Shown here in pieces: positions 1 through 64,000 of a stretch of 64,000 bases of DNA (positions are counted from its first letter, which is position 1; each line of letters starts with the position of its first letter). The stretch lies in contig NZ_OX458331.1 in the NCBI RefSeq assembly GCF_949769285.1, positions 1,302,001-1,366,000 of the forward strand. Direction: 5' to 3'. The notes beneath the pieces were generated by a model, which was given only the letters and a program-made list of their open reading frames with translations, ran no database searches and had not been told where the DNA came from. A program made the position numbers and the translations under genes. This stretch comes from Anaerococcus sp. Marseille-Q7828 (lineage in GTDB: Bacteria > Bacillota > Clostridia > Tissierellales > Peptoniphilaceae).

Positions 1-141
1 AATGGTTCTGACAAGACAGAAGGCTTTAGATACAAAAATACTATTGGCACCTACCTACACGGACCATTACTCGCTAGGAATGAAGTTTTATGCGAGAATG
101 TATTTAAATTGATCGAAAAAAATGCTAATTTATCCAAGTAA
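1..141 (+). CDS. gatD: GatD, lipid II isoglutaminyl synthase glutaminase subunit (3' fragment)
   Basis: The gene is cut by the left window edge; only the last 46 residues are present. The reading frame is open from base 1 and contains the GTYLHGPLL segment, which in GatD (a CobB/CobQ-like class I glutamine amidotransferase) carries the catalytic histidine near the C-terminus. GatD supplies ammonia to MurT, which amidates the D-glutamate of lipid II stem peptides. The partner murT should lie just outside the window to the left. CobQ-type glutaminases share this tail, so the assignment rests on a short stretch. Confidence 0.75.
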   Translation, partial: NGSDKTEGFRYKNTIGTYLHGPLLARNEVLCENVFKLIEKNANLSK

Positions 142-195
142 TTACTTTAGTGCAAAATAAGTATAAATTTATTAGTTAAAAATTTTTAAAATTTT

Positions 196-229
196 ATACC
201 AATTTAACAATAATGTAGTATACTAATAT
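196..229 (+). promoter_or_regulatory. weak promoter candidate for yerC
   Basis: A TATACT hexamer at 219-224 and TAATAT at 224-229 lie downstream of a very AT-rich stretch (about 180-210) that could act as an UP element. No good -35 is present at 16-18 bp; TTTAAC at 203-208 is too close to the first and 15 bp from the second. Position, about 30 bp before the ribosome binding site, is the main support. Confidence 0.3.
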
Positions 230-258
230 AGAAAAGAAAATACCTTTTAGGGGGAAGT

Positions 259-582
259 ATGACAGATTCAAAATTACGAAATGAACAAACCGATGAACTT
301 TTTGAAGCAATCTTGATGTTAAAAGATGTTGATGAATGTTATAGTTTTTTTACAGATATATGTACAGCTAGAGAAATTCAATCAATAGCTCAAAGATTAC
401 ACGTAGCTAAGCTATTAAAAATAAGAAAAACATATAATGTAATTGAAGAAGAAACGGGGGCTTCTACTGCAACTATCTCTAGAGTTAATAGATCATTAAA
501 CTATGGTCTAAGTGGTTATGACCTTGTTTTGGATAAGCTTATAGAAAAAGATTTAAAGAAACAAAGAGAAAATAATAAATAG
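259..582 (+). CDS. yerC: YerC/YecD family TrpR-like DNA-binding protein
   Basis: This 107-residue protein matches the TrpR-related YerC/YecD family: an all-helical N-terminus followed by a helix-turn-helix around residues 55-80 (EETGASTATISRVNRSLNYG). The family is presumed to bind DNA, but its targets and any ligand are poorly characterised. A strong AGGGGGA ribosome binding site precedes the ATG. The gene sits immediately before pcrA-ligA, the same order as yerC-pcrA-ligA in Bacillus. A terminator separates it from pcrA, so it is probably transcribed alone. Confidence 0.88.
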   Translation: MTDSKLRNEQTDELFEAILMLKDVDECYSFFTDICTAREIQSIAQRLHVAKLLKIRKTYNVIEEETGASTATISRVNRSLNYGLSGYDLVLDKLIEKDLKKQRENNK

Positions 583-612
583 AAAATAGTAAATTTCTAA
601 GATACAATATAA

Positions 613-638
613 GAGTTGGCTTATGCCACTCTTTTTTT
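613..638 (+). terminator. rho-independent terminator after yerC
   Basis: GAGT(T)GGC at 613-620 pairs with GCCACTC at 625-631 around a 4-nt loop with one bulged T, followed by seven T residues. It lies 30 nt after the yerC stop. Confidence 0.7.
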
Positions 639-648
639 GTAGTATAAT
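621..648 (+). promoter_or_regulatory. promoter candidate for pcrA-ligA-gatCAB
   Basis: A consensus TATAAT lies at 643-648 with a weak TTATGC -35 at 621-626 (16-bp spacer). The -35 falls inside the 3' half of the yerC terminator. The ribosome binding site AGGAAGG and the pcrA ATG follow within 25 nt. Confidence 0.45.
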
Positions 649-671
649 TAATAGGTAGGAAGGATTTAATT

Positions 672-4870
<4,199 letters not shown>

Positions 4871-4871
4871 T

Positions 4872-5150
4872 ATGGATACAAAGGAAGTTGAAAAGATTTA
4901 TAATCTTTCCAATCTGAGCCTAGAAGGTAAGGATTTGGAGCTTATGACTGAAAAATTCAATCAGGTATTAGATTTTATTGAGGGAATTTTTGATGTAGAT
5001 ACTGAAGGTGTTCCTATGACAGAAAGTATTTATAACCATAAAGCAGTATTTAGAGAGGATGAAGTTTTTGAAGAAACTTCAAGAGAAGATGCTCTCAAAA
5101 ATGCTGGTGACAAAGAATTTGGATATTTTAGATTGGATTGGAAGTTATAG
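4872..5150 (+). CDS. gatC: Asp/Glu-tRNA amidotransferase subunit C
   Basis: This 92-residue protein matches GatC, the small belt-like subunit that wraps GatA and GatB and stabilises the amidotransferase converting Glu-tRNA(Gln) (and Asp-tRNA(Asn)) to the cognate amide form. It shows the N-terminal helix (YNLSNLSLEGKDLELM) and a C-terminal segment ending FRLDWKL, close to the family VP-x-VL ending. It begins one base after the ligA stop and its stop codon overlaps the upstream region of gatA. Confidence 0.93.
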   Translation: MDTKEVEKIYNLSNLSLEGKDLELMTEKFNQVLDFIEGIFDVDTEGVPMTESIYNHKAVFREDEVFEETSREDALKNAGDKEFGYFRLDWKL

Positions 5151-5155
5151 TGGAT

Positions 5156-6562
5156 ATGATGAATATAGAAAATTTAGTAAATAAGTTTAAATCTGGTGAA
5201 ATTTCAGTAAGCCAATATACAAAAGAAACTTTAGATAAAATTAAAGATAATAAATATAATGCATATATTTCTTATGATGAAGAAGATAGCATAAAAAGAG
5301 CTGAGTATTTAGAAGAAAAACTAAAAAACGGTGAAGAACTTGGTAAGCTATTTGGTTTACCAATCACTATTAAAGATAATATTTCCTATAAAAATATGAA
5401 AATGACCTGTGGATCTAAAATGCTAGAAGATTTCACACCAATATATAATGCCACAGTCATAGATAATCTTTTGGATGAAGATGCTATCATAATAGCAAAA
5501 ACTAATATGGATGAATTTGCTATGGGTGCAAGCTCAAAAACATCGTATTTTGGTCATGTACAAAACAATCTAGATACTGAAAGAATATCAGGCGGATCTT
5601 CATCAGGATCAGCTGTATCCGTATCAAGTGATGATGTTTTGGTATCAGTTGGAACAGATACAGGTGGATCAGTAAGAGGACCTGCATCATATACAAATAT
5701 TATCGGATACAAACCAACCTACTCGTTAATGAGTAGATATGGGGTGGTATCCATGTCAAATACTTTAGATCAAGTTTCTCTATTTGCAAAAAACATAGAT
5801 GATTTAAGGACTCTAGCTAGTGTATCTTCATCTGCTGATAAAAATGATATGACTTCTATACTAGAACCATATGATTACCAAAAAGAAAGCTATGATTTTA
5901 AAGGCAAAAAAATTGGATATATCTCTACAGAAAGCAATCTTTACCATGGGATTGATGATGCAGTAAAAGAAGACTACCACAATGCCCTAGATAGACTCAA
6001 AGAACTTGGAGCGGAATTAATTGAAATAGAATTAAAATATGCTAAGTTCGCAAATCCTGTTTATAATATTGTAATGAGTTGTGAAGTTTCATCTAATATG
6101 AGCAGATTTGACGGGGTTAGATTTGGTCATCAAACTAAGGACTATAAGGATGTAAATGAACTTTTTGTAAAATCAAGATCTGAAGGCTTAGGAGAAGAAG
6201 TCCAAAGAAGAATTGCCCTAGGTACTATGTATCTATCTGCCAACGATGGTCAAAAAGTCTATAAAAAAGGTCTACAACTTAGAACATTGATAAAAGAAGA
6301 ACTTGAAGAGTATTTCAAAGAAGTAGATTTGATAGTCACTCCAACAACAACTAATCTACCACCAAAAATCTGCGAAAATAATGACGATCCACTCAGTGAT
6401 TTTAGAGCTGATGGTTTTAATGTAATAGTAAACTTAGCTGGAATGTGCGGAATATCAGTACCAGTAAGAGATGGACTTTCTGGATCTATCCAATTTATAG
6501 GCGATAGATTTGATGATAATAATATAATCAATGCTGCACAAAGATTTTTAGAGGAGGAATAA
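5156..6562 (+). CDS. gatA: Asp/Glu-tRNA amidotransferase subunit A (amidase)
   Basis: GatA hydrolyses glutamine and channels ammonia to GatB. The amidase-signature triad is intact: Lys73 in ITIKDN, the cis-Ser in SGGSSSGS (about Ser148) and the nucleophile in GTDTGGS (Ser172). About 468 residues from the ATG at 5156, slightly short but complete. The start is uncertain: the frame is open to a TTG at 5138, and a GTG at 5150 and an ATG at 5159 also exist. GGAAG at 5140-5144 sits 5 nt from the GTG and 11 nt from the ATG. The stop shares TAATG with gatB. Confidence 0.95.
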   Translation: MMNIENLVNKFKSGEISVSQYTKETLDKIKDNKYNAYISYDEEDSIKRAEYLEEKLKNGEELGKLFGLPITIKDNISYKNMKMTCGSKMLEDFTPIYNATVIDNLLDEDAIIIAKTNMDEFAMGASSKTSYFGHVQNNLDTERISGGSSSGSAVSVSSDDVLVSVGTDTGGSVRGPASYTNIIGYKPTYSLMSRYGVVSMSNTLDQVSLFAKNIDDLRTLASVSSSADKNDMTSILEPYDYQKESYDFKGKKIGYISTESNLYHGIDDAVKEDYHNALDRLKELGAELIEIELKYAKFANPVYNIVMSCEVSSNMSRFDGVRFGHQTKDYKDVNELFVKSRSEGLGEEVQRRIALGTMYLSANDGQKVYKKGLQLRTLIKEELEEYFKEVDLIVTPTTTNLPPKICENNDDPLSDFRADGFNVIVNLAGMCGISVPVRDGLSGSIQFIGDRFDDNNIINAAQRFLEEE

Positions 6563-7980
6563 TGACTACAAAAACAATAATAGGACTAGAAATCCACGTA
6601 GAATTAGCTACAAATACAAAAATGTTTTGCTCCTGTAAAAATGAATTTGGAGCAGTACCAAATACTCATGTATGCCCAGTATGCCTAGGTCATCCAGGGG
6701 CTCTTCCAGTTGTCAATAAAAAAGCAGTTGAACTTGCTATAACAGCTGGTCTTGCTTTTAATTGTGATATAGCCAAAGATCAAAAAATGGATAGAAAAAA
6801 ATATTTCTATCCAGACTTAACAAAGGGATATCAAATAACACAATTTGACAAGCCATTTGCTACAAATGGTTATATAGAGCTTAAAAATGGTAAAAAAATC
6901 GGTCTTATAGAAATCCATATGGAAGAAGATACCGGTAAGTCTAATCACGATGAGGAAAATAGAGCTCTTATGGATTATAACAGAGCTGGTGTGCCATTGA
7001 TTGAAATAGTAACAAAACCAGACATAAATTCACCAGATGAAGCTCGTGAATTCGTAGAGACCCTAGCCTCAACTTTGAAATTTTTAGAAATATCCGACTG
7101 TATCATGGCTCAAGGTTCTATGCGTGTAGACGTTAATATCAATATGGTTGATGAAGAAACTGGCAAAAAGACAGCTATTTCTGAAATCAAGAATATGAAC
7201 TCTATTAAGGCTATAGAAAACGCACTAGCTTTTGAAGAAGAACGTCATAGAGAGCTTCTAGCAAATGGGGAAAGTGGAATAAAGGAAACTAGACGTTGGG
7301 ATGATGAAAAGCTTCAAACCATCCATATGCGTGATAAGCTTCTTGGAAATGATTATAGATTCTCTGTAGATGGGGACATACCTGAAATAAAACTTGAAGA
7401 CATTTTCATAGACAATCTTAAAAATAATCTACCAGAGCTTCCTAGCAAAAAAGAAAAAAAATACACAGAGGAATATTCCCTAAGTGAATATGATGCTAAT
7501 CTTTTAGCAAATGATAGAAACCTTGCTAATTTATTTGAAGAAACTAATGAAATTGTAAAAGATCCAAAGGTTGTTGCAAACTGGATACTTACAGAATTAT
7601 CAAGAAGACTCAATGAAAGTGAGATTTCAGCTGATCAAATGAATCTATCTATTGAAAACTTTGCCAAACTAATAAACCTTGCTAAGGATAATAAAGTTAA
7701 TAATAACGTAGCAAAGAAACTTTTAAGAGAAATCTTTGAATCAAATGAAGATCCAGAAAAATTAGCTGAGGATAGAAATTTACTACAAATATCTGATAGC
7801 AATTTCCTAGAAGAAGTGGTAGATGAAGTCTTAGCAGAAAATCCAGAATCTATCGAGGATATCAAAAATGGTAAAGATAGAGCTTTTGGTTTCTTAGTAG
7901 GTCAAGCTATGAAGAAGACTAAGGGTAAGGGAAATCCTGTTGAAATAAATGCATTACTTAAGGAAAAAATAGGAGAATAG
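6562..7980 (+). CDS. gatB: Asp/Glu-tRNA amidotransferase subunit B
   Basis: A 472-residue GatB: the N-terminal kinase-like cradle begins with the TTKTIIGLEIHVELAT signature, has the Cys-rich zinc site (FCSCKNEF, VCPVCLGHPG) and the conserved DRKKYFYPDL and MEEDTGKSNHD motifs. The helical GatB/YqeY tail (about 325-472) binds the tRNA elbow. It phosphorylates the misacylated tRNA and transfers ammonia from GatA. The ATG overlaps the gatA stop (TAATG) after a GGAGG site. A terminator starts at its own stop codon, ending the pcrA-to-gatB operon. Confidence 0.97.
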   Translation: MTTKTIIGLEIHVELATNTKMFCSCKNEFGAVPNTHVCPVCLGHPGALPVVNKKAVELAITAGLAFNCDIAKDQKMDRKKYFYPDLTKGYQITQFDKPFATNGYIELKNGKKIGLIEIHMEEDTGKSNHDEENRALMDYNRAGVPLIEIVTKPDINSPDEAREFVETLASTLKFLEISDCIMAQGSMRVDVNINMVDEETGKKTAISEIKNMNSIKAIENALAFEEERHRELLANGESGIKETRRWDDEKLQTIHMRDKLLGNDYRFSVDGDIPEIKLEDIFIDNLKNNLPELPSKKEKKYTEEYSLSEYDANLLANDRNLANLFEETNEIVKDPKVVANWILTELSRRLNESEISADQMNLSIENFAKLINLAKDNKVNNNVAKKLLREIFESNEDPEKLAEDRNLLQISDSNFLEEVVDEVLAENPESIEDIKNGKDRAFGFLVGQAMKKTKGKGNPVEINALLKEKIGE

Positions 7981-8002
7981 GAGTGGATTACACTCCTTTT
8001 TT
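7980..8002 (+). terminator. rho-independent terminator after gatB
   Basis: GGAGTG (7980-7985, starting in the gatB stop codon) pairs with CACTCC (7991-7996) around a 5-nt loop, followed by six T residues. The T tract ends only 5 nt before the next start codon. Confidence 0.8.
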
Positions 8003-8007
8003 GGAAT

Positions 8008-9270
8008 ATGAAAACACTTATCAAAAATACATCAATCCTAGATATGCTTAGTCCTGATATTATCAATGGAGATATTTATATTGAAGATGATAAAATACTA
8101 GAAGTAGGGTATCTTGAGAACTTTAAGGCTGATAAAGTTATTGATGGTACAAACTTTCTAACTATGCCAGGCTTTGTCAACTGCCATACCCATGTTGCCA
8201 TGAGTTATTTTAGAAATTATGGCAATGATACTACTTTGATGACTTGGCTAAATGATTATATATTTCCCGTTGAAGAGAAGTTAAACGATGAGATTGTTTA
8301 CAATGCATCTATTTTATCTTTTGCTGAAATGATTAAATCTGGTACAACAAGTTTTGCTGATATGTACTTTTTTGAAGAGGCAACTATCAAAGCCTTGGAA
8401 ATAGGCAAATTGAGGGCACAAATCTCAAGGGGCCTATCTTCACCAGATTCAGGTGATTATAGAATTAATGAAAATATCAACTTGTTTAAAAATTATGATG
8501 GGAAAGATGATAGAATAGATATTGCCCTAGGACCTCATGCTGTATATACAATCGATAAGGATTATTTGAAAAAAATAGCAAGTATTGCGAGAGAATATAA
8601 AATGCCTATTCACATCCACTTATCAGAAACTAAATTTGAAAATGACCAGTGCATGAAAAAATATGGTCAAAGTCCAACAGAAGTATTCGATGAATGTGGA
8701 ATTTTCGATAATAGAACTATAGCAGCACATGGTGTATATCTAAGCGATGATGATCTAAAAATCTTAAGTGAAAAAAATGTTTCTATAGTTCATAATCCTA
8801 CAAGCAATCTAAAATTATCTTCAGGTATACTAGATGTTAATAGATTGATGGATGCTGGAATAAATGTGTGTTTAGGCACAGATTCAGCAGCAAGTAACAA
8901 CAAGCAATCAATGCTTAGAGAAATAGAAATGGCTGCTCTTTTAGCAAAATACCATTCTCCAGATGCTTTGAAAGCATTCGATATATTAAAGATGGCTACT
9001 GTTAATGGTGGAAAAGCCTTGGGACTTTTTGACCAAATAGCTAGTATAGAAAAAGGTAAGAAGGCTGATTTAATTTTGATTAATCTAGATAATATTAATC
9101 ACTTACCAAATAATGATATACTTAGCTCCGTTTGCTACTCAACTTATGAAGATGATATCAAGTACGTATTTATTGATGGAGACTTAGTCTTAGATAATGG
9201 TAACTTTGTATATCTTGATGAGGAACATATTAAATCAAAAGCAAAGAGTTTATCTAAGGAATTAATATGA
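8008..9270 (+). CDS. mtaD: amidohydrolase, MTA/SAH (or guanine-type) deaminase family
   Basis: This 420-residue metal-dependent hydrolase has the amidohydrolase layout: small beta domain, CHTHVAMS metal ligands (His60, His62), GPHAVYT, IHIHLSET with the third histidine, and the aspartate in GTDSAASNN. It most resembles 5-methylthioadenosine/S-adenosylhomocysteine deaminases, which convert MTA or SAH to the inosyl form. Related TRZ/ATZ enzymes deaminate other substrates, so specificity is not settled. The start lacks a good ribosome binding site: only GGA lies between the preceding terminator and the ATG. It overlaps the next gene by 4 nt (ATGA). Confidence 0.82.
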   Translation: MKTLIKNTSILDMLSPDIINGDIYIEDDKILEVGYLENFKADKVIDGTNFLTMPGFVNCHTHVAMSYFRNYGNDTTLMTWLNDYIFPVEEKLNDEIVYNASILSFAEMIKSGTTSFADMYFFEEATIKALEIGKLRAQISRGLSSPDSGDYRINENINLFKNYDGKDDRIDIALGPHAVYTIDKDYLKKIASIAREYKMPIHIHLSETKFENDQCMKKYGQSPTEVFDECGIFDNRTIAAHGVYLSDDDLKILSEKNVSIVHNPTSNLKLSSGILDVNRLMDAGINVCLGTDSAASNNKQSMLREIEMAALLAKYHSPDALKAFDILKMATVNGGKALGLFDQIASIEKGKKADLILINLDNINHLPNNDILSSVCYSTYEDDIKYVFIDGDLVLDNGNFVYLDEEHIKSKAKSLSKELI

Positions 9271-10445
9271 TTGGAGTGGATTTAGTTGATATCGACAAAT
9301 TTTCGTCGAAAAGCAATATCCGAAAGATTTTTACTGAAAATGAAATTTCTCATGCAGAAAGTAAAGTAAATACAAGTGAATCTTTGGCTGGAATTTTTGC
9401 GGCAAAAGAAGCTGTTATTAAGGCATTTGGCTTCAATCTATACTATATTTTAAGAAAGAAAATTGAGATAGTATATGAAAAATCAAAGCCTATTGCCTAT
9501 ATCAACGGACAAAAATCCATGGCAGATGTTTCCATAAGCCATGATGGTTCATATGCCATTGGCGTTTGTTCTACTAACATGCACAATATTCATATAATAG
9601 ATCAAGAAGTTAAAAATATTTTACCAAAAAGAAAATCTGATAGTCACAAAGGTACATATGGTAGAATTGGATTATTAGGTGGAAGTCCTGGTATGGCAGG
9701 ATCTATCTACATGGCTAGCCTTGCCACTTTAAGATCGGGTGCAGGTTTAACTTATATTCTTGCCCCAGAATCTATAGCAGACATTCTTGCAATAAAATCC
9801 AATGAACAGATAATAAAACAAATAGGCTGCTATAGTTTTTGCTACGACGATACTGTAAAAAAACAGATCTTATCAGCTAGTGAAAATTTGGATGTTCTAG
9901 CCATTGGCCCTGGTATGGGTCAAGCTCAGGATTTACATAGATTAATTGATGAAATTATCAATAATATCAATAAGAAATTTGTTATTGATGCTGATGGTAT
10001 CAATGCCATTAGCAAAGATTTAAATATATTAAACGCAAACAGGGAAATGATACTAACACCACATCTGGGAGAATTTGCCAGACTAAGTAAACTTTCGGTT
10101 GATGAAATAAAAAAAGATAAAATAAATCTAGCTAAAAATTTTGCAAAAACTTATAACGTAGTTTTGGTACTAAAAAGTAACCAAACAATTATAACAGATG
10201 GTGATAAACTATACATAAATAAAATTGGAAATTCTGGTATGGCAACAGCTGGAAGTGGAGATGTCTTGACAGGAATAATATCTTCACTTTTTAAAAGACT
10301 AGATGCCTATGAGGCAGCAGTTTTGGGAGTCTATATCCATTCTTTAGCTGGAGATTTAGCAGCTGACGATCTTGGAGAAGAATCTATTATTGCAAGCGAT
10401 ATTATAAATTATTTACCTGATGCATTTAAATTATTAAGGAATTAG
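9267..10445 (+). CDS. acpS/nnrD: fusion of holo-ACP synthase (AcpS) and NAD(P)H-hydrate dehydratase (NnrD)
   Basis: A 392-residue two-domain protein. Residues 1 to about 108 resemble AcpS, which attaches phosphopantetheine to acyl carrier protein: MIGVDLVDID with the Mg-binding Asp5, FTENEI, and FAAKEAVIKAFG with Glu48. Residues from about 125 are NnrD (CARKD, ribokinase-like), which repairs hydrated NAD(P)H with ADP or ATP: GRIGLLGGSPGMAGS, AIGPGMG, IDADGINAI, TPHLGEF and GSGDVLTG. The frame runs through the join without a stop. NnrD is usually fused to the NnrE epimerase, which is absent here. The AcpS part is a little short. Overlaps mtaD by 4 nt and lies one base before alr. Confidence 0.9.
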   Translation: MIGVDLVDIDKFSSKSNIRKIFTENEISHAESKVNTSESLAGIFAAKEAVIKAFGFNLYYILRKKIEIVYEKSKPIAYINGQKSMADVSISHDGSYAIGVCSTNMHNIHIIDQEVKNILPKRKSDSHKGTYGRIGLLGGSPGMAGSIYMASLATLRSGAGLTYILAPESIADILAIKSNEQIIKQIGCYSFCYDDTVKKQILSASENLDVLAIGPGMGQAQDLHRLIDEIINNINKKFVIDADGINAISKDLNILNANREMILTPHLGEFARLSKLSVDEIKKDKINLAKNFAKTYNVVLVLKSNQTIITDGDKLYINKIGNSGMATAGSGDVLTGIISSLFKRLDAYEAAVLGVYIHSLAGDLAADDLGEESIIASDIINYLPDAFKLLRN

Positions 10446-10446
10446 T

Positions 10447-11559
10447 ATGGAATCATATCTTAATGTAAATTTAGATTACATTGATAGAAATATAGAAAAT
10501 ATAAGAGCATTAAAACCCAACAAACTATTTTGTGCAGTACTCAAAGCGAATGCATATGGTCTAGGACTTGTTCCTATAGCTCAATCAATTGAAGACAAGG
10601 TTGACTATTTTGCAGTGGCAAGATTGGAAGAGGCAATTTGCCTTAGAAAGAGTGGTATAAAAAAACCGATCATGCTTTTAGGTTATATAGCCTACAATGA
10701 GGTTGATGAATGCATAAAATATGATGTAGACATCCCAATATATGACATTTCATATGCTAAAAAGATTAATGATAATATCAACAACAAAGTGAATGTACAT
10801 ATAGCTATTGATAGTGGTCACGGGCGATTGGGTTTTAGAGAAAATCAGATTGACGATATTTTAGCTTTGAAAAATCTAAACAACTTAAATATTATAGGCA
10901 TTTTTAGCCATTATTCGACAGCTGATGAAATAGATCTTACATTTACTAAATTACAAAATGAAAGATTTGAAAGAATCTTAACAAATACCAGTAAATATTT
11001 TGATTTTAAGTACATACATATAGAAAATAGTGCTGGAGCTCTAAAGATTAAAAGCCAAAGTAATATGATGAGAGTAGGGTTGGCTTTATATGGCTTATAT
11101 CCATCTATCGAAATGCAAAATAATGTTAAACTATATCAGTCATTTGAATTCAAAACACATATTTCATTTGTAAAGAATATAGAAAAAGGAATGCCAATTT
11201 CATATGGTCGTACATATATAACAGAAAAAAATATGCAAATTGCTACAATTCCTATTGGATATGCTGATGGTTTTTTGAGAGCTTTTTCCAATGTAGGGGA
11301 AGTTCTAATAAAGGGAAAGCTTTGCAGAGTTCTAGGTAGAGTATGTATGGACCAAATAATGGTTGATGTTACAGCTCTTGACGTAAATATTGATGATGAG
11401 GTTATAGTATATTCTGATATTTATGAAGAAGCTAATAAAATTAATACCATAAGCTATGAATTAATGACAGACATAGGTATGAGAATTCCACGTGTCTACA
11501 TAAAAAACGGTAAAGTAATAGATGTGATTAATTATTTAGGAGAAATCTATGAAAATTAA
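10447..11559 (+). CDS. alr: alanine racemase
   Basis: A 370-residue PLP enzyme making D-alanine for peptidoglycan. The N-terminal TIM barrel carries LKANAYGLG with the PLP lysine (Lys33), then a GHGRLGF segment and an IENSAGAL region. The C-terminal beta domain holds the second catalytic residue, tyrosine in ISYGRTY, and the LGRVCMDQIMVDVT signature. It is one base after the acpS/nnrD gene and overlaps mazF by 11 nt. The acpS, nnr, alr, mazF order echoes the Bacillus acpS-alr-ndoAI-ndoA region. Confidence 0.96.
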   Translation: MESYLNVNLDYIDRNIENIRALKPNKLFCAVLKANAYGLGLVPIAQSIEDKVDYFAVARLEEAICLRKSGIKKPIMLLGYIAYNEVDECIKYDVDIPIYDISYAKKINDNINNKVNVHIAIDSGHGRLGFRENQIDDILALKNLNNLNIIGIFSHYSTADEIDLTFTKLQNERFERILTNTSKYFDFKYIHIENSAGALKIKSQSNMMRVGLALYGLYPSIEMQNNVKLYQSFEFKTHISFVKNIEKGMPISYGRTYITEKNMQIATIPIGYADGFLRAFSNVGEVLIKGKLCRVLGRVCMDQIMVDVTALDVNIDDEVIVYSDIYEEANKINTISYELMTDIGMRIPRVYIKNGKVIDVINYLGEIYEN

Positions 11560-11902
11560 AAGAGGAGATTTATTCTATGCAGATTTATCTCCCGTGGTTG
11601 GCAGCGAGCAGGGGGGAGTAAGACCTGTAATTGTCGTACAAAATGATGTCGGCAATAAATATTCGCCAACTATTATAGTGGCTCCAATAACTAGTCAACT
11701 AAATAAGGCAAAACTTCCCACTCATGTGAAGATTAAGGGCAATGAATTTGGCCTGCCCAAAAATAGTGTAGCTCTTCTTGAGCAATTAAGAACAATAGAT
11801 AAGAGAAGGTTACGCGAAAAAATAGGAACATTTGATAACAATGTCATGGTAAAGATAAATGAAGCTATGGCTATATCATTAGATCTAATAAGTGATTATT
11901 AA
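11549..11902 (+). CDS. mazF: MazF/PemK-family endoribonuclease toxin (NdoA/EndoA type), no antitoxin gene beside it
   Basis: This 117-residue protein is close to NdoA of Bacillus, an mRNA interferase: KRGDLFYADLSPVVGSEQGG contains the catalytic Arg and the loop with the conserved Ser-Glu-Gln-Gly-Gly, followed by RPVIVVQND, VAPITSQ, LPTHV and LLEQLRTIDK. Length is typical. In Bacillus and most clostridia a ribbon-helix-helix antitoxin gene separates alr and the toxin gene; here alr and the toxin overlap by 11 nt and no antitoxin lies downstream either, where a terminator and the convergent murC follow. The ribosome binding site (AGGAGA) lies inside the end of alr. Confidence 0.95.
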   Translation: MKIKRGDLFYADLSPVVGSEQGGVRPVIVVQNDVGNKYSPTIIVAPITSQLNKAKLPTHVKIKGNEFGLPKNSVALLEQLRTIDKRRLREKIGTFDNNVMVKINEAMAISLDLISDY

Positions 11903-11950
11903 AAAAAGGTGCCGTTGCAAATATATAAATGCAACAACACCTTTGTTTTT
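11901..11950. terminator. two-way terminator between mazF and murC
   Basis: AAAGGTG and GTTGCA (11905-11919, split by a CC) pair with TGCAAC and CACCTTT (11930-11944, split by AA) around a 10-nt loop. An A tract on the left and a T tract on the right let it end both the mazF transcript (+) and the murC transcript (-). Confidence 0.8.
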
Positions 11951-13352
11951 ATGCGCCAATTTTTACTTGATCATCTACAATCATATGAGCAAGGACATCT
12001 GGATTACCACAACCTGTAGTAATAACTAAGTCCTTATCAGAAACTATATCGTATATATAATCTCTTGCTTTTTCAAAAGTTCCAATATATTTAGCGTTAA
12101 TTCCTTTTTTTACTAAGGCATCAACTACATCTTTAGAATGGATTGTTGGGTCAAACTTTTCTCTAGCTGCATAGATATCTGTAATTATAACTTCATCACA
12201 AGCGTCAAAACAATTTAAAAAGTCGTTAAACAATGTTTTAGTTCTACTGTAAGTATGTGGTTGCCACACACAAACTAACTTACCGTCAGTATGTTCTCTT
12301 AATGCTTCTAAGGTTACTTCTATTTCTGATGGGTGGTGACCATAATCAGTCATAATAGTTGCATCATTAACGTGTCCTATTATTTCCATTCTTCTTTTTA
12401 GGCCAGAATATTCTTTGATATTTTCTTTTATAGTTTCTAGATCTATGCCGTTTTCATATGTTGAAATAATAGCAGCCATAGCATTATTTATATTATGTCT
12501 ACCGATAACTCCAAGTTCAAAATGTTCAACCATGCCATTTTTCATCTTTAAATCAAAATTTGGTCTACCAATCTCATCAAACTTAATGTTATGGGCTACG
12601 TAATCTGCATCATAATTTTCTTGAGCATAGGTTATTAGCTCACCTTTAACTGAATCAATTATCAATCTATTGTTAGGCTCATTCAAATTTAGAATTGTCT
12701 TAGAATTTTCGTCTTGATTTTGCAAATAACATTTAAAAGTATCAACTATATCCTCTAAATTTTTATAATAGTCTAGATGATCTTCGTCGATATTTAAGAC
12801 AATAACAGTTTGTGGGTAATAATATCTAATATTGCCCTTGTATTCACAAGCTTCTGTTACTAGATATTTTTGCTCACCAACGTGAACATTACCCTTCATT
12901 TCTTCAAGTTCTCCACCGAGAAGAATAGTAGCATCTTCTTTGGAATTTAGTAGGATTTTTGAAATCATACTGGTAGCTGTGGATTTTCCATGAGACCCTG
13001 AAACAGCTATTGAATTTTCATAGTTTCTCATTAGAGCGCCTAGAAAAACTCCTCTACTAACCACCGGAATATCTAATTTTCTAGCTGCAATAATTTCTTC
13101 ATTATCATCTAAAATTGCATCAGTATAAACGACCAAATCAGGATTTTTTATGTTATCCTTACTTTGACCAATAAAAATATCTGCTCCTTCATCTTTTAGA
13201 TGTTTAGTAATTTCTGTAAGTGACCTGTCTGAACCAGACACTTCATATCCTTTATTTAACAACAAAGAAGCGATACCGCTCATCGAAATACCGCCTATTC
13301 CAATAAAATGAACCTTTTTAAAATCATGTTCATTTAAATTAAATTCAAACAT
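11949..13352 (-). CDS. murC: UDP-N-acetylmuramate--L-alanine ligase
   Basis: A 467-residue Mur ligase adding the first stem-peptide residue to UDP-MurNAc in the cytoplasm. The N-terminal domain has VHFIGIGGISMSGIA; the ATP loop is SGSHGKSTATSM (residues 118-129, with Ser in place of the usual Thr in GTHGKT); later motifs include LNIDEDHLDYY, GRHNINNAMAA and TDYGHHPSEIEVTLEAL. Monocistronic: its own promoter upstream and a shared terminator downstream. An AGGAGAT ribosome binding site precedes the ATG. Confidence 0.97.
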   Translation of the reverse strand: MFEFNLNEHDFKKVHFIGIGGISMSGIASLLLNKGYEVSGSDRSLTEITKHLKDEGADIFIGQSKDNIKNPDLVVYTDAILDDNEEIIAARKLDIPVVSRGVFLGALMRNYENSIAVSGSHGKSTATSMISKILLNSKEDATILLGGELEEMKGNVHVGEQKYLVTEACEYKGNIRYYYPQTVIVLNIDEDHLDYYKNLEDIVDTFKCYLQNQDENSKTILNLNEPNNRLIIDSVKGELITYAQENYDADYVAHNIKFDEIGRPNFDLKMKNGMVEHFELGVIGRHNINNAMAAIISTYENGIDLETIKENIKEYSGLKRRMEIIGHVNDATIMTDYGHHPSEIEVTLEALREHTDGKLVCVWQPHTYSRTKTLFNDFLNCFDACDEVIITDIYAAREKFDPTIHSKDVVDALVKKGINAKYIGTFEKARDYIYDIVSDKDLVITTGCGNPDVLAHMIVDDQVKIGA

Positions 13353-13393
13353 TATATCTCCTAATTAGTTTATCTTTTGGGTTTATATCATAT

Positions 13394-13422
13394 ATCATAT
13401 GCTTTTTTAATTTACTTGTAAA
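13394..13422 (-). promoter_or_regulatory. promoter of murC
   Basis: On the minus strand TTTACA (13417-13422) and TATGAT (13394-13399) are separated by 17 bp, about 42 bp upstream of the murC start. Confidence 0.6.
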
Positions 13423-13427
13423 GTACT

Positions 13428-13455
13428 TTGACCTGTGTTAACATAAAATTAGAAA
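13428..13455 (+). promoter_or_regulatory. weak promoter candidate for rpiB
   Basis: TTGACC at 13428-13433 is a good -35. The best -10 at a 16-bp spacer is the poor TAGAAA (13450-13455); TAAAAT at 13444-13449 is too close. It lies back to back with the murC promoter. Confidence 0.35.
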
Positions 13456-13473
13456 ATTATGACGGAGGATTAT

Positions 13474-13917
13474 ATGAAGTATGTAATTGGAAATGATCAT
13501 GGTGGTCTAGATCTAGTTGATGTAGTAAAAGAAACATTAGAGTCGCTTGGACATGAAGTTATTCACGTGGGAACTACTGAGAATGAAAGTGTTGATTATC
13601 CAGATTTTGCAAATCTTGCCTGTCAAAAAGTTCTAGAAAAAGAAGCTGATTTTGCCATATTAATCTGCGGAACAGGTATAGGAATGAGTATATCAGCTAA
13701 CAAAATATCCGGTATAAGAGCAGCAGCAGTATCTGAATGCTATTCAGCAAGGATGAGTAGGGCCCACAACAATGCAAATTGTTTATGCATTGGAGCTAGA
13801 GTTATTGGCAGTGAAACAGCAAAAATGATAGTAGAGGAATTTGCTAAAACAGATTTTGAAGGTGGACGCCACCAAAAAAGGGTTGACAAAATAATTAATT
13901 TAGAATCTAATAAATAA
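13474..13917 (+). CDS. rpiB: ribose-5-phosphate isomerase B
   Basis: A 147-residue RpiB/LacAB-family isomerase interconverting ribose 5-phosphate and ribulose 5-phosphate. It starts MKYVIGNDHGG (phosphate-binding Asp and His), has the catalytic cysteine in ICGTGIGMSISANK and ends with the arginine-containing segment GGRHQKRVDKI. The start is set by GGAGG at 13464-13468, 5 nt before this ATG; an in-frame ATG five codons upstream overlaps that site and is rejected. Adjacent deoD would feed ribose 1-phosphate into the same pool. Confidence 0.95.
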   Translation: MKYVIGNDHGGLDLVDVVKETLESLGHEVIHVGTTENESVDYPDFANLACQKVLEKEADFAILICGTGIGMSISANKISGIRAAAVSECYSARMSRAHNNANCLCIGARVIGSETAKMIVEEFAKTDFEGGRHQKRVDKIINLESNK

Positions 13918-13984
13918 GTTAGATTTAAAAAATCATCCAAAAATGATATCATATAATTAATGAAGTTTATAAAAGGAGAGTTAA

Positions 13985-14698
13985 ATGAATATACCTACAC
14001 CACATATCTCGGCTAAAAGTCCAGATGAAATTGCTAGTACAGTATTAATGCCAGGAGATCCACTCAGGGCAAAATATATTGCAGAAAATTTCTTAGAAGA
14101 TGTCACTCAATTTAATAATACCCGTGGAATGCTTGGTTTTACTGGATATTATGAAGGAAAGAGAGTTTCTGTAATGGGTTCTGGAATGGGAATCCCATCA
14201 TCAATGATTTATTACAATGAATTGTTTGGTGGATATGATGTTGACACAATTATAAGGATTGGTACAGCTGGTTCCATGCAAGAAAATATAAAGCTACACG
14301 ATATAGTAATAGCTACAAGTGCTTGTTCAGAAAGCTCAATAAATGATAATCTATTTGCAAATATAAACTTTTCACCAACCCCAGATTTTGACTTAATGCT
14401 AGAAGCTTATAATAAGTCAGTAGATTTAAATTACACAACCCACTGTGGACAGGTTCATAGTTCAGACCAATTCTATAATGAACTACCTGAAGGTGTATTT
14501 GAAAATCTAAAAAAATACGGGGTTTTATGCGTTGAAATGGAATCATATGGCCTATATATGACCGCAAGAAAATATGGCAAGAAGGCACTAGGTATATTTA
14601 CTATTAGTGATTCATTAGTAGAAAATGTTGCAGATAGTGCAGAAAATAGAGAAAAATCATACACAGATATGATGAAGTTAGCATTAGAAATCGCTTAG
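13985..14698 (+). CDS. deoD: purine-nucleoside phosphorylase, DeoD type
   Basis: A 237-residue hexameric-type phosphorylase splitting purine nucleosides to base and ribose 1-phosphate. It opens with TPHISAKSPDEIASTVLMPGDPLRA, has the phosphate-binding VMGSGMGIPS and IIRIGTAGSM segments, the nucleoside-binding VEMESYGLY and a catalytic Asp in TISDSL. Ribosome binding site AAAGGAG. A TATAAT at 13952-13957 upstream lacks a -35 at the right distance, so it is probably co-transcribed with rpiB. Confidence 0.95.
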   Translation: MNIPTPHISAKSPDEIASTVLMPGDPLRAKYIAENFLEDVTQFNNTRGMLGFTGYYEGKRVSVMGSGMGIPSSMIYYNELFGGYDVDTIIRIGTAGSMQENIKLHDIVIATSACSESSINDNLFANINFSPTPDFDLMLEAYNKSVDLNYTTHCGQVHSSDQFYNELPEGVFENLKKYGVLCVEMESYGLYMTARKYGKKALGIFTISDSLVENVADSAENREKSYTDMMKLALEIA

Positions 14699-14705
14699 GA
14701 AATTT

Positions 14706-16097
14706 ATGATAAAAACAATAATATTAGCAGCAGGTGAAGGGACTAGGATGAAGTCACACAAATCCAAAGTTTTACACAAATTACTCAATAGAGAAATGAT
14801 TAGATATGTTGTGGATTCTTCAAAATTAGACGAATCTCAAACTATTATCATTGCTGGCAAAAATAAAAATGCTTTAGAAGAAATTTTTACGGATGAAATA
14901 ATTGTTGAACAAAAAATAGGGGAAGCTTACCCTTATGGAACTGGCTATGCTGCCTCCCTTGCAATAAATGAAATCGAAGATGATGATACAGTTTTAGTAT
15001 TAAACGGGGACATACCTCTAATTACAAAAGCTTCCATAAAGGAATTTGTGGACAATCACATAGAAGCAAATTCTTGCGCTTCTGTATTATCTACTAGAGT
15101 AATTAATCCTATTGGCTATGGAAGAATCATCAGAGATGAAAAAGGGGAATTTATAGGCATAGTTGAGCATAAAGATCTTGACCTATCTCAAAATTCAATT
15201 GATGAAATAAATACAGGAATATATGCTTTTAATGGTAAATGCTTCAAAAACTCTGTGACATGTCTAGAATCAAATAATGAACAAAATGAACTATATCTTA
15301 CAGATTGTATAGATATATTATATAACCAAGGCGAAAAGGTTATGGCCTTTACAGCCCATGATCCTAGCGAATTTTATGGAATTAATAATAAAAAAGAGCT
15401 TGCTGAAGCAAGTAAAATACTACAAAAACGAGTAAATGATAATCATATGATAAATGGAGTTATAATTGAAAATCCAGATATGGTTATCATAGATCCATTA
15501 GTAAAAATTGGACAAGATACAGTGATTTCTGGTCCAGTAAAACTATTGGGACAAACAGTCATTGGAGAAAACTGTATAATAGAAGGATCAACAAGGATTG
15601 AAGACTCAAAAATAAGTAATGATGTAAAAATTGACAATTCTGTTATAGAATCTTCAAGTGTTGCCGAAGGAACTGATATAGGTCCTTACTCTCATTTAAG
15701 ACCAAAAGCTAATCTGGGCAAGAATGTTCACATTGGTAACTTTGTTGAGGTCAAAAACTCAAATGTTGGAGATAATACAAAAGCTGGACACTTAGCTTAT
15801 ATTGGAGATAGCGACCTTGGTAGTGGCATCAACATAGGATGCGGAGTTATTTTTGTAAATTATGATGGTAAGTTCAAACATAGATCTATAGTGGAAGATG
15901 ATGCCTTCATAGGTTCAAATTCAAATATAGTAGCTCCAGTTAATATCAAAAAAGATGCTTATATTGCAGCGGGATCAACAATTACAAAAGATGTTAGCGA
16001 GGGTATGTTATCTATAGAGCGAGCTGAACAAAAAAATATTGCTGGTTATACTTATAAAAAACGACAACGAGATATGGAAAAATCAAAGGAGAAATAA
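14706..16097 (+). CDS. glmU: bifunctional GlcNAc-1-phosphate uridyltransferase / glucosamine-1-phosphate acetyltransferase
   Basis: A 463-residue enzyme making UDP-GlcNAc for cell wall synthesis. The N-terminal pyrophosphorylase domain carries LAAGEGTRMKS and the metal-binding aspartate in LNGDIPLI. The C-terminal left-handed beta helix (from about residue 250) shows hexapeptide repeats and the acetyltransferase residues in HLRPKANLG, HIGNFVEVKNS and INCGVIFVNYDGK-like motifs. It sits 7 nt after deoD and shares a TAATG stop/start with prs, as in the common glmU-prs-pth-mfd order. Confidence 0.97.
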   Translation: MIKTIILAAGEGTRMKSHKSKVLHKLLNREMIRYVVDSSKLDESQTIIIAGKNKNALEEIFTDEIIVEQKIGEAYPYGTGYAASLAINEIEDDDTVLVLNGDIPLITKASIKEFVDNHIEANSCASVLSTRVINPIGYGRIIRDEKGEFIGIVEHKDLDLSQNSIDEINTGIYAFNGKCFKNSVTCLESNNEQNELYLTDCIDILYNQGEKVMAFTAHDPSEFYGINNKKELAEASKILQKRVNDNHMINGVIIENPDMVIIDPLVKIGQDTVISGPVKLLGQTVIGENCIIEGSTRIEDSKISNDVKIDNSVIESSSVAEGTDIGPYSHLRPKANLGKNVHIGNFVEVKNSNVGDNTKAGHLAYIGDSDLGSGINIGCGVIFVNYDGKFKHRSIVEDDAFIGSNSNIVAPVNIKKDAYIAAGSTITKDVSEGMLSIERAEQKNIAGYTYKKRQRDMEKSKEK

Positions 16098-17083
16098 TGT
16101 CATCTAAAAATTCACAATCATTCATCCAAAGAGGGGAACTAAAATTACTAAGTGGAAATGCCAATCCAAAGCTTTCTCAATCCATTGCAGATGCGTTGGG
16201 TGTTAAACTAGGAGAATCCGAGATTGAAAAGTTTAGTGATGGTGAAATAAAAATTAAAATCAATGAATCTATTAGGGGAAAAGATGTGTATATTGTTCAA
16301 CCTACATCTTATCCAACTAATGATAATCTTATGGAACTACTAATTATGGTAGATGCTTGTAGAAGAGCTTCAGCAGGTTATATCAATGCTATAATTCCAT
16401 ATTATGGTTATGCTAGGCAAGATAGAAAGACTAGAGGTCGTGAACCAATAACTGCAAAACTTGTTGCTAATCTACTGACAATAGCTGGAGTTGATAGAAT
16501 TATTACAATGGACTTGCATGCTGGACAAATTCAAGGTTATTTTGATATACCAGTAGACCACTTTTCAGCTATAAGACTTCTATCAAGCTATTTTACAGAT
16601 ATGGCGTATGATAAACCAGATGACTTTGTTGTAGTAAGCCCTGACTTGGGTGGTGTAAGAAGAGCTCGTGAATTTTCAGATTATCTAAAACTTCCAATAG
16701 CTATTATTGAAAAAAGACGTCCGATGCCAAATGTATCAGAAGTAATGAGTGTAATAGGCGATTTCAAAGGCAAACACGCCATACTTGTTGATGATATGGT
16801 TGATACTGCTGGTACTATCACCAATGCTGCTAACTATTTGATCGAAAATGGAGCAAAAGACGTTTATATAGCAGCAACCCATGGAGTATTTTCAGGAAAA
16901 GCAATAGAAAGACTTTCTGATTCTTCTGTAAAAGAGGTTATTATAACAAATACAATTGAACTTCCAAAGGAAAAACAACTTGATAAGATAAAACAATTGG
17001 AAGTTGGACCATTACTTGCTGAGGCAATTCATAGAATCAACACCTATGAATCAATAAGTGGTCTTTTTGATGATGGAGAATAG
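16097..17083 (+). CDS. prs: ribose-phosphate pyrophosphokinase
   Basis: A 328-residue PRPP synthase transferring pyrophosphate from ATP to ribose 5-phosphate, for purine, pyrimidine, NAD and His/Trp synthesis. Signatures: EKFSDGEIKIKI, the flexible YARQDRKTRGREPI loop, the metal site MDLHAGQIQGYF and the PRPP loop LVDDMVDTAGTI. Ribosome binding site AGGAGA inside the end of glmU; overlap with glmU by one base. pth follows immediately at the stop codon. Confidence 0.97.
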   Translation: MSSKNSQSFIQRGELKLLSGNANPKLSQSIADALGVKLGESEIEKFSDGEIKIKINESIRGKDVYIVQPTSYPTNDNLMELLIMVDACRRASAGYINAIIPYYGYARQDRKTRGREPITAKLVANLLTIAGVDRIITMDLHAGQIQGYFDIPVDHFSAIRLLSSYFTDMAYDKPDDFVVVSPDLGGVRRAREFSDYLKLPIAIIEKRRPMPNVSEVMSVIGDFKGKHAILVDDMVDTAGTITNAANYLIENGAKDVYIAATHGVFSGKAIERLSDSSVKEVIITNTIELPKEKQLDKIKQLEVGPLLAEAIHRINTYESISGLFDDGE

Positions 17084-17665
17084 ATGTATTTTATAGTAGG
17101 ACTTGGCAATCCAGGTAGGCAATACGAAAATACCAGGCATAATATTGGATTTTTGATTATTGATTACCTTGCCAATAAACACAATATTGACGTTAAAAAA
17201 TCAAAATTTAAATCACTATATGGCCAGGGAGAAATTTCTGGCCAAAAAGTCATGCTCATAAAACCACAAACTTACATGAACAATTCTGGTGAAGCTTTAA
17301 GGGAGCTTAGGAACTTTTATAAATTTGAGGAAGATGAGCTTATAGTAATTGTAGATGATATAGATATTGATTTCGGAAAAATAAGAATAAAGAAAAAAGG
17401 TTCTGCAGGAACTCATAATGGTATGAAGTCAATCATTTATCAATTACAATATGATACCTTTCCAAGGATAAAAGTTGCAGTAGGCAAAAAACCAGAGTAT
17501 ATGGATCTTGCTAACTTTGTATTAAGTGGTTTTAGCGAAAAAGAAGTTGAGATAATAAGAGAAGAAATAAAACTTGCAACTGAAGCTATTGAAACATTGC
17601 TTGAAAGTGGCATTGACAAAGCAATGAACAAGTTTAATTCAATAAATTTGTTGGAAGAGTTGTAA
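17084..17665 (+). CDS. pth: peptidyl-tRNA hydrolase
   Basis: A 193-residue Pth recycling peptidyl-tRNAs released by stalled ribosomes. It has the N-terminal GLGNPGRQYENTRHNIGF signature with catalytic His19 and Asn9, KPQTYMNNSGEA, the aspartate in VDDIDIDFG and AGTHNGMKSI. The stop shares TAATG with mfd. Together with mfd and the convergent rqcH it is one of several rescue functions here. Confidence 0.97.
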   Translation: MYFIVGLGNPGRQYENTRHNIGFLIIDYLANKHNIDVKKSKFKSLYGQGEISGQKVMLIKPQTYMNNSGEALRELRNFYKFEEDELIVIVDDIDIDFGKIRIKKKGSAGTHNGMKSIIYQLQYDTFPRIKVAVGKKPEYMDLANFVLSGFSEKEVEIIREEIKLATEAIETLLESGIDKAMNKFNSINLLEEL

Positions 17666-20600
17666 TGAATCCATTAATTAATAGATTAGTTAATCTTGAA
17701 CAAATAAAAACTGTAAATGAAAATATAGGAAATAGCTCTCCAATATATATGCATGGACTTACAGAAGGGATAAAAGCACATTTGGTTTTATCTCTTTTTG
17801 CAAGTTTAGATAAGAATATTGTTTTAATAGCCGAGAATGAAAAAAGAGCTAAAGAATATTTAGCCGATATCAATAGCTTGGAAGATATTGGATTATATTA
17901 TCCAGCCTATGATATTAATTTTTATAATATAAAATCAATTGATGATCAAATCACCTCTGATCGTATGCAAATTTTGATAAAACAAGCAAAAAAACAAAAA
18001 TTCATTACAGTTACTACTCTTGATGCCATAAAAAATAAATTGACGCCTTTACACAAATTTAATGAGAGTTTTGTTAATATAACAAGCGAGGATGTGATTG
18101 ATGATGCAAAGCTTATTAAGACTTTATCAGATTTAAACTATACAGTTACATCTTTAGTTGAAAATAAGGGCGAATTTTCTAGACGTGGATCCATAATAGA
18201 TTTTTGGCCAGTAGATTATGACCACCCAATACGTCTAGAATTGTTTGATGATGAGATTGATTCAATTAGAATTTTTGATGAAAAAAATCAAAGAACCATT
18301 GAAAATATTGATGAAGTTACAATTTCTCCCTTAAATGAGCTTATATATGATGTTAATGATTTTGATGCCGCAATAGTTGAAATCAAAAAAGAGATTCATA
18401 ATATTAGCCAAGATGATAGCAATGACCAGAAGTTAGTTGATAAATACAATCAAATAATAGATTACCTTACAAATAGTCGCTACGTATCAAATTGGGACTT
18501 GATAAATCCTTACAGAAAAAGCAATTATGAAGTTTTTACAGATTACTTAGCAGAAGATACAGTTTTTGTATTTGATGATATTTCTAGAATAGCTCAAGCA
18601 GAGGAAAACAATGAAACTAGTTTTATAGAAAATATTACCTATCAAAGGGATAGGGGTGAGGTATTTAATAGTTTTAAAGATTTACTGCTAACTAGTAATG
18701 ACATATACAAAAAAATTGAAAGATTTTCTATTGTAAATCTCACATCTTTATTAAAAAGATCAAAGCTTTTTAGCCCAAGGCTTTTAGTGGATTTAAAGAC
18801 AATGGAAGCAGAAAATTTTAATAAAAATATCGATGCTTTTGTTGAATTTACACAAAATTTAGAAAGTAAGGCTAAAGTTTATGTTCTTACGTCAAATGAA
18901 GATAATAAAGAAAAGCTATACGATGTTTTCAAGTACAATAATAAATCCAATGCTTCATATAAAGATACAAGTCAAGTAAGTATATCTGATATATATGCCA
19001 AAGAAGGATATTATATACCAAATGCTGAGCTATATGTATTTACTCAAAAAGAGCTACAGGGTCATGGTAAGAACAAAGCTCACAAGAAGATTAAAAACAA
19101 ATTATCTTCATCAGATATCATAAACTATTCTGATTTAGATATTGGTGATTATGTTGTACATGAGAATAATGGTATTGGAATCTATAGTGGCCTGGAAAAA
19201 ATTGAAGTTAACAATATTCAAAAGGACTTTATTGTCATAAATTATAAGGGCAATGACAAGGTATATGTCCCAATTGATCAAATGAATCTAGTTTCCAAAT
19301 ACATTGGTAACAAGGGAGAAAGGCCAAAACTATCAACACTAGGCTCACCTACTTGGACTAAGGCTAAGCAAAGAGCCAAAAAAGTAGTAGATGAAATAGC
19401 TGATGACTTGGTAAAACTCTATGCACAAAGATCAAAGATTCGTGGTCATGCCTTTGGATCAGACACACCATGGCAAAATGAGTTTGAAGAATCTTTTCCT
19501 TACGAAGAAACCTATAGTCAAATACGAAGTATTCGTGAGATAAAAGACGATATGGAAACTGATAAACCAATGGATAGGCTATTGACAGGTGATGTTGGTT
19601 ATGGAAAAACAGAAGTTGCCTTAAGAGCTGCCTTTAAGGCTATTGTAGACGGGTATCAAGTAGCTTTTCTTGTTCCAACCACAATACTTGCAAGTCAACA
19701 TTATGAGACGGCAAGGGATAGATTCAAAGATTTTCCTATGGATATAAGGCTACTGTCTAGGTTTAATAGCAAGAAAGAACAAGATCAGACAGTTAAGGAC
19801 CTAAAGAATGGCAAAGTTGACTTTGTAATAGGTACTCATAGGATTTTATCAAAAGATGTATCATTCAAAAAATTGGGTTTATTAATAATTGATGAGGAGC
19901 AAAGATTTGGTGTTAAAGATAAGGAAAAGTTAAAAGGACTTAAAACTAACTTAGATGTCTTAACCCTATCAGCAACACCAATACCAAGAACCTTACAAAT
20001 GTCTCTGGCGGGTATTAGAGACTTATCAACACTTGATGAGCCGCCTGAGGAAAGACTTCCTGTTAATACCTATGTCATTGAATACGATGAAAATATTATT
20101 AAATCTGCCATAGAAAAAGAACTAAACAGAAATGGTCAAGTATATTTTGTATATAACAGAGTTCATAATATAACTTTATTGTACAATCACCTAGCTGAAC
20201 TAGTACCAAATGCAAGGATAGAGATAATCCATGGCAAATTAAGCCCTAAACAGATAGAAAATATAATGAATGATTTTGTGATTGGGGATATTGATATTTT
20301 GCTTTCTACAACCATAATAGAAACTGGGATGGATATTTCAAATGTGAATACCCTTATAGTATATGATTCCGATATGATGGGGCTCTCCCAACTTTACCAG
20401 CTAAAGGGTAGGATAGGTAGAGGTAATAGGTCTTCCTATGCTTATTTTACATATAGGAGGGGAAAAGTTTTATCTGAAATTAGCGAAAAGAGGCTAAAAT
20501 CCATTAGAGACTTTTCTGATTTTGGTAGTGGTTACAAAATTGCTATGAAAGACTTGGAACTAAGAGGAGCTGGAAATCTCCTAGGTGAAAGCCAAAGCGG

Positions 20601-21153
20601 CCATGTTGAAGCAGTTGGTTATGATTTATATGTTAAGTTCTTACAAGAAGCTGTAGAAAAAGCATCGGGCAAAGAAGTAGATATTAAAAAGAAATCTGAT
20701 GTATATATAGATATTAAAGTCGATGCTTATATTCCAAACTCATATATAAGTGATGAAGCTCAAAAAATTGAAATGTATACAAGGATTGCAAGCATTAGTG
20801 ATAGCGATGACTATAATATTTTGGTCGAAGATTTGATAGATATTTATGGCGATATTCCAATAATGGTGGATAATATAATGTATGTATCTCTTATTAAATC
20901 CTTAGCTGAAAAAATAGGCTTTAAGGAAATAAGAGAATTGAAAGGTTTTGTTAATTTATATTTTGAAAATAGAGAAGATTTTTCTTTGGAAGAACTAAAG
21001 GAAATAAGCACATCATTTAAGGGTGAAATGCAAATGGATCTATCGGATAGACCATCTTTTAAGATTCCAATTTCAAAAACAAAATTAATTGATACCTATA
21101 ATCTTTTACAAGTAATTGATAATACAAGGAGTAATGATGAAAAAAACAAGTAA
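17665..21153 (+). CDS. mfd: transcription-repair coupling factor Mfd
   Basis: A 1162-residue translocase that removes RNA polymerase stalled at lesions and recruits UvrA. The UvrB-like N-terminal module includes [13 protein letters not shown]; the RNAP-interacting CarD/RID-like domain starts near [12 protein letters not shown]; the RecG-like motor has Walker A GDVGYGKT (about 642-649), Walker B DEEQ (about 742) and SATPIPRTL; the TRCF C-terminal domain covers the last 100 residues. Full length. The 3' end overlaps prsA by 17 nt. Confidence 0.97.
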
Positions 21154-22222
21154 ATTAGTAGCACTTTTATTAACAAGTTCAATGTTTTTAGCAGCTTGTA
21201 ATAACAATCAAGATGCAAATAAAAAAGAAGACACAAAAGTAGAATCAACAGAAAAAGCGGCAAAAGAGTCTAATTCCCAATTAGATGATAAAACCGTTGC
21301 TATGGTAAATGGTGAAAAGTTGACCAAGGATGACTATAAAAAAGAAATTTCTTTCTATGGGGCAACTCTTGCAAGCCAACAACAACTTAAAAATTCAGTT
21401 ATCCAAATGATGATTCAGGATAAACTTATTGCTGATGATTCAGCAAAAAATGATTTAAAAGTAGATGATAAAGAAGTTTCAGACGCATTTTTACAACAAG
21501 TTGATAGACTTGGTGGCAAAGAAACATTCGACAAGATGTTAGATGACTACAACATGGATGTAGAAATGTTTAAGGAAACCATCAAAAAAGATTTAATGTA
21601 TAAAAAACACAAAGAATGGTTTGACAAAAATCATGAAGTAACTGAAGATGAAATCAACAAATACTATGAAGAAAACAAAGACCAATTTAAGAAAGTTGAT
21701 GCATCTCACATATTAGTAGAAGATGAAGAAACAGCTAAAGAAGTAAAACAAAAATTGGACGATGGAGAAGACTTTGCAAAATTAGCTGGCGAATACTCTA
21801 AAGATACTGCCAACAAAGACAAGGGTGGAGAATTAGGAGAATTTGCAAAAGGACAAATGGTTGCAGAATTTGAAGAAAAAGCTTTTGCAATGAAGAAAGA
21901 TGAAATAAGTGATCCAGTTCAAACTCAATTTGGTTGGCACATTATTAAGGTTAATGATGTAAAAGAATCTGCAGAAGATTCAAAAGAACAAATCAAGACT
22001 TTATTAGCTAATGAAAAATACAAAAATTACCTTCAAGAATTAAGAGATGGTGCAGATGTAGTTACTGAAGATTCTAACAGCACAGAAGAAGAAAATGCTG
22101 ACAGTGAAGAAAAAGAATCAACAACAGAAGTTGAAACTAAAGAAGATGCTGATTCTAAAGAAGAAGCAGAAACTGAAGAATCTGATGAAGCAGACAAAGA
22201 TAAAGAAGACAAAAACAACTAA
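21137..22222 (+). CDS. prsA: PrsA-like foldase lipoprotein, parvulin PPIase
   Basis: A 361-residue lipoprotein that folds secreted proteins on the outer face of the membrane. Signal peptide with lipobox LAAC (Cys21), SurA-like N-terminal helices (about 60-180), then a parvulin domain (about 192-285) with the hallmark [15 protein letters not shown] and FGWHIIKV motifs. The C-terminal 50 residues are almost entirely Glu, Asp, Lys and Ser, probably disordered. Start chosen at 21137 because AAGGAG (21126-21131) is 5 nt away; the adjacent ATG at 21134 is too close. Overlaps mfd by 17 nt and the next lipoprotein gene by 41 nt. Confidence 0.92.
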
Positions 22223-23102
22223 GCTATTATTAGCTTTACTTGTTATAATAAGCTTAAGCTCTTGTAATAATAAAAAGGAATACAAAAATTCTATAGCCTT
22301 AGTTGGAGATGTTCCTATTAGCCAGGAATTATTTACTAAAGAGCTTGAGTATTATCAAAAGTTTTATACCAAAAAATACGGCGAAGATTATTTGGATATC
22401 GAAGTTGCTAAAGGTAAGACTAATAATGATGTCCTACAAGAAGAGTTGACTGATTCCTTGGTAAAAGATCAACTTATGCTAAATGACCTAAAGGCAAATA
22501 ATATTAAAGTAGATGATTCAAAGGCAGCAGAATTAAGAAATGATCTAGAAGATCAGCTAGGTGGAAAAGATTCATTAAAAGCTAATATTACTGCCATAGA
22601 CTTAAGTGAAAATGACTTTAGTGATGTTTTATATAGAGACTCTATAAGAAAACAACACTATGATTATTTCATAAATCATAATAAAATAAAAGACAGCGAA
22701 ATCTTAAGCTACTACAAAAAAAACGATAAATACCATAGGATGTATAAGTATGATGTCTTAGTTTTTGATAACGAGAATGAGGCAAAAAGATTTAGGGAGA
22801 AGATTAAATCTTCTGATGGCTTTTACCAATATGTCAAAAGTCCTATTAAGAATTATGATGTCATAAGATCGGATTTTGTGTATATAGATGATCCCAAAAT
22901 AGAAAAAGCAAATGTTAGCAAAAAAGATGAGCTAAGTGATGTATTTGAATTTGATGATAAGTTTATGATTTTGATGATTAATTCTTATAATGAAAACGAG
23001 AATGAATTATTAATCAAGCTTAAGGAAATATATTTGAAAGAAAGTTACGAAAAATATCTAAATAATTTGACGAAAAAGACTAAAATTAGGCTTTTTATCT
23101 AA
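22182..23102 (+). CDS. PrsA-like lipoprotein with a degenerate PPIase domain
   Basis: About 306 residues. The likely start gives a clean lipoprotein signal: basic n-region ([13 protein letters not shown]), hydrophobic [11 protein letters not shown] and lipobox LSSC (Cys27). The frame is open upstream through the acidic tail of prsA, so the start is inferred from the signal peptide, with no strong ribosome binding site and a 41-nt overlap. The mature part repeats the PrsA plan (ALVGDVPIS, then helices), but the parvulin-like segment ([17 protein letters not shown]) lacks the His of HIL, the GGELG motif and the FGWH motif. It probably acts, if at all, as a chaperone without isomerase activity. 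Confidence 0.75.
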
Positions 23103-23110
23103 TATAAGTC

Positions 23111-23139
23111 TTGAAAAAAGACAAATTGTTTTGTATAAT
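23111..23139 (+). promoter_or_regulatory. strong promoter of hup
   Basis: TTGAAA (23111-23116) and consensus TATAAT (23134-23139) are separated by 17 bp, starting 8 bp after the preceding stop codon and about 49 bp before the hup ATG. Confidence 0.85.
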
Positions 23140-23187
23140 CAAGTATAGAGTTAAACAGAATCATATATTTGATTTATAGGAGGAAAT

Positions 23188-23463
23188 ATGAATAAATCAG
23201 AATTATTAGTAAGCATTTCAGAAAAAAGTGGACTTAAAAAAAGTGAATCTGAAAAAGCTTTAAACGCATTAATAGAAACAATTACTGAAACATTAGCAAG
23301 TGGCGAAAAAGTTCAGTTAGTTGGTTTTGGAACATTCGAAACAAGAGATAGAAAAGCTCGTGAAGGAAGAAACCCAAGAAAACCTGACGAAGTTATTAAA
23401 ATTCCAGCTTCTAAAGCACCAGTTTTCAAAGCAGGTAAAACATTAAAAGAAGCAGTAAACTAA
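23188..23463 (+). CDS. hup: HU family DNA-binding protein
   Basis: A 91-residue histone-like protein bending and compacting DNA. It has MNKSELLVSISEKSGLKKSES, the GFGTFETRDRKAREGRNPR arm that inserts into the minor groove, and the KAPVFKAGKTLKEAVN tail. A strong AGGAGG site, consensus promoter and strong terminator fit high expression as a single-gene unit. Confidence 0.98.
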   Translation: MNKSELLVSISEKSGLKKSESEKALNALIETITETLASGEKVQLVGFGTFETRDRKAREGRNPRKPDEVIKIPASKAPVFKAGKTLKEAVN

Positions 23464-23476
23464 AAATATAAAAAAC

Positions 23477-23510
23477 AAACCGGAACTTGAAATAAAGGTC
23501 CGGTTTTTTA
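23477..23510. terminator. two-way terminator between hup and rqcH
   Basis: A 12-bp stem with one mismatch (23477-23488 with 23495-23506) and a 6-nt loop, including the CCGGA/TCCGG core, is followed by a run of T on the plus strand and preceded by A-rich sequence serving the minus strand. The last T residues overlap the rqcH stop codon. Confidence 0.85.
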
Positions 23511-25244
23511 TATTTCTTTATATCTATCTTTCATACTAATATTTGAGTCGACAGTAATGGTTTTAAAATCTTCATAATATACCATGCCAGGGGCAGCTCC
23601 TTTGGCTTTGTTGACATTTTTCTTTTCAGTATAATCTATATCTATTTTGTTATCATTTGATATTGATGAGTTTATAGCTGCAAGATAGGAAGCAATTTCT
23701 ATATCTTCTTGATTTATATTATCTGATCTTAATATTACATGGCTACCAGGAACATCTTTTACGTGGAACCAAAGATCATTTTTGTTAGCTAGTTTCAGTG
23801 TGATGTAATCATTTTGTTTAGAGTTTTTGCCTACATATATATCTGAGCCATTGTTAGTCTTATAATGATATGGTTTGGATTTTGAATTTTTCATTCTTTT
23901 CTTTGTTGATTTTTTTATCAAACCATTTTCTACCATCTCTTCTCTAATATCATTAATATCTTCAATACTTTTAGTCCTTGATATAAAGTCTTTTAGTTGT
24001 CGTAGATATTCTAAATGACTTTTTTGCTTAGGTAAGTCTTTTTTAGCGTAGTCAACTGAATTTTTAATCTTTTTAGCTCTATTATAGAAACTCTCAGCAT
24101 TTTCCCAAGGTGTTTTTAGAGGATCTATGTTGATTGTGATTTCTTTATTAGCATCGTAGAAGTCAGAAACGATTATTTCCTTATCACCTTTTTTTATTCT
24201 ATGAACATTTGCAGATAGAAGATCTCCATTCTTCCTTAAATCAGCGAGTTTTTCTTCGTTTAATATATTCGTATTCAATATGTCGATTTTCTTTTCAGTT
24301 TGTTTTATATGAGAATCAACTTTTTTAATATAGTCTGTTTTAAGCTGATTTAACCTATCGTTGGTTTTGTTATATTCATAAAAATGTTCTATGGATTCGC
24401 TCATCAGATTGTATTGAATTTCTTGGTAGGCAAGATGGCTTAATTTTATTGTATGAAATTCTTTGACTTTTCCGTCTTCTTCATAAGAGTAGGATTCTAG
24501 ATCATCATTTATAATTCTATCTTTTAAATCATATAATAGGTCATTTAGTCTAGCTTTCTCATCCTCACTTACTAATCCCCATTTTATATTTGGTTCTATA
24601 CCAGCCCTATAGATTAATTCTTTTCCTATAATAGGGGAGAAACCCTGGTAATTTTGATAGAAAATTTTATAGGGAACGGCAGTATCCGCTAACCTTTGAT
24701 CCAAAGTTTTAATATCATAATCTTCTACACTAATATCGTGTTTGCTATCTTCTATGAATTCATATTTTAAACCTGGTAATAATTGTCTTACCTGACTCAT
24801 AGAAAGATTAACTCTTTTTATTGAATCAATTATCCTATAGTCATCATCAGTTAAAATGATATTTGAATGTTTGCCCATAATTTCAACAATTAATTTTTTG
24901 GATGTATCAAAGCCCATTTCATCAATTGAACTAATAGAGAAGATAACTACTCTATCCAAACCTCTTTGTGTTATATCAACAATCTTACCTTGGTTTATAT
25001 GTTTTCTAAGTACCATAGTAAAATTTGGGGGTACATCAGGGTTTTCATATTTTTTATTAGTCAAATGGATTCTAGCTTCATTGTTATTTGCACTAAGCAA
25101 CAATTTATAAGCCTTACCCATTGAATAAACGTTAAATACTATATCATTTTTAGAAGGTTGGGTTATTTTTTGAATCTTACCTCCTAAAAGTGTTGTTTTT
25201 AGTTCATTTACTATTTTTCTAGTAACTATTCCGTCATAGCTCAT
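23508..25244 (-). CDS. rqcH: RqcH, NFACT-family ribosome quality control factor
   Basis: A 578-residue protein of the Rqc2/NEMF family (formerly annotated as fibronectin-binding protein). It recruits tRNA-Ala to obstructed 50S subunits and adds C-terminal alanine tails that mark the nascent chain for degradation. NFACT-N begins MSYDGIVTRKIVNEL and holds the functional Asp97-Arg98 pair (GLDR) at the positions known from Bacillus; the middle has helix-hairpin-helix and a long coiled coil (about 290-430); the NFACT-R domain includes IYVGKNSKQND and LWFHVKDVPGSHVIL. Strong AAGGAGGTG site. Its usual helper RqcP is not in the window. Confidence 0.95.
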   Translation of the reverse strand: MSYDGIVTRKIVNELKTTLLGGKIQKITQPSKNDIVFNVYSMGKAYKLLLSANNNEARIHLTNKKYENPDVPPNFTMVLRKHINQGKIVDITQRGLDRVVIFSISSIDEMGFDTSKKLIVEIMGKHSNIILTDDDYRIIDSIKRVNLSMSQVRQLLPGLKYEFIEDSKHDISVEDYDIKTLDQRLADTAVPYKIFYQNYQGFSPIIGKELIYRAGIEPNIKWGLVSEDEKARLNDLLYDLKDRIINDDLESYSYEEDGKVKEFHTIKLSHLAYQEIQYNLMSESIEHFYEYNKTNDRLNQLKTDYIKKVDSHIKQTEKKIDILNTNILNEEKLADLRKNGDLLSANVHRIKKGDKEIIVSDFYDANKEITINIDPLKTPWENAESFYNRAKKIKNSVDYAKKDLPKQKSHLEYLRQLKDFISRTKSIEDINDIREEMVENGLIKKSTKKRMKNSKSKPYHYKTNNGSDIYVGKNSKQNDYITLKLANKNDLWFHVKDVPGSHVILRSDNINQEDIEIASYLAAINSSISNDNKIDIDYTEKKNVNKAKGAAPGMVYYEDFKTITVDSNISMKDRYKEI

Positions 25245-25261
25245 TTCTTCACCTCCTTGCT

Positions 25262-25290
25262 ATTATACTTTATTTTCTAACTTGTAATAA
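25262..25290 (-). promoter_or_regulatory. promoter candidate for rqcH
   Basis: On the minus strand a consensus TATAAT (25262-25267) lies 17 bp downstream of a weak TTATTA (25285-25290), just before the AAGGAGGTG ribosome binding site. The region is shared with the divergent gmk promoter. Confidence 0.5.
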
Positions 25291-25309
25291 GAAAGGCTAA
25301 AAGTAAAAT
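25282..25309 (+). promoter_or_regulatory. promoter candidate for gmk operon
   Basis: TTGTAA (25282-25287) and TAAAAT (25304-25309) are 16 bp apart; AAGGAGG and the gmk ATG follow within 20 nt. Confidence 0.45.
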
Positions 25310-25329
25310 AATTATAATAAGGAGGCGTA

Positions 25330-25938
25330 ATGAAGAAAGGTTTTTTACTAGTAGTATCTGGTCCTTCAGGAGTTGGAAAAGGTACTGTCCTTCATGATCT
25401 TATGAATACACAAAAGAATCTTGTTTATTCAGTTTCAGCAACTACAAGAAATAGGAGAGATGGCGAGATTGAAGGAGTAAGTTATTTTTATAAGACTCAT
25501 GATGAATTTAAGCAAATGATTGATGAAGATGAATTTCTTGAATATGCCAAGGTACATAACAATTATTACGGAACTCCAAAAGAATTCGTAGAAAGAAAAA
25601 TTAATGAAGGTAAAATTGTAGTTCTTGAAATAGATGTCCAAGGTGCAGTAAATGTCAAACAAAACACTGAAAATGCTGTTTTCATCTTCCTCGCTCCACC
25701 CAGCCTATCAGAACTTAAAAATAGGATAGTGGGTCGAGGTACCGAAACAGAACAAGACATCAATGTTAGAATGAAAAATGCTAGAAAAGAGCTTGAGTAC
25801 ATCAAGTACTACGATTACCTTGTTATAAATGATCACATTAACTCAGCTATTAACTCTGTAAACGAGATTATTAATGCTGAAAAGCATAAGGTCTTTAGAG
25901 AAGAAGATTTTGATATAAAGGAGATTTTAGATGAATAA
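25330..25938 (+). CDS. gmk: guanylate kinase
   Basis: A 202-residue enzyme phosphorylating GMP to GDP. P-loop SGPSGVGKGTV near the N-terminus, then the GMP-binding SVSATTRNRRDGEIEGVSYFY and YYGTPKEFVE segments, and VLEIDVQGAVNVK. Ribosome binding site AAGGAGG. It overlaps rpoZ by 8 nt; gmk-rpoZ-coaBC-priA is the conserved Firmicute order. Confidence 0.97.
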   Translation: MKKGFLLVVSGPSGVGKGTVLHDLMNTQKNLVYSVSATTRNRRDGEIEGVSYFYKTHDEFKQMIDEDEFLEYAKVHNNYYGTPKEFVERKINEGKIVVLEIDVQGAVNVKQNTENAVFIFLAPPSLSELKNRIVGRGTETEQDINVRMKNARKELEYIKYYDYLVINDHINSAINSVNEIINAEKHKVFREEDFDIKEILDE

Positions 25939-26116
25939 CCCATCTTTTAAGAAGCTATCAGAAATTAGCCCAAGTAGATACGACATTTGTATGATTGTAT
26001 CAAAAAGAGCAAGAAGAATTGTAAGTGGTTCTGCTCCACTAACTAAAAAAATTGAAGCAAAACCAGTCACACAAGCCCTAAACGAAGTAGTTGAAGGTAA
26101 AGTTTGTAAGAAATGA
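25931..26116 (+). CDS. rpoZ: RNA polymerase omega subunit
   Basis: This 61-residue protein fits RpoZ, which helps assemble the beta' subunit. It has the conserved PSRYDICMIVSKRARRI helix and the KPVTQALNEVVEGKV segment. A GGAG site lies within the end of gmk, with which it overlaps by 8 nt; it overlaps coaBC by 4 nt (ATGA). Confidence 0.93.
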   Translation: MNNPSFKKLSEISPSRYDICMIVSKRARRIVSGSAPLTKKIEAKPVTQALNEVVEGKVCKK

Positions 26117-27285
26117 TTAAAGGAAAAAATATTTTACTAGGGGTTACTGGAGGCATAGCTTGTTATAAAGATCTTGAGTTATGCTCAAGACTAATAAAAA
26201 AAGGTGCCAACATAAAGGTGATTATGACTCCTAGTGCGACAGAATTTGTGAGACCATTAGCTTTTGAAACCATGGCAAGGTCAGAAGTTTACTCAGATAT
26301 GTGGGAAGGTCACCATGATATAGTTCATCATATTGATTTACCTAAATGGGCTGATGTAATGCTTATAGCACCGGCTTCAGCTTCAACTATTGGTAAGATG
26401 GCACATGGAATCTCAGACAATTTCCTAACAGCCGCTTACTTGGCTTGTGCCAAGGATGTTATCATAGCTCCATCTATGAACACTCAAATGTTACAAAATC
26501 CTGCTACTCAAAAAAACATTGAAACTTTAAAATCTTATGGCGTTAAGGTCATAGCTCCAGAATCAGGAATCCTTGCTTGTGATACAATAGGTGACGGTAG
26601 GATGGAAGAACCTGAACAGATTGTAGAATACTTGGAAGACTACTTCACAAATAAAGATTTGCTTGGCAAAAATATAATAGTGACTGCTGGACCAACTATA
26701 GAGCCTATAGATTTTGTAAGATATATTACCAATCATTCATCAGGTAAAATGGGCTACAATATAGCAAACGAGGCTAAAAAAAGAGGAGCCAATGTAACAC
26801 TTATATCTGGACCTGTTAAACCTTTCGAAATAGCTGGTATTAATCGAATAGAGATAAAAACAAATGATCAGTTAAAGTATGCTATAGAAAGTAAATTTGA
26901 TGATGCAGATGCACTAATAATGGCTGCAGCCCCTGTAGATTATAGGGCAAGTGAAGTTAGCGATAAGAAAATCAAAAAATCAGGATCCAATTTAAATATG
27001 GAATTTATCGAAAATACTGATATACTTAAACATTTTGGATCAGTAAAAACTAAGCAAACCATTATTGGATTTGCTGCTGAAACTGATGATTTGATTGATA
27101 ATGCAAATAAAAAACTAATTTCCAAAAATGCTGATTATATTATCGCGAATGATTTGAAAAAAGAAGGCGCAGGATTTAACACCGATACCAATATTGCAAG
27201 TATTATTTCAAAAGATAATGTCATAAATCTTGATATAATGACTAAGGTAGAATTAGCAAATAAAATATTAGATTTAGTTAGGTGA
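26113..27285 (+). CDS. coaBC: bifunctional phosphopantothenoylcysteine decarboxylase / phosphopantothenate--cysteine ligase
   Basis: A 390-residue two-domain coenzyme A enzyme. The N-terminal flavoprotein CoaC half has GVTGGIACYK, the catalytic histidine in HHIDLPKWAD, the PSMNTQMLQNPA motif and the redox cysteine near LACDTIGDGRM. The C-terminal CoaB half starts near residue 185 (ITAGPTIEPIDFVRYITNHSSGKMG) and includes AAAPVDYRA and GFAAETDD. Product 4'-phosphopantetheine feeds CoA and thus AcpS elsewhere in the window. It ends 4 nt before the proposed start of priA. Confidence 0.97.
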   Translation: MIKGKNILLGVTGGIACYKDLELCSRLIKKGANIKVIMTPSATEFVRPLAFETMARSEVYSDMWEGHHDIVHHIDLPKWADVMLIAPASASTIGKMAHGISDNFLTAAYLACAKDVIIAPSMNTQMLQNPATQKNIETLKSYGVKVIAPESGILACDTIGDGRMEEPEQIVEYLEDYFTNKDLLGKNIIVTAGPTIEPIDFVRYITNHSSGKMGYNIANEAKKRGANVTLISGPVKPFEIAGINRIEIKTNDQLKYAIESKFDDADALIMAAAPVDYRASEVSDKKIKKSGSNLNMEFIENTDILKHFGSVKTKQTIIGFAAETDDLIDNANKKLISKNADYIIANDLKKEGAGFNTDTNIASIISKDNVINLDIMTKVELANKILDLVR

Positions 27286-27292
27286 GATTATT
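27280..27292 (+). promoter_or_regulatory. ribosome binding site and ATT start codon of priA
   Basis: AGGTGA (27280-27285) matches the anti-Shine-Dalgarno sequence and lies 4 nt before ATT (27290-27292). In this frame, after the stop at 27275-27277, no ATG, GTG or TTG occurs before 27389; only two ATT codons do. Confidence 0.6.
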
Positions 27293-29659
27293 TACGCTAA
27301 AGTTATAATCGATAGTAAGAGTAGGTTTTTAAATAGACCTTTTACTTATCGTATTCCAGAAAAATTTAATAAAAAAATAGACATAGCAATGAGAGTTTTA
27401 GTTCCTTTTGGTAAAGGGAACAAAACTAGCGTTGCTTTTGTTTATGAAATTTTAGATGATGTAAAGCTTGATTTTGAGATAAAAGATATATTAGAAATAA
27501 TTGATCAAAAACCTCTTATATCAAAAGAGCTAATTGATTTAGCTTTTTTTATGTCCCAAAAATATATGTCACCCATACAAGCTTCTTTAAGTCAGGTGAT
27601 GCCACCTACTGAAATAAAGAATATTAAGACCTTTTATCAATCAAAGGATGAGGATATTGGAGAATTTACAAAGTTTTTAAAAAAACCAAAAACAATGGAA
27701 GAGATAGTAGGGGAATTTGGGGATGTAAAAGATGATATTATCTCTTTACTTGATGATGAGAAGATTTTAGTTTCCTATGATATTAAAAAAACTCAAAAGA
27801 TATCATATGACCAGTATGCTAAATTAGTAGACAATTCAAATATTAAAATTAGTGGCAATGCGATTAAGCAAAAAGAAATAATAGAATTTTTGAAAGAAAA
27901 TGGACCATCAAGTGTTAAAGAAATACTGATGAAAACTAAGTCTAGTAAATCTAGTTTAAATTCATTGGTGAAAAAAAATATTGTCGAATATTATTATATC
28001 GAATCAAAAAAAGAACTAACAAAAGAATATAAAAAATATGACAAATTTATCTTAAATGAAGAACAACAAAGAGCTTATGATAATATAGTTGATAATCCTT
28101 CATCTGACTTTTTATTGTATGGAGTTACAGGATCTGGTAAGACAGAAATTTTCCTCCAAGTTATAGAGAAAGTAATAAAAGATGGCAAAGAAGCAATAAT
28201 TTTAGTTCCTGAAATTTCACTTACTCCCCAAACCATTGAAAGATTTAAGGGTAGATTTGATGAAAAAATTGCTATTATTCACTCTAGATTAACCCCTAAG
28301 GAAAGATTTAATCAATGGAGGATGATTAATAATAGAGAAGTTAAAATAGCAATAGGAGCAAGGTCAGCAATATTTGCCCCTTTTAAAAATCTTGGAGTGA
28401 TAATTATCGATGAAGAACATGACCAATCTTATATTTCTTCCAAAGACCCCAAATACCACACAGATGAGATAGCAAGGTTTAGGTCATCTTACAATAATTG
28501 TAATCTTATATTAGCAACAGCAACACCGTCAATAAAAACAATGAATAAGGTGGAAGTTGGCACATATAAGTTGATACACTTAAAAAATAGAGTTAACAAG
28601 AGACCGCCATCTATCGAAATAGTAGATTTAAAAGAAGAATTAAAAAGTTCAAATTACTCAATTATTAGTATGAGGCTAAGGGAAGAGATTGAGAAAAACT
28701 TAAAGAATAAAGAACAAACCATTTTGTTTTTAAATAAAATAGGACACGATTCTTTTACATTTTGTAGGTCTTGTGGTTATGTTGTAAAATGTGAAGCTTG
28801 CGATGTAGCTATGACTTATCATAAAAGGGTTGATAAACTTGTTTGTCACTATTGTGGACGAACTGCAAATCAACCTAAGGTTTGTCCTGTCTGTCATTCC
28901 AAAAAAATTAAAGAATTTGGTGCAGGAACAGAAAAGCTAGAGGAAGAAGTAAGAGAGTTATTTCCACAAGCAAGAGTTCTTAGGATGGATAGTATGGTTG
29001 CCAATCAGAAGAATTCTTATGATATGATGTATTCAGCTATGAAAAATAATCAGATTGATATATTGCTTGGAACCCAGATGATTGCCAAAGGATTGGACTT
29101 TAAAAATGTCACCCTAGTTGGCATAATATCCGCAGACTTGTCTTTAAATGTTGGAGATTTTAAGGCTCAAGAAAACACCTTTCAACTATTAACTCAAGTT
29201 GCTGGAAGGGCAGGGAGAGACAAAAAAGACGGAAGAGTTATAATTCAAACATACAGACCTGATAATTTTGTCATCCAAGCTGTAAAAAACAATGATTATG
29301 AGAGCTTTTATAAAAATGAGATTGTTGAGAGAGAAGCTTTTTCATATCCGCCTTTCAAAAATATAATTACAGTAAAAATTATAAATGTATCAAGATCTAA
29401 GTGTGCTAATATTTCTAAAGAATTTGTTGAATGCTTAAAAAAGAAATTATTTTCTAAGGAATCTATTGAAATAATAGGGCCTAACCCTTGTAAGATTTCA
29501 AGAATTAACAACAAACATAGGTATAATATCATTGTAAAAGCCTTTGATAGTGATCTCAAAGTAACTATAGATGCAATTAATCATTTGCGAAATAAATTTA
29601 TAAACAAGTATAAGGATACAAGTTTTATCCCAGCCCTAAACCCTAGCATTATTAATTAA
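27290..29659 (+). CDS. priA: primosomal protein N' (PriA replication restart helicase), apparent ATT start
   Basis: A superfamily 2 helicase that reloads the replisome at collapsed forks. From ATT at 27290 the product is 789 residues. The codons upstream of the first ATG (27389) encode YAKVIIDSKSRFLNRPFTYR and continue to RVLVPFG, which is exactly the conserved N-terminal 3'-end-binding domain of PriA, so translation must begin upstream. An ATG start at 27389 would drop 33 conserved residues and has no ribosome binding site. Other motifs: GVTGSGKTEIF, DEEHDQSY, eight zinc cysteines from CRSCGY to CPVC, and QVAGRAGR. Confidence 0.92.
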   Translation: MYAKVIIDSKSRFLNRPFTYRIPEKFNKKIDIAMRVLVPFGKGNKTSVAFVYEILDDVKLDFEIKDILEIIDQKPLISKELIDLAFFMSQKYMSPIQASLSQVMPPTEIKNIKTFYQSKDEDIGEFTKFLKKPKTMEEIVGEFGDVKDDIISLLDDEKILVSYDIKKTQKISYDQYAKLVDNSNIKISGNAIKQKEIIEFLKENGPSSVKEILMKTKSSKSSLNSLVKKNIVEYYYIESKKELTKEYKKYDKFILNEEQQRAYDNIVDNPSSDFLLYGVTGSGKTEIFLQVIEKVIKDGKEAIILVPEISLTPQTIERFKGRFDEKIAIIHSRLTPKERFNQWRMINNREVKIAIGARSAIFAPFKNLGVIIIDEEHDQSYISSKDPKYHTDEIARFRSSYNNCNLILATATPSIKTMNKVEVGTYKLIHLKNRVNKRPPSIEIVDLKEELKSSNYSIISMRLREEIEKNLKNKEQTILFLNKIGHDSFTFCRSCGYVVKCEACDVAMTYHKRVDKLVCHYCGRTANQPKVCPVCHSKKIKEFGAGTEKLEEEVRELFPQARVLRMDSMVANQKNSYDMMYSAMKNNQIDILLGTQMIAKGLDFKNVTLVGIISADLSLNVGDFKAQENTFQLLTQVAGRAGRDKKDGRVIIQTYRPDNFVIQAVKNNDYESFYKNEIVEREAFSYPPFKNIITVKIINVSRSKCANISKEFVECLKKKLFSKESIEIIGPNPCKISRINNKHRYNIIVKAFDSDLKVTIDAINHLRNKFINKYKDTSFIPALNPSIIN

Positions 29660-29668
29660 GGAGTGTAT

Positions 29669-30985
29669 ATGTTTGATTTTTTTAGAAGAAAAAAAGATAA
29701 AGAGAAGACTGAAGAGCTAAAAAAAGAAAGCGAGAATTTAGCCTTAGAAAATGAAATTGAAGAAAATGATATAGATGATGATTCTAACAAAGAGTTTAAG
29801 CTAGATAGTCATGAAGATAATGAGACATTAGTATTTGAAGCTGGATCTATATCAACTGATATGGAAAGTAATAACGTTGATAATGATGATATCAAGTCTT
29901 TTGATGAAGAAAAACTAAACGAAGATACTAGCGAAAATCATTTTGATGATAATTTTGATGAAATAGATAACCAAGATACATCAAATGAAGAAGAAACTCA
30001 TATATTTTTAGAAGAAGAAATTGACGAAGCTAATCCAGAATTCGAGAACAATGATAGTGAAGTTAAAAAAATAGGATTTTTTGACCGTATTAGAAATGGA
30101 TTAGTAAAAACTCGAGACCAGTTCTCCTCTCAAGTTAAAAATCTATTTACTGCAAATGTAAAGATTGACGATGAACTGTTTGAGGAATTGGAAGAAATTC
30201 TTATTTCAGCCGATATAGGAATGGATACAACTCTTGCTATAGTTGATAGTCTTCGCTATGAAATAAAAGAAAGAAAGATTAAAGATCCAGACCAAATATA
30301 TCCACTGCTTGAAGAAATAATGGTCAGACACTTGGATAGAGATAATCTAAACAACGACTTAAATATTAATGATACTGACCTAGCTATAATATTAGTAATT
30401 GGAGTAAATGGTGTCGGTAAAACTACTACTATTGGTAAGCTTGCCTATAATCTCAAAAACGAAGGTAAGACTGTTATGCTAGCAGCTGCCGATACTTTTA
30501 GAGCAGCTGCCATTGAACAACTTGGGGAGTGGGCAGATAGGGCAGATGTAGAAATGATAGCTCACCAGGAAGGAGCAGACCCTTCTGCAGTTATATTTGA
30601 CGCCATACAATCGGCAAAAAATAAAAATGTTGATGTATTAATTTGTGACACAGCTGGTAGACTTCACAACAAGAAAAACTTGATGAAAGAGCTTGAGAAA
30701 ATTAATAAAACTATTGATAGCCACGCAGGAAAAGCAACAAGAGAAAATATCCTTGTATTAGATGCCACAACCGGACAAAATGCAGTAAGTCAATTAAGAG
30801 AATTTAAAAATGTTACAGATATCACTGGCTTAATATTAACTAAACTAGATGGAACTGCAAAGGGAGGAATTATATTCCCATTACAATATGAACTCAACGT
30901 ACCAGTAAAATATATTGGCCTTGGTGAGGGCATTGATAACCTGGAAAAATTTGATTCAAAAACTTTCGTAGATGCTCTATTTTAG
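29669..30985 (+). CDS. ftsY: signal recognition particle receptor FtsY
   Basis: A 438-residue SRP receptor GTPase delivering ribosome-nascent chains to the translocon. Residues 1 to about 135 are a basic tip (FFRRKKDKEK) followed by a very acidic A domain; the NG domain has GVNGVGKTTTIGKLA, DTFRAAAIEQL, DTAGRLHNKKNLM and TKLDGTAKGG. The ATG at 29669 is chosen because AAGGAG (29658-29663) is 5 nt upstream; a GTG at 29663 overlaps that site. It follows priA by 9 nt, an unusual partner (ftsY often follows smc). Confidence 0.96.
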   Translation: MFDFFRRKKDKEKTEELKKESENLALENEIEENDIDDDSNKEFKLDSHEDNETLVFEAGSISTDMESNNVDNDDIKSFDEEKLNEDTSENHFDDNFDEIDNQDTSNEEETHIFLEEEIDEANPEFENNDSEVKKIGFFDRIRNGLVKTRDQFSSQVKNLFTANVKIDDELFEELEEILISADIGMDTTLAIVDSLRYEIKERKIKDPDQIYPLLEEIMVRHLDRDNLNNDLNINDTDLAIILVIGVNGVGKTTTIGKLAYNLKNEGKTVMLAAADTFRAAAIEQLGEWADRADVEMIAHQEGADPSAVIFDAIQSAKNKNVDVLICDTAGRLHNKKNLMKELEKINKTIDSHAGKATRENILVLDATTGQNAVSQLREFKNVTDITGLILTKLDGTAKGGIIFPLQYELNVPVKYIGLGEGIDNLEKFDSKTFVDALF

Positions 30986-30988
30986 CTA

Positions 30989-31017
30989 TTGAAATTTTAA
31001 CAAGTCTATAGTAAAAT
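30989..31017 (+). promoter_or_regulatory. strong promoter of rpsB-tsf
   Basis: TTGAAA (30989-30994) and TAAAAT (31012-31017) with a 17-bp spacer, directly after the ftsY stop. Transcription would start near 31024, giving a leader of about 100 nt. Confidence 0.75.
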
Positions 31018-31023
31018 ATTACA

Positions 31024-31125
31024 GTACTACAAAAATATACACATTCCTGGATAGATGCTTCGTTGCCAGATAATGGTTAAGTATCTATAAGAAGGGGATG
31101 GAAGAAGAAAACGGAGGAATAATAT
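31024..31125 (+). promoter_or_regulatory. structured 5' leader of rpsB-tsf
   Basis: The leader contains a 10-bp stem, 31051-31060 with 31079-31088 (one G-U pair), capped by a smaller hairpin with GCCA (31065-31068) and TGGT (31074-31077) around a 5-nt loop. It ends before the ribosome binding site (ACGGAGG). There is no T tract, so it is not a terminator. Ribosomal protein leaders often bind their own product; that role for S2 here is inference. Confidence 0.5.
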
Positions 31126-31902
31126 ATGGCAGTAGTTTCAATGAAAAAATTACTAGAAGCTGGTGTACACTTTGGACACCAAACTAGAAGATGGAATCCT
31201 AAAATGTCTAGATTCATCTTCACAGAAAGAAATGGAATCTATATAGTAGATTTACAAAAAACTTCTACTCAACTTGATGAAGCATATGCAATGATTAGAG
31301 ATATTGTTGCTGACGGTGGTGAAGTTTTATTTGTAGGAACAAAAAAACAAGCACAAGATGCTATCGAGCAAGAAGCAAAAAGATCTGGTCAATATTACGT
31401 ATCTAACAGATGGTTAGGTGGTATGTTAACCAACTTTAAAACAATTAGAAAAAGCATTGACAAACTAAAAAGATATGAACAAATGGAAGAAGACGGAACA
31501 TTCGATCTTCTACCAAAAAAAGAAGTATTACAATACCAAAAAGAAATGGACAAACTAGAAAAGAACCTTGGTGGTATCAAAGAAATGACAAAACTACCAG
31601 ATGTTCTATTTGTAGTTGACCCAGGTGAAGAAGCAATAGCTGTTCATGAAGCAAGAATACTTGGTATCCCAGTTGTAGCAATTGTTGATACAAACTGTGA
31701 CCCAGATGAAGTTGATTTAGCTATTCCTGGAAACGATGATGCAATCCGTGCTGTAAAACTTATCACATCAGTAATGGCAGATGCTGTTATCGAAGCAAAC
31801 CAAGGAAGCGAATTTGCTCCACAAGAAGAAGATGTTGAAGACCAAGCAGATGAAGATTTAGAAGTTGTTGACCAAGACGAAGAAGAAATAGAAGAAAATT
31901 AA
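31126..31902 (+). CDS. rpsB: 30S ribosomal protein S2
   Basis: A 258-residue S2: [22 protein letters not shown] near the start, [29 protein letters not shown] and the [20 protein letters not shown] signature. The C-terminal 40 residues are a strongly acidic extension (many Glu and Asp) beyond the folded core. Paired with tsf as in nearly all bacteria. Strong promoter and leader upstream. Confidence 0.98.
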
Positions 31903-31912
31903 GGAGTATAAG

Positions 31913-32581
31913 ATGGCTATAAGTGCAAGCTTAGTAAAAGAATTAAGAGAAATGACTGGCGCTGGAATGATGGACTGCAAAAAAGCTCTACAAGAGACTG
32001 ATGGTGATATCGACGCAGCAGTTAAACTATTAAAGGAAAAAGGACAAGCTACACTTGATAAGAAAGCTGGACGTATTGCAGCTGAAGGTGTTATCGGTTC
32101 ATACATTCACAATAATAAAATAGGTGTTATCGTAGAAATCAACACAGAAACTGACTTCTCAGCTAATACTGATACAGTTAAAGACTTTGCTCGTGACATA
32201 GCAATGCACATTGCAGCATCAAACCCATTATATATTTCAGAGGCAGATGCAGACGAAAAAGATATAGCTGAACAAAGAGAAATCCTAACAAACCAAGCAA
32301 TCAATGAAGCAAATGAAAATATGCCAGAAGACAAAAAGAAAATGATTGCTGAGAAAAAGGTTGAAGGAAGACTTAAAAAATACTTCTCAGAAGTTTGCCT
32401 ATTAGACCAAGCTTATATCAAAAATCCTGACCAAACAGTTGAACAATATCTAAGAGATACAGCTAGCAAGGTTGGTGAAAACATCAAAATTAGAAGATTC
32501 GCTAGATTTGAAGTAGGCGAAGGTCTTGAAAAGAAAGAAGAAGATTTTGCAGCTGAAGTAGCTTCACAAATGAACGCATAA
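31913..32581 (+). CDS. tsf: elongation factor Ts
   Basis: A 222-residue guanine-nucleotide exchange factor for EF-Tu. UBA-like N-terminus with LVKELREMTGAGMMDCKKAL, then the core with GVIGSYIHNNKIGVIVEINTETDFSANT and a short C-terminal module. It is at the shorter end for the family, as in many Firmicutes. Ribosome binding site AAGGAG. A very strong terminator follows; pyrH and frr, which often come next, are absent. Confidence 0.97.
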   Translation: MAISASLVKELREMTGAGMMDCKKALQETDGDIDAAVKLLKEKGQATLDKKAGRIAAEGVIGSYIHNNKIGVIVEINTETDFSANTDTVKDFARDIAMHIAASNPLYISEADADEKDIAEQREILTNQAINEANENMPEDKKKMIAEKKVEGRLKKYFSEVCLLDQAYIKNPDQTVEQYLRDTASKVGENIKIRRFARFEVGEGLEKKEEDFAAEVASQMNA

Positions 32582-32597
32582 TAATTTTAAATTATTT

Positions 32598-32630
32598 AAG
32601 TGTCACCTATATTTATAGGTGACACTTTTT
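32598..32630 (+). terminator. strong terminator after tsf
   Basis: A perfect inverted repeat of 14 bases per arm (32598-32611 and 32614-32627), effectively a 12-bp stem with a 6-nt loop, followed by a T run to 32630. Confidence 0.92.
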
Positions 32631-32654
32631 AAATAAAAGCTTATTGGAGTATAT

Positions 32655-34388
32655 ATGTTTAAAAATTTTAAATGGTTCCTAAAATACTCTAAGAAAAATT
32701 ATATTATAGGATCAATATCTCTTATTATTACTGATATAATTTCTTTATTTTTACCTTATTTAACAGGTAAGTTAATAGATATGGTTTATCTAGGAACCCT
32801 TACGATGGACACCTTCATAAAAATGATAGTAATAGCATTAATAATGGTTATTTTAAAATATGTAACAGCTATTGCATGGTCTTATAATATTTTTAAATCA
32901 TCGTCGTTGATGGAATATGTTACTAGAGATAAACTTATGAGTAAGTTTTTGAAACAATCTCAAAGATTTTTTGAACAAAATTCTACTGGATCATTAATGA
33001 GTAAATCTACCCAAGATGTAGGCCAGGTGGCTATGTTTGCTGGTTTTGGAATATTGGCATTTTTTGATGCTTTAGTTTTCCCTATATTTATTTTACTTAT
33101 GATGGTAACTACGATTGATTTTAGGTTAACAATATTTTCGATATTACCTATGCTTGTTTTTTTGATTGCTTATTCAAAGCTTGTAGGTAAATGGTATATA
33201 AGATCAAAAGCTGTAAATGAAAGCTTTGATGACTTAACTAATAGAGTTTTAGAAGATGTTGAAGGCATAAGAATTGTTAGAGTTTTTAATATTGGTGATA
33301 TTAGATACAATAATTTTAAGGAGTCTGCAAGGGAACTAGCTGATAAAAGTATTGACTTAGCTAGGCTTCAATCATGGATGGAGCCATCAGAAAGATTTAC
33401 TGTTACCTTAGCTTATATAATTTCGATTGGTTATGGATCAGTATTGATTTCTAGAGGAGATTTAAGTGTAGGCCAAGTAGTATCTTTCACTTATTATCTA
33501 AACATGCTTATATGGCCAATGTTTGCCTTTGGTGAATTTATGAATTTAAACCAACAGGCAAATGCAGCAATGGATAGGATAATGGAAGTACTAAATTATA
33601 AGGAAGAAATCCCTAATTCTGAAAGTTTAGAAAATGTGGACAATAATCCATCCATTAGTTTTATAGAGCATAACTTTACTTATCCATCAAATAATGAGAA
33701 AGTATTAAAAGATATAAATTTAAGGATTGACCAAGGAAGTTCTTTAGGTATTATAGGTAAAACTGGATCTGGGAAAACATCTTTGATTAGGCAACTACTT
33801 GATATATATAAGGTAGATAAAGAATCTATTATAATTTCAGATGACAGCTTTAGTGAGATATCATCAAAATCTTTCAAAGATAAAATAGGATATGTTCCAC
33901 AAGAACATATGATATTTTCTGACACTTTGAAAAACAATATCAGATTTTCCAAGCTTGATGCTAGTGATGAAGAAATAGATGAAGCTATTTCTATTGCTGA
34001 CTTTACAAAAGATATAAAAAAATTTTCTGATGGTCTAGATACACTAACTGGCGAGAAAGGTGTATCCTTATCTGGCGGTCAAAAACAAAGACTTGCTATA
34101 GCTAGAGCTGTTTTGAAAGATCCGGATATATTGATACTTGATGATGCTATGAGCGCAGTAGACGCAAATACAGAACAGAATATAATTAAAAACCTGTCAA
34201 CTAGTAGAAAAGATAAAACGACAATAATTATAGCCCACAGGATAAGCCAGGTTCAAAATTGTGATAATATAATTATTCTAGAAGATGGTAAAATAGTTGA
34301 TTCTGGAAATCACGATGAATTGATGAGTAGAGAGACTTGGTATAAAGACCAATATATTAAACAGATAAGTGGAGGTAATAATGGCTAA
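32655..34388 (+). CDS. ABC exporter half-transporter with degenerate ATP site (heterodimer subunit 1)
   Basis: A 577-residue protein with six predicted transmembrane segments (about 1-310) fused to an ATPase domain. Walker A is GKTGSGKTS, Q-loop GYVPQEHM, signature LSGGQ, but the residue after the Walker B aspartate is Asp, not Glu (ILILDDAMS), so its own ATP site should be hydrolysis-poor. This is the known pattern of heterodimeric type IV exporters such as BmrCD, LmrCD and TM287/288. The partner gene overlaps its 3' end by 8 nt. Substrate (drug, lipid or peptide) cannot be told from sequence. Confidence 0.9.
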   Translation: MFKNFKWFLKYSKKNYIIGSISLIITDIISLFLPYLTGKLIDMVYLGTLTMDTFIKMIVIALIMVILKYVTAIAWSYNIFKSSSLMEYVTRDKLMSKFLKQSQRFFEQNSTGSLMSKSTQDVGQVAMFAGFGILAFFDALVFPIFILLMMVTTIDFRLTIFSILPMLVFLIAYSKLVGKWYIRSKAVNESFDDLTNRVLEDVEGIRIVRVFNIGDIRYNNFKESARELADKSIDLARLQSWMEPSERFTVTLAYIISIGYGSVLISRGDLSVGQVVSFTYYLNMLIWPMFAFGEFMNLNQQANAAMDRIMEVLNYKEEIPNSESLENVDNNPSISFIEHNFTYPSNNEKVLKDINLRIDQGSSLGIIGKTGSGKTSLIRQLLDIYKVDKESIIISDDSFSEISSKSFKDKIGYVPQEHMIFSDTLKNNIRFSKLDASDEEIDEAISIADFTKDIKKFSDGLDTLTGEKGVSLSGGQKQRLAIARAVLKDPDILILDDAMSAVDANTEQNIIKNLSTSRKDKTTIIIAHRISQVQNCDNIIILEDGKIVDSGNHDELMSRETWYKDQYIKQISGGNNG

Positions 34389-36129
34389 TACGGATAAACA
34401 AGTAAGAAATTTGCTTAAAAATTATGCCTTAAATGAAAAAACGTCCTTTATCAAAGGTTTCGTGCTTTCGCTTTTAAATACAATATTGCAACTGCTTTCG
34501 CCACTAATTATAGGATACATTATAAATAATCTTTTGAAAAAAGGTATAACAAGTGCTGATTTTACAAATATAATCAAATATTTGATACTGTATTTTTTAG
34601 TTAATATGATTGCTAGCTTATTTTTAAATAGAGCTTTTATTACTTTTCAAATTGCATCAAATGATATAGCTTATCAAATGCAAAATGATGTGTATAATAA
34701 GGTCAATTCTTTTCCAATTGCTTATTTTGATAACCTACCAGCAGGAAAAATATCATCTAGAATTACTAATGATACTAATAAAGTAAAAATGCTTTTTAAG
34801 CTAATAATAACAGATATTACAACATCTATGATTCTTGCTGTGGGGCTTGGGATTACAATATTTATTACAAACCCAATTGCTGGTTTAATGTTAATACCTT
34901 TAGCTCCTATCATATATATAATCTATAAGTCTTACACTTCTTACACGCGAAAATATACTGGGGAAATTAGGAAAAACACTTCTGAAATTAATGCTCAGAT
35001 TAATGAGTATATTCAAAACATGGAAGTTATCCAAGTGTTTAATAAAGAGGATTATATAAAAGATAAATTCGATGAGACTAATAATCATATATTCTCATTA
35101 TCTAGTGAACTTGCCAAAATAAGGTCCTATTCAGGTTATAGAGCAATGGATATAGTTTCTTACTTGGCATCATTAATAATTTTGGTTTATTTTGGTTTAG
35201 GTCAAATCACTGATTATTACTCAGTAAGTATTGGTAGTTTATATGTGATATTTGAATACACATCTAGATTGTTTAATGAAATAAGATTTATAATAATGAG
35301 GGTTGGAGAAGTGAATGAATCAATGGCTAGTGCCAGCCATATTTTTGAAATATTAAAGTTAGATAGCCAGGAAGAATTATTTGATACAATTGACGATATC
35401 AACCAAAAAATTACATTTGATGATGTGAGATTCTCTTACACAGAAGGCGAAGAAGTTATAAAAGGAATCTCATTTGATGTCAATGCAGGTGAATCTGTAG
35501 CCTTTGTTGGTCAAACTGGTTCTGGTAAATCGACATTAATTAACCTATTATTAAATTTCTACTCTCCCCAATCTGGTAAAATCACAATAGGGGATAAGGA
35601 TATATCAAAGGTCAATAGAAATGATCTAAGACGTGATATGGCTGTAGTTCTTCAAGATGCCTTCCTATTTAAAGGAGATATTGGCGAAAATATATCTTTA
35701 GGATATGAATATAGCGACAAAGAAATTAAAGACGCACTTAGGGCAGTAGGGGGAGATAGGTTAATAAATAAAGGAATCCACACTCAAGTTATGGAAGGTG
35801 GATCAAACTTATCCCAAGGAGAGAAACAACTTATAAGTTTTGCAAGAGCCTATATAAGAAATCCTAAAATATTAATTCTTGATGAAGCTACTAGTAATAT
35901 AGATACTGAGACAGAAGCTATAATTCAGCAAGGCATTGAAAAGTTAAAAGAAAATAGAACAACTTTTATAATAGCTCATAGACTTTCTACTATTAAGGAT
36001 GTAGATAATATAATTGTATTATCTCATGGAAGAATCGTAGAAATGGGAGATCACAACAAACTTATGACATCTTCTGGCTATTATAAAGAAATGTATAACA
36101 AGCAAATGAAAGAAAATTATAGTCTCTAA
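34381..36129 (+). CDS. ABC exporter half-transporter with canonical catalytic Glu (heterodimer subunit 2)
   Basis: A 582-residue partner of the preceding gene: transmembrane domain (about 20-310) and ATPase with Walker A GQTGSGKST, Q-loop LQDAFLF, Walker B ILILDEATS with catalytic Glu, and H-loop AHRLS. Its signature is LSQGE instead of LSGGQ, which is expected because it faces the degenerate site of subunit 1. Start chosen at the ATG at 34381, 5 nt after GGAGG (34371-34375). A hairpin begins within its last codons. Confidence 0.9.
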   Translation: MANTDKQVRNLLKNYALNEKTSFIKGFVLSLLNTILQLLSPLIIGYIINNLLKKGITSADFTNIIKYLILYFLVNMIASLFLNRAFITFQIASNDIAYQMQNDVYNKVNSFPIAYFDNLPAGKISSRITNDTNKVKMLFKLIITDITTSMILAVGLGITIFITNPIAGLMLIPLAPIIYIIYKSYTSYTRKYTGEIRKNTSEINAQINEYIQNMEVIQVFNKEDYIKDKFDETNNHIFSLSSELAKIRSYSGYRAMDIVSYLASLIILVYFGLGQITDYYSVSIGSLYVIFEYTSRLFNEIRFIIMRVGEVNESMASASHIFEILKLDSQEELFDTIDDINQKITFDDVRFSYTEGEEVIKGISFDVNAGESVAFVGQTGSGKSTLINLLLNFYSPQSGKITIGDKDISKVNRNDLRRDMAVVLQDAFLFKGDIGENISLGYEYSDKEIKDALRAVGGDRLINKGIHTQVMEGGSNLSQGEKQLISFARAYIRNPKILILDEATSNIDTETEAIIQQGIEKLKENRTTFIIAHRLSTIKDVDNIIVLSHGRIVEMGDHNKLMTSSGYYKEMYNKQMKENYSL

Positions 36130-36150
36130 TTTTATTAGAGGCTATTTCTT
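36121..36150 (+). terminator. terminator after the ABC exporter pair
   Basis: A 10-bp stem with one G-U pair (36121-36130 with 36134-36143) that includes the stop codon, followed by a broken T tract (ATTTCTTTT). The loop is only 3 nt and the tract is interrupted, so it may leak. Confidence 0.55.
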
Positions 36151-36180
36151 TTGCTAATAAAAATCATTTTATGGTATAAT
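36151..36180 (+). promoter_or_regulatory. promoter of rny
   Basis: Extended -10 TGGTATAAT (TATAAT at 36175-36180) with TTGCTA (36151-36156) 18 bp upstream. The ribosome binding site AGGAGGTGAT follows about 37 nt later. Confidence 0.7.
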
Positions 36181-36229
36181 TATAAAGGAATGTAAATTCC
36201 AAGTAAAATTTTATAGGAGGTGATAATAA

Positions 36230-37771
36230 ATGGATAATCCAGTTGTTATAATCATTACTGTCGCCTTCGTATTGTTAGCTTTTATTTTAGGCTTCATATA
36301 TCATAAAGTAACTAGTGAAAAAAAGATAGGCGCGGCAGATGCCTTAAGTCGCCAAATCATCGAAGATGCTAATAAACAAGCAGAAACTTTAAGGCGTGAA
36401 ACTCTTAAAGAAGCAAAAGATGAAATATCTAAAATCAAATTAGAAAATGATAGGAAGTTAAACAAACGTTCTAATGAACTTGATAAAAAAGAATCGCGTT
36501 TGTTTAAAAAAGAAGAAAGTCTTGACAATAGAGCTTTATTGATTGACAAAAAGGCTGATCAGATCTCTAGCGATCAGAAGAGGTTAAAACAAAAAGAAGA
36601 CAGCATTGATAAACTGATTGAACAACAACAGTTAGAATTGCAAAATATCGCAGGTCTCACAAACAACGAAGCTAAAGAAATTATACTAGAAAATGTCAAA
36701 AACGAAACAATTCACGAAACAGCAAAACTGATCAAAGAAAGTGAAGAACGCATAAAATCTGAAAGCAAAAAAATTGCAACAGAAATACTTGCAACTACTA
36801 TACAAAGATATGCTGCAGAACAAGTAGCTGAAAATACTGTATCAGTAGTGTCTCTTCCAAATGATGAGATGAAAGGTAGAATTATCGGACGTGAAGGTAG
36901 AAATATTAGGGCCTTCGAACAATTATCAGGAGTTGACTTAATAATAGATGATACACCTGAAGCGGTAGTTATATCATCCTTTGAGCCAGTTAGACGTGAA
37001 ATTGCAAAAGTAGCACTAGAAAGATTGATTCAAGATGGCCGTATAAACCCATCAAGAATTGAAGAAACACTTCAAAAAGCTGAAGAAGAAGTTGAACAAA
37101 GAATCATAGAAGATGGTGAAGAAGCTGCTGAAGCTGCAGGAGTTCATAATCTACATCCACAACTTATAAGAATGGTTGGTAAGATGAAGTTTAGAACCAG
37201 CTATGGTCAAAATGTTATGAAGCACTCTGTTGAAGTTGCTAATCTTGCAGGAATGCTTGCTGAAGAAATTGGCGCAGACGCGCAAACAGCAAGACGTGGC
37301 GGACTTCTACATGACATAGGTAAATCTATAGATCAAGAAGTAGCAGGAACTCATATAGAACTAGGTGTAGATGCAGCAACCAGATATGGTGAAAACAAGT
37401 ATGTTATAAACGCTATCCAATCACACCATGGTGAAGTTGAACCAAATTGTGTAGAATCTATATTAGTTCAAACGGCAGATACAATATCTGCTGCCAGACC
37501 TGGTGCTAGACGAGAAAGCTTAGAAAATTATATTAGAAGATTAGAATCTCTTGAAGAGATAGCTAATTCATATCAAGGAATTGAAAAATCATTTGCTTTA
37601 CAAGCTGGTAGAGAACTTAGAATAATGGTTAAACCAGAAAAAATAACAGATGATGAAATGATTGTAGTTGCTAGAGAGATTGCAAAAAGAATTGAAGATG
37701 AATTAGAATATCCAGGAGAAATAAAAGTAAATGTTCTTAGAGAATCAAATGCGATAGAATATGCAAGATAA
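36230..37771 (+). CDS. rny: ribonuclease Y
   Basis: A 513-residue membrane-anchored endoribonuclease that starts much mRNA decay. One N-terminal transmembrane helix (about 4-24), a long coiled coil rich in Lys and Glu (about 30-190), a KH domain with [15 protein letters not shown], and an HD domain with [10 protein letters not shown]. Very strong AGGAGGTGAT site and its own extended -10 promoter. Together with RNase J in this window it represents the Firmicute decay machinery. Confidence 0.98.
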
Positions 37772-37791
37772 TTATTAAAAGTAATTATGAC

Positions 37792-37820
37792 AAACTGCCA
37801 TTTATTTAGTGGCAGTTTTT
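37792..37820 (+). terminator. terminator after rny
   Basis: A perfect 9-bp stem, AAACTGCCA (37792-37800) with TGGCAGTTT (37810-37818), 9-nt loop, T run to 37820. Confidence 0.88.
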
Positions 37821-37863
37821 AATTGCTATAAAAGTGCAAAATAGAGAGAGGCTTGTCAATATA

Positions 37864-37899
37864 AATTATTGCACAAAATAATAATTTTGTGCAATAATT
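37864..37899. repeat. perfect palindrome upstream of the Xer-type recombinase gene
   Basis: A 16-base arm (37864-37879) is repeated exactly in reverse complement at 37884-37899, with a 4-nt centre AATA. The core of each arm is TTATTGCACAAAAT. No T tract follows directly. The right arm overlaps the proposed -35 of the recombinase promoter. It could be an operator, a recombinase binding site or an RNA hairpin; none is proven. Confidence 0.85.
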
Positions 37900-37925
37900 G
37901 TAAATTTTTAAAATATCAGTACAAT
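37898..37925 (+). promoter_or_regulatory. promoter candidate for the recombinase gene
   Basis: TTGTAA (37898-37903) and TACAAT (37920-37925) are 16 bp apart, about 42 bp before the start codon. The -35 touches the right arm of the palindrome. Confidence 0.5.
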
Positions 37926-37966
37926 ATTATTATAAAAACTAAAATTTACCTTATTTGGAGCAATTC

Positions 37967-38947
37967 ATGAACCAACCAATACTACTTATAGACTATTTAA
38001 ACTTTTTAAAATCAATTCGAGGCCTATCACCCAATACAATTAAAGAATACGGATACGATTTGGAAGTTTTTTTCAAATATCAAATTCTAAGAAAAGTTTA
38101 TTATGGAGATCAAAGCTCATTTGAAAAAGAATTTAAAGATAAAGATATGAAAAAAATAATTGATGCCAAATTCTTATCTAGTCTTAATATAGCTGATTTT
38201 TATGCTTATCTATCATATCTAGATAATGAAAAAAACGACAACCCTACTACTAGATCTAGGAAGATTTCAGCTATAAAGTCTTTTTATAAGTATCTATACC
38301 AAGAGATTGAAGTTATTGATGAGAATATAACTGAAAAGCTTAGAAATCCCAAAATCAGCCAAAGACAACCCGTCTACCTCACTTTAGATGAGACAGAAAG
38401 ATTATTATCTGTAGTTAACACTGAGAAAAATGACTTTTTAAGGGCGCGTGATTTAGCCATTATATTCACTTTTCTTACAACTGGAATGCGATTATCTGAG
38501 TTAGTATCAATAAATGTATCGGATATAGAAAATGATCATTTCAAAATAATTGGAAAAGGAAATAAAGAAAGGACAATATATTTAACCGAAAACGCTCTAA
38601 AATTAATTCACCATTATTTAAAAATTAGAAATGAATATTTGGATGGTATGTATATAGAAGCTCTATTCATTTCTACAAGAAAAAAGAGAATTTCTAATAG
38701 AGCTGTCCAATCTACCATAGAAAAATACCTTAATAAGGCTGGATTTGATACCTCCTTGTACTCTACCCACAAATTAAGGCACACAGCTGCAACTTTGATG
38801 TATAAGTATGGCAATGTAGATATAAGGGCTCTAAAAGATATACTAGGACACACAAATATTTCAACAACTCAAATTTACACCCACTTAGATGATGAAGACC
38901 TTAAGGATGCTGTAAATAAGAATCCGCTTACAAAATTAGACCTTTAG
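37967..38947 (+). CDS. Xer-type tyrosine recombinase
   Basis: A 326-residue integrase-family protein with the SAM-like N-terminal DNA-binding domain (YLNFLKSIRGLSPNTIKEY) and the full catalytic set: Arg in TTGMRLSELVS, Lys in GKGNKERTI, HKLRH, the LGHTNISTTQIYTH segment and nucleophilic Tyr in IYTHL. This is the architecture of XerC/XerD, which resolve chromosome dimers at dif. No phage or integron genes are nearby, favouring a housekeeping Xer. XerC versus XerD cannot be decided here. Start at ATG 37967, 6 nt after GGAG; a TTG four codons upstream overlaps that site. Confidence 0.88.
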   Translation: MNQPILLIDYLNFLKSIRGLSPNTIKEYGYDLEVFFKYQILRKVYYGDQSSFEKEFKDKDMKKIIDAKFLSSLNIADFYAYLSYLDNEKNDNPTTRSRKISAIKSFYKYLYQEIEVIDENITEKLRNPKISQRQPVYLTLDETERLLSVVNTEKNDFLRARDLAIIFTFLTTGMRLSELVSINVSDIENDHFKIIGKGNKERTIYLTENALKLIHHYLKIRNEYLDGMYIEALFISTRKKRISNRAVQSTIEKYLNKAGFDTSLYSTHKLRHTAATLMYKYGNVDIRALKDILGHTNISTTQIYTHLDDEDLKDAVNKNPLTKLDL

Positions 38948-38950
38948 ATA

Positions 38951-38986
38951 AAAAATCAAGGGTACCTATATGTATCCTTGATTTTT
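38951..38986. terminator. two-way terminator at convergent recombinase and lyase genes
   Basis: A 15-bp stem with one G-U pair (38951-38965 with 38972-38986), 6-nt loop, A tract on the left arm and T tract on the right arm. Its loop and right arm lie inside the last codons of the minus-strand lyase gene. Confidence 0.82.
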
Positions 38987-40243
38987 AAAACGGCTTAAAA
39001 CGAGTTTTAGAGCGAGCTTTCCATGGTAATAATTTAATCCACCTTGTAGATATGCAATATATGGACTTCTTAGTGGACCATCTGCAGAAAGTTCTGATGT
39101 TGATCCTTCTACAAAACCACCAGCAGCCATAATCACAGGATCTTCATATCCTGGCATTGGAAATGGTTCTGGAATTAAATTTGAATCAACTGTAGAAGCT
39201 TCTTGTATAGCCTTACAAAATGTGATGACCTTATCTGGATCTTCAAATTTTATCGCTTGAACTACATCGCTTTGAGGATCTCCGATTTTAGGGATAACTT
39301 CATAACCTAGTTCGTTAAATACTTTTCCGAATAACATTCCTACTTTTATGGCTTCTTTAACAATTTGTGGCGCAAAATATAAGCCTTGTAAGACATATCT
39401 AGTTGTACCAAAACTTAAGCCTTCGTCCTTGCCAATTCCTGGTGCTGTTAAGGTATTTGAGCAGTACTCTATCAAATCTTTTTTACCCACAACATAACCG
39501 CCAGTTATAGCTATGCCGCCACCAAGATTTTTAATCAAGGATCCAGCTAATATATCTGCACCAACCTCTATTGGCTCTTTATCTTCAGTAAATTCGCCAT
39601 AACAATTATCCACAAAAATAATAGTTTCAGGATTTGCTTTTCTAATTTCTATTATAGCTTTTTCAATTTCTTCTATTGTAAAGGCGCGTCTTTGAGTATA
39701 TCCAGTAGATCTTTGAATTAGTGCTAATTTAGTATTTTTATCGAAAACTTTGTGAATATTTTGATAATCAATTTGATTATTTTCATCTAGGCTCAGTTTT
39801 TCATAAGAAATTCCTTTTGAGATTAAATTACCTTTCTTATTACCTACAATCCCTATAACTTGTTGCATAGTATCGTATGGATCATCAGTTATTGCTACCA
39901 TTTTATCCCCGTAGTTTAATAAAGCAAATAGAACTAAAGATAAGGCGTGGGTCCCTGCAACAATACTTGGTCTTACTAAAGCATCCTCAGCTTTAAAAAA
40001 ATCAGCATATATTTCTTCTAACTTTTTCCTACCGGTATCAGCATAACCGTATCCAGTTGCACTTATAAAATCTTGAGTATTAAGATTATTTTTATTGAAT
40101 GCTTTTAATACCTTAAGTTGGTTAAATTCAGCTATTTCTTCTAGTTTGTTAAAATCTTCACATAGGCATTCTTGAGCTTTCTTTATCATATTATCAAATG
40201 AGTCATCTATATTATAATGATCATATATTTCGTTAAAATTCAT
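38966..40243 (-). CDS. methionine gamma-lyase family protein (YnbB/aluminium resistance family), PLP-dependent
   Basis: A 425-residue fold type I PLP enzyme of the family annotated as aluminium resistance protein or methionine gamma-lyase-like. Visible features: ATGYGYADTGRKKLEEIYADFF, the VRPSIVAGTHAL segment, VDNCYGEFTE (aspartate binding the PLP ring) and the lysine region AGSLIKNLGGGIA. Its true substrate is not established; the name follows the family. It overlaps miaA by 11 nt, matching the miaA neighbourhood in Bacillus. Last gene of the mutS-mutL-miaA operon. Confidence 0.88.
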   Translation of the reverse strand: MNFNEIYDHYNIDDSFDNMIKKAQECLCEDFNKLEEIAEFNQLKVLKAFNKNNLNTQDFISATGYGYADTGRKKLEEIYADFFKAEDALVRPSIVAGTHALSLVLFALLNYGDKMVAITDDPYDTMQQVIGIVGNKKGNLISKGISYEKLSLDENNQIDYQNIHKVFDKNTKLALIQRSTGYTQRRAFTIEEIEKAIIEIRKANPETIIFVDNCYGEFTEDKEPIEVGADILAGSLIKNLGGGIAITGGYVVGKKDLIEYCSNTLTAPGIGKDEGLSFGTTRYVLQGLYFAPQIVKEAIKVGMLFGKVFNELGYEVIPKIGDPQSDVVQAIKFEDPDKVITFCKAIQEASTVDSNLIPEPFPMPGYEDPVIMAAGGFVEGSTSELSADGPLRSPYIAYLQGGLNYYHGKLALKLVLSRFKNQGYI

Positions 40244-41180
40244 AAATATCCTTAATTGTGCTTATTATAATATCACTTGCATCATATTTACTTATATTAT
40301 CCATAATAATTTCGTGAGCAAAATTATAATTTAGGTATCTTTTCATCCATGTTACTTGTCTTTTTGCGTAGTGTCTTGTATTTTTTTGTATCAAATCTAT
40401 AAGTTCATCAATATCTATTTCTTCTTTTATAAAAGGAAAGATTTCCTTATATCCAATTGCTGCCATAGATTGGGAGTTTTCATCAAGATTATAAGTCTTA
40501 ACTACGTTCACAAATTCTTCTATTAAACCTTCTGAAATCATTTCTATAACTCTATTATTAATATTTTCATAAAGTCCTGACCTGTCTTTAAAATTTAAGA
40601 AGAATAAAATTGGATCAATTTTTTCATTTAATACTTTTTCCCCACTTCTTACATCAGAAGGTTTTTCACCTGTAAGTTCATAGATTTCAAGTGACCTAAT
40701 TATCCTATTTCTTTCGTTTTCGTGGTATTTATCTGCTGTTATGGGATCAATATTCTTAAGTTTATCATATAAATATGAGTTCCCCTTATTATCAGCGATT
40801 GCTTCAAGTTCATTTCTTAGATCAGAATCTCTAGGAGTTGCCCCATAATTCATATCAAATAAAATAGAATCTATATAAAATCCAGTACCTCCGGTAAGTA
40901 TTGGAATATGTCCATCTTCATTAATTTGATGAATCAACAAACTTGCCTTTGATGAGAAATCTTCCACAGTGAAGTTTTCATTTGGATCAATCACATCAAT
41001 TAAATGATGATTTATGCCGTAAGTTTGATCTATTTTATTTGTTCCTATGTTCATATCTTTATAAATTTGCTGGCTATCGGCAGATATTATTTGCCCACTA
41101 AAAGCCTTGGCAACATTTATTGCTATATCACTCTTGCCACTAGCTGTAGGTCCTGTTATTATAATTAATTTATCTTTCAA
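40233..41180 (-). CDS. miaA: tRNA dimethylallyltransferase
   Basis: A 315-residue enzyme adding an isopentenyl group to A37 of tRNAs reading UNN codons. P-loop TGPTASGKSD, the substrate aspartate region (ISADSQQIYKDMNIGT), HHLIDVIDPNENFTV, and TGGTGFYIDSIL. I start at a TTG at 41180: GGAGAG (41186-41191) is 5 nt upstream and the product then begins MKDKLIIITGPTASGK as usual. An ATG five codons earlier has no ribosome binding site and overlaps mutL more. Confidence 0.95.
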   Translation of the reverse strand: MKDKLIIITGPTASGKSDIAINVAKAFSGQIISADSQQIYKDMNIGTNKIDQTYGINHHLIDVIDPNENFTVEDFSSKASLLIHQINEDGHIPILTGGTGFYIDSILFDMNYGATPRDSDLRNELEAIADNKGNSYLYDKLKNIDPITADKYHENERNRIIRSLEIYELTGEKPSDVRSGEKVLNEKIDPILFFLNFKDRSGLYENINNRVIEMISEGLIEEFVNVVKTYNLDENSQSMAAIGYKEIFPFIKEEIDIDELIDLIQKNTRHYAKRQVTWMKRYLNYNFAHEIIMDNISKYDASDIIISTIKDIYEF

Positions 41181-42963
41181 AATATCTCTCCACATCCGTA
41201 TCTGTTAATTCTATAATAATTGCTTTCCCATCATAAGTTTTGTATGGATTGTCAAGATTTAATAGGTCATCAAGATATTTTCTAGCTTCGATTTCACCAA
41301 GCTTGTTACCTTTTCTAAATGATTTAGACTTGATATATTTCCTTATATTTTTATAGAATATATCTCCCCTATCTTGTAAATCCAGATCTAACAAATCATA
41401 AAAGAAATTACCATAAGTATCATTATCAAACAATTGAGGAATAGATCTAATTAGTACTTTATCTTCGGCAATTAAGTCAATATCAAAACCCAAGCCCAAT
41501 AGATCATCTCTTTTGTCAATAAATTTCAATTTATCATTAGCTTTTAGATTAATTACAATAGGCTCTAATAATAATTGTTGACTAACAGCACCATCTTCTA
41601 ACTCTTTTATAAAATTATTGTAAAGTATTGCTTCATCAGCCCTCCTATTATCTACAAGAATAATATTGCCATTAGAGCAAGCAAATAAGGAATATCTTGA
41701 AAACAAGCTTGTAAGATATGAATATGATTTTTCCTCAGTAAAAGAGATGCTATGATAATCATTAGATGGCAGTTTGTAATCATCGTGACTCTCAAGCTTT
41801 TTCTCATCAACTTCGTATAGTTTTTTATCTTTGTTTTCGAAAAAGTTATTTTCCTCATAAGAAGACTTATTTTCTTTTACTAAAGAAGAATTTTGATATT
41901 TCTCTAAGACGCTAGCATAATCACTAAAATCTAATAAAGAATTATCCTTATTTTCATCAATGGTAATCTTATTTGGATACATATTTTCCGATAGAGATTT
42001 ATAAATACATTCACTAAGCAAAGATAATAAATCATCTTCATAAATAAATTTTATGGTCCTTTTGTTAGGGTGAACATTTATATCTAAATTCTTTGGATTA
42101 GTGCTAACAAACAAAAATAAAGCTGGAAATCTACCATTAGGAATATAAGTTCTATATTCATTTTCAATAGTATTAATGATTAAAGGACTATCAACAAGTC
42201 TATTATTAACATATAGATATTGGAGTGACCTTGATGCTCTGTAATAGTTTGAGCTTGAGATAAATCCATTTATACTATAGATTTCATTGCTTGCATCTAT
42301 TTCAATAAGTTCATCCTTTAGATTATCATCTAGTAAATTATAAATCCTAAGATCAAGTGATTCATTTGCTGTAGTTTTAAATTCTAATCTATCATCTTTT
42401 ATATACTTAAATCCTATGTTATTATAACCTAAGGCCAAAGAATACATCAATTTAGTAATGGCGTTTGACTCGGCTAGATCAGATTTCAAAAATTTATATC
42501 TAGCAGGTAGATTAGCAAATATATTTAATACTTCTATACTTGTACCAGTATTTGTCGCAATTGAAGATTCATTAATCTTGTAATTTGTAAACTCTATTTT
42601 GCTACCTATATTAGCATCAGATGTTTTTGTAATGGCTTTCACATTTGCAACACTTACTATAGTAGATAGAGCCTCACCTCTAAAACCTAGAGAGTAAATA
42701 TCATATAAATCTTCAAAATGTACTATTTTTGATGTAGTATGTTTTTCAAAGGCAAGTTTTAGGTCATCTTTAGCTATGCCACTTCCGTCATCAGTAACAC
42801 GTATATAGGTTTTTCCGCCATTTTTTATTTCAACTGTAATATTTTTTGCCTTAGCATCTATTGAATTCTCTACTAGTTCTTTTACAACAGAAAAAGGTGA
42901 TTCAATCACCTCTCCTGCTGCTATTTGTTCTATTGTATATTGGTCTAATTTTCTAATAGGCAT
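41170..42963 (-). CDS. mutL: DNA mismatch repair protein MutL with eroded endonuclease motifs
   Basis: A 597-residue MutL. The GHKL ATPase half is intact: QIAAGEVIESP, VENSIDAKA, DDGSGI and GFRGEALS (93-100). In the C-terminal half the zinc/manganese endonuclease motifs normal for Firmicutes are missing: the DQHAxxExxxxE site reads DNRRADEAILYN (438-449), the ACxxAIxA site reads SKSFRKGN (546 onward) and the CPHGRP site reads KTYDGKA (575-581). Nicking activity is therefore doubtful. It shares TAATG with mutS and overlaps the start of miaA. Confidence 0.94.
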   Translation of the reverse strand: MPIRKLDQYTIEQIAAGEVIESPFSVVKELVENSIDAKAKNITVEIKNGGKTYIRVTDDGSGIAKDDLKLAFEKHTTSKIVHFEDLYDIYSLGFRGEALSTIVSVANVKAITKTSDANIGSKIEFTNYKINESSIATNTGTSIEVLNIFANLPARYKFLKSDLAESNAITKLMYSLALGYNNIGFKYIKDDRLEFKTTANESLDLRIYNLLDDNLKDELIEIDASNEIYSINGFISSSNYYRASRSLQYLYVNNRLVDSPLIINTIENEYRTYIPNGRFPALFLFVSTNPKNLDINVHPNKRTIKFIYEDDLLSLLSECIYKSLSENMYPNKITIDENKDNSLLDFSDYASVLEKYQNSSLVKENKSSYEENNFFENKDKKLYEVDEKKLESHDDYKLPSNDYHSISFTEEKSYSYLTSLFSRYSLFACSNGNIILVDNRRADEAILYNNFIKELEDGAVSQQLLLEPIVINLKANDKLKFIDKRDDLLGLGFDIDLIAEDKVLIRSIPQLFDNDTYGNFFYDLLDLDLQDRGDIFYKNIRKYIKSKSFRKGNKLGEIEARKYLDDLLNLDNPYKTYDGKAIIIELTDTDVERYFER

Positions 42964-45575
42964 TACGCTAATCCATTTATCCTTTCTACTAAGGAATTAA
43001 GCTTATTAATTGCTTCTAGAGGTGTTAGGTCGTTTACATTAATATCTTTAGTAATAGAAATTATTTCTTCCATATTTTTTGTATTTATATCATCAATGGT
43101 ATCTACAATATTCTTAGTTTTATTTACTTCAAAATAATCATCATCAGAAATTTTATTCATAAAGACTTTGGCATCTTCGATTATTTCTTCAGGAAGACCA
43201 CTTAGTTTTGCTACTTCAATACCATAAGACCTGTCAGATTTTCCTGGAGATATCTTTCTAAGGAATATAAGATTGTCATTTTCATTTAATATTTCTATCT
43301 TTAGATTTTTAACGTTATCTAGCTCGTTTTCAAGAACTGTCAGCTCATGAAAATGCGTTGCAAATACAGTCTTAAACTTCTTGACTTTTGATATATATTT
43401 TACTAGAGCCATAGCAATACTTAATCCATCATCTGATGATGTTCCTCTGCCAACTTCATCTAAGATAACAAAAGACTTAGGACTTGCATTTTTCAAAATA
43501 TTGGAAACCTCATTCATTTCTAACATAAAGGTAGATTCGCCCTTGGATATATTATCGCTTGCTCCAATCCTAGAAAATACCTTATCACAAATACCTATAT
43601 CTGCATAGCTCGCAGGTACAAAGGATCCCATTTGAGCAAGTATTATTATAATTGCCATCTGCCTCATATAAGTAGACTTGCCTGCCATGTTAGGGCCAGT
43701 GATTATTTGAATCAGATTATCATCTTCACCTATATCAGTATCATTAGCAATAAATTCATTTTCTTTAAGTTTGCTTTCTATTACAGGGTGTCTACCATCT
43801 TTAATTATGATTTTGTTGCCATTATTAAGTACTGGTCTTACATAATTGTTGAAATTAGCAACTCTAGCTAGGGTGTTAAGACAATCGATATTAGCTATCA
43901 TCTTTGCCAAAGCTTGTAGCATTAAAGTTTTTTCTAATAAGATATCCCTTATTTCGTTAAATAATTGGTATTCAATGTCATTAACTTGGTCCTTCCCATT
44001 TAAAATTAAGCTGCTTAGTTCTTCAAGTTTTTCAGTTGTATAGCGTTCCTGATTCTTTAAAGTTTGTTTTCTTATATAAGTTTCTGGAACTTTGTCTAAA
44101 TTACTTTTTGTTATTTCTATAGAATAACCGTTATTTTTGTTAAATATTATTTTGTAATTTTTAATGCCAGTTTTTTCTCGCTCTTCACTTTCATATTTTG
44201 TAAGTTTTGTTAGAGCTTCTTCTGAGGATATTTTTAAATCATCAAGTTTATTAGAATATCCTTCTTTTATTATTCCACCTTCTGTTATAGATATTGGTGG
44301 ATCATCACATATAGATTTTTCCAATAATTTATATATGTCTAATACATCAGGTAGGTTAATACCAAGATTTCTGATCATTTCATCATCTGAATCTTCTAGA
44401 TAAGATTTTAATCTAGGAATATCTTCTATAGAGTTTTTAAGTGATATAAAATCTCTAGCATTGGCTCTCTTGTAAGATATTTTCCCGATTAATCGTTCTA
44501 AATCCATAACATTTTTTAGAAAGTTAGAAATATTTTGCGACTCTATTGGATTATTAGTAAAATATTCAACTATATCAAGTCTTATGTCTATCTTTTCCTT
44601 ATCAATTAGAGGCCTTTCTAACCATTGATTTATGAGCCTAGAGCCCATTACAGTATCACACTTATCAATAATATTTAGTACAGTATCTTCTTTGCTATTA
44701 TTATTAAGATTTCTGTGTAATTCTAGGTTTTTCCTTGTATTTGCCTCTAGTTCTAGAAAATCATTTATTTCTAAAATTTCTATATTATTGATATGGATGA
44801 GTTTATCGTCATAAAATTTATAAATATAGTCAAGTAAATTTGCCGTAGAAACAAGACTAAGACGCATATTTTCGATTTTTTTAAAGTTATCTATAGATAA
44901 GTAATCGATAATCTTTCCGCTAATCTTGCTATAATTATTATCATCATCTATATAATTTAAAAATACATCTGAATCTTGTTTTAAATATATTAAAACATCT
45001 TTTAAATTAAAATTACTATTTATTATTATCTCAGAAGGATTGATTTTTTCTATTTGGTCTATAGTTCTTTTTGCTATTAAATCTTTTGAACCTTTTATTT
45101 CAAAACTTGTTAACTGACCTGTAGATATGTCACAATATGTAAGGCCTAGGCCGAAATCATTTTGAAAAATTGATAATAAATAATTATTTTCTCTATTATC
45201 AAGAGCATCAATATCTGTAATTGTTCCAGGAGTTACAACTCTGGTTATAGCTCTTTTAACGAGTCCCTTGGCCTCTTTAGGATCTTCTACTTGATCACAT
45301 AAAGCTACCTTGTAGCCTTTTTTTACAAGTTTACCCACATAGTTATCAATTACATGGTGGGGAACTCCACACATAGGAGCTTTATTTTCATGGCCACATT
45401 CTTTGCCAGTTAGGGTAAGCCCCAATGTTTTGCTAATAATGATAGCATCGTCAAAAAAAGACTCAAAAAAATCACCTACCCTATATAAGAGCAGTGCATC
45501 TTTAAAAGAATTTTTTACATCTACGTAATGTTTCAACATGGGTGTTAGTTTTTCATATTTAAAATTATCCCTCAT
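42963..45575 (-). CDS. mutS: DNA mismatch repair protein MutS
   Basis: An 870-residue mismatch recognition ATPase. The N-terminal mismatch-binding domain has the Phe-x-Glu wedge (GDFFESF); then KVALCDQVEDP, GVVTPGT-like sequence, and the ATPase with Walker A TGPNMAGKSTYMRQ, DEVGRGTSSDDGLSIA and FATHFHEL. Full length. GGGGAT serves as ribosome binding site. First gene of mutS-mutL-miaA-lyase. Confidence 0.98.
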   Translation of the reverse strand: MRDNFKYEKLTPMLKHYVDVKNSFKDALLLYRVGDFFESFFDDAIIISKTLGLTLTGKECGHENKAPMCGVPHHVIDNYVGKLVKKGYKVALCDQVEDPKEAKGLVKRAITRVVTPGTITDIDALDNRENNYLLSIFQNDFGLGLTYCDISTGQLTSFEIKGSKDLIAKRTIDQIEKINPSEIIINSNFNLKDVLIYLKQDSDVFLNYIDDDNNYSKISGKIIDYLSIDNFKKIENMRLSLVSTANLLDYIYKFYDDKLIHINNIEILEINDFLELEANTRKNLELHRNLNNNSKEDTVLNIIDKCDTVMGSRLINQWLERPLIDKEKIDIRLDIVEYFTNNPIESQNISNFLKNVMDLERLIGKISYKRANARDFISLKNSIEDIPRLKSYLEDSDDEMIRNLGINLPDVLDIYKLLEKSICDDPPISITEGGIIKEGYSNKLDDLKISSEEALTKLTKYESEEREKTGIKNYKIIFNKNNGYSIEITKSNLDKVPETYIRKQTLKNQERYTTEKLEELSSLILNGKDQVNDIEYQLFNEIRDILLEKTLMLQALAKMIANIDCLNTLARVANFNNYVRPVLNNGNKIIIKDGRHPVIESKLKENEFIANDTDIGEDDNLIQIITGPNMAGKSTYMRQMAIIIILAQMGSFVPASYADIGICDKVFSRIGASDNISKGESTFMLEMNEVSNILKNASPKSFVILDEVGRGTSSDDGLSIAMALVKYISKVKKFKTVFATHFHELTVLENELDNVKNLKIEILNENDNLIFLRKISPGKSDRSYGIEVAKLSGLPEEIIEDAKVFMNKISDDDYFEVNKTKNIVDTIDDINTKNMEEIISITKDINVNDLTPLEAINKLNSLVERINGLA

Positions 45576-45598
45576 AGCTATCCCCTATCTTTACTCAT

Positions 45599-45607
45599 AT
45601 TATACCA
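45599..45607 (-). promoter_or_regulatory. extended -10 promoter candidate for mutS operon
   Basis: On the minus strand TGG-TATAAT ends at 45599, about 24 nt before the mutS ATG. No good -35 is visible, but the extended -10 is complete. Confidence 0.5.
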
Positions 45608-45611
45608 TAAT

Positions 45612-45639
45612 AAAAAGACTCACTATAAAGCTATGTCTT
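45612..45639 (-). terminator. weak terminator after the dut/SUOX-like pair
   Basis: On the minus strand AAGAC (45635-45639) pairs with GTCTT (45615-45619), followed by a short T run. The stem is short and the loop long, so support is limited; position right after the upstream stop codon is the main argument. Confidence 0.35.
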
Positions 45640-45640
45640 A

Positions 45641-46174
45641 TTACTTTATATCTAGAGTCTTAACATTTGTTATCCATTTTGCTGATGAATTTGTTGCTGT
45701 ATCTATTATTATCATTTTACCATAGCCTGGATTTATATCATAAATTGGTTTGCCATCAATCCTATATACCAGATATATTCTTCCTGGCTCTAATACATCA
45801 GACATAGCTACCCTTGTTGAGTTTCCTTCATCATCTTCTATTACCATAACACCACTATCTTTTAGATTGTAGTCAAGTTTTCCAATAATTTGTTCTATAG
45901 AGATACCTTCCACTGGAGTAGTCTCGAGTCCATTATTAATGCTTATATCAAGCTTTTGGCTCCCCATTGATCTTAATTCTTTTAAGGTTAAAGAATCAAG
46001 CTGGTCTCCATTGCCTTTAACTATCAATATCTCATTATCATATTTTGCTATTTCGTTTTCACTACTTACTTTTTTAAAGACAATAAACGCTATGCTAAGA
46101 ATAAAAATTATGGCTAATATTAGAAATATACGATACTTATTCTTTTTAAAAACTTTTGAAAAATTATTATTCAT
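45641..46174 (-). CDS. membrane-anchored protein with a SUOX/molybdopterin-oxidoreductase-like fold, no cysteine
   Basis: A 177-residue protein: basic n-region, one transmembrane helix (about 14-34), then an extracellular domain. The domain pattern (LDISINNGLETTPVEGIS, then EDDEGNSTRV, IYLVYRIDGKPI, PGYGKMIIID, WITNVKTLDI) resembles the sulfite-oxidase-like molybdopterin-binding fold. The cysteine that ligates molybdenum in true enzymes is missing; the protein has no cysteine at all, so a binding or structural role is more likely. It shares TAATG with dut. Function unknown. Confidence 0.65.
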   Translation of the reverse strand: MNNNFSKVFKKNKYRIFLILAIIFILSIAFIVFKKVSSENEIAKYDNEILIVKGNGDQLDSLTLKELRSMGSQKLDISINNGLETTPVEGISIEQIIGKLDYNLKDSGVMVIEDDEGNSTRVAMSDVLEPGRIYLVYRIDGKPIYDINPGYGKMIIIDTATNSSAKWITNVKTLDIK

Positions 46175-46605
46175 TAATTGCCAGTGGAACCAAAACCACT
46201 TTCACCTCTATCCGTTTCATCTAAACTTTCTACTTGAACTAATTCACATTTCTCATAAGGTTGAATAACTAATTGAGCTATCCTATCTCCATTTTTAATG
46301 ACTTGGGGATCATTACCATAATTATACATAAAGATCATAATTTCCCCTCTATAGTCTGAATCTATAACTCCAACAGTATTTGCTAGCATTAGCTGCCTTT
46401 TAACACCAGTTGAAGATCTGGGATACACTGCTCCAAAAAAGCCTTGAGGAATTTGTACTCTAAGACCTGTATTAATTTTTTTCATATCTCCTGGCTCAAT
46501 TATTATATCTTCATCATTTGAACAATATAAGTCTATGCCACAGGAACCCGATGTTTGATAAGATGGGATTTGTCCATCTGTCATAATTTTTAATATTTTA
46601 TTCAT
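46174..46605 (-). CDS. dut: dUTP diphosphatase
   Basis: A 143-residue trimeric-type dUTPase hydrolysing dUTP to dUMP, limiting uracil in DNA. All five motifs are present: GSCGIDLY, PRSSTGV, GVIDSDYRGEI with the catalytic Asp, GDRIAQLVI, and the C-terminal arm DRGESGFGSTG. The start is set at the ATG preceded by AAGGTGAT; an in-frame ATG 11 codons upstream lacks a site. ung at the right edge acts on the same uracil problem. Confidence 0.96.
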   Translation of the reverse strand: MNKILKIMTDGQIPSYQTSGSCGIDLYCSNDEDIIIEPGDMKKINTGLRVQIPQGFFGAVYPRSSTGVKRQLMLANTVGVIDSDYRGEIMIFMYNYGNDPQVIKNGDRIAQLVIQPYEKCELVQVESLDETDRGESGFGSTGN

Positions 46606-46628
46606 TTTTATCACCTTCACTACACAAT

Positions 46629-46657
46629 AATATACCAATTTTTACCTATAATTACAA
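46629..46657 (-). promoter_or_regulatory. promoter of dut
   Basis: On the minus strand TTGTAA (46652-46657) and TATATT (46629-46634) are 17 bp apart, with TGG directly before the -10. The dut start lies 24 nt downstream. Confidence 0.65.
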
Positions 46658-46744
46658 AGGAATATAAAAATATTTTAAATGATACTATTTGTAATATATT
46701 AATAGGTAAAATCTTAATTAAATTTGCATAAATTGTTAAAGATA

Positions 46745-46773
46745 TTGCAATAAAAATCTAAGTGTATTATAAT
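46745..46773 (+). promoter_or_regulatory. strong promoter of the plus-strand charged mini-protein
   Basis: TTGCAA (46745-46750) and consensus TATAAT (46768-46773) with a 17-bp spacer, about 41 nt before the ATG. Confidence 0.78.
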
Positions 46774-46814
46774 TATATTAAAGATAAAATGTACATATAA
46801 AAAGGGAGTAAATT

Positions 46815-47084
46815 ATGACAGATAAGAAAAAAGATAAAGTAATTGATCCAAAAACAGGTGAAGTTTGCTGCTCTAGCCAATATGAAGGTAATGATGAGCT
46901 TGACAAAAAAACTCGTGCATCAGAAACAACAAAAGGTGGAGATGATATAGACAAGAAATATTCTCCTGACCAAGAAGAACTTAAAACAGAAGTAGATGAA
47001 GCAGATCAAATCTCAAACGTTGGTGTAGAAAGCAGAAGAACACGTGAAGATGATTTGTCAGAAAATCCTTCTAAAGATAAATAG
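46815..47084 (+). CDS. small, highly charged hypothetical protein (paralogue A)
   Basis: I do not recognise a family. It is 89 residues, about half Asp, Glu, Lys and Arg, without a signal peptide, transmembrane helix or hydrophobic core, so probably disordered. It is clearly a paralogue of the convergent gene at 47200-47478: both begin MTDKK, share I-D/N-P-x-TG, SQ-Y/F-EG, DxKY, DEA-x-Q-I/V-S and end with RRTR-x-D-D/E-LSENPS. Copy A has a CC pair (residues 18-19) that copy B lacks. AAAGGGAG ribosome binding site, a near-consensus promoter and its own terminator argue that it is a real, expressed gene. Confidence 0.8.
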   Translation: MTDKKKDKVIDPKTGEVCCSSQYEGNDELDKKTRASETTKGGDDIDKKYSPDQEELKTEVDEADQISNVGVESRRTREDDLSENPSKDK

Positions 47085-47102
47085 TTTATAATACTTACAT
47101 AG

Positions 47103-47136
47103 CCTCCATTTCACTTGTGATTTGGAGGTTTTTTTT
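47103..47136 (+). terminator. terminator of paralogue A
   Basis: CCTCCA (47103-47108) pairs with TGGAGG (47123-47128), with an inner CAC/GTG pairing across a small internal loop, followed by eight T residues. Confidence 0.82.
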
Positions 47137-47138
47137 AA

Positions 47139-47175
47139 TAAAAAACCAAGCTTTGCGATTTTTACAAGGCTTGGT
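47139..47175 (-). terminator. terminator of paralogue B
   Basis: On the minus strand ACCAAGC (47169-47175) pairs with GCTTGGT (47145-47151), extended inward by TTG/CAA past one mismatch, followed by a T run (47139-47144). It sits next to the plus-strand terminator, giving each convergent gene its own. Confidence 0.78.
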
Positions 47176-47199
47176 AGATATTTAACTTATATTGACTTA

Positions 47200-47478
47200 T
47201 TAATTATCACTTTCTTCTGATGGATTTTCTGAAAGTTCATCAACTCTTGTTCTTCTTCCTTCAGCACTTGGCCCAGATACTTGTCCTGCCTCATCAATTG
47301 TGCTGTTTCTATACTCTGTATCAGTAGTATATTTGTCATCAGGGTCTTTAAAATTTAAGCTTTGATCACTTGATTTTACTTTTTCTTCTAAAGATTCATC
47401 GCCTTCAAATTGACTAGTTTCTTTTTCTTGTCCAGTTTCAGGATTTATAATTTTTTCGTTTTCTTTTTTATCTGTCAT
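47200..47478 (-). CDS. small, highly charged hypothetical protein (paralogue B)
   Basis: A 92-residue acidic protein, no recognised family, no membrane segment, no cysteine. It shares with the gene at 46815-47084 an N-terminal MTDKK, a middle SQFEGDES block, a DDKY block and the strongest match at the C-terminus, GRRTRVDELSENPS. Start taken at the ATG preceded by AAGGAG (spacing 6); an in-frame ATG 13 codons upstream has no site and gives unrelated sequence. The convergent arrangement suggests an inverted duplication followed by divergence. Confidence 0.8.
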   Translation of the reverse strand: MTDKKENEKIINPETGQEKETSQFEGDESLEEKVKSSDQSLNFKDPDDKYTTDTEYRNSTIDEAGQVSGPSAEGRRTRVDELSENPSEESDN

Positions 47479-47506
47479 TTTTAACTCCTTTTCTATTCCA
47501 CTATAT

Positions 47507-47534
47507 TTTATACCCAAATAAAGGTAATTTAAAA
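47507..47534 (-). promoter_or_regulatory. weak promoter candidate for paralogue B
   Basis: On the minus strand TATAAA (47507-47512) has TTTTAA 16 bp upstream. It is much weaker than the promoter of paralogue A. Confidence 0.35.
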
Positions 47535-47558
47535 TTTATTGTTGTTTTTTCTAAAATA

Positions 47559-48800
47559 TCAGTCATTATCTTCGCTAATGGCTCTTCTCAGTAAATCTCC
47601 CTTTTCTAGTGGATAATCAATTGTCATATAGATTTTTTCCTTGGCTTTGTTAGCAACTTCTATATCCTCACCCTTGGAATTTCTCATATTCTCGATTTTA
47701 AATTCGTAAAAATCTTTTTTATTGCCAAATATTTCTATCTCTTCTCCTAGGAAAAACCTATTTCTTTGTTCAATAATAGCTTCTTTGCTATCATTATTGT
47801 AATCTAATACCTTGCCTATAAAGTCATATTTTCTAATATATGATGAAGTTTCATAGATTTGACCATCTCCATCAGGTTTATTATGGAAGAACCCCTTTGT
47901 ATAGTGCCTGTGACTTGCTTTTTCAACTTCATTAAAATACTTTTGGATAGTTTCTTTATTATAATTACCTTCATAATAAGCATCTATAGCCTGTCTATAG
48001 CTTCTTATAACAGTAGCAACATAAAACTCTGTCTTCATTCTTCCTTCGATTTTAAAGCTATCAATACCAGCTTCTATAAGCTTATCAAGTTCATCTATCA
48101 AACATAGGTCTTTAGAGTTCATTATATAGGTCCCTGAGCCATCTTCTTCTATTGGATAATACTCTCCCGGCCTATTTTCTTCTTGTATACTGTATTTCCA
48201 TCTACAAGCTTGAGCACAATCTCCTCTGTTGGCATCACGTCCTGTCATATAGTTAGATAGTAGACATCTACCTGAGTAGGATATACACATAGCTCCATGA
48301 ACAAATACTTCTATTTCCAAATCTTTTGGAGTATTGTTCCTAATCTCGATGATTTCTTCCAATGACAGTTCACGAGCTAATATAACTCTTTTTGCTCCCA
48401 TCTTATACCAAAAATTAACAGTTGCTGTGTTGGTTACAGAAGCTTGGGTAGATATGTGAAGGTCTATATTAGTTAGTTCCTTAGCCAATGTAAAGATACC
48501 AGGATCAGAAATTATAAGTGCATCAACACCTATCTCATCAAGAAAATTTAAGTAATCTTCAATACCGTTCATATCTTCATCGTGAGGCACAATATTCATT
48601 GTTATATGAACTCTAACTCCGTTGTCATGGGCAAATTTTACAGCTTCAATCATAGCTTCTCTATCAAAATTTTTGGCATTTGCCCTAAGACCAAAGCTAT
48701 CTCCAGCCATAAATACTGCATCTGCTCCAAACTTTACAGCTGCTTCTAACCTCTCCATATCACCTGCGGGGGCAAGTAATTCCACTTTTTCTCTAGTCAT
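47559..48800 (-). CDS. trhP: U32 family protein, tRNA hydroxylation protein TrhP-like
   Basis: A 413-residue U32 (formerly peptidase) protein. It begins VELLAPAGDMERLEAAVKFGA and has the family signature EVFVHGAMCISYSGRCLLSNY and NRGDCAQACRWKY with clustered cysteines, expected to bind an iron-sulfur cluster. In Bacillus and E. coli such proteins (TrhP/YegQ) make 5-hydroxyuridine at tRNA wobble position 34 using prephenate-derived chemistry. The overlapping upstream gene trmR would methylate that product, which supports this role over a peptidase. AAGGAG site. Last gene of the long minus-strand run. Confidence 0.88.
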   Translation of the reverse strand: MTREKVELLAPAGDMERLEAAVKFGADAVFMAGDSFGLRANAKNFDREAMIEAVKFAHDNGVRVHITMNIVPHDEDMNGIEDYLNFLDEIGVDALIISDPGIFTLAKELTNIDLHISTQASVTNTATVNFWYKMGAKRVILARELSLEEIIEIRNNTPKDLEIEVFVHGAMCISYSGRCLLSNYMTGRDANRGDCAQACRWKYSIQEENRPGEYYPIEEDGSGTYIMNSKDLCLIDELDKLIEAGIDSFKIEGRMKTEFYVATVIRSYRQAIDAYYEGNYNKETIQKYFNEVEKASHRHYTKGFFHNKPDGDGQIYETSSYIRKYDFIGKVLDYNNDSKEAIIEQRNRFFLGEEIEIFGNKKDFYEFKIENMRNSKGEDIEVANKAKEKIYMTIDYPLEKGDLLRRAISEDND

Positions 48801-49429
48801 TTATTCTCCTTAACACTTATAGTTAAACCATCACCTATTGGTATGATAGAAGTTTTAAAGTATTTCCTATCGCTAACATAGGCTAGGTAATTTCTTAATC
48901 TTTTTACAATAGTGATCATTCTCTTATTTACCAAATCATCATTTAAGACCATGCCTTTGAACAGAACATTATCAGCTATAATTATTCCTCCATCATTTAA
49001 TAAATCAGCACAAATTTTAAAATAGTCTTCATAGTGAGCCTTATTGGCATCAATAAAAACAAAATCAAAGCCTTGACTTATATTATTCAAGGCTTTCATT
49101 GCATCATCATTTATTAAATTTATAGGGGCATTGTATTTATCAAAATTATTTTTGGCTATATTTGATGTAGTTTCATCTAATTCTATGGTAGTAATATCAG
49201 CTTTAGTATATTTATAAAAAACTAAGGACGAATATCCTATTGCCGTACCTATTTCTAGTATGGTTTTTGGTCTTTGTATAGCCAATATACTTTTGATAAA
49301 TTCTTTGCTCTCTACATTCATTATAGGGACATCATTCTTTAAAGCGTATGACCTTAGTTCTAAAAAGTCCCTATCTTCAATAATGTTTTCTAAATAATCA
49401 CTAGTATGCTGGTAATTAATATATCTCAT
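48797..49429 (-). CDS. trmR: SAM-dependent O-methyltransferase TrmR-like (tRNA 5-hydroxyuridine methyltransferase)
   Basis: A 210-residue class I methyltransferase of the catechol-O-methyltransferase-like group. SAM-binding motif ILEIGTAIGYSSLVF (about 54-68), acidic motif ITTIELDETT, and FVFIDANKAHYEDYF with the metal aspartate. Bacillus YrrM (TrmR) methylates 5-hydroxyuridine-34 to 5-methoxyuridine. The 4-nt overlap with the TrhP gene supports the same job. It overlaps the end of rnj by 14 nt. Other small-molecule methyltransferases look similar. Confidence 0.85.
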   Translation of the reverse strand: MRYINYQHTSDYLENIIEDRDFLELRSYALKNDVPIMNVESKEFIKSILAIQRPKTILEIGTAIGYSSLVFYKYTKADITTIELDETTSNIAKNNFDKYNAPINLINDDAMKALNNISQGFDFVFIDANKAHYEDYFKICADLLNDGGIIIADNVLFKGMVLNDDLVNKRMITIVKRLRNYLAYVSDRKYFKTSIIPIGDGLTISVKENK

Positions 49430-51095
49430 TATTTTCTACTTCTGATATTACTGGTAATATCATAGGATCACGACCTAGTTCATTATATAAATAAGATTTT
49501 AAGTCTTCTCTAATTTGATATTTTATTTGACTTAAAGCTCTTATTTCTTCTTTTTGACATTTTTCAACAGATCTTAGTACTACTTCTTTTGAGTTTTCTA
49601 TAATATCTTGGTTTTCTTTTACATATACAAAACCACGAGATACTATTTCTGGACCTGCAAGTAGAGCTTGGGTATTTCTATCAAAAGTGATGGATACAAC
49701 CATAAGACCATCTTCTGATAGGTGTTTTCTATCTTTAAGGACAATATTGCCTACATCACCAATACCAGAACCATCTACCAAGACTTTGCCAGCTGTTACT
49801 TTTCCTGATACTTTTGCTGATTTTTTAGTAAACTCTAGCACATCGCCATTTTCTAGAATAAATATTTTATCTTTATCCATTCCCATATCTTCGGCTATCT
49901 GTTGGTGAGTTTGTAATTGACGAGCCTCACCATGGGCAGGTAGTAGATATTTTGGTGTAGTTAGTTGGTACATTAATTTTATTTCTTCTTGGCAAGCATG
50001 ACCTGATGCATGGACTTTTGCTAGAGATGCGTATATTATATTTACACCAATCTTTGTAAGTTTGTTAATGGTATTATTGATAGCTATCTCGTTACCTGGA
50101 ATTGCTGATGAAGAAAGTATTACAGTATCTGTTTCATTTAGGTGAATTTGTTTGTGTTCTCCATTAGCCATTCTTGTTAGTGCTGATAGCGGCTCACCTT
50201 GAGTACCTGTTGAAAGAACAACTATCTCATCATCAGCATAAGATTTGATATTTTTCATATCAATTAGTGTATTGCTCTTAACTTTTAAATATCCCAAATC
50301 GCTAGCAATCTTAACGTTATTTAGCATAGATCTACCAGAAAGTGCAACTTTTCTGTTATATTTTTCGGCCGCATATATTACTTGTTGAACTCTATGAAGG
50401 TTACTTGCAAAGGTAGCAACAATTATCCTGCCACTTACTTGACCGAAAATCCTTATAAAAGTATCTCCAACTTCTTTTTCACTAAGTGAGTGACCAGGTC
50501 TTTCAACGTTTGTACTATCTGCATAAACTGCTAGTAAGCCTTTTTTACCTAGTTCTGCTAGCCTTTGTATATCTGTTGGATCACCATCAATTGGTGTAAA
50601 GTCCATTTTAAAGTCACCTGTAAATAGGATTGTTCCTACAGGTGATTTAACTGCTATAGAACATGAATCTGGAATAGAGTGGCTTACTCTAATAAATTCT
50701 ACACTTAATTCGCCAACATTAACCTTATTATTGACGTTTACCATTTTGATTCTATTTGGATTTAATCCATGTTCTTTAAATTTGTTTTCTAATAGACCTT
50801 TTGTTAATTTTGAACAATATACATTTGTATCTACACTCTTTAAAAAATATGGAATAGCGCCAATATGGTCTTCGTGCCCGTGGGTTACAAATATACCCCT
50901 TAGTTTATCCTTATTTTCTTCTACATAGGTAAAATCTGGTATTACTATATCTACCCCAAGCATATCTTGGTCAGGGAATGTAAGTCCACAGTCTATCATA
51001 ACCATGTCATTTCCGTATTCAACTACAGTACAGTTCTTACCAATTTCTTGCAATCCCCCGATAGGAATTAGCTTTAATTTCTTCTCATGTCTCAT
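49416..51095 (-). CDS. rnj: ribonuclease J
   Basis: A 559-residue metallo-beta-lactamase/beta-CASP nuclease with 5'-3' exo- and endonuclease activity for mRNA decay and RNA maturation. Metal-binding THGHEDHIGA (His72, His74, Asp76, His77), FTGDFKMDF, the beta-CASP motifs including VHASGHACQEE and LPAHGEARQ, and a C-terminal domain. Only one RNase J is seen here; whether it is J1 or J2 is undecided, but all catalytic residues are present. AAGGAG site; overlaps the Fur-family gene by 4 nt. Confidence 0.96.
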   Translation of the reverse strand: MRHEKKLKLIPIGGLQEIGKNCTVVEYGNDMVMIDCGLTFPDQDMLGVDIVIPDFTYVEENKDKLRGIFVTHGHEDHIGAIPYFLKSVDTNVYCSKLTKGLLENKFKEHGLNPNRIKMVNVNNKVNVGELSVEFIRVSHSIPDSCSIAVKSPVGTILFTGDFKMDFTPIDGDPTDIQRLAELGKKGLLAVYADSTNVERPGHSLSEKEVGDTFIRIFGQVSGRIIVATFASNLHRVQQVIYAAEKYNRKVALSGRSMLNNVKIASDLGYLKVKSNTLIDMKNIKSYADDEIVVLSTGTQGEPLSALTRMANGEHKQIHLNETDTVILSSSAIPGNEIAINNTINKLTKIGVNIIYASLAKVHASGHACQEEIKLMYQLTTPKYLLPAHGEARQLQTHQQIAEDMGMDKDKIFILENGDVLEFTKKSAKVSGKVTAGKVLVDGSGIGDVGNIVLKDRKHLSEDGLMVVSITFDRNTQALLAGPEIVSRGFVYVKENQDIIENSKEVVLRSVEKCQKEEIRALSQIKYQIREDLKSYLYNELGRDPMILPVISEVENNEIY

Positions 51096-51535
51096 TTATA
51101 CTCCTTAAGTTTTTGACATTCGGAGCATGTGCCATAAATTCTCAGAGAATAATATTTCATATCAAAATCATACGTATCTTTTAATGACTTTGTTAATTCA
51201 TTTTTATCTATACATTCATCTTCAATTATTTTCCCACAACTAGTACAAATAATATGATCGTGATGGTCATTTAATGAATCTATAAGCTCATAGGTGTAGG
51301 CATTGTCAGTAAATTCTTGTTTGTTAACAATACCCAATTCTTCAAAAATATTTAAAGTTCTATATATTGTTGCAATTCCTACTTGCTTATTATCCTCATG
51401 AACAATGGAAAATAGTTCTTCTGGTGTAACATGCTTTGGAGAGCTATCTTTTAAAACATTAAAAATAATCTCTCTTTGCTTTGTAAACTTTTGATTATGA
51501 TCTTCAAAAATTTTTCTAACTTCTTTAGTTTCCAT
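51092..51535 (-). CDS. Fur family metalloregulator
   Basis: About 147 residues. N-terminal winged helix (KFTKQREIIFNVL, then ATIYRTLNIFEELGIV) and a C-terminal dimerisation domain with HHDHIICTSCGK and a second CxxC (CSEC), which form the structural zinc site. The HHDH motif resembles Fur more than PerR, but Fur, Zur and PerR cannot be separated safely. The start may be three codons upstream (51544); I prefer 51535 because AAGGATGAAG then lies at a workable distance. It overlaps the DUF1292 gene and rnj. Confidence 0.88.
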   Translation of the reverse strand: METKEVRKIFEDHNQKFTKQREIIFNVLKDSSPKHVTPEELFSIVHEDNKQVGIATIYRTLNIFEELGIVNKQEFTDNAYTYELIDSLNDHHDHIICTSCGKIIEDECIDKNELTKSLKDTYDFDMKYYSLRIYGTCSECQKLKEYK

Positions 51536-51767
51536 TGTCTTCATCCTTCATTTCTTCATACAATTTGATGATTTCATCTAATTCTTCCTGATCATCTATA
51601 GCTTTAAATATAACTTCATCGTCATTATTTATTACTTCTGCTATAAGAATCAAATCATCATCTTCTTGTTGAAGGGCACAGTAATTTTTGTCATCTACTC
51701 CGAAAGTATCTATTATATTAAATTTGACTTCATTATTATCTTCATCATATAAAACAATACTATCCAT
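51525..51767 (-). CDS. yrzB: DUF1292 family protein (YrzB-like)
   Basis: An 80-residue, strongly acidic protein matching DUF1292: [21 protein letters not shown] followed by NYCALQQEDDDLILIAEV. The family is found next to alaS, ireB and ruvX across Firmicutes, as here; its function is unknown. GGAG site overlapping the end of ruvX (8-nt overlap). Confidence 0.88.
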   Translation of the reverse strand: MDSIVLYDEDNNEVKFNIIDTFGVDDKNYCALQQEDDDLILIAEVINNDDEVIFKAIDDQEELDEIIKLYEEMKDEDNGN

Positions 51768-52179
51768 TGTTTCTCCTGTCTAAATAGCTTTGCAAGATAA
51801 ATGTAGCTGCAATTTTATCTATATATTTCTTCCTATTTTCACGTCTTACATCCATATCAATAAGCACCCTTTCTGATTGAAGAGTGGTCATTCTTTCATC
51901 CTCATAAATAATCTCTTTGTCAGTTTGCTTTTTTAGCAAATCTACAAAACTCATTACTTTCATAGATTGAGGGCCTATGGAATTATTCATATTTTTAGGA
52001 AGACCTACCACAATTGTTTTTACATCTTCTTTTTCTATAATTTCAACTAGCCTTTGAATATCTAGGCTTGCTTTTTTTCTTTTTATTGTTTCTATAGGAT
52101 GAGCCATCAAAAACATAGGGTCGCTAAGAGCAACCCCAATAGTTTTATCACCTACATCCAGACCCATTATCCTAGTCAT
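51760..52179 (-). CDS. ruvX: Holliday junction resolvase-like YqgF/RuvX
   Basis: A 139-residue RNase H-fold protein: [17 protein letters not shown] at the start, [12 protein letters not shown], and [17 protein letters not shown] with the acidic residues. YqgF proteins are implicated in 16S rRNA 5' processing; the recombination role is based on fold. It overlaps ireB by 8 nt and the DUF1292 gene by 8 nt. Confidence 0.93.
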
Positions 52180-52432
52180 TGATATAGCTATTTAATAATT
52201 CTTCAAGTATTTCATCTCTATCTACAACTCTTATTAGTTTACGAGCACCATTGTGAGCTGTAATATAGGTAGGATCCCCAGATAACAAATATCCAACGAT
52301 TTGCCCTGTTGGTTTATAACCTTTTTCTTCTAGGGCATTATAAACAGTAGTTAGAATATCTCTTATATCCTTTTGGTTATCTCTTTCAGGTTTAAAAGCA
52401 ATAGTTTCGTTAAAATTATTATTTTCAGTCAT
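52172..52432 (-). CDS. ireB: IreB family regulatory phosphoprotein
   Basis: An 86-residue protein of the DUF965/IreB (YrzL) family. It opens with a flexible tail containing FNETIAF, whose threonine corresponds to the region phosphorylated by the PASTA kinase IreK in Enterococcus, followed by [18 protein letters not shown] and [17 protein letters not shown]. It sits 12 nt after alaS, the standard alaS-ireB-ruvX order. The kinase itself is not in this window. Confidence 0.92.
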
Positions 52433-52444
52433 TTTAAAACTCCT

Positions 52445-55060
52445 CTATATAATCTGATGAGCTCTTTCTAAAGCAAGATCTACTTTAGAAATATCTTTTC
52501 CTCCAGCTTGTGCGAAGTTCTTTCTTCCTCCGCCGTTTCCACCAGTTAACTGACTTATCTCTCTTACTATTTTTCCTGCGTCATATCTATTAGTTAAACT
52601 ATCATCAACAGAAACCGTAAATATCAACTTATTATTACTTAGACTTGCAAAAACTATGACTAAATTATCAAATGTTTGTTTTAATCTATTTTCATAATCA
52701 CGCATCTGATCTGTAGTCGCATCTTCAAATTTATAAATAAGTAGATTTATATCATCTTTCTTCTCTACAGCTTTTTTTAATTGATCAAAAGTATCTTTGT
52801 TTGAAGATGATTTTAATCTTTTTATTTCTTCTTTTTGATTTGCGATTTCTTCTTTAATAGATTTGATTCTATTTTCAATTAAATCTTCTCTAGTTCCTAG
52901 ATCCGCAGCTATTTGTTCTAGGTCATCTTTTTGTTTTTGTAAAAGCTCATAAACTTTTTTACCGCTTATAGCTTCTATTCTACGAACGCCAGCAGAAACT
53001 GATGATTCGCTTATTATTTTTAACATTAAGATTTCAGATGAATTGTTTACATGGCATCCGCCACATAATTCTTTAGAATAATCTCCGATGGAAACGACCC
53101 TAACTTCGTCTTTGTACTTGTCCTCAAATAGTCCTATAGCTCCCATTTCTTGGGATTTTTTGAATGGGAGAATTTCTTTTGTTACATCTAACTGTTCTCT
53201 GATTTTTTCGTTAACTATATCTTCAATTTCTCTTTTTTGGCTAGCTGTAAGTGATCCATTATAGGTAAAATCAAATCTGAGTTTCTCATCATCTACTAGA
53301 GATCCTGCTTGGTTTATACTATCACCTAATACATCTCTGAGGGCTTGGTCTAATAAGTGAGTTGCTGAGTGATTTCTTGTTATATCTAAGCGACGAGTTT
53401 TACAAACTTCAAAAGTATATTCTTCATCAGTATGAATTTCACCATCTATGATTTCTACATAGTGGAAATAAATATCATTTTTCTTTTGAACATCGGTAAC
53501 TTTTGCCTTAGCATTATCACTATATATATAACCTATATCAGCTACTTCACCACCGCCTTCAGCATAAAATGAAGTCTTATCACTTACTACTATACCTTCT
53601 TGGCCCTCTTTTAGCGATTTTACTTGGCCATTTTCGTCAAATAAATTAGTAATTTTTGCATTAACTGATAAATTATCATAACCAATAAAGTCTGTTGGGT
53701 TGATTCCATCAGTAACTATATTATCAAGTGACCAACCAGCGTCTTTTTTCCTTGCATTACGAGCTTTTTCCCTTTGATCTTCCATCTCTTGATTAAATTT
53801 ATCTTCATCTACATCGTAATCTTGTTCATTTAATATTTCTTTAGTCAAATCAAGAGGGAATCCATAGGTATCATACAATTTGAAGGCTTCAGATCCATCT
53901 AAGATTTTTTTGCCATCTTCTTCCATTTCAGCTATTAGAGTATTTAATCTATCTAAACCTTGATCTATAGTTTTTTGGAACCTATCTTCTTCTTCGATGA
54001 TAACTTCGAGTATATGTTCTTTATTATCAGCTAATTCTTTGTATTCATCTTTATAGGAATCAATGACTTTATTTACAATCTTAGTTAAAAATTCGCCGTC
54101 TATACCAAGAAGCTTGCCGTGTCTATAGGCACGTCTGATAAGTCTTCTAAGGACATATCCACGTTTTTCATTTGATGGAACTACTCCATCTGAGACAAGG
54201 AATGTCATGGCCTTTACGTGGTCAGTGATAACTCTGATTGAAACATCATCTTTTGGATTTTCTTTATATGTTTTGCCTGATACTTTTTCTATTTCTCTTA
54301 TAATATCTTGAGCTATATCAACTTCAAAGATATTATCTTTTTCTTGGAGAATCATGGCAATTCTTTCAAGGCCCATGCCAGTATCAATATTTGGATGAGC
54401 TAGAGGTGTATAGTTACCTTCGCTATCTTTATTAAATTGAGTAAATACTAGATTCCATATCTCTAGAAATCTATCAGAATTGTCATTACCAGGAGCATTG
54501 TCATTTTCATCAACTGCCTTGCTAGGACCCCTGTCTACGAATATTTCTGAACATGGTCCACATGGACCAACTTCTAGCTCCCAAAAGTTTTCATCCTTAT
54601 CTTGACGTAGGATACGTTCTTTTGGCATGCCTACTTCATCTTTCCAAATGTTATAGGCTTCATCGTCATCTTTGTAGACAGTAACCCATAATAAATCCTT
54701 AGAAATTTCTAGGTGCTCAGTCAAATATTCATAAGCCCAAGTAATGGCCTCTTTTTTAAAATAATCTCCAAAAGAAAAGTTACCCAACATTTCAAAATAT
54801 GTTCCATGGCGTTCAGTTTTTCCAACTCTTTCTATATCTCCAGTTCGAACACATCTTTGTGAAGATGTTGCCCTATTATTTTTCATGCTTTCTTCACCAG
54901 TAAAATACTTCTTAAGTGGTGCCATACCTGCATTGATTAAAAGCAAAGATTCATCATCTTTTGGTATTAGGGAAAATGATTTTAAAATTGTGTGATTTTT
55001 TTCATTACCAAAAAAATCTATATAAGATTTTCTAAGTTCGTTAACTCCTAAGTTTTTCAT
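52445..55060 (-). CDS. alaS: alanyl-tRNA synthetase
   Basis: An 871-residue class II synthetase charging tRNA-Ala. Catalytic core with FFGNEKNHTIL, NAGMAPLKKYFTGEE, SSQRCVRTGDIERVG and HGTYFEMLGNFSFGDYFK; the editing domain has the NHSATHLL and CGGCHV zinc motifs that clear mischarged Ser and Gly; the C-Ala/DHHA1 domain ends the protein. A 20-nt overlap with the Rrf2 gene implies coupled expression. RqcH, also in the window, uses the Ala-tRNA it makes. Confidence 0.98.
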   Translation of the reverse strand: MKNLGVNELRKSYIDFFGNEKNHTILKSFSLIPKDDESLLLINAGMAPLKKYFTGEESMKNNRATSSQRCVRTGDIERVGKTERHGTYFEMLGNFSFGDYFKKEAITWAYEYLTEHLEISKDLLWVTVYKDDDEAYNIWKDEVGMPKERILRQDKDENFWELEVGPCGPCSEIFVDRGPSKAVDENDNAPGNDNSDRFLEIWNLVFTQFNKDSEGNYTPLAHPNIDTGMGLERIAMILQEKDNIFEVDIAQDIIREIEKVSGKTYKENPKDDVSIRVITDHVKAMTFLVSDGVVPSNEKRGYVLRRLIRRAYRHGKLLGIDGEFLTKIVNKVIDSYKDEYKELADNKEHILEVIIEEEDRFQKTIDQGLDRLNTLIAEMEEDGKKILDGSEAFKLYDTYGFPLDLTKEILNEQDYDVDEDKFNQEMEDQREKARNARKKDAGWSLDNIVTDGINPTDFIGYDNLSVNAKITNLFDENGQVKSLKEGQEGIVVSDKTSFYAEGGGEVADIGYIYSDNAKAKVTDVQKKNDIYFHYVEIIDGEIHTDEEYTFEVCKTRRLDITRNHSATHLLDQALRDVLGDSINQAGSLVDDEKLRFDFTYNGSLTASQKREIEDIVNEKIREQLDVTKEILPFKKSQEMGAIGLFEDKYKDEVRVVSIGDYSKELCGGCHVNNSSEILMLKIISESSVSAGVRRIEAISGKKVYELLQKQKDDLEQIAADLGTREDLIENRIKSIKEEIANQKEEIKRLKSSSNKDTFDQLKKAVEKKDDINLLIYKFEDATTDQMRDYENRLKQTFDNLVIVFASLSNNKLIFTVSVDDSLTNRYDAGKIVREISQLTGGNGGGRKNFAQAGGKDISKVDLALERAHQII

Positions 55061-55469
55061 CGACTCTCCTATTATTTTGATTTACCATAGTATCTAATGT
55101 TATGGAATCAATAGTATCATTTATAGCTTCATCTAATTTATTAAAGGCAAAATATGCCCTACATTCATTGTCACAATGACTACCATCTTCAAGGCAACCT
55201 GTTACATTAAAAGTACCCTCAAGAACTCTTAATACTTCACCAACTGTTATTTGATCAAGTTTTTTTACTAGCTTATATCCGCCTTTTGGACCCCTAGTGG
55301 ATTCAACTATATTAGCATTTTTAAGTAACCTTATGAGTTGTTCAAGGTAGTTATCTGACAAGTCAAGATTTTCTGATATTTCAGAAACAGGTATATATCC
55401 CCTATCTTCATTTTCTGCTAAGTAGCAAATAGCCCTTAGCCCATATTTACTTCTAGTTGATAATTTCAT
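55041..55469 (-). CDS. Rrf2 family regulator with three cysteines (IscR/CymR-like)
   Basis: A 142-residue winged-helix regulator: MKLSTRSKYGLRAICYLAEN, then YIPVSEISENLDLSDNYLEQ (recognition region) and TRGPKGGYKLVK (wing). Cys92, Cys99 and Cys103 (C-x6-C-x3-C) lie where IscR carries its [2Fe-2S] ligands, so iron-sulfur sensing is likely. In many clostridia an IscR-type gene precedes iscS, iscU, mnmA and alaS; here it abuts alaS with no iscSU between. Targets unknown. GGAG site. Confidence 0.88.
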   Translation of the reverse strand: MKLSTRSKYGLRAICYLAENEDRGYIPVSEISENLDLSDNYLEQLIRLLKNANIVESTRGPKGGYKLVKKLDQITVGEVLRVLEGTFNVTGCLEDGSHCDNECRAYFAFNKLDEAINDTIDSITLDTMVNQNNRRVDEKLRS

Positions 55470-55477
55470 TATATCTC

Positions 55478-56098
55478 CTATACAGTTATCAAATCTTTAA
55501 GAGATTGATAAAATTTCTCTCCAATTCCATTTACATTTTTTATATCTTCAATAGTTTCAAATTTGTTAGATTCTCTATATTCTAAGATAGAATCAGCTCT
55601 CTTGTCTCCAATATTTGGCAAGGACATCAATTCTTCCTTGCTGGCCTTATTGATATTTATTTTATCCTTACTAGAGTCTTTGCTATCAGAAGTTATGATT
55701 GGTATTGTATCAGCAGTATCATCTGAACTTATTTCATAGATACTAGGTATGTATATTTTCATCTCATCTTCAAGCTTCATGGCAAGGTTTAAATCTTTTG
55801 CGTTTGCATTTTCTGTCAAACCACCAGCTTTTTTGATCAAATCATCAAGCCTGTCGCCATCTTCAAATTCGTAGACACCTTCTTTACTAATCTCACCAGA
55901 AATGTAGACTTTCATTTCATTTATTTCAACGTTTTCGTCTTCATCTGCAGGTGATAATGCATCAGAGGATGTATCAAGTAAAGAAATTTCTGATCCTAAT
56001 AAATCATCTTCGTTATTCTTGACATAGTTATTAGCAAATAAAGCCACAACAACTATGATTAGACCCATTATAATTTTATCTTTTCTCTTATCATCCAT
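55478..56098 (-). CDS. comEA: ComEA-like DNA-binding protein (SLBB and helix-hairpin-helix)
   Basis: A 206-residue membrane-anchored protein: N-terminal transmembrane helix (about 10-26), acidic linker, SLBB domain (VYISGEISKEGVYEFEDGDRL, about 68-120) and a C-terminal double helix-hairpin-helix (ININKASKEELMSLPNIGDKRADSIL). This is the ComEA architecture, the receptor for DNA in competence. comEC and comF are not beside it. The ribosome binding site is poor (AGG at 10 nt). Confidence 0.9.
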   Translation of the reverse strand: MDDKRKDKIIMGLIIVVVALFANNYVKNNEDDLLGSEISLLDTSSDALSPADEDENVEINEMKVYISGEISKEGVYEFEDGDRLDDLIKKAGGLTENANAKDLNLAMKLEDEMKIYIPSIYEISSDDTADTIPIITSDSKDSSKDKININKASKEELMSLPNIGDKRADSILEYRESNKFETIEDIKNVNGIGEKFYQSLKDLITV

Positions 56099-56126
56099 TT
56101 TGAAAACCTAGCAATTTATGAGAAGA

Positions 56127-56435
56127 TTATTCTTCCCATAAATCGTCTATTCCATAAAATTCCCTTTGTCTTTGTGTGAAGATATGAACTATAATATCAT
56201 CTGCATCCATTAGTATCCATTCTCCTTCACGCAAACCTTCTTTAGATAGCAATTCATATCCGTTTTTATTAAGCTCTTCTTCAATATAGTCTGCTAGAGC
56301 TTTTGTTTGGATAACTGAAGTACCTGTTGCAATCACAAAGGTATCAGCAATAGAAGAATCGCTTAGTTCTAAAACATTAATATCTTCAGCTTTTCTATCA
56401 TCTAAAACTTTTAAAATAATATCTAATTTATTCAT
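56127..56435 (-). CDS. rsfS: ribosomal silencing factor RsfS
   Basis: A 102-residue RsfS/YbeB/Iojap protein that binds L14 and blocks subunit joining when nutrients are short. Motifs: DDRKAEDINVLELSD, DTFVIATGTSVIQTKALAD, EGLREGEWILMDADDIIVHIF and the ending REFYGIDDLWEE. It overlaps yqeK by 8 nt in the conserved nadD-yqeK-rsfS order. GGAG site. Confidence 0.96.
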   Translation of the reverse strand: MNKLDIILKVLDDRKAEDINVLELSDSSIADTFVIATGTSVIQTKALADYIEEELNKNGYELLSKEGLREGEWILMDADDIIVHIFTQRQREFYGIDDLWEE

Positions 56436-56982
56436 TTTTCTCCTTAATCAAATAGTTGTAAGCACTGATAGTAAGTGGATGAATCAAAATCTGCTTATTG
56501 GTCAAATAGATAATATTGTGACTTAAGCTAGATAGTACTGCTTGGTCTATATCTTTTTTAGCCAAATCTCTTAATTCATCTACGCCCGGATAAGATCTTT
56601 CAGGTTCTATGGCATCTGCTAGGTAAATTATTTTTTCTAATTCACTCATATTTTCTTTGCCCGTAGTGTGATATCTTATAGCATCAAGTACTTGGTCATT
56701 ATCTATATTATACACTTTTTTAGCTACTTCTGCTCCTAAAAAAGAATGCAAAACAGATTTATAATTGATAGTCTCAGAGCTTATATTAGCAGGAAATAAT
56801 TTTAGATACTTATCTTCGTTGTACTTTGCGCAATCGTGAAGTATTGCTGCAGTTTTAACCAAATCATCATCGATATTTTTATTTAGTTTAAGGGCGGTTT
56901 CCATTACTCTCTTGCAATGTTTGAACCTTTTTGATCCAATATCCTCTACCAAGCTATTTTCCCAATTTTTCAAATCATACAT
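56428..56982 (-). CDS. yqeK: HD-domain hydrolase YqeK
   Basis: A 184-residue HD-superfamily protein with His22, the ILHDCAKYNED motif (His49-Asp50) and a later conserved LADAIEPERSYPGVDELR. Bacillus and Staphylococcus YqeK hydrolyse diadenosine tetraphosphate to ADP. It overlaps nadD by 8 nt and rsfS by 8 nt. GGAG ribosome binding site, rather far (9 nt) from the ATG. Confidence 0.94.
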   Translation of the reverse strand: MYDLKNWENSLVEDIGSKRFKHCKRVMETALKLNKNIDDDLVKTAAILHDCAKYNEDKYLKLFPANISSETINYKSVLHSFLGAEVAKKVYNIDNDQVLDAIRYHTTGKENMSELEKIIYLADAIEPERSYPGVDELRDLAKKDIDQAVLSSLSHNIIYLTNKQILIHPLTISAYNYLIKEKNE

Positions 56983-57571
56983 ATAGATTGTGCTCTCCTA
57001 TAAAATCTATAACTTCATCAGTAACGAGGTATTTTATACTTTTACCCTCTTTTACCAAGCTTCTTATTAGGGTAGAAGATATGTTAATGTTTAAGTTGTT
57101 TATAAGATAGATTTCTTGGTTATCCTTTTTTATTTGATCAACTTTTTTCACAAGATCACTGTCACTATCGGTATTTGATCTTGTAAAGACAATTAACTTA
57201 TCATTTAAAATTTTTTCATAATTTTTCCAAGTATCTATTGTCATAAAAGAGTCTTCACCCATGATATAATAGAATTCATTTTCTGGATAAGTCTTTTTGA
57301 AATAATCTAAAGTTTCATGGGTATAAACCACATCATCATTTCTAGCTTCATAGGTGGAAAGCTCTACCCTTGGATTGTCAGCTATTGCTCTTTTTACCAT
57401 TTCAATCCTAAGGTCGGCCTTGGTTTTTTGTTTGTTTACTTTGTGTGGTGGATTGGAACTTGGAAGAATTATTATCTTATCTATGTCTAGGAAATTGAAC
57501 ACATTTTCCATGACTATTAGATGTCCAATATGGATTGGATCAAATGTTCCTCCATATAAACCAATTTTCAT
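56975..57571 (-). CDS. nadD: nicotinate-nucleotide adenylyltransferase
   Basis: A 198-residue NAD biosynthesis enzyme joining nicotinate mononucleotide and ATP. Nucleotidyltransferase motif GGTFDPIHIGHL (6-17), SSNPPHK, GEDSFMTIDTWK and the C-terminal ISSTLIRSL motif. It sits between yhbY and yqeK, the standard order. Its product pathway links to the NnrD repair enzyme elsewhere in the window only by metabolite. Confidence 0.97.
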   Translation of the reverse strand: MKIGLYGGTFDPIHIGHLIVMENVFNFLDIDKIIILPSSNPPHKVNKQKTKADLRIEMVKRAIADNPRVELSTYEARNDDVVYTHETLDYFKKTYPENEFYYIMGEDSFMTIDTWKNYEKILNDKLIVFTRSNTDSDSDLVKKVDQIKKDNQEIYLINNLNINISSTLIRSLVKEGKSIKYLVTDEVIDFIGEHNLYV

Positions 57572-57583
57572 AATATATCCTGA

Positions 57584-57868
57584 CTAAATATCGTATTTAT
57601 TGTCGTCATTTTTCCTATAGATAGTAATAATACTTCCTAGGTGATTGACAAACTCAGCATTCAATTCTTCTAATAGTGTTTTTACTATCTCATCTTGGTC
57701 ATCTAGGTTATTATTTAATACCTTGATTTTTATAAGTTCACGAGCCTCTAAGGCTTCGTCTATGGCTCCTATAGTTTCTTTAGTAAGTGAGTTTTTGCCT
57801 ATATTTATAACTGGCTTAAAATCATGGCTTTCTGCCTTTAATTTTGCTCTTTGTTTACCACTAATCAT
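57584..57868 (-). CDS. yhbY: YhbY family RNA-binding protein (CRM domain)
   Basis: A 94-residue CRM-domain protein: MISGKQRAKLKAESHDFKPV, the NIGKNSLTKE loop (GxxG-like) and ALEARELIKIKVL. E. coli YhbY associates with pre-50S particles. It lies 8 nt downstream of obg and 12 nt upstream of nadD. GGAG site. Confidence 0.94.
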   Translation of the reverse strand: MISGKQRAKLKAESHDFKPVINIGKNSLTKETIGAIDEALEARELIKIKVLNNNLDDQDEIVKTLLEELNAEFVNHLGSIITIYRKNDDNKYDI

Positions 57869-57876
57869 TATTTCTC

Positions 57877-59157
57877 CTATTCATAATACTCAAAGACAAT
57901 ATCGCCAACTGCAACACTATCTCCTTGCTCAATTCCCATTTCCTTTAATTTGTCAAAAACTTCCATTTCTCTAAGTGTTTTTTCAAAAAACATACGAGAA
58001 TCGTAGTCTTCAAGATTTACTTTTTCTAAAAGATTATCAATTCTTTTGCCGAATACAACAAAGATTTCATTATCTTTTGCAAATTGTAAGTCGTAGTCTA
58101 TTTCCCTGTTATAATATTCTTCTAGGAAGTTCTCATCAACATCTTCCATAAGGTCAAATTTCTTATCTTCACTTTTTAAAAGAATGTCATAGCTTGCATC
58201 TAAAAGTTTCTTAATGCCATCAGTTGTTGCTGCGGATATTTGATAAATATCATAAGTATCCCCAAAAGTTTTAATAAAGTTCTCTGCATTATTATTAGTA
58301 TCTAAGTCAGTCTTATTTAAGGCAACAATCATTGGTTTGTTGGCTAAATTTTCATTGTATAATTTTAGTTCCTCGTTGATAAGTTTAAAATCTTCTATTG
58401 GATCTCTTCCTTCTATTCCTGAAATATCAACTAGGTGGATAAGAACTCTACATCTTTCTATATGTCTTAAAAAGTCATGTCCAAGACCTTGACCTTCATT
58501 AGCTCCTTCTATGAGTCCTGGAATATCTGCGACTATAAAAGATCTTTCATTATCAATATTTACTACACCTAGGTTTGGATCTATGGTTGTAAAATGATAG
58601 TTTGCAATCTTTGGTTTAGCTGAAGAGATTACTGAAATCAATGTTGATTTACCAACATTTGGTAGACCGACAAGTCCAACATCAGCTAAGACTTTTAGTT
58701 CAAGAAGCAAATCGATCTCTTGTCCCTTTTTACCATTTTCTGCAAATCGAGGCGCTTGACGAATGGAGTTTTTGAAATGAACATTTCCTCTACCACCTTT
58801 GCCTCCTTTTGCTATTAGAAACACTTCTCCATCTTGCTTAAAATCTTTAATAATGGTATTAGAGTTTGCCTCTCTTAATATTGTTCCAACTGGAACTTTG
58901 ATTATTAAATCATCACCTTTTTTGCCAAATTTCTTGTTTTTACCACCTGGTTGACCATTTTGTGCCTTATATTTGCTTTTGTATCTGAATTCATCTAGGG
59001 TAGATAGGTTTCTTGTAGCTTTAATAATGATACTACCACCATTGCCACCGTCACCACCAGCTGGTCCACCTGTCGGCTCGTATTTTTCCCTACGCCAAGC
59101 TACAGCTCCATTTCCGCCATCTCCAGCTTTTAGACTTATTTTTGCAAAATCTATCAT
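57877..59157 (-). CDS. obg: Obg/CgtA family GTPase
   Basis: A 426-residue GTPase acting in 50S assembly and stringent/stress signalling. Glycine-rich Obg domain (KAGDGGNGAVAWRREKY and GGPAGGDGGNGGS), G domain with GLPNVGKSTLI, FTTIDPNLGVV, DIPGLIEGA and NKTD, and the C-terminal OCT domain (about 345-426). It lies 20 nt after a terminator that follows rpmA, so it depends on read-through or an unseen promoter. AAAGGA site. Confidence 0.97.
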   Translation of the reverse strand: MIDFAKISLKAGDGGNGAVAWRREKYEPTGGPAGGDGGNGGSIIIKATRNLSTLDEFRYKSKYKAQNGQPGGKNKKFGKKGDDLIIKVPVGTILREANSNTIIKDFKQDGEVFLIAKGGKGGRGNVHFKNSIRQAPRFAENGKKGQEIDLLLELKVLADVGLVGLPNVGKSTLISVISSAKPKIANYHFTTIDPNLGVVNIDNERSFIVADIPGLIEGANEGQGLGHDFLRHIERCRVLIHLVDISGIEGRDPIEDFKLINEELKLYNENLANKPMIVALNKTDLDTNNNAENFIKTFGDTYDIYQISAATTDGIKKLLDASYDILLKSEDKKFDLMEDVDENFLEEYYNREIDYDLQFAKDNEIFVVFGKRIDNLLEKVNLEDYDSRMFFEKTLREMEVFDKLKEMGIEQGDSVAVGDIVFEYYE

Positions 59158-59176
59158 AAAAAATTCCTTTCATATG

Positions 59177-59200
59177 AAAAAAACCTGCCGAAAAGGCAGG
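59177..59200 (-). terminator. terminator between rpmA and obg
   Basis: On the minus strand CCTGCC (59195-59200) pairs with GGCAGG (59184-59189) around a 5-nt loop, followed by seven T residues (59177-59183). It probably lowers obg expression relative to the ribosomal proteins. Confidence 0.85.
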
Positions 59201-59211
59201 CTAAGTTTTTC

Positions 59212-59505
59212 TTAGGCAATATCTTGTTTTGGATAAACAGAAACTTGTTTTCTGTCGCGTCCTTTTCTTTCAAATTTTACAATTCCTTCACATGATGCGT
59301 ATAGAGTATCATCTCCACCTTTTTTTACATTGTTGCCTGGGTGAATTTTTGTTCCTCTTTGTCTAACGATGATTGTTCCAGCGTTTACGAATTGACCATC
59401 AGCTCTTTTTGTGCCTAGTCTTTTACTTTCTGAATCTCTACCGTTTTTAGAAGAAGATACCCCTTTTTTACTTGAAAATCTTTGTAAGTTAATATTTAAA
59501 ATCAT
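59212..59505 (-). CDS. rpmA: 50S ribosomal protein L27 with cleavable N-terminal extension
   Basis: A 97-residue L27 whose start, [10 protein letters not shown] then [16 protein letters not shown], carries the Firmicute extension removed by the Prp protease after the LQxF motif. Removal exposes the N-terminus that reaches the peptidyl transferase centre. The core shows [20 protein letters not shown] and [14 protein letters not shown]. The protease gene prp is immediately upstream, 1 nt away. GGAG site; terminator directly downstream. Confidence 0.97.
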
Positions 59506-59506
59506 A

Positions 59507-59818
59507 TTATATCTCCTTATAATTTAATTTTACAAAGTTATTATAACTTTGCTCTAAGGTCCATATTCCTGTCTTAAAACTTGTAAATACCACTTCTGCC
59601 TTTTCATTTGTTTGATAGGTCATTAGTTTCATAATTTCATCGTCATCAGTAAATGAAAATTCATCAATGTATAACTCAAGAGTATTTACACAGGTGTAAG
59701 CAAGTATGCTTACTGCTGAACAAACTATGTCCTTGCCATACTCATCATAATCGGCATGGCCACTTATTTCAAATCCTACAATGTTTTCTTTTTTTAATAA
59801 AAGATTAACATTAATCAT
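59507..59818 (-). CDS. prp: ribosomal-processing cysteine protease Prp
   Basis: A 103-residue Prp (YsxB) protease with the catalytic pair His21 (in [13 protein letters not shown]) and Cys33 (in VCSAVSIL). It trims the L27 extension. Set between rplU and rpmA as in other Firmicutes. No clear ribosome binding site precedes the ATG; it starts 3 nt after the rplU stop and probably relies on coupling. Confidence 0.95.
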
Positions 59819-59821
59819 TTA

Positions 59822-60133
59822 TTATAAAGAAATACTGTTAATTTTAACTAAAGTATATGGTTGTCTGTGACCTTGTTTTTTTCTATACATTTTCTTAGGT
59901 TTATATTTGAATACGACGATTTTCTTGTCTTTTGCTTGGTCTTCGATAGTTGCAGAAACTTTTGCATTTTCTACTGTTGGAGCTCCAACTTTTACATCAC
60001 TATCTCCACCAACTAAAAGTACTTCATCAAATTCAACAGTTTCGCCTACTTCGTATGGTAGTTTTTCAACTCTAACTAGGTCGCCTTCTGATACTTTATA
60101 TTGTTTTCCACCTGTTTTTATAATTGCGTACAT
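59822..60133 (-). CDS. rplU: 50S ribosomal protein L21
   Basis: A 103-residue L21: [45 protein letters not shown] and the C-terminal [20 protein letters not shown] signature. First gene of rplU-prp-rpmA, with a strong promoter, a leader of about 65 nt and an AGGAGG site. Confidence 0.98.
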
Positions 60134-60200
60134 AGGTGTCCTCCTAACTTCTCAAATTCTCGCCAGCGTAGGTGATCAGTACCCAAACTGAGCGGTTTAC
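60134..60200 (-). promoter_or_regulatory. rplU 5' leader, possible L21 leader RNA
   Basis: The untranslated region between the proposed transcription start and rplU is about 65 nt and less AT-rich than neighbouring spacers. It holds short complementary segments (TCAG/CTGA; GGT/ACC) and ends in TTAGGAGG. Position matches the L21 leader element known in Firmicutes, but I could not match its consensus reliably. Confidence 0.4.
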
Positions 60201-60206
60201 CTTATA

Positions 60207-60235
60207 ATAATACTAATATAATAGTATTTTGTCAA
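60207..60235 (-). promoter_or_regulatory. strong promoter of rplU-prp-rpmA
   Basis: On the minus strand the perfect -35 TTGACA (60230-60235) is 17 bp from TATTAT (60207-60212). It begins 10 bp after the thiI stop codon. Confidence 0.85.
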
Positions 60236-60245
60236 ATATTTTATC

Positions 60246-61406
60246 TTATATTCTTATAATTTCTATTGTATCCAGAGATTCATCTACTAACTTGTCTATA
60301 TCAAGCTTTTCTTCACTCATTTTTATATAGTGAAGTTTAGGTTTTGTTAGTGGATTATCTGGGGCAAATATTGAACAACAATCATCAAATGGTTCAATTG
60401 ACTTTTCATAGGATCCAATGTCCTTTGATAAATCAACTATGTCTTTTTTATCCATAGCTATTAATGGTCTTAGTAATGGTAAACTTGTTGCTTCTTCTAC
60501 TACAGATAGGGATTCTAGGGTTTGACTAGCTACTTGACCTAGACTATCTCCAGTAATTAATGCCTTATATTCATATTTTTCTGAAAGCTTTTCTGCAATT
60601 CTAACCATAAATCTTCTAGATAAAATGGTTGTTTCACGTCTGTCACAGTTTGTAGCAATAGCCTTATAAATTTCAGATAAGTTTACCATAAATAAGTTCA
60701 TTGGTCCAGTATAATCGCTCATAATTTCTGCTAAATCAATTGCTTTTTGTTTTGCTTTAAGGGAGGTATATGGGTAGGAATGAAAATGTAGAGCATTGAC
60801 TTTCATACCACGTTTTGCCATCAAGTATCCAGCAACAGGTGAATCTATCCCACCTGATAGCATTAATAGTCCATTTCCACTAGATCCTATAGGAAGTCCT
60901 CCGAGACCAGCATATCTTTTTGAATATATATAGGCATTGTTCTTAATATCTATAAACACCTTAAAATCAGGATCGTGAATATCAACTTTTAGATTTGGAA
61001 ACTCATCCAAAATTTTATCACCCATCAACATATTAAATTCAGGTGATTGATATTTAAAGGACTTATCAACTCTCTTTGTTTGAACTTTGAAAGTTAATTC
61101 ATCTTCTCCATAAGCGTCTATTATAGATTTTTTGATGGCCTCAAATATATCTTCTTCATTTTTTTCTGTCCTATATACTATATCTATATATGCTATACCA
61201 AATACTTTTTGTAATTGTTCAATAATAGCTTCAAAATTCTCCTCATTAGCCTCTATATATAACTTGGCACTTTCTGTATAGTACTTATCGTAGCCGATAG
61301 ATTTTATATTTTTAAATATATGGGATAGGGCGTTGTTATAAAATTGCTTCCTATTTGCTCCCTTGAGAAATAGCTCTCCAAAACTTACTGATATTAGAGC
61401 TTTCAT
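60246..61406 (-). CDS. thiI: tRNA 4-thiouridine synthase ThiI (no rhodanese domain)
   Basis: A 386-residue enzyme with ferredoxin-like and THUMP domains (about 1-165) and a PP-loop ATPase (SGGIDSP, 184-190). It adenylates U8 of tRNA and adds sulfur to give 4-thiouridine; the same protein can serve thiamine synthesis. The C-terminal rhodanese domain of enterobacterial ThiI is absent, as in Bacillus, where a dedicated NifS-like desulfurase supplies sulfur. That partner gene overlaps here by 4 nt. Confidence 0.96.
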   Translation of the reverse strand: MKALISVSFGELFLKGANRKQFYNNALSHIFKNIKSIGYDKYYTESAKLYIEANEENFEAIIEQLQKVFGIAYIDIVYRTEKNEEDIFEAIKKSIIDAYGEDELTFKVQTKRVDKSFKYQSPEFNMLMGDKILDEFPNLKVDIHDPDFKVFIDIKNNAYIYSKRYAGLGGLPIGSSGNGLLMLSGGIDSPVAGYLMAKRGMKVNALHFHSYPYTSLKAKQKAIDLAEIMSDYTGPMNLFMVNLSEIYKAIATNCDRRETTILSRRFMVRIAEKLSEKYEYKALITGDSLGQVASQTLESLSVVEEATSLPLLRPLIAMDKKDIVDLSKDIGSYEKSIEPFDDCCSIFAPDNPLTKPKLHYIKMSEEKLDIDKLVDESLDTIEIIRI

Positions 61407-62521
61407 ATCATAACCTTTCTAATTTCACTAATACTATTTTTTAAAACCTTAATAGTCTTATCAATATCTTCCTTGCTAGTTGTATCTGTAAAAGAAAATC
61501 TAATTACACCATCTTTGTAAGCATCATCAACACCCAGAGCCTCCAAAATCCTATTATTGTTTCCCTTAGAACAAGCTGATCCACTTGAAACATATATCTC
61601 TTTTTGCTCTAGCATATGGAGCAAAACTTCAGATTTTATGTTTTTAAAGGCTACTGAAAGTATGTGAGGAGCAAAATTATCATCTGGCGAATTAATTTCT
61701 ATGTCTTCGATATTATCTAAAATCTCATTTCTCATATATAGATTTAAATTTTTGACAGATTCTCTATCAAAATTTTCCATATGTTCTTTTAGGGCTACAC
61801 CCATAGCATATATAGCTGGGTGGTTATCTGTCCCACTAGATATAACTTGTTGACGACCACCAAATAAAACTGGTTTCAATTTTGATAGGATATTTTTCTT
61901 AACATATAGGCCACCTACTCCCTTTGGGCCGTGGAATTTGTGGGCAGAAAAACTCATTAAGTCAACTCCGAGTTTCTTTACATCGCAATCTATCTTTCCC
62001 AAGGCTTGGGTTGCGTCTATGTGTAGGATGATATTTTTACCCTTAAGAATTTTACTAATGGCAGTAATATCTTGGATTGTTCCAATTTCATTGTTTACAT
62101 AGATTATTGAAACTAGTTTGACATCTTTATCATCTATCTTTTCATTTAATTCTTCCAAATCTATGTAGCCATGCCTATCCGTTTTTAAATAAATTACTTC
62201 TTTGTAAGGATATGAATTAAAGCTATCAAAAACAGATGAGTGTTCAATAGAAGTTGTAATAGCCTTTGAATTATCACCACTAAAGGAACTTATAACTATA
62301 TTATTGGCTTCAGTGGCTCCCTTGGTGAAATAAATTTCGTTAGGATTGGCATTAATAACTTTTTCGATAATTTTCTTTGATTCATCAATCAATTCTTCAG
62401 ATTTCATGCCAAAAGAATGCAGAGATGAAGAATTTGAAAAATATGTATTCTCGGCAAAATCTCTTGCTTCCTGGCTTTTTTTTGAAATTTGTGTAGTAGC
62501 TGCATTATCTAAATATATCAT
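61403..62521 (-). CDS. cysteine desulfurase, NifS/IscS type, paired with thiI
   Basis: A 372-residue class V aminotransferase-fold enzyme releasing sulfur from cysteine as a persulfide. It starts MIYLDNAATTQ, has the PLP lysine in FSAHKFHGPKG (Lys195) and the catalytic cysteine in SSGSACSKGN (Cys317). The overlap with thiI points to tRNA thiolation, like Bacillus NifZ; a role in iron-sulfur assembly is possible since no iscU is nearby. GGAG site. Confidence 0.95.
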   Translation of the reverse strand: MIYLDNAATTQISKKSQEARDFAENTYFSNSSSLHSFGMKSEELIDESKKIIEKVINANPNEIYFTKGATEANNIVISSFSGDNSKAITTSIEHSSVFDSFNSYPYKEVIYLKTDRHGYIDLEELNEKIDDKDVKLVSIIYVNNEIGTIQDITAISKILKGKNIILHIDATQALGKIDCDVKKLGVDLMSFSAHKFHGPKGVGGLYVKKNILSKLKPVLFGGRQQVISSGTDNHPAIYAMGVALKEHMENFDRESVKNLNLYMRNEILDNIEDIEINSPDDNFAPHILSVAFKNIKSEVLLHMLEQKEIYVSSGSACSKGNNNRILEALGVDDAYKDGVIRFSFTDTTSKEDIDKTIKVLKNSISEIRKVMI

Positions 62522-62542
62522 AGCATCTCCTTCAAGTATATA

Positions 62543-62570
62543 ATTATATTACTAACTTTAATATATACAA
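62543..62570 (-). promoter_or_regulatory. promoter of the desulfurase-thiI operon
   Basis: On the minus strand TTGTAT (62565-62570) and consensus TATAAT (62543-62548) are 16 bp apart, about 22 nt before the start codon. Confidence 0.6.
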
Positions 62571-62576
62571 ATCAAG

Positions 62577-62588
62577 TATAATATAGAT
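62577..62588 (+). promoter_or_regulatory. -10 element predicting a leaderless mRNA
   Basis: Consensus TATAAT at 62577-62582 ends 6 nt before the ATG at 62589, so the usual transcription start would be at or next to the A of the ATG. There is no ribosome binding site and only a poor -35. Confidence 0.5.
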
Positions 62589-63494
62589 ATGATAACTTAC
62601 AAAAAATTATATCAACCTGATAACATAAAAGAAAACGAAATAATTTTAGATATAGAAACTACAGGATTGGATTCTTCTTGTGATCAACTAGTAGTCTTGG
62701 GTACCATTGCCTATGAAGATGACAAGTGTTACATAAAACAATACTTTGCTGAAGATGACCATGAGGAAAAAAGATTATTAGAAATATATACTAATTTAAT
62801 AGTTGATAAGACTATAATTAATTTTAATGGAGATATATTTGATATTCCTTTTTTGAACAACAGACTCATAGCAAATGAACTATTTCCAGTATTTCCAGAT
62901 TCCTACGATATACTCAAAGAGATTTCATCAAATCGAAAATTCTTTGTGTTTGAATCTATGAAGCTAATAGATCTAGAAAAAAAGATAGGCATATTTAGAG
63001 ATGATCCAAGTAGGTATAAGGTTATAAGCAAGCTTACAGATGACATAATAAAAAGAGATAAACCAAAGCCTATAATGATTCATAATGAAAATGATCTAAT
63101 TGCAACTGAAAAACTTGCAAATATAAAAGATTACTTTAATGATGAACTTTCTACAAACTTAGCAAATAATAAAATCACCTTAAATTCTTCCTGGATTAAT
63201 AATGATATTGCCAAATTTGTACTCACTTCAGAAAAATCTTTTGCAAATTCTTATTTTAACGGTCCTAACTATGAGCTTAGAATTGAAGAGGATAAGATAG
63301 ATATAAACTTACAAGTTCTTTACGGGATGTTTGATGAAAACACCAGAGGATTTGTTGCATTAAATATTTTTAATATAGAAAATATTAGTAGAGTAGATGT
63401 GGATCCAAATCTTTTTGTTATTAAGGAAAACTATATTTTTAATTACAAAAACATACTAAATTTAAGCAAAAAAATAATAGAGACCCATTTATAG
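62589..63494 (+). CDS. YprB-like ribonuclease H-fold exonuclease
   Basis: A 301-residue protein with a DEDD-type exonuclease-like domain: [10 protein letters not shown] (first acidic pair), [16 protein letters not shown] (middle Asp) and [12 protein letters not shown] (last Asp). It matches the RNase_H_2/YprB family, whose substrate is not established. The C-terminal 110 residues show no recognised motif. No Shine-Dalgarno site; translation may start on a leaderless mRNA. Its stop codon overlaps that of the convergent ung gene. Confidence 0.82.
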
Positions 63495-63504
63495 GTTCTC
63501 TATT
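63468..63504 (-). terminator. terminator of ung inside the end of the YprB-like gene
   Basis: AATAGAGACC (63476-63485) pairs with GGTTCTCTATT (63494-63504) with one bulged T, spanning both stop codons. An A run at 63468-63474 gives a T tract on the minus strand. The plus-strand T tract is short. Confidence 0.65.
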
Positions 63505-64000
63505 TGCCAATCTATAGGTTCTTGACCCATAGATTTTAAGAAATTATTTGTTCTTGAAAATGGCTTTGATCCAAAAAATCCCCTTGATGCCGAAAATGGT
63601 GATGGATGAGGTGATTTTATTATTAAATGCTTGGGATTAGTAATAAATGGTTCTTTGCTTTGAGCATTTCGTCCCCAAAGTATGAAAACTATTGGTTTTT
63701 CTCTATCATTTAATAATTTGATTATCCTATCTGTAAGTATCTCCCAGCCTAGTTTTTCGTGTGAATTAGGCTCACCTGCTCTTACTGTTAAAGATGTATT
63801 TAGTAGTAGAACTCCTTGGTCTGCCCATTTTTTAAGGTAACCATTATCAGGAATGTAAGTTCCTATGTCTTCGTGCATTTCTTTATAAATATTTAAAAGA
63901 GATGGTGGTGTCCTTACACCTTTTTTGACAGAAAAAGCATAGCCATGAGCTTGTCCTTTACCATGGTAGGGATCCTGGCCTAGGATTAAAACCTTACAGT
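63489..64000 (-). CDS. ung: uracil-DNA glycosylase (5' end beyond the window)
   Basis: The coding frame is open to the right window edge, giving the last 170 residues or so of a family 1 Ung. The catalytic [18 protein letters not shown] motif lies about 10 residues from the edge, followed by [23 protein letters not shown] and the C-terminal [14 protein letters not shown] motif with the second catalytic His. It removes uracil from DNA, complementing Dut. Its methionine at 63878 is internal, not the start. Confidence 0.96.

Follow-up and report, generated by a model that had tools for sequence, protein, structure and literature searches.

The window analysed here is a stretch of 64,000 nucleotides, positions 1302001-1366000 of the single 1.95 Mb contig of Anaerococcus sp. 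Marseille-Q7828, a genome that is 98.9% complete. Its closest named relative, with 91% identity, is Anaerococcus provencensis, which NCBI assigns to the order Tissierellales. At 9267..10445 on the forward strand lies a single intact, ATG-started frame of 392 amino acids that carries an AcpS domain followed by an NnrD domain. The features of this gene and its neighbours are as follows.

8008..9270, + strand: amidohydrolase gene (PF01979, 240.4 bits), overlapping the start of the fusion by 4 bases
9267..10445, + strand: acpS-nnrD fusion gene, one frame of 392 amino acids, intact in 29/31 genomes of the genus
9270..9569, + strand: AcpS domain, residues 2-101, with D5, E48, K52 and H92 (PF01648, 48.1 bits)
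9570..9668, + strand: junction, residues 102-134, comprising the C-terminal end of AcpS and the N-terminal stretch of NnrD (from the His-KG distance; no YjeF_N match)
9669..10418, + strand: NnrD domain, residues 135-384, with GSGD at 329-332 (PF01256, 183.7 bits)
10447..11559, + strand: alr (alanine racemase) gene downstream of the fusion (PF01168 and PF00842); alr lies downstream in 54/66 fused loci
11549..11902, + strand: mazF/pemK-like gene (PF02452, 123.3 bits), overlapping the end of alr by 11 bases

In the 392-residue protein the Pfam model ACPS (PF01648) scores 48.1 bits against a cut-off of 25, over profile positions 2-111 of 111, and Carb_kinase (PF01256) scores 183.7 bits against a cut-off of 27, over positions 2-241 of 242. 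Among the NCBIfam models, the broad AcpS model TIGR00556 (58.6 vs 45.35 bits) and the NnrD model TIGR00196 (225.2 vs 129.85 bits) are both satisfied, whereas the protein stays under the cut-offs of the narrow AcpS equivalog models, reaching 33.7 vs 59.8 bits for TIGR00516. These searches, including the domain check with both Pfam models that the sequence-only reading had proposed, bear out its description of one uninterrupted frame with AcpS followed by a complete NnrD. The YjeF_N (NnrE) domain has no Pfam match in the fused protein, which in this respect falls outside the bifunctional Nnr proteins. By sequence, the best solved chain for the NnrD part is TM0922 of T. maritima (E 1.1e-50); for the N-terminal part the hits are a subunit of a fatty acid synthase (E 2e-5) and AcpS chains (E 1.8e-4 and weaker).

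The distance from the last His of AcpS to the KG motif of NnrD is 35-42 residues in 50 of the 64 fusions measured, a set from which L065 and L077, both fused, are absent because the search pattern missed them. Free AcpS proteins, which are 115-166 amino acids long in the loci examined (36 rows, the broken L058 piece apart), end 12-16 residues past the equivalent His in 26/34 cases, and NnrD-only proteins begin 13-33 residues ahead of KG in 8/10. The junction distance and the ends of the free proteins thus indicate that both fused domains are nearly whole, with no recognised NnrE remnant between them. A Shine-Dalgarno-like motif with a start codon occurs at the junction in only 9/66 fused loci, which does not support a conserved start for translating NnrD on its own.

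AcpS is a trimer, and its Asp, Glu, Lys and His are presumably the residues of the metal and CoA site. In the fused proteins these residues (D5, E48, K52 and H92) are invariant in 66/66 loci, 28 of them from the own genus; among the 37 separate AcpS rows, the broken L058 piece included, Asp, Glu and Lys are kept in 37/37 and His in 36/37. In the NnrD domain G329, G331, D332, H266 and K303 are invariant in 65/65 fused and 19/19 classic rows, and N318 is present in 65/65 and 18/19, respectively; the GxGD motif and these conserved residues we take to be site residues. The residue sets exclude the duplicates L030, L051 and L001-L003, and the NnrD count also excludes L005. In 5/5 pairs of genus members, omega is 0.06-0.33 for AcpS and 0.13-0.29 for NnrD, which indicates purifying selection; for the linker codons it lies above that of either domain in 3/5 pairs.

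The frame is kept in the two closest members of the genus, at 91% and 81% identity, and is intact in 29/31 genus genomes, the other two being G029, with a broken copy, and G022 (82% complete), with no match. Such identity, together with freedom from stops in 29/31 genomes, excludes chance or a frameshift error. In the family, 126/130 genomes have a match and 116 hold both domains in one open frame, a count that takes in G090, G092 and G094, each with two matches within one frame. The family exceptions comprise two adjacent genes in G053 and G054, separate genes in G105 and G107, one part only in G106 (AcpS), G060 (NnrD) and G080 (a piece of AcpS), a contig split in G063, the broken copy in G029 and one TAG in G061. 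The stop codons inside the fusion copies L058 (G029) and G061:C122:1826-3010 reflect either pseudogenes or assembly errors.

In the rest of the order the genes are fused in 77/119 genomes. A single genus, f14 g58, accounts for 25 of the 42 unfused genomes outside the family and has the genes separate wherever both are found; classic nnrE-nnrD occurs inside the order in G142, G143, G226 and G227. Altogether the fusion is present in 193/249 genomes and 18/19 families of the order and diverges down to about 35-40% identity; the fused counts were read by eye from the matches listed, and rows absent from the rest-of-order listing were looked up again. The survey of related genomes that the sequence-only reading had suggested therefore finds a fusion widespread in the order rather than a sequencing error, and we rule out a frameshift or assembly error. 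Outside the order, a stopless fused frame was not found among the matches listed in an even draw of 398 phylum genomes, three of them from this order. In G607 a TAA separates acpS from nnrD within a shared frame; the remaining NnrD rows from outside the order, among the matches listed, sit in frames of 505-600 amino acids, the size of nnrE-nnrD, with one of 975. Full-length coverage had hinted at a fusion in Omnitrophota, and these loci (L007 and L008) proved to hold two separate, adjacent or overlapping genes.

The gene order in outgroups offers an origin for the fusion. Among 14 outgroup loci of the phylum with nnrE-nnrD, chosen by hand from the matches listed, 11 have an acpS that adjoins nnrE-nnrD or runs into its start, in keeping with the earlier statement that the two are often neighbours; of these 11, eight also have alr and six have mazF as well (L101, L105, L107, L109, L111 and L114). 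The three loci without acpS directly before nnrE-nnrD are L102, L108 and L112, and alr is nearby in 10/14. Of the classic loci within the order, the two examined (L085 and L099) have neither acpS nor alr alongside. Since acpS stands directly before nnrE-nnrD in most of the outgroup loci, the fusion can be read as what remains of this operon once nnrE departs. Unfused acpS directly before nnrD, with nnrE missing, is seen in the Omnitrophota loci L007 (2986-4226) and L008 (2986-4228) and in G607 (L100, 2977-4344), perhaps because nnrE was lost independently from this operon.

Downstream of the 66 fused loci, within the stretch read, alr is present in 54 and mazF in 64, and nine family loci have mazF without alr. 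In this window there is no antitoxin gene between alr and the mazF-like gene. None of the 54 mazF-holding family loci examined has an antitoxin match, several of these loci being duplicates of one genome, and a CopG-like (ribbon-helix-helix) antitoxin is found in 17/17 mazF-bearing loci from other families of the order and in 9/12 other loci. An orphan MazF, as judged at the mazF loci, seems to be fixed in the family.

The careful NnrD tree (72 rows), which omits 20 same-genus fused rows, L058 and then L062 and whose bootstrap had not quite settled, has a branch (support 97/84) that sets its fused rows, along with five unfused ones, apart from the rest. These five are L064, L117, L116, L118 and L119, and in a quick tree they lie inside the fused clade. 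The simplest reading of these sequences is that a single fusion was followed by later splits, and the split cases inside the clade are g6, g35, g10 and f18 g87; in g6, the end of acpS is followed by a gap of 1 base and by nnrD with a GGAGG ahead of its new ATG. The long-branched fused row L062 fell among the unfused rows in the quick tree and was omitted from the careful one. Between this genome and A. provencensis (L004), synonymous divergence across 9267-10445 is 0.81 in the AcpS part and 0.14 in the NnrD part, a contrast that looks like recombination within the gene.

The sequence-only reading described the gene as lacking the NnrE epimerase and attributed the fusion to a loss of nnrE from between its neighbours. 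The first statement holds for the fused gene and not for the genome: a YjeF_N search finds one gene, a standalone NnrE of 221 amino acids away from the fusion (L001, 1408-2073) and directly after an IstB/DnaA-type (DnaC/IstB-like) ATPase gene, and we therefore reject the idea that the genome is without an epimerase. As to the second, outgroup synteny supports the departure of nnrE from this position, but its outright loss is not borne out here, the genome still having the gene. Epimerization had been expected to be spontaneous or encoded elsewhere; in this genome it is encoded elsewhere, and the spontaneous route may apply to fused genomes in which NnrE was not found. An nnrE behind a DnaC/IstB-like ATPase gene also occurs in five other genera of the family (L128, L129, L130, L132 and L133). 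The own NnrE keeps most conserved positions, among them Lys189 (20/20 standalone and 18/18 classic rows); residue 127 is Glu here vs Asp in 18/18 classic and 19/20 standalone rows, and the epimerase activity of this protein may, to judge from Glu127, differ.

The standalone NnrEs of the order are placed in the NnrE tree with nnrE from the classic locus of G605 (84/95), a genome of the same class that retains acpS, nnrE-nnrD, alr and mazF together. Without G605, the standalone NnrEs are monophyletic in only 27% of bootstraps; this tree, the second built for NnrE, omits L009, L010, L011, L132 and L106. It favours, short of proof, a movement of nnrE within the lineage as the more likely course over its disappearance, and a transfer of the standalone NnrE is possible given the figure of 27%.

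Across the order, YjeF_N is found in 131/249 genomes and in 106/192 good genomes; in the other 86 of the 192 this search found no NnrE. Among the 193 fused genomes, NnrE is found in 112 and not found in 81, some of these incomplete. A control genome of Lactococcus lactis likewise has a Carb_kinase match and no YjeF_N match. According to excerpts of a 2018 paper (PMC5938422), 168 genomes have only the dehydratase, epimerization proceeds spontaneously (half-time 40 minutes), and E. coli with a point mutation in the epimerase has normal total NAD(P)HX; as far as these excerpts go, the absence of NnrE is thus tolerable and known in principle.

The sequence-only reading would have been undone by a separate intact acpS plus nnrE-nnrD elsewhere, and neither a second acpS nor a classic nnrE-nnrD was found in the ACPS and Carb_kinase searches of the genome: there is one ACPS match, the fused protein, even at E<=10, and one Carb_kinase match. 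The genome also has one ACP (PF00550) match, a 74-residue protein with DSIDM, whose gene is flanked by genes for a PlsX-like protein (PF02504) and for RNase III; the 3.2 kb examined around acpP hold only these two neighbours, with no fatty-acid-elongation gene next to acpP. With a single ACPS match and a single ACP match, these searches offer no candidate for ACP activation other than the fused protein. An ACPS match occurs in 232/249 genomes of the order, exactly one in 193 and more than one in 39 by the table count; G016 and G026, the closest relatives, have more than one each, and the extra matches, among those listed, are often in frames of 230-270 amino acids. In G048 (family f1, g4; 99% complete) the frame is fused, yet there is no ACPS match at E<=0.001, and its AcpS half may be decaying.

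Taken together, these data make it very probable that the gene encodes a working bifunctional enzyme with a single early origin by the departure of nnrE, and that a standalone nnrE was kept. The N-terminal domain would be the holo-ACP synthase, which passes the 4'-phosphopantetheine of CoA on to the one ACP of the genome, and the C-terminal domain would be the nucleotide-dependent dehydratase that converts (S)-NAD(P)H-hydrate to NAD(P)H. Both activities are expected of the fused protein from its conserved residues, and they are taken to be independent of each other; the fusion may bring a benefit. The single origin most likely lies in an early Tissierellales ancestor, in which the nnrE part would have left the ancestral acpS / nnrE-nnrD operon, presumably in one step by deletion or transposition, and placed acpS and nnrD in one frame. 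In the lineage of this genome nnrE would have survived as a standalone gene, and many relatives would have lost it later. Several observations weigh against this account: the scores under the cut-offs of the narrow AcpS models, G048 without an ACPS match, the placement of L062 in the quick tree, the outgroup loci L102, L108 and L112 and the classic loci L085 and L099 in which acpS does not directly precede nnrE-nnrD, the 27% of bootstraps for the standalone NnrEs, and Glu127 of the own NnrE.

Why the fusion has persisted is a question on which two further proposals bear, each compatible with this bifunctional enzyme of single origin. The better of them, to which we give slightly more than even chances, is a neutral collapse of the operon: nnrE left, both domains are needed separately, and the fused state persists as splitting is rare. 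Gene order by itself accounts for the partners, the fusion has been re-split within the fused clade (g6, g35, g10 and f18 g87), and the raised omega of the linker in 3/5 pairs also agrees with it. It fits less well with the retention of the fusion in 193/249 genomes through divergence to about 35-40% identity, or with the unfused acpS-nnrD pairs without nnrE in the two Omnitrophota loci and in G607.

Under the second proposal, AcpS and the dehydratase would profit from being one protein, for example because activated ACP feeds lipid synthesis, a large consumer of NADPH, or because the nucleotides bound by NnrD are substrates or products of AcpS. The persistence of the fusion and the recurrent adjacency of acpS and nnrD favour such a functional coupling. 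NnrD of T. maritima has reportedly been crystallised with CoA and 3',5'-ADP, and a review on AP4A describes complexes with AP4A. In the excerpted 2018 paper, acpS-nnr clusters occur in seven phyla and the authors propose NADPH use in lipid synthesis (PMC5938422). Against coupling stand the 3.2 kb around acpP, with a PlsX-like and an RNase III gene and no adjoining fatty-acid-elongation gene, and the repeated splits of the fusion, which suggest that a coupling of the activities is not essential; we regard it as rather doubtful. More speculative still, and improbable, is that the fusion is a regulated unit in which the dehydratase responds to adenine nucleotides or to the state of NAD(P)H, thereby setting the rate of ACP activation, or in which AcpS turnover steers repair. 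If true, this would explain the clustering of acpS with nnr genes in many phyla, and why NnrD is kept, tied to AcpS, where NnrE is gone.

A degenerate AcpS domain, with only NnrD at work, would account for the modest 48 bits, the scores under the cut-offs of the narrow AcpS models and the fused frame of G048 without an ACPS match; but the active-site residues are present in 66/66 loci, the domain is under purifying selection and it is the sole ACPS match in a genome that has an ACP, so that we consider this very improbable. An artefact joining two genes, for which nothing speaks in this window and only the broken copy of G029 in the genus, has practically no chance of being correct, the same frame in 29/31 genus and 193/249 order genomes having already refuted it.

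What is new in the fusion is the way in which two known enzymes are combined; the system itself is not of a new kind. Multidomain proteins of this sort are listed by automatic annotation. No description of an AcpS-NnrD fusion was found in searches of an open-access library that lacks most subscription journals. Like the bifunctional Nnr (YjeF, NnrE-NnrD), the fused protein has NnrD at its C-terminus with the same motifs, and alr is nearby in both (10/14 outgroup loci for Nnr); the N-terminal partner of Nnr is NnrE, whereas here it is AcpS, with NnrE as a separate gene. Free AcpS has the same active-site residues and occupies the same spot upstream of nnrE-nnrD in 11/14 outgroup loci, but the fusion bears in addition a complete C-terminal NnrD. 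The gene association is also that of the acpS-nnr clusters in seven phyla, whose significance is called unclear in the excerpts of the 2018 paper; those clusters consist of separate genes that include an epimerase-dehydratase fusion or a standalone epimerase, and the excerpts make no mention of an AcpS fusion (PMC5938422). Another parallel in the same excerpts is the plant NnrE-PPOX fusion, which also joins a repair enzyme to a non-repair enzyme; the plant protein contains the epimerase, the present one the dehydratase (PMC5938422).

According to the excerpts, clustering is unable to tell links of the epimerase from links of the dehydratase (PMC5938422). With NnrE and NnrD encoded by a single gene in nearly every case, a neighbour could belong to either. 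The Tissierellales separate the two: AcpS and the dehydratase are one protein, alr is mostly beside it, and the epimerase is elsewhere or not found. The fusion ties AcpS to the dehydratase and not to the epimerase, suggesting that the dehydratase is the partner of acpS; the presence of alr after the fusion in 54/66 loci is relevant to the suggestion that alr is linked to the epimerase. Both inferences are weakened by the inheritance of gene order and serve best as leads for assays. The fusion itself is no local oddity; it is old and spread over the order, and it provides many natural genomes in which the dehydratase is kept and the epimerase is not detected.
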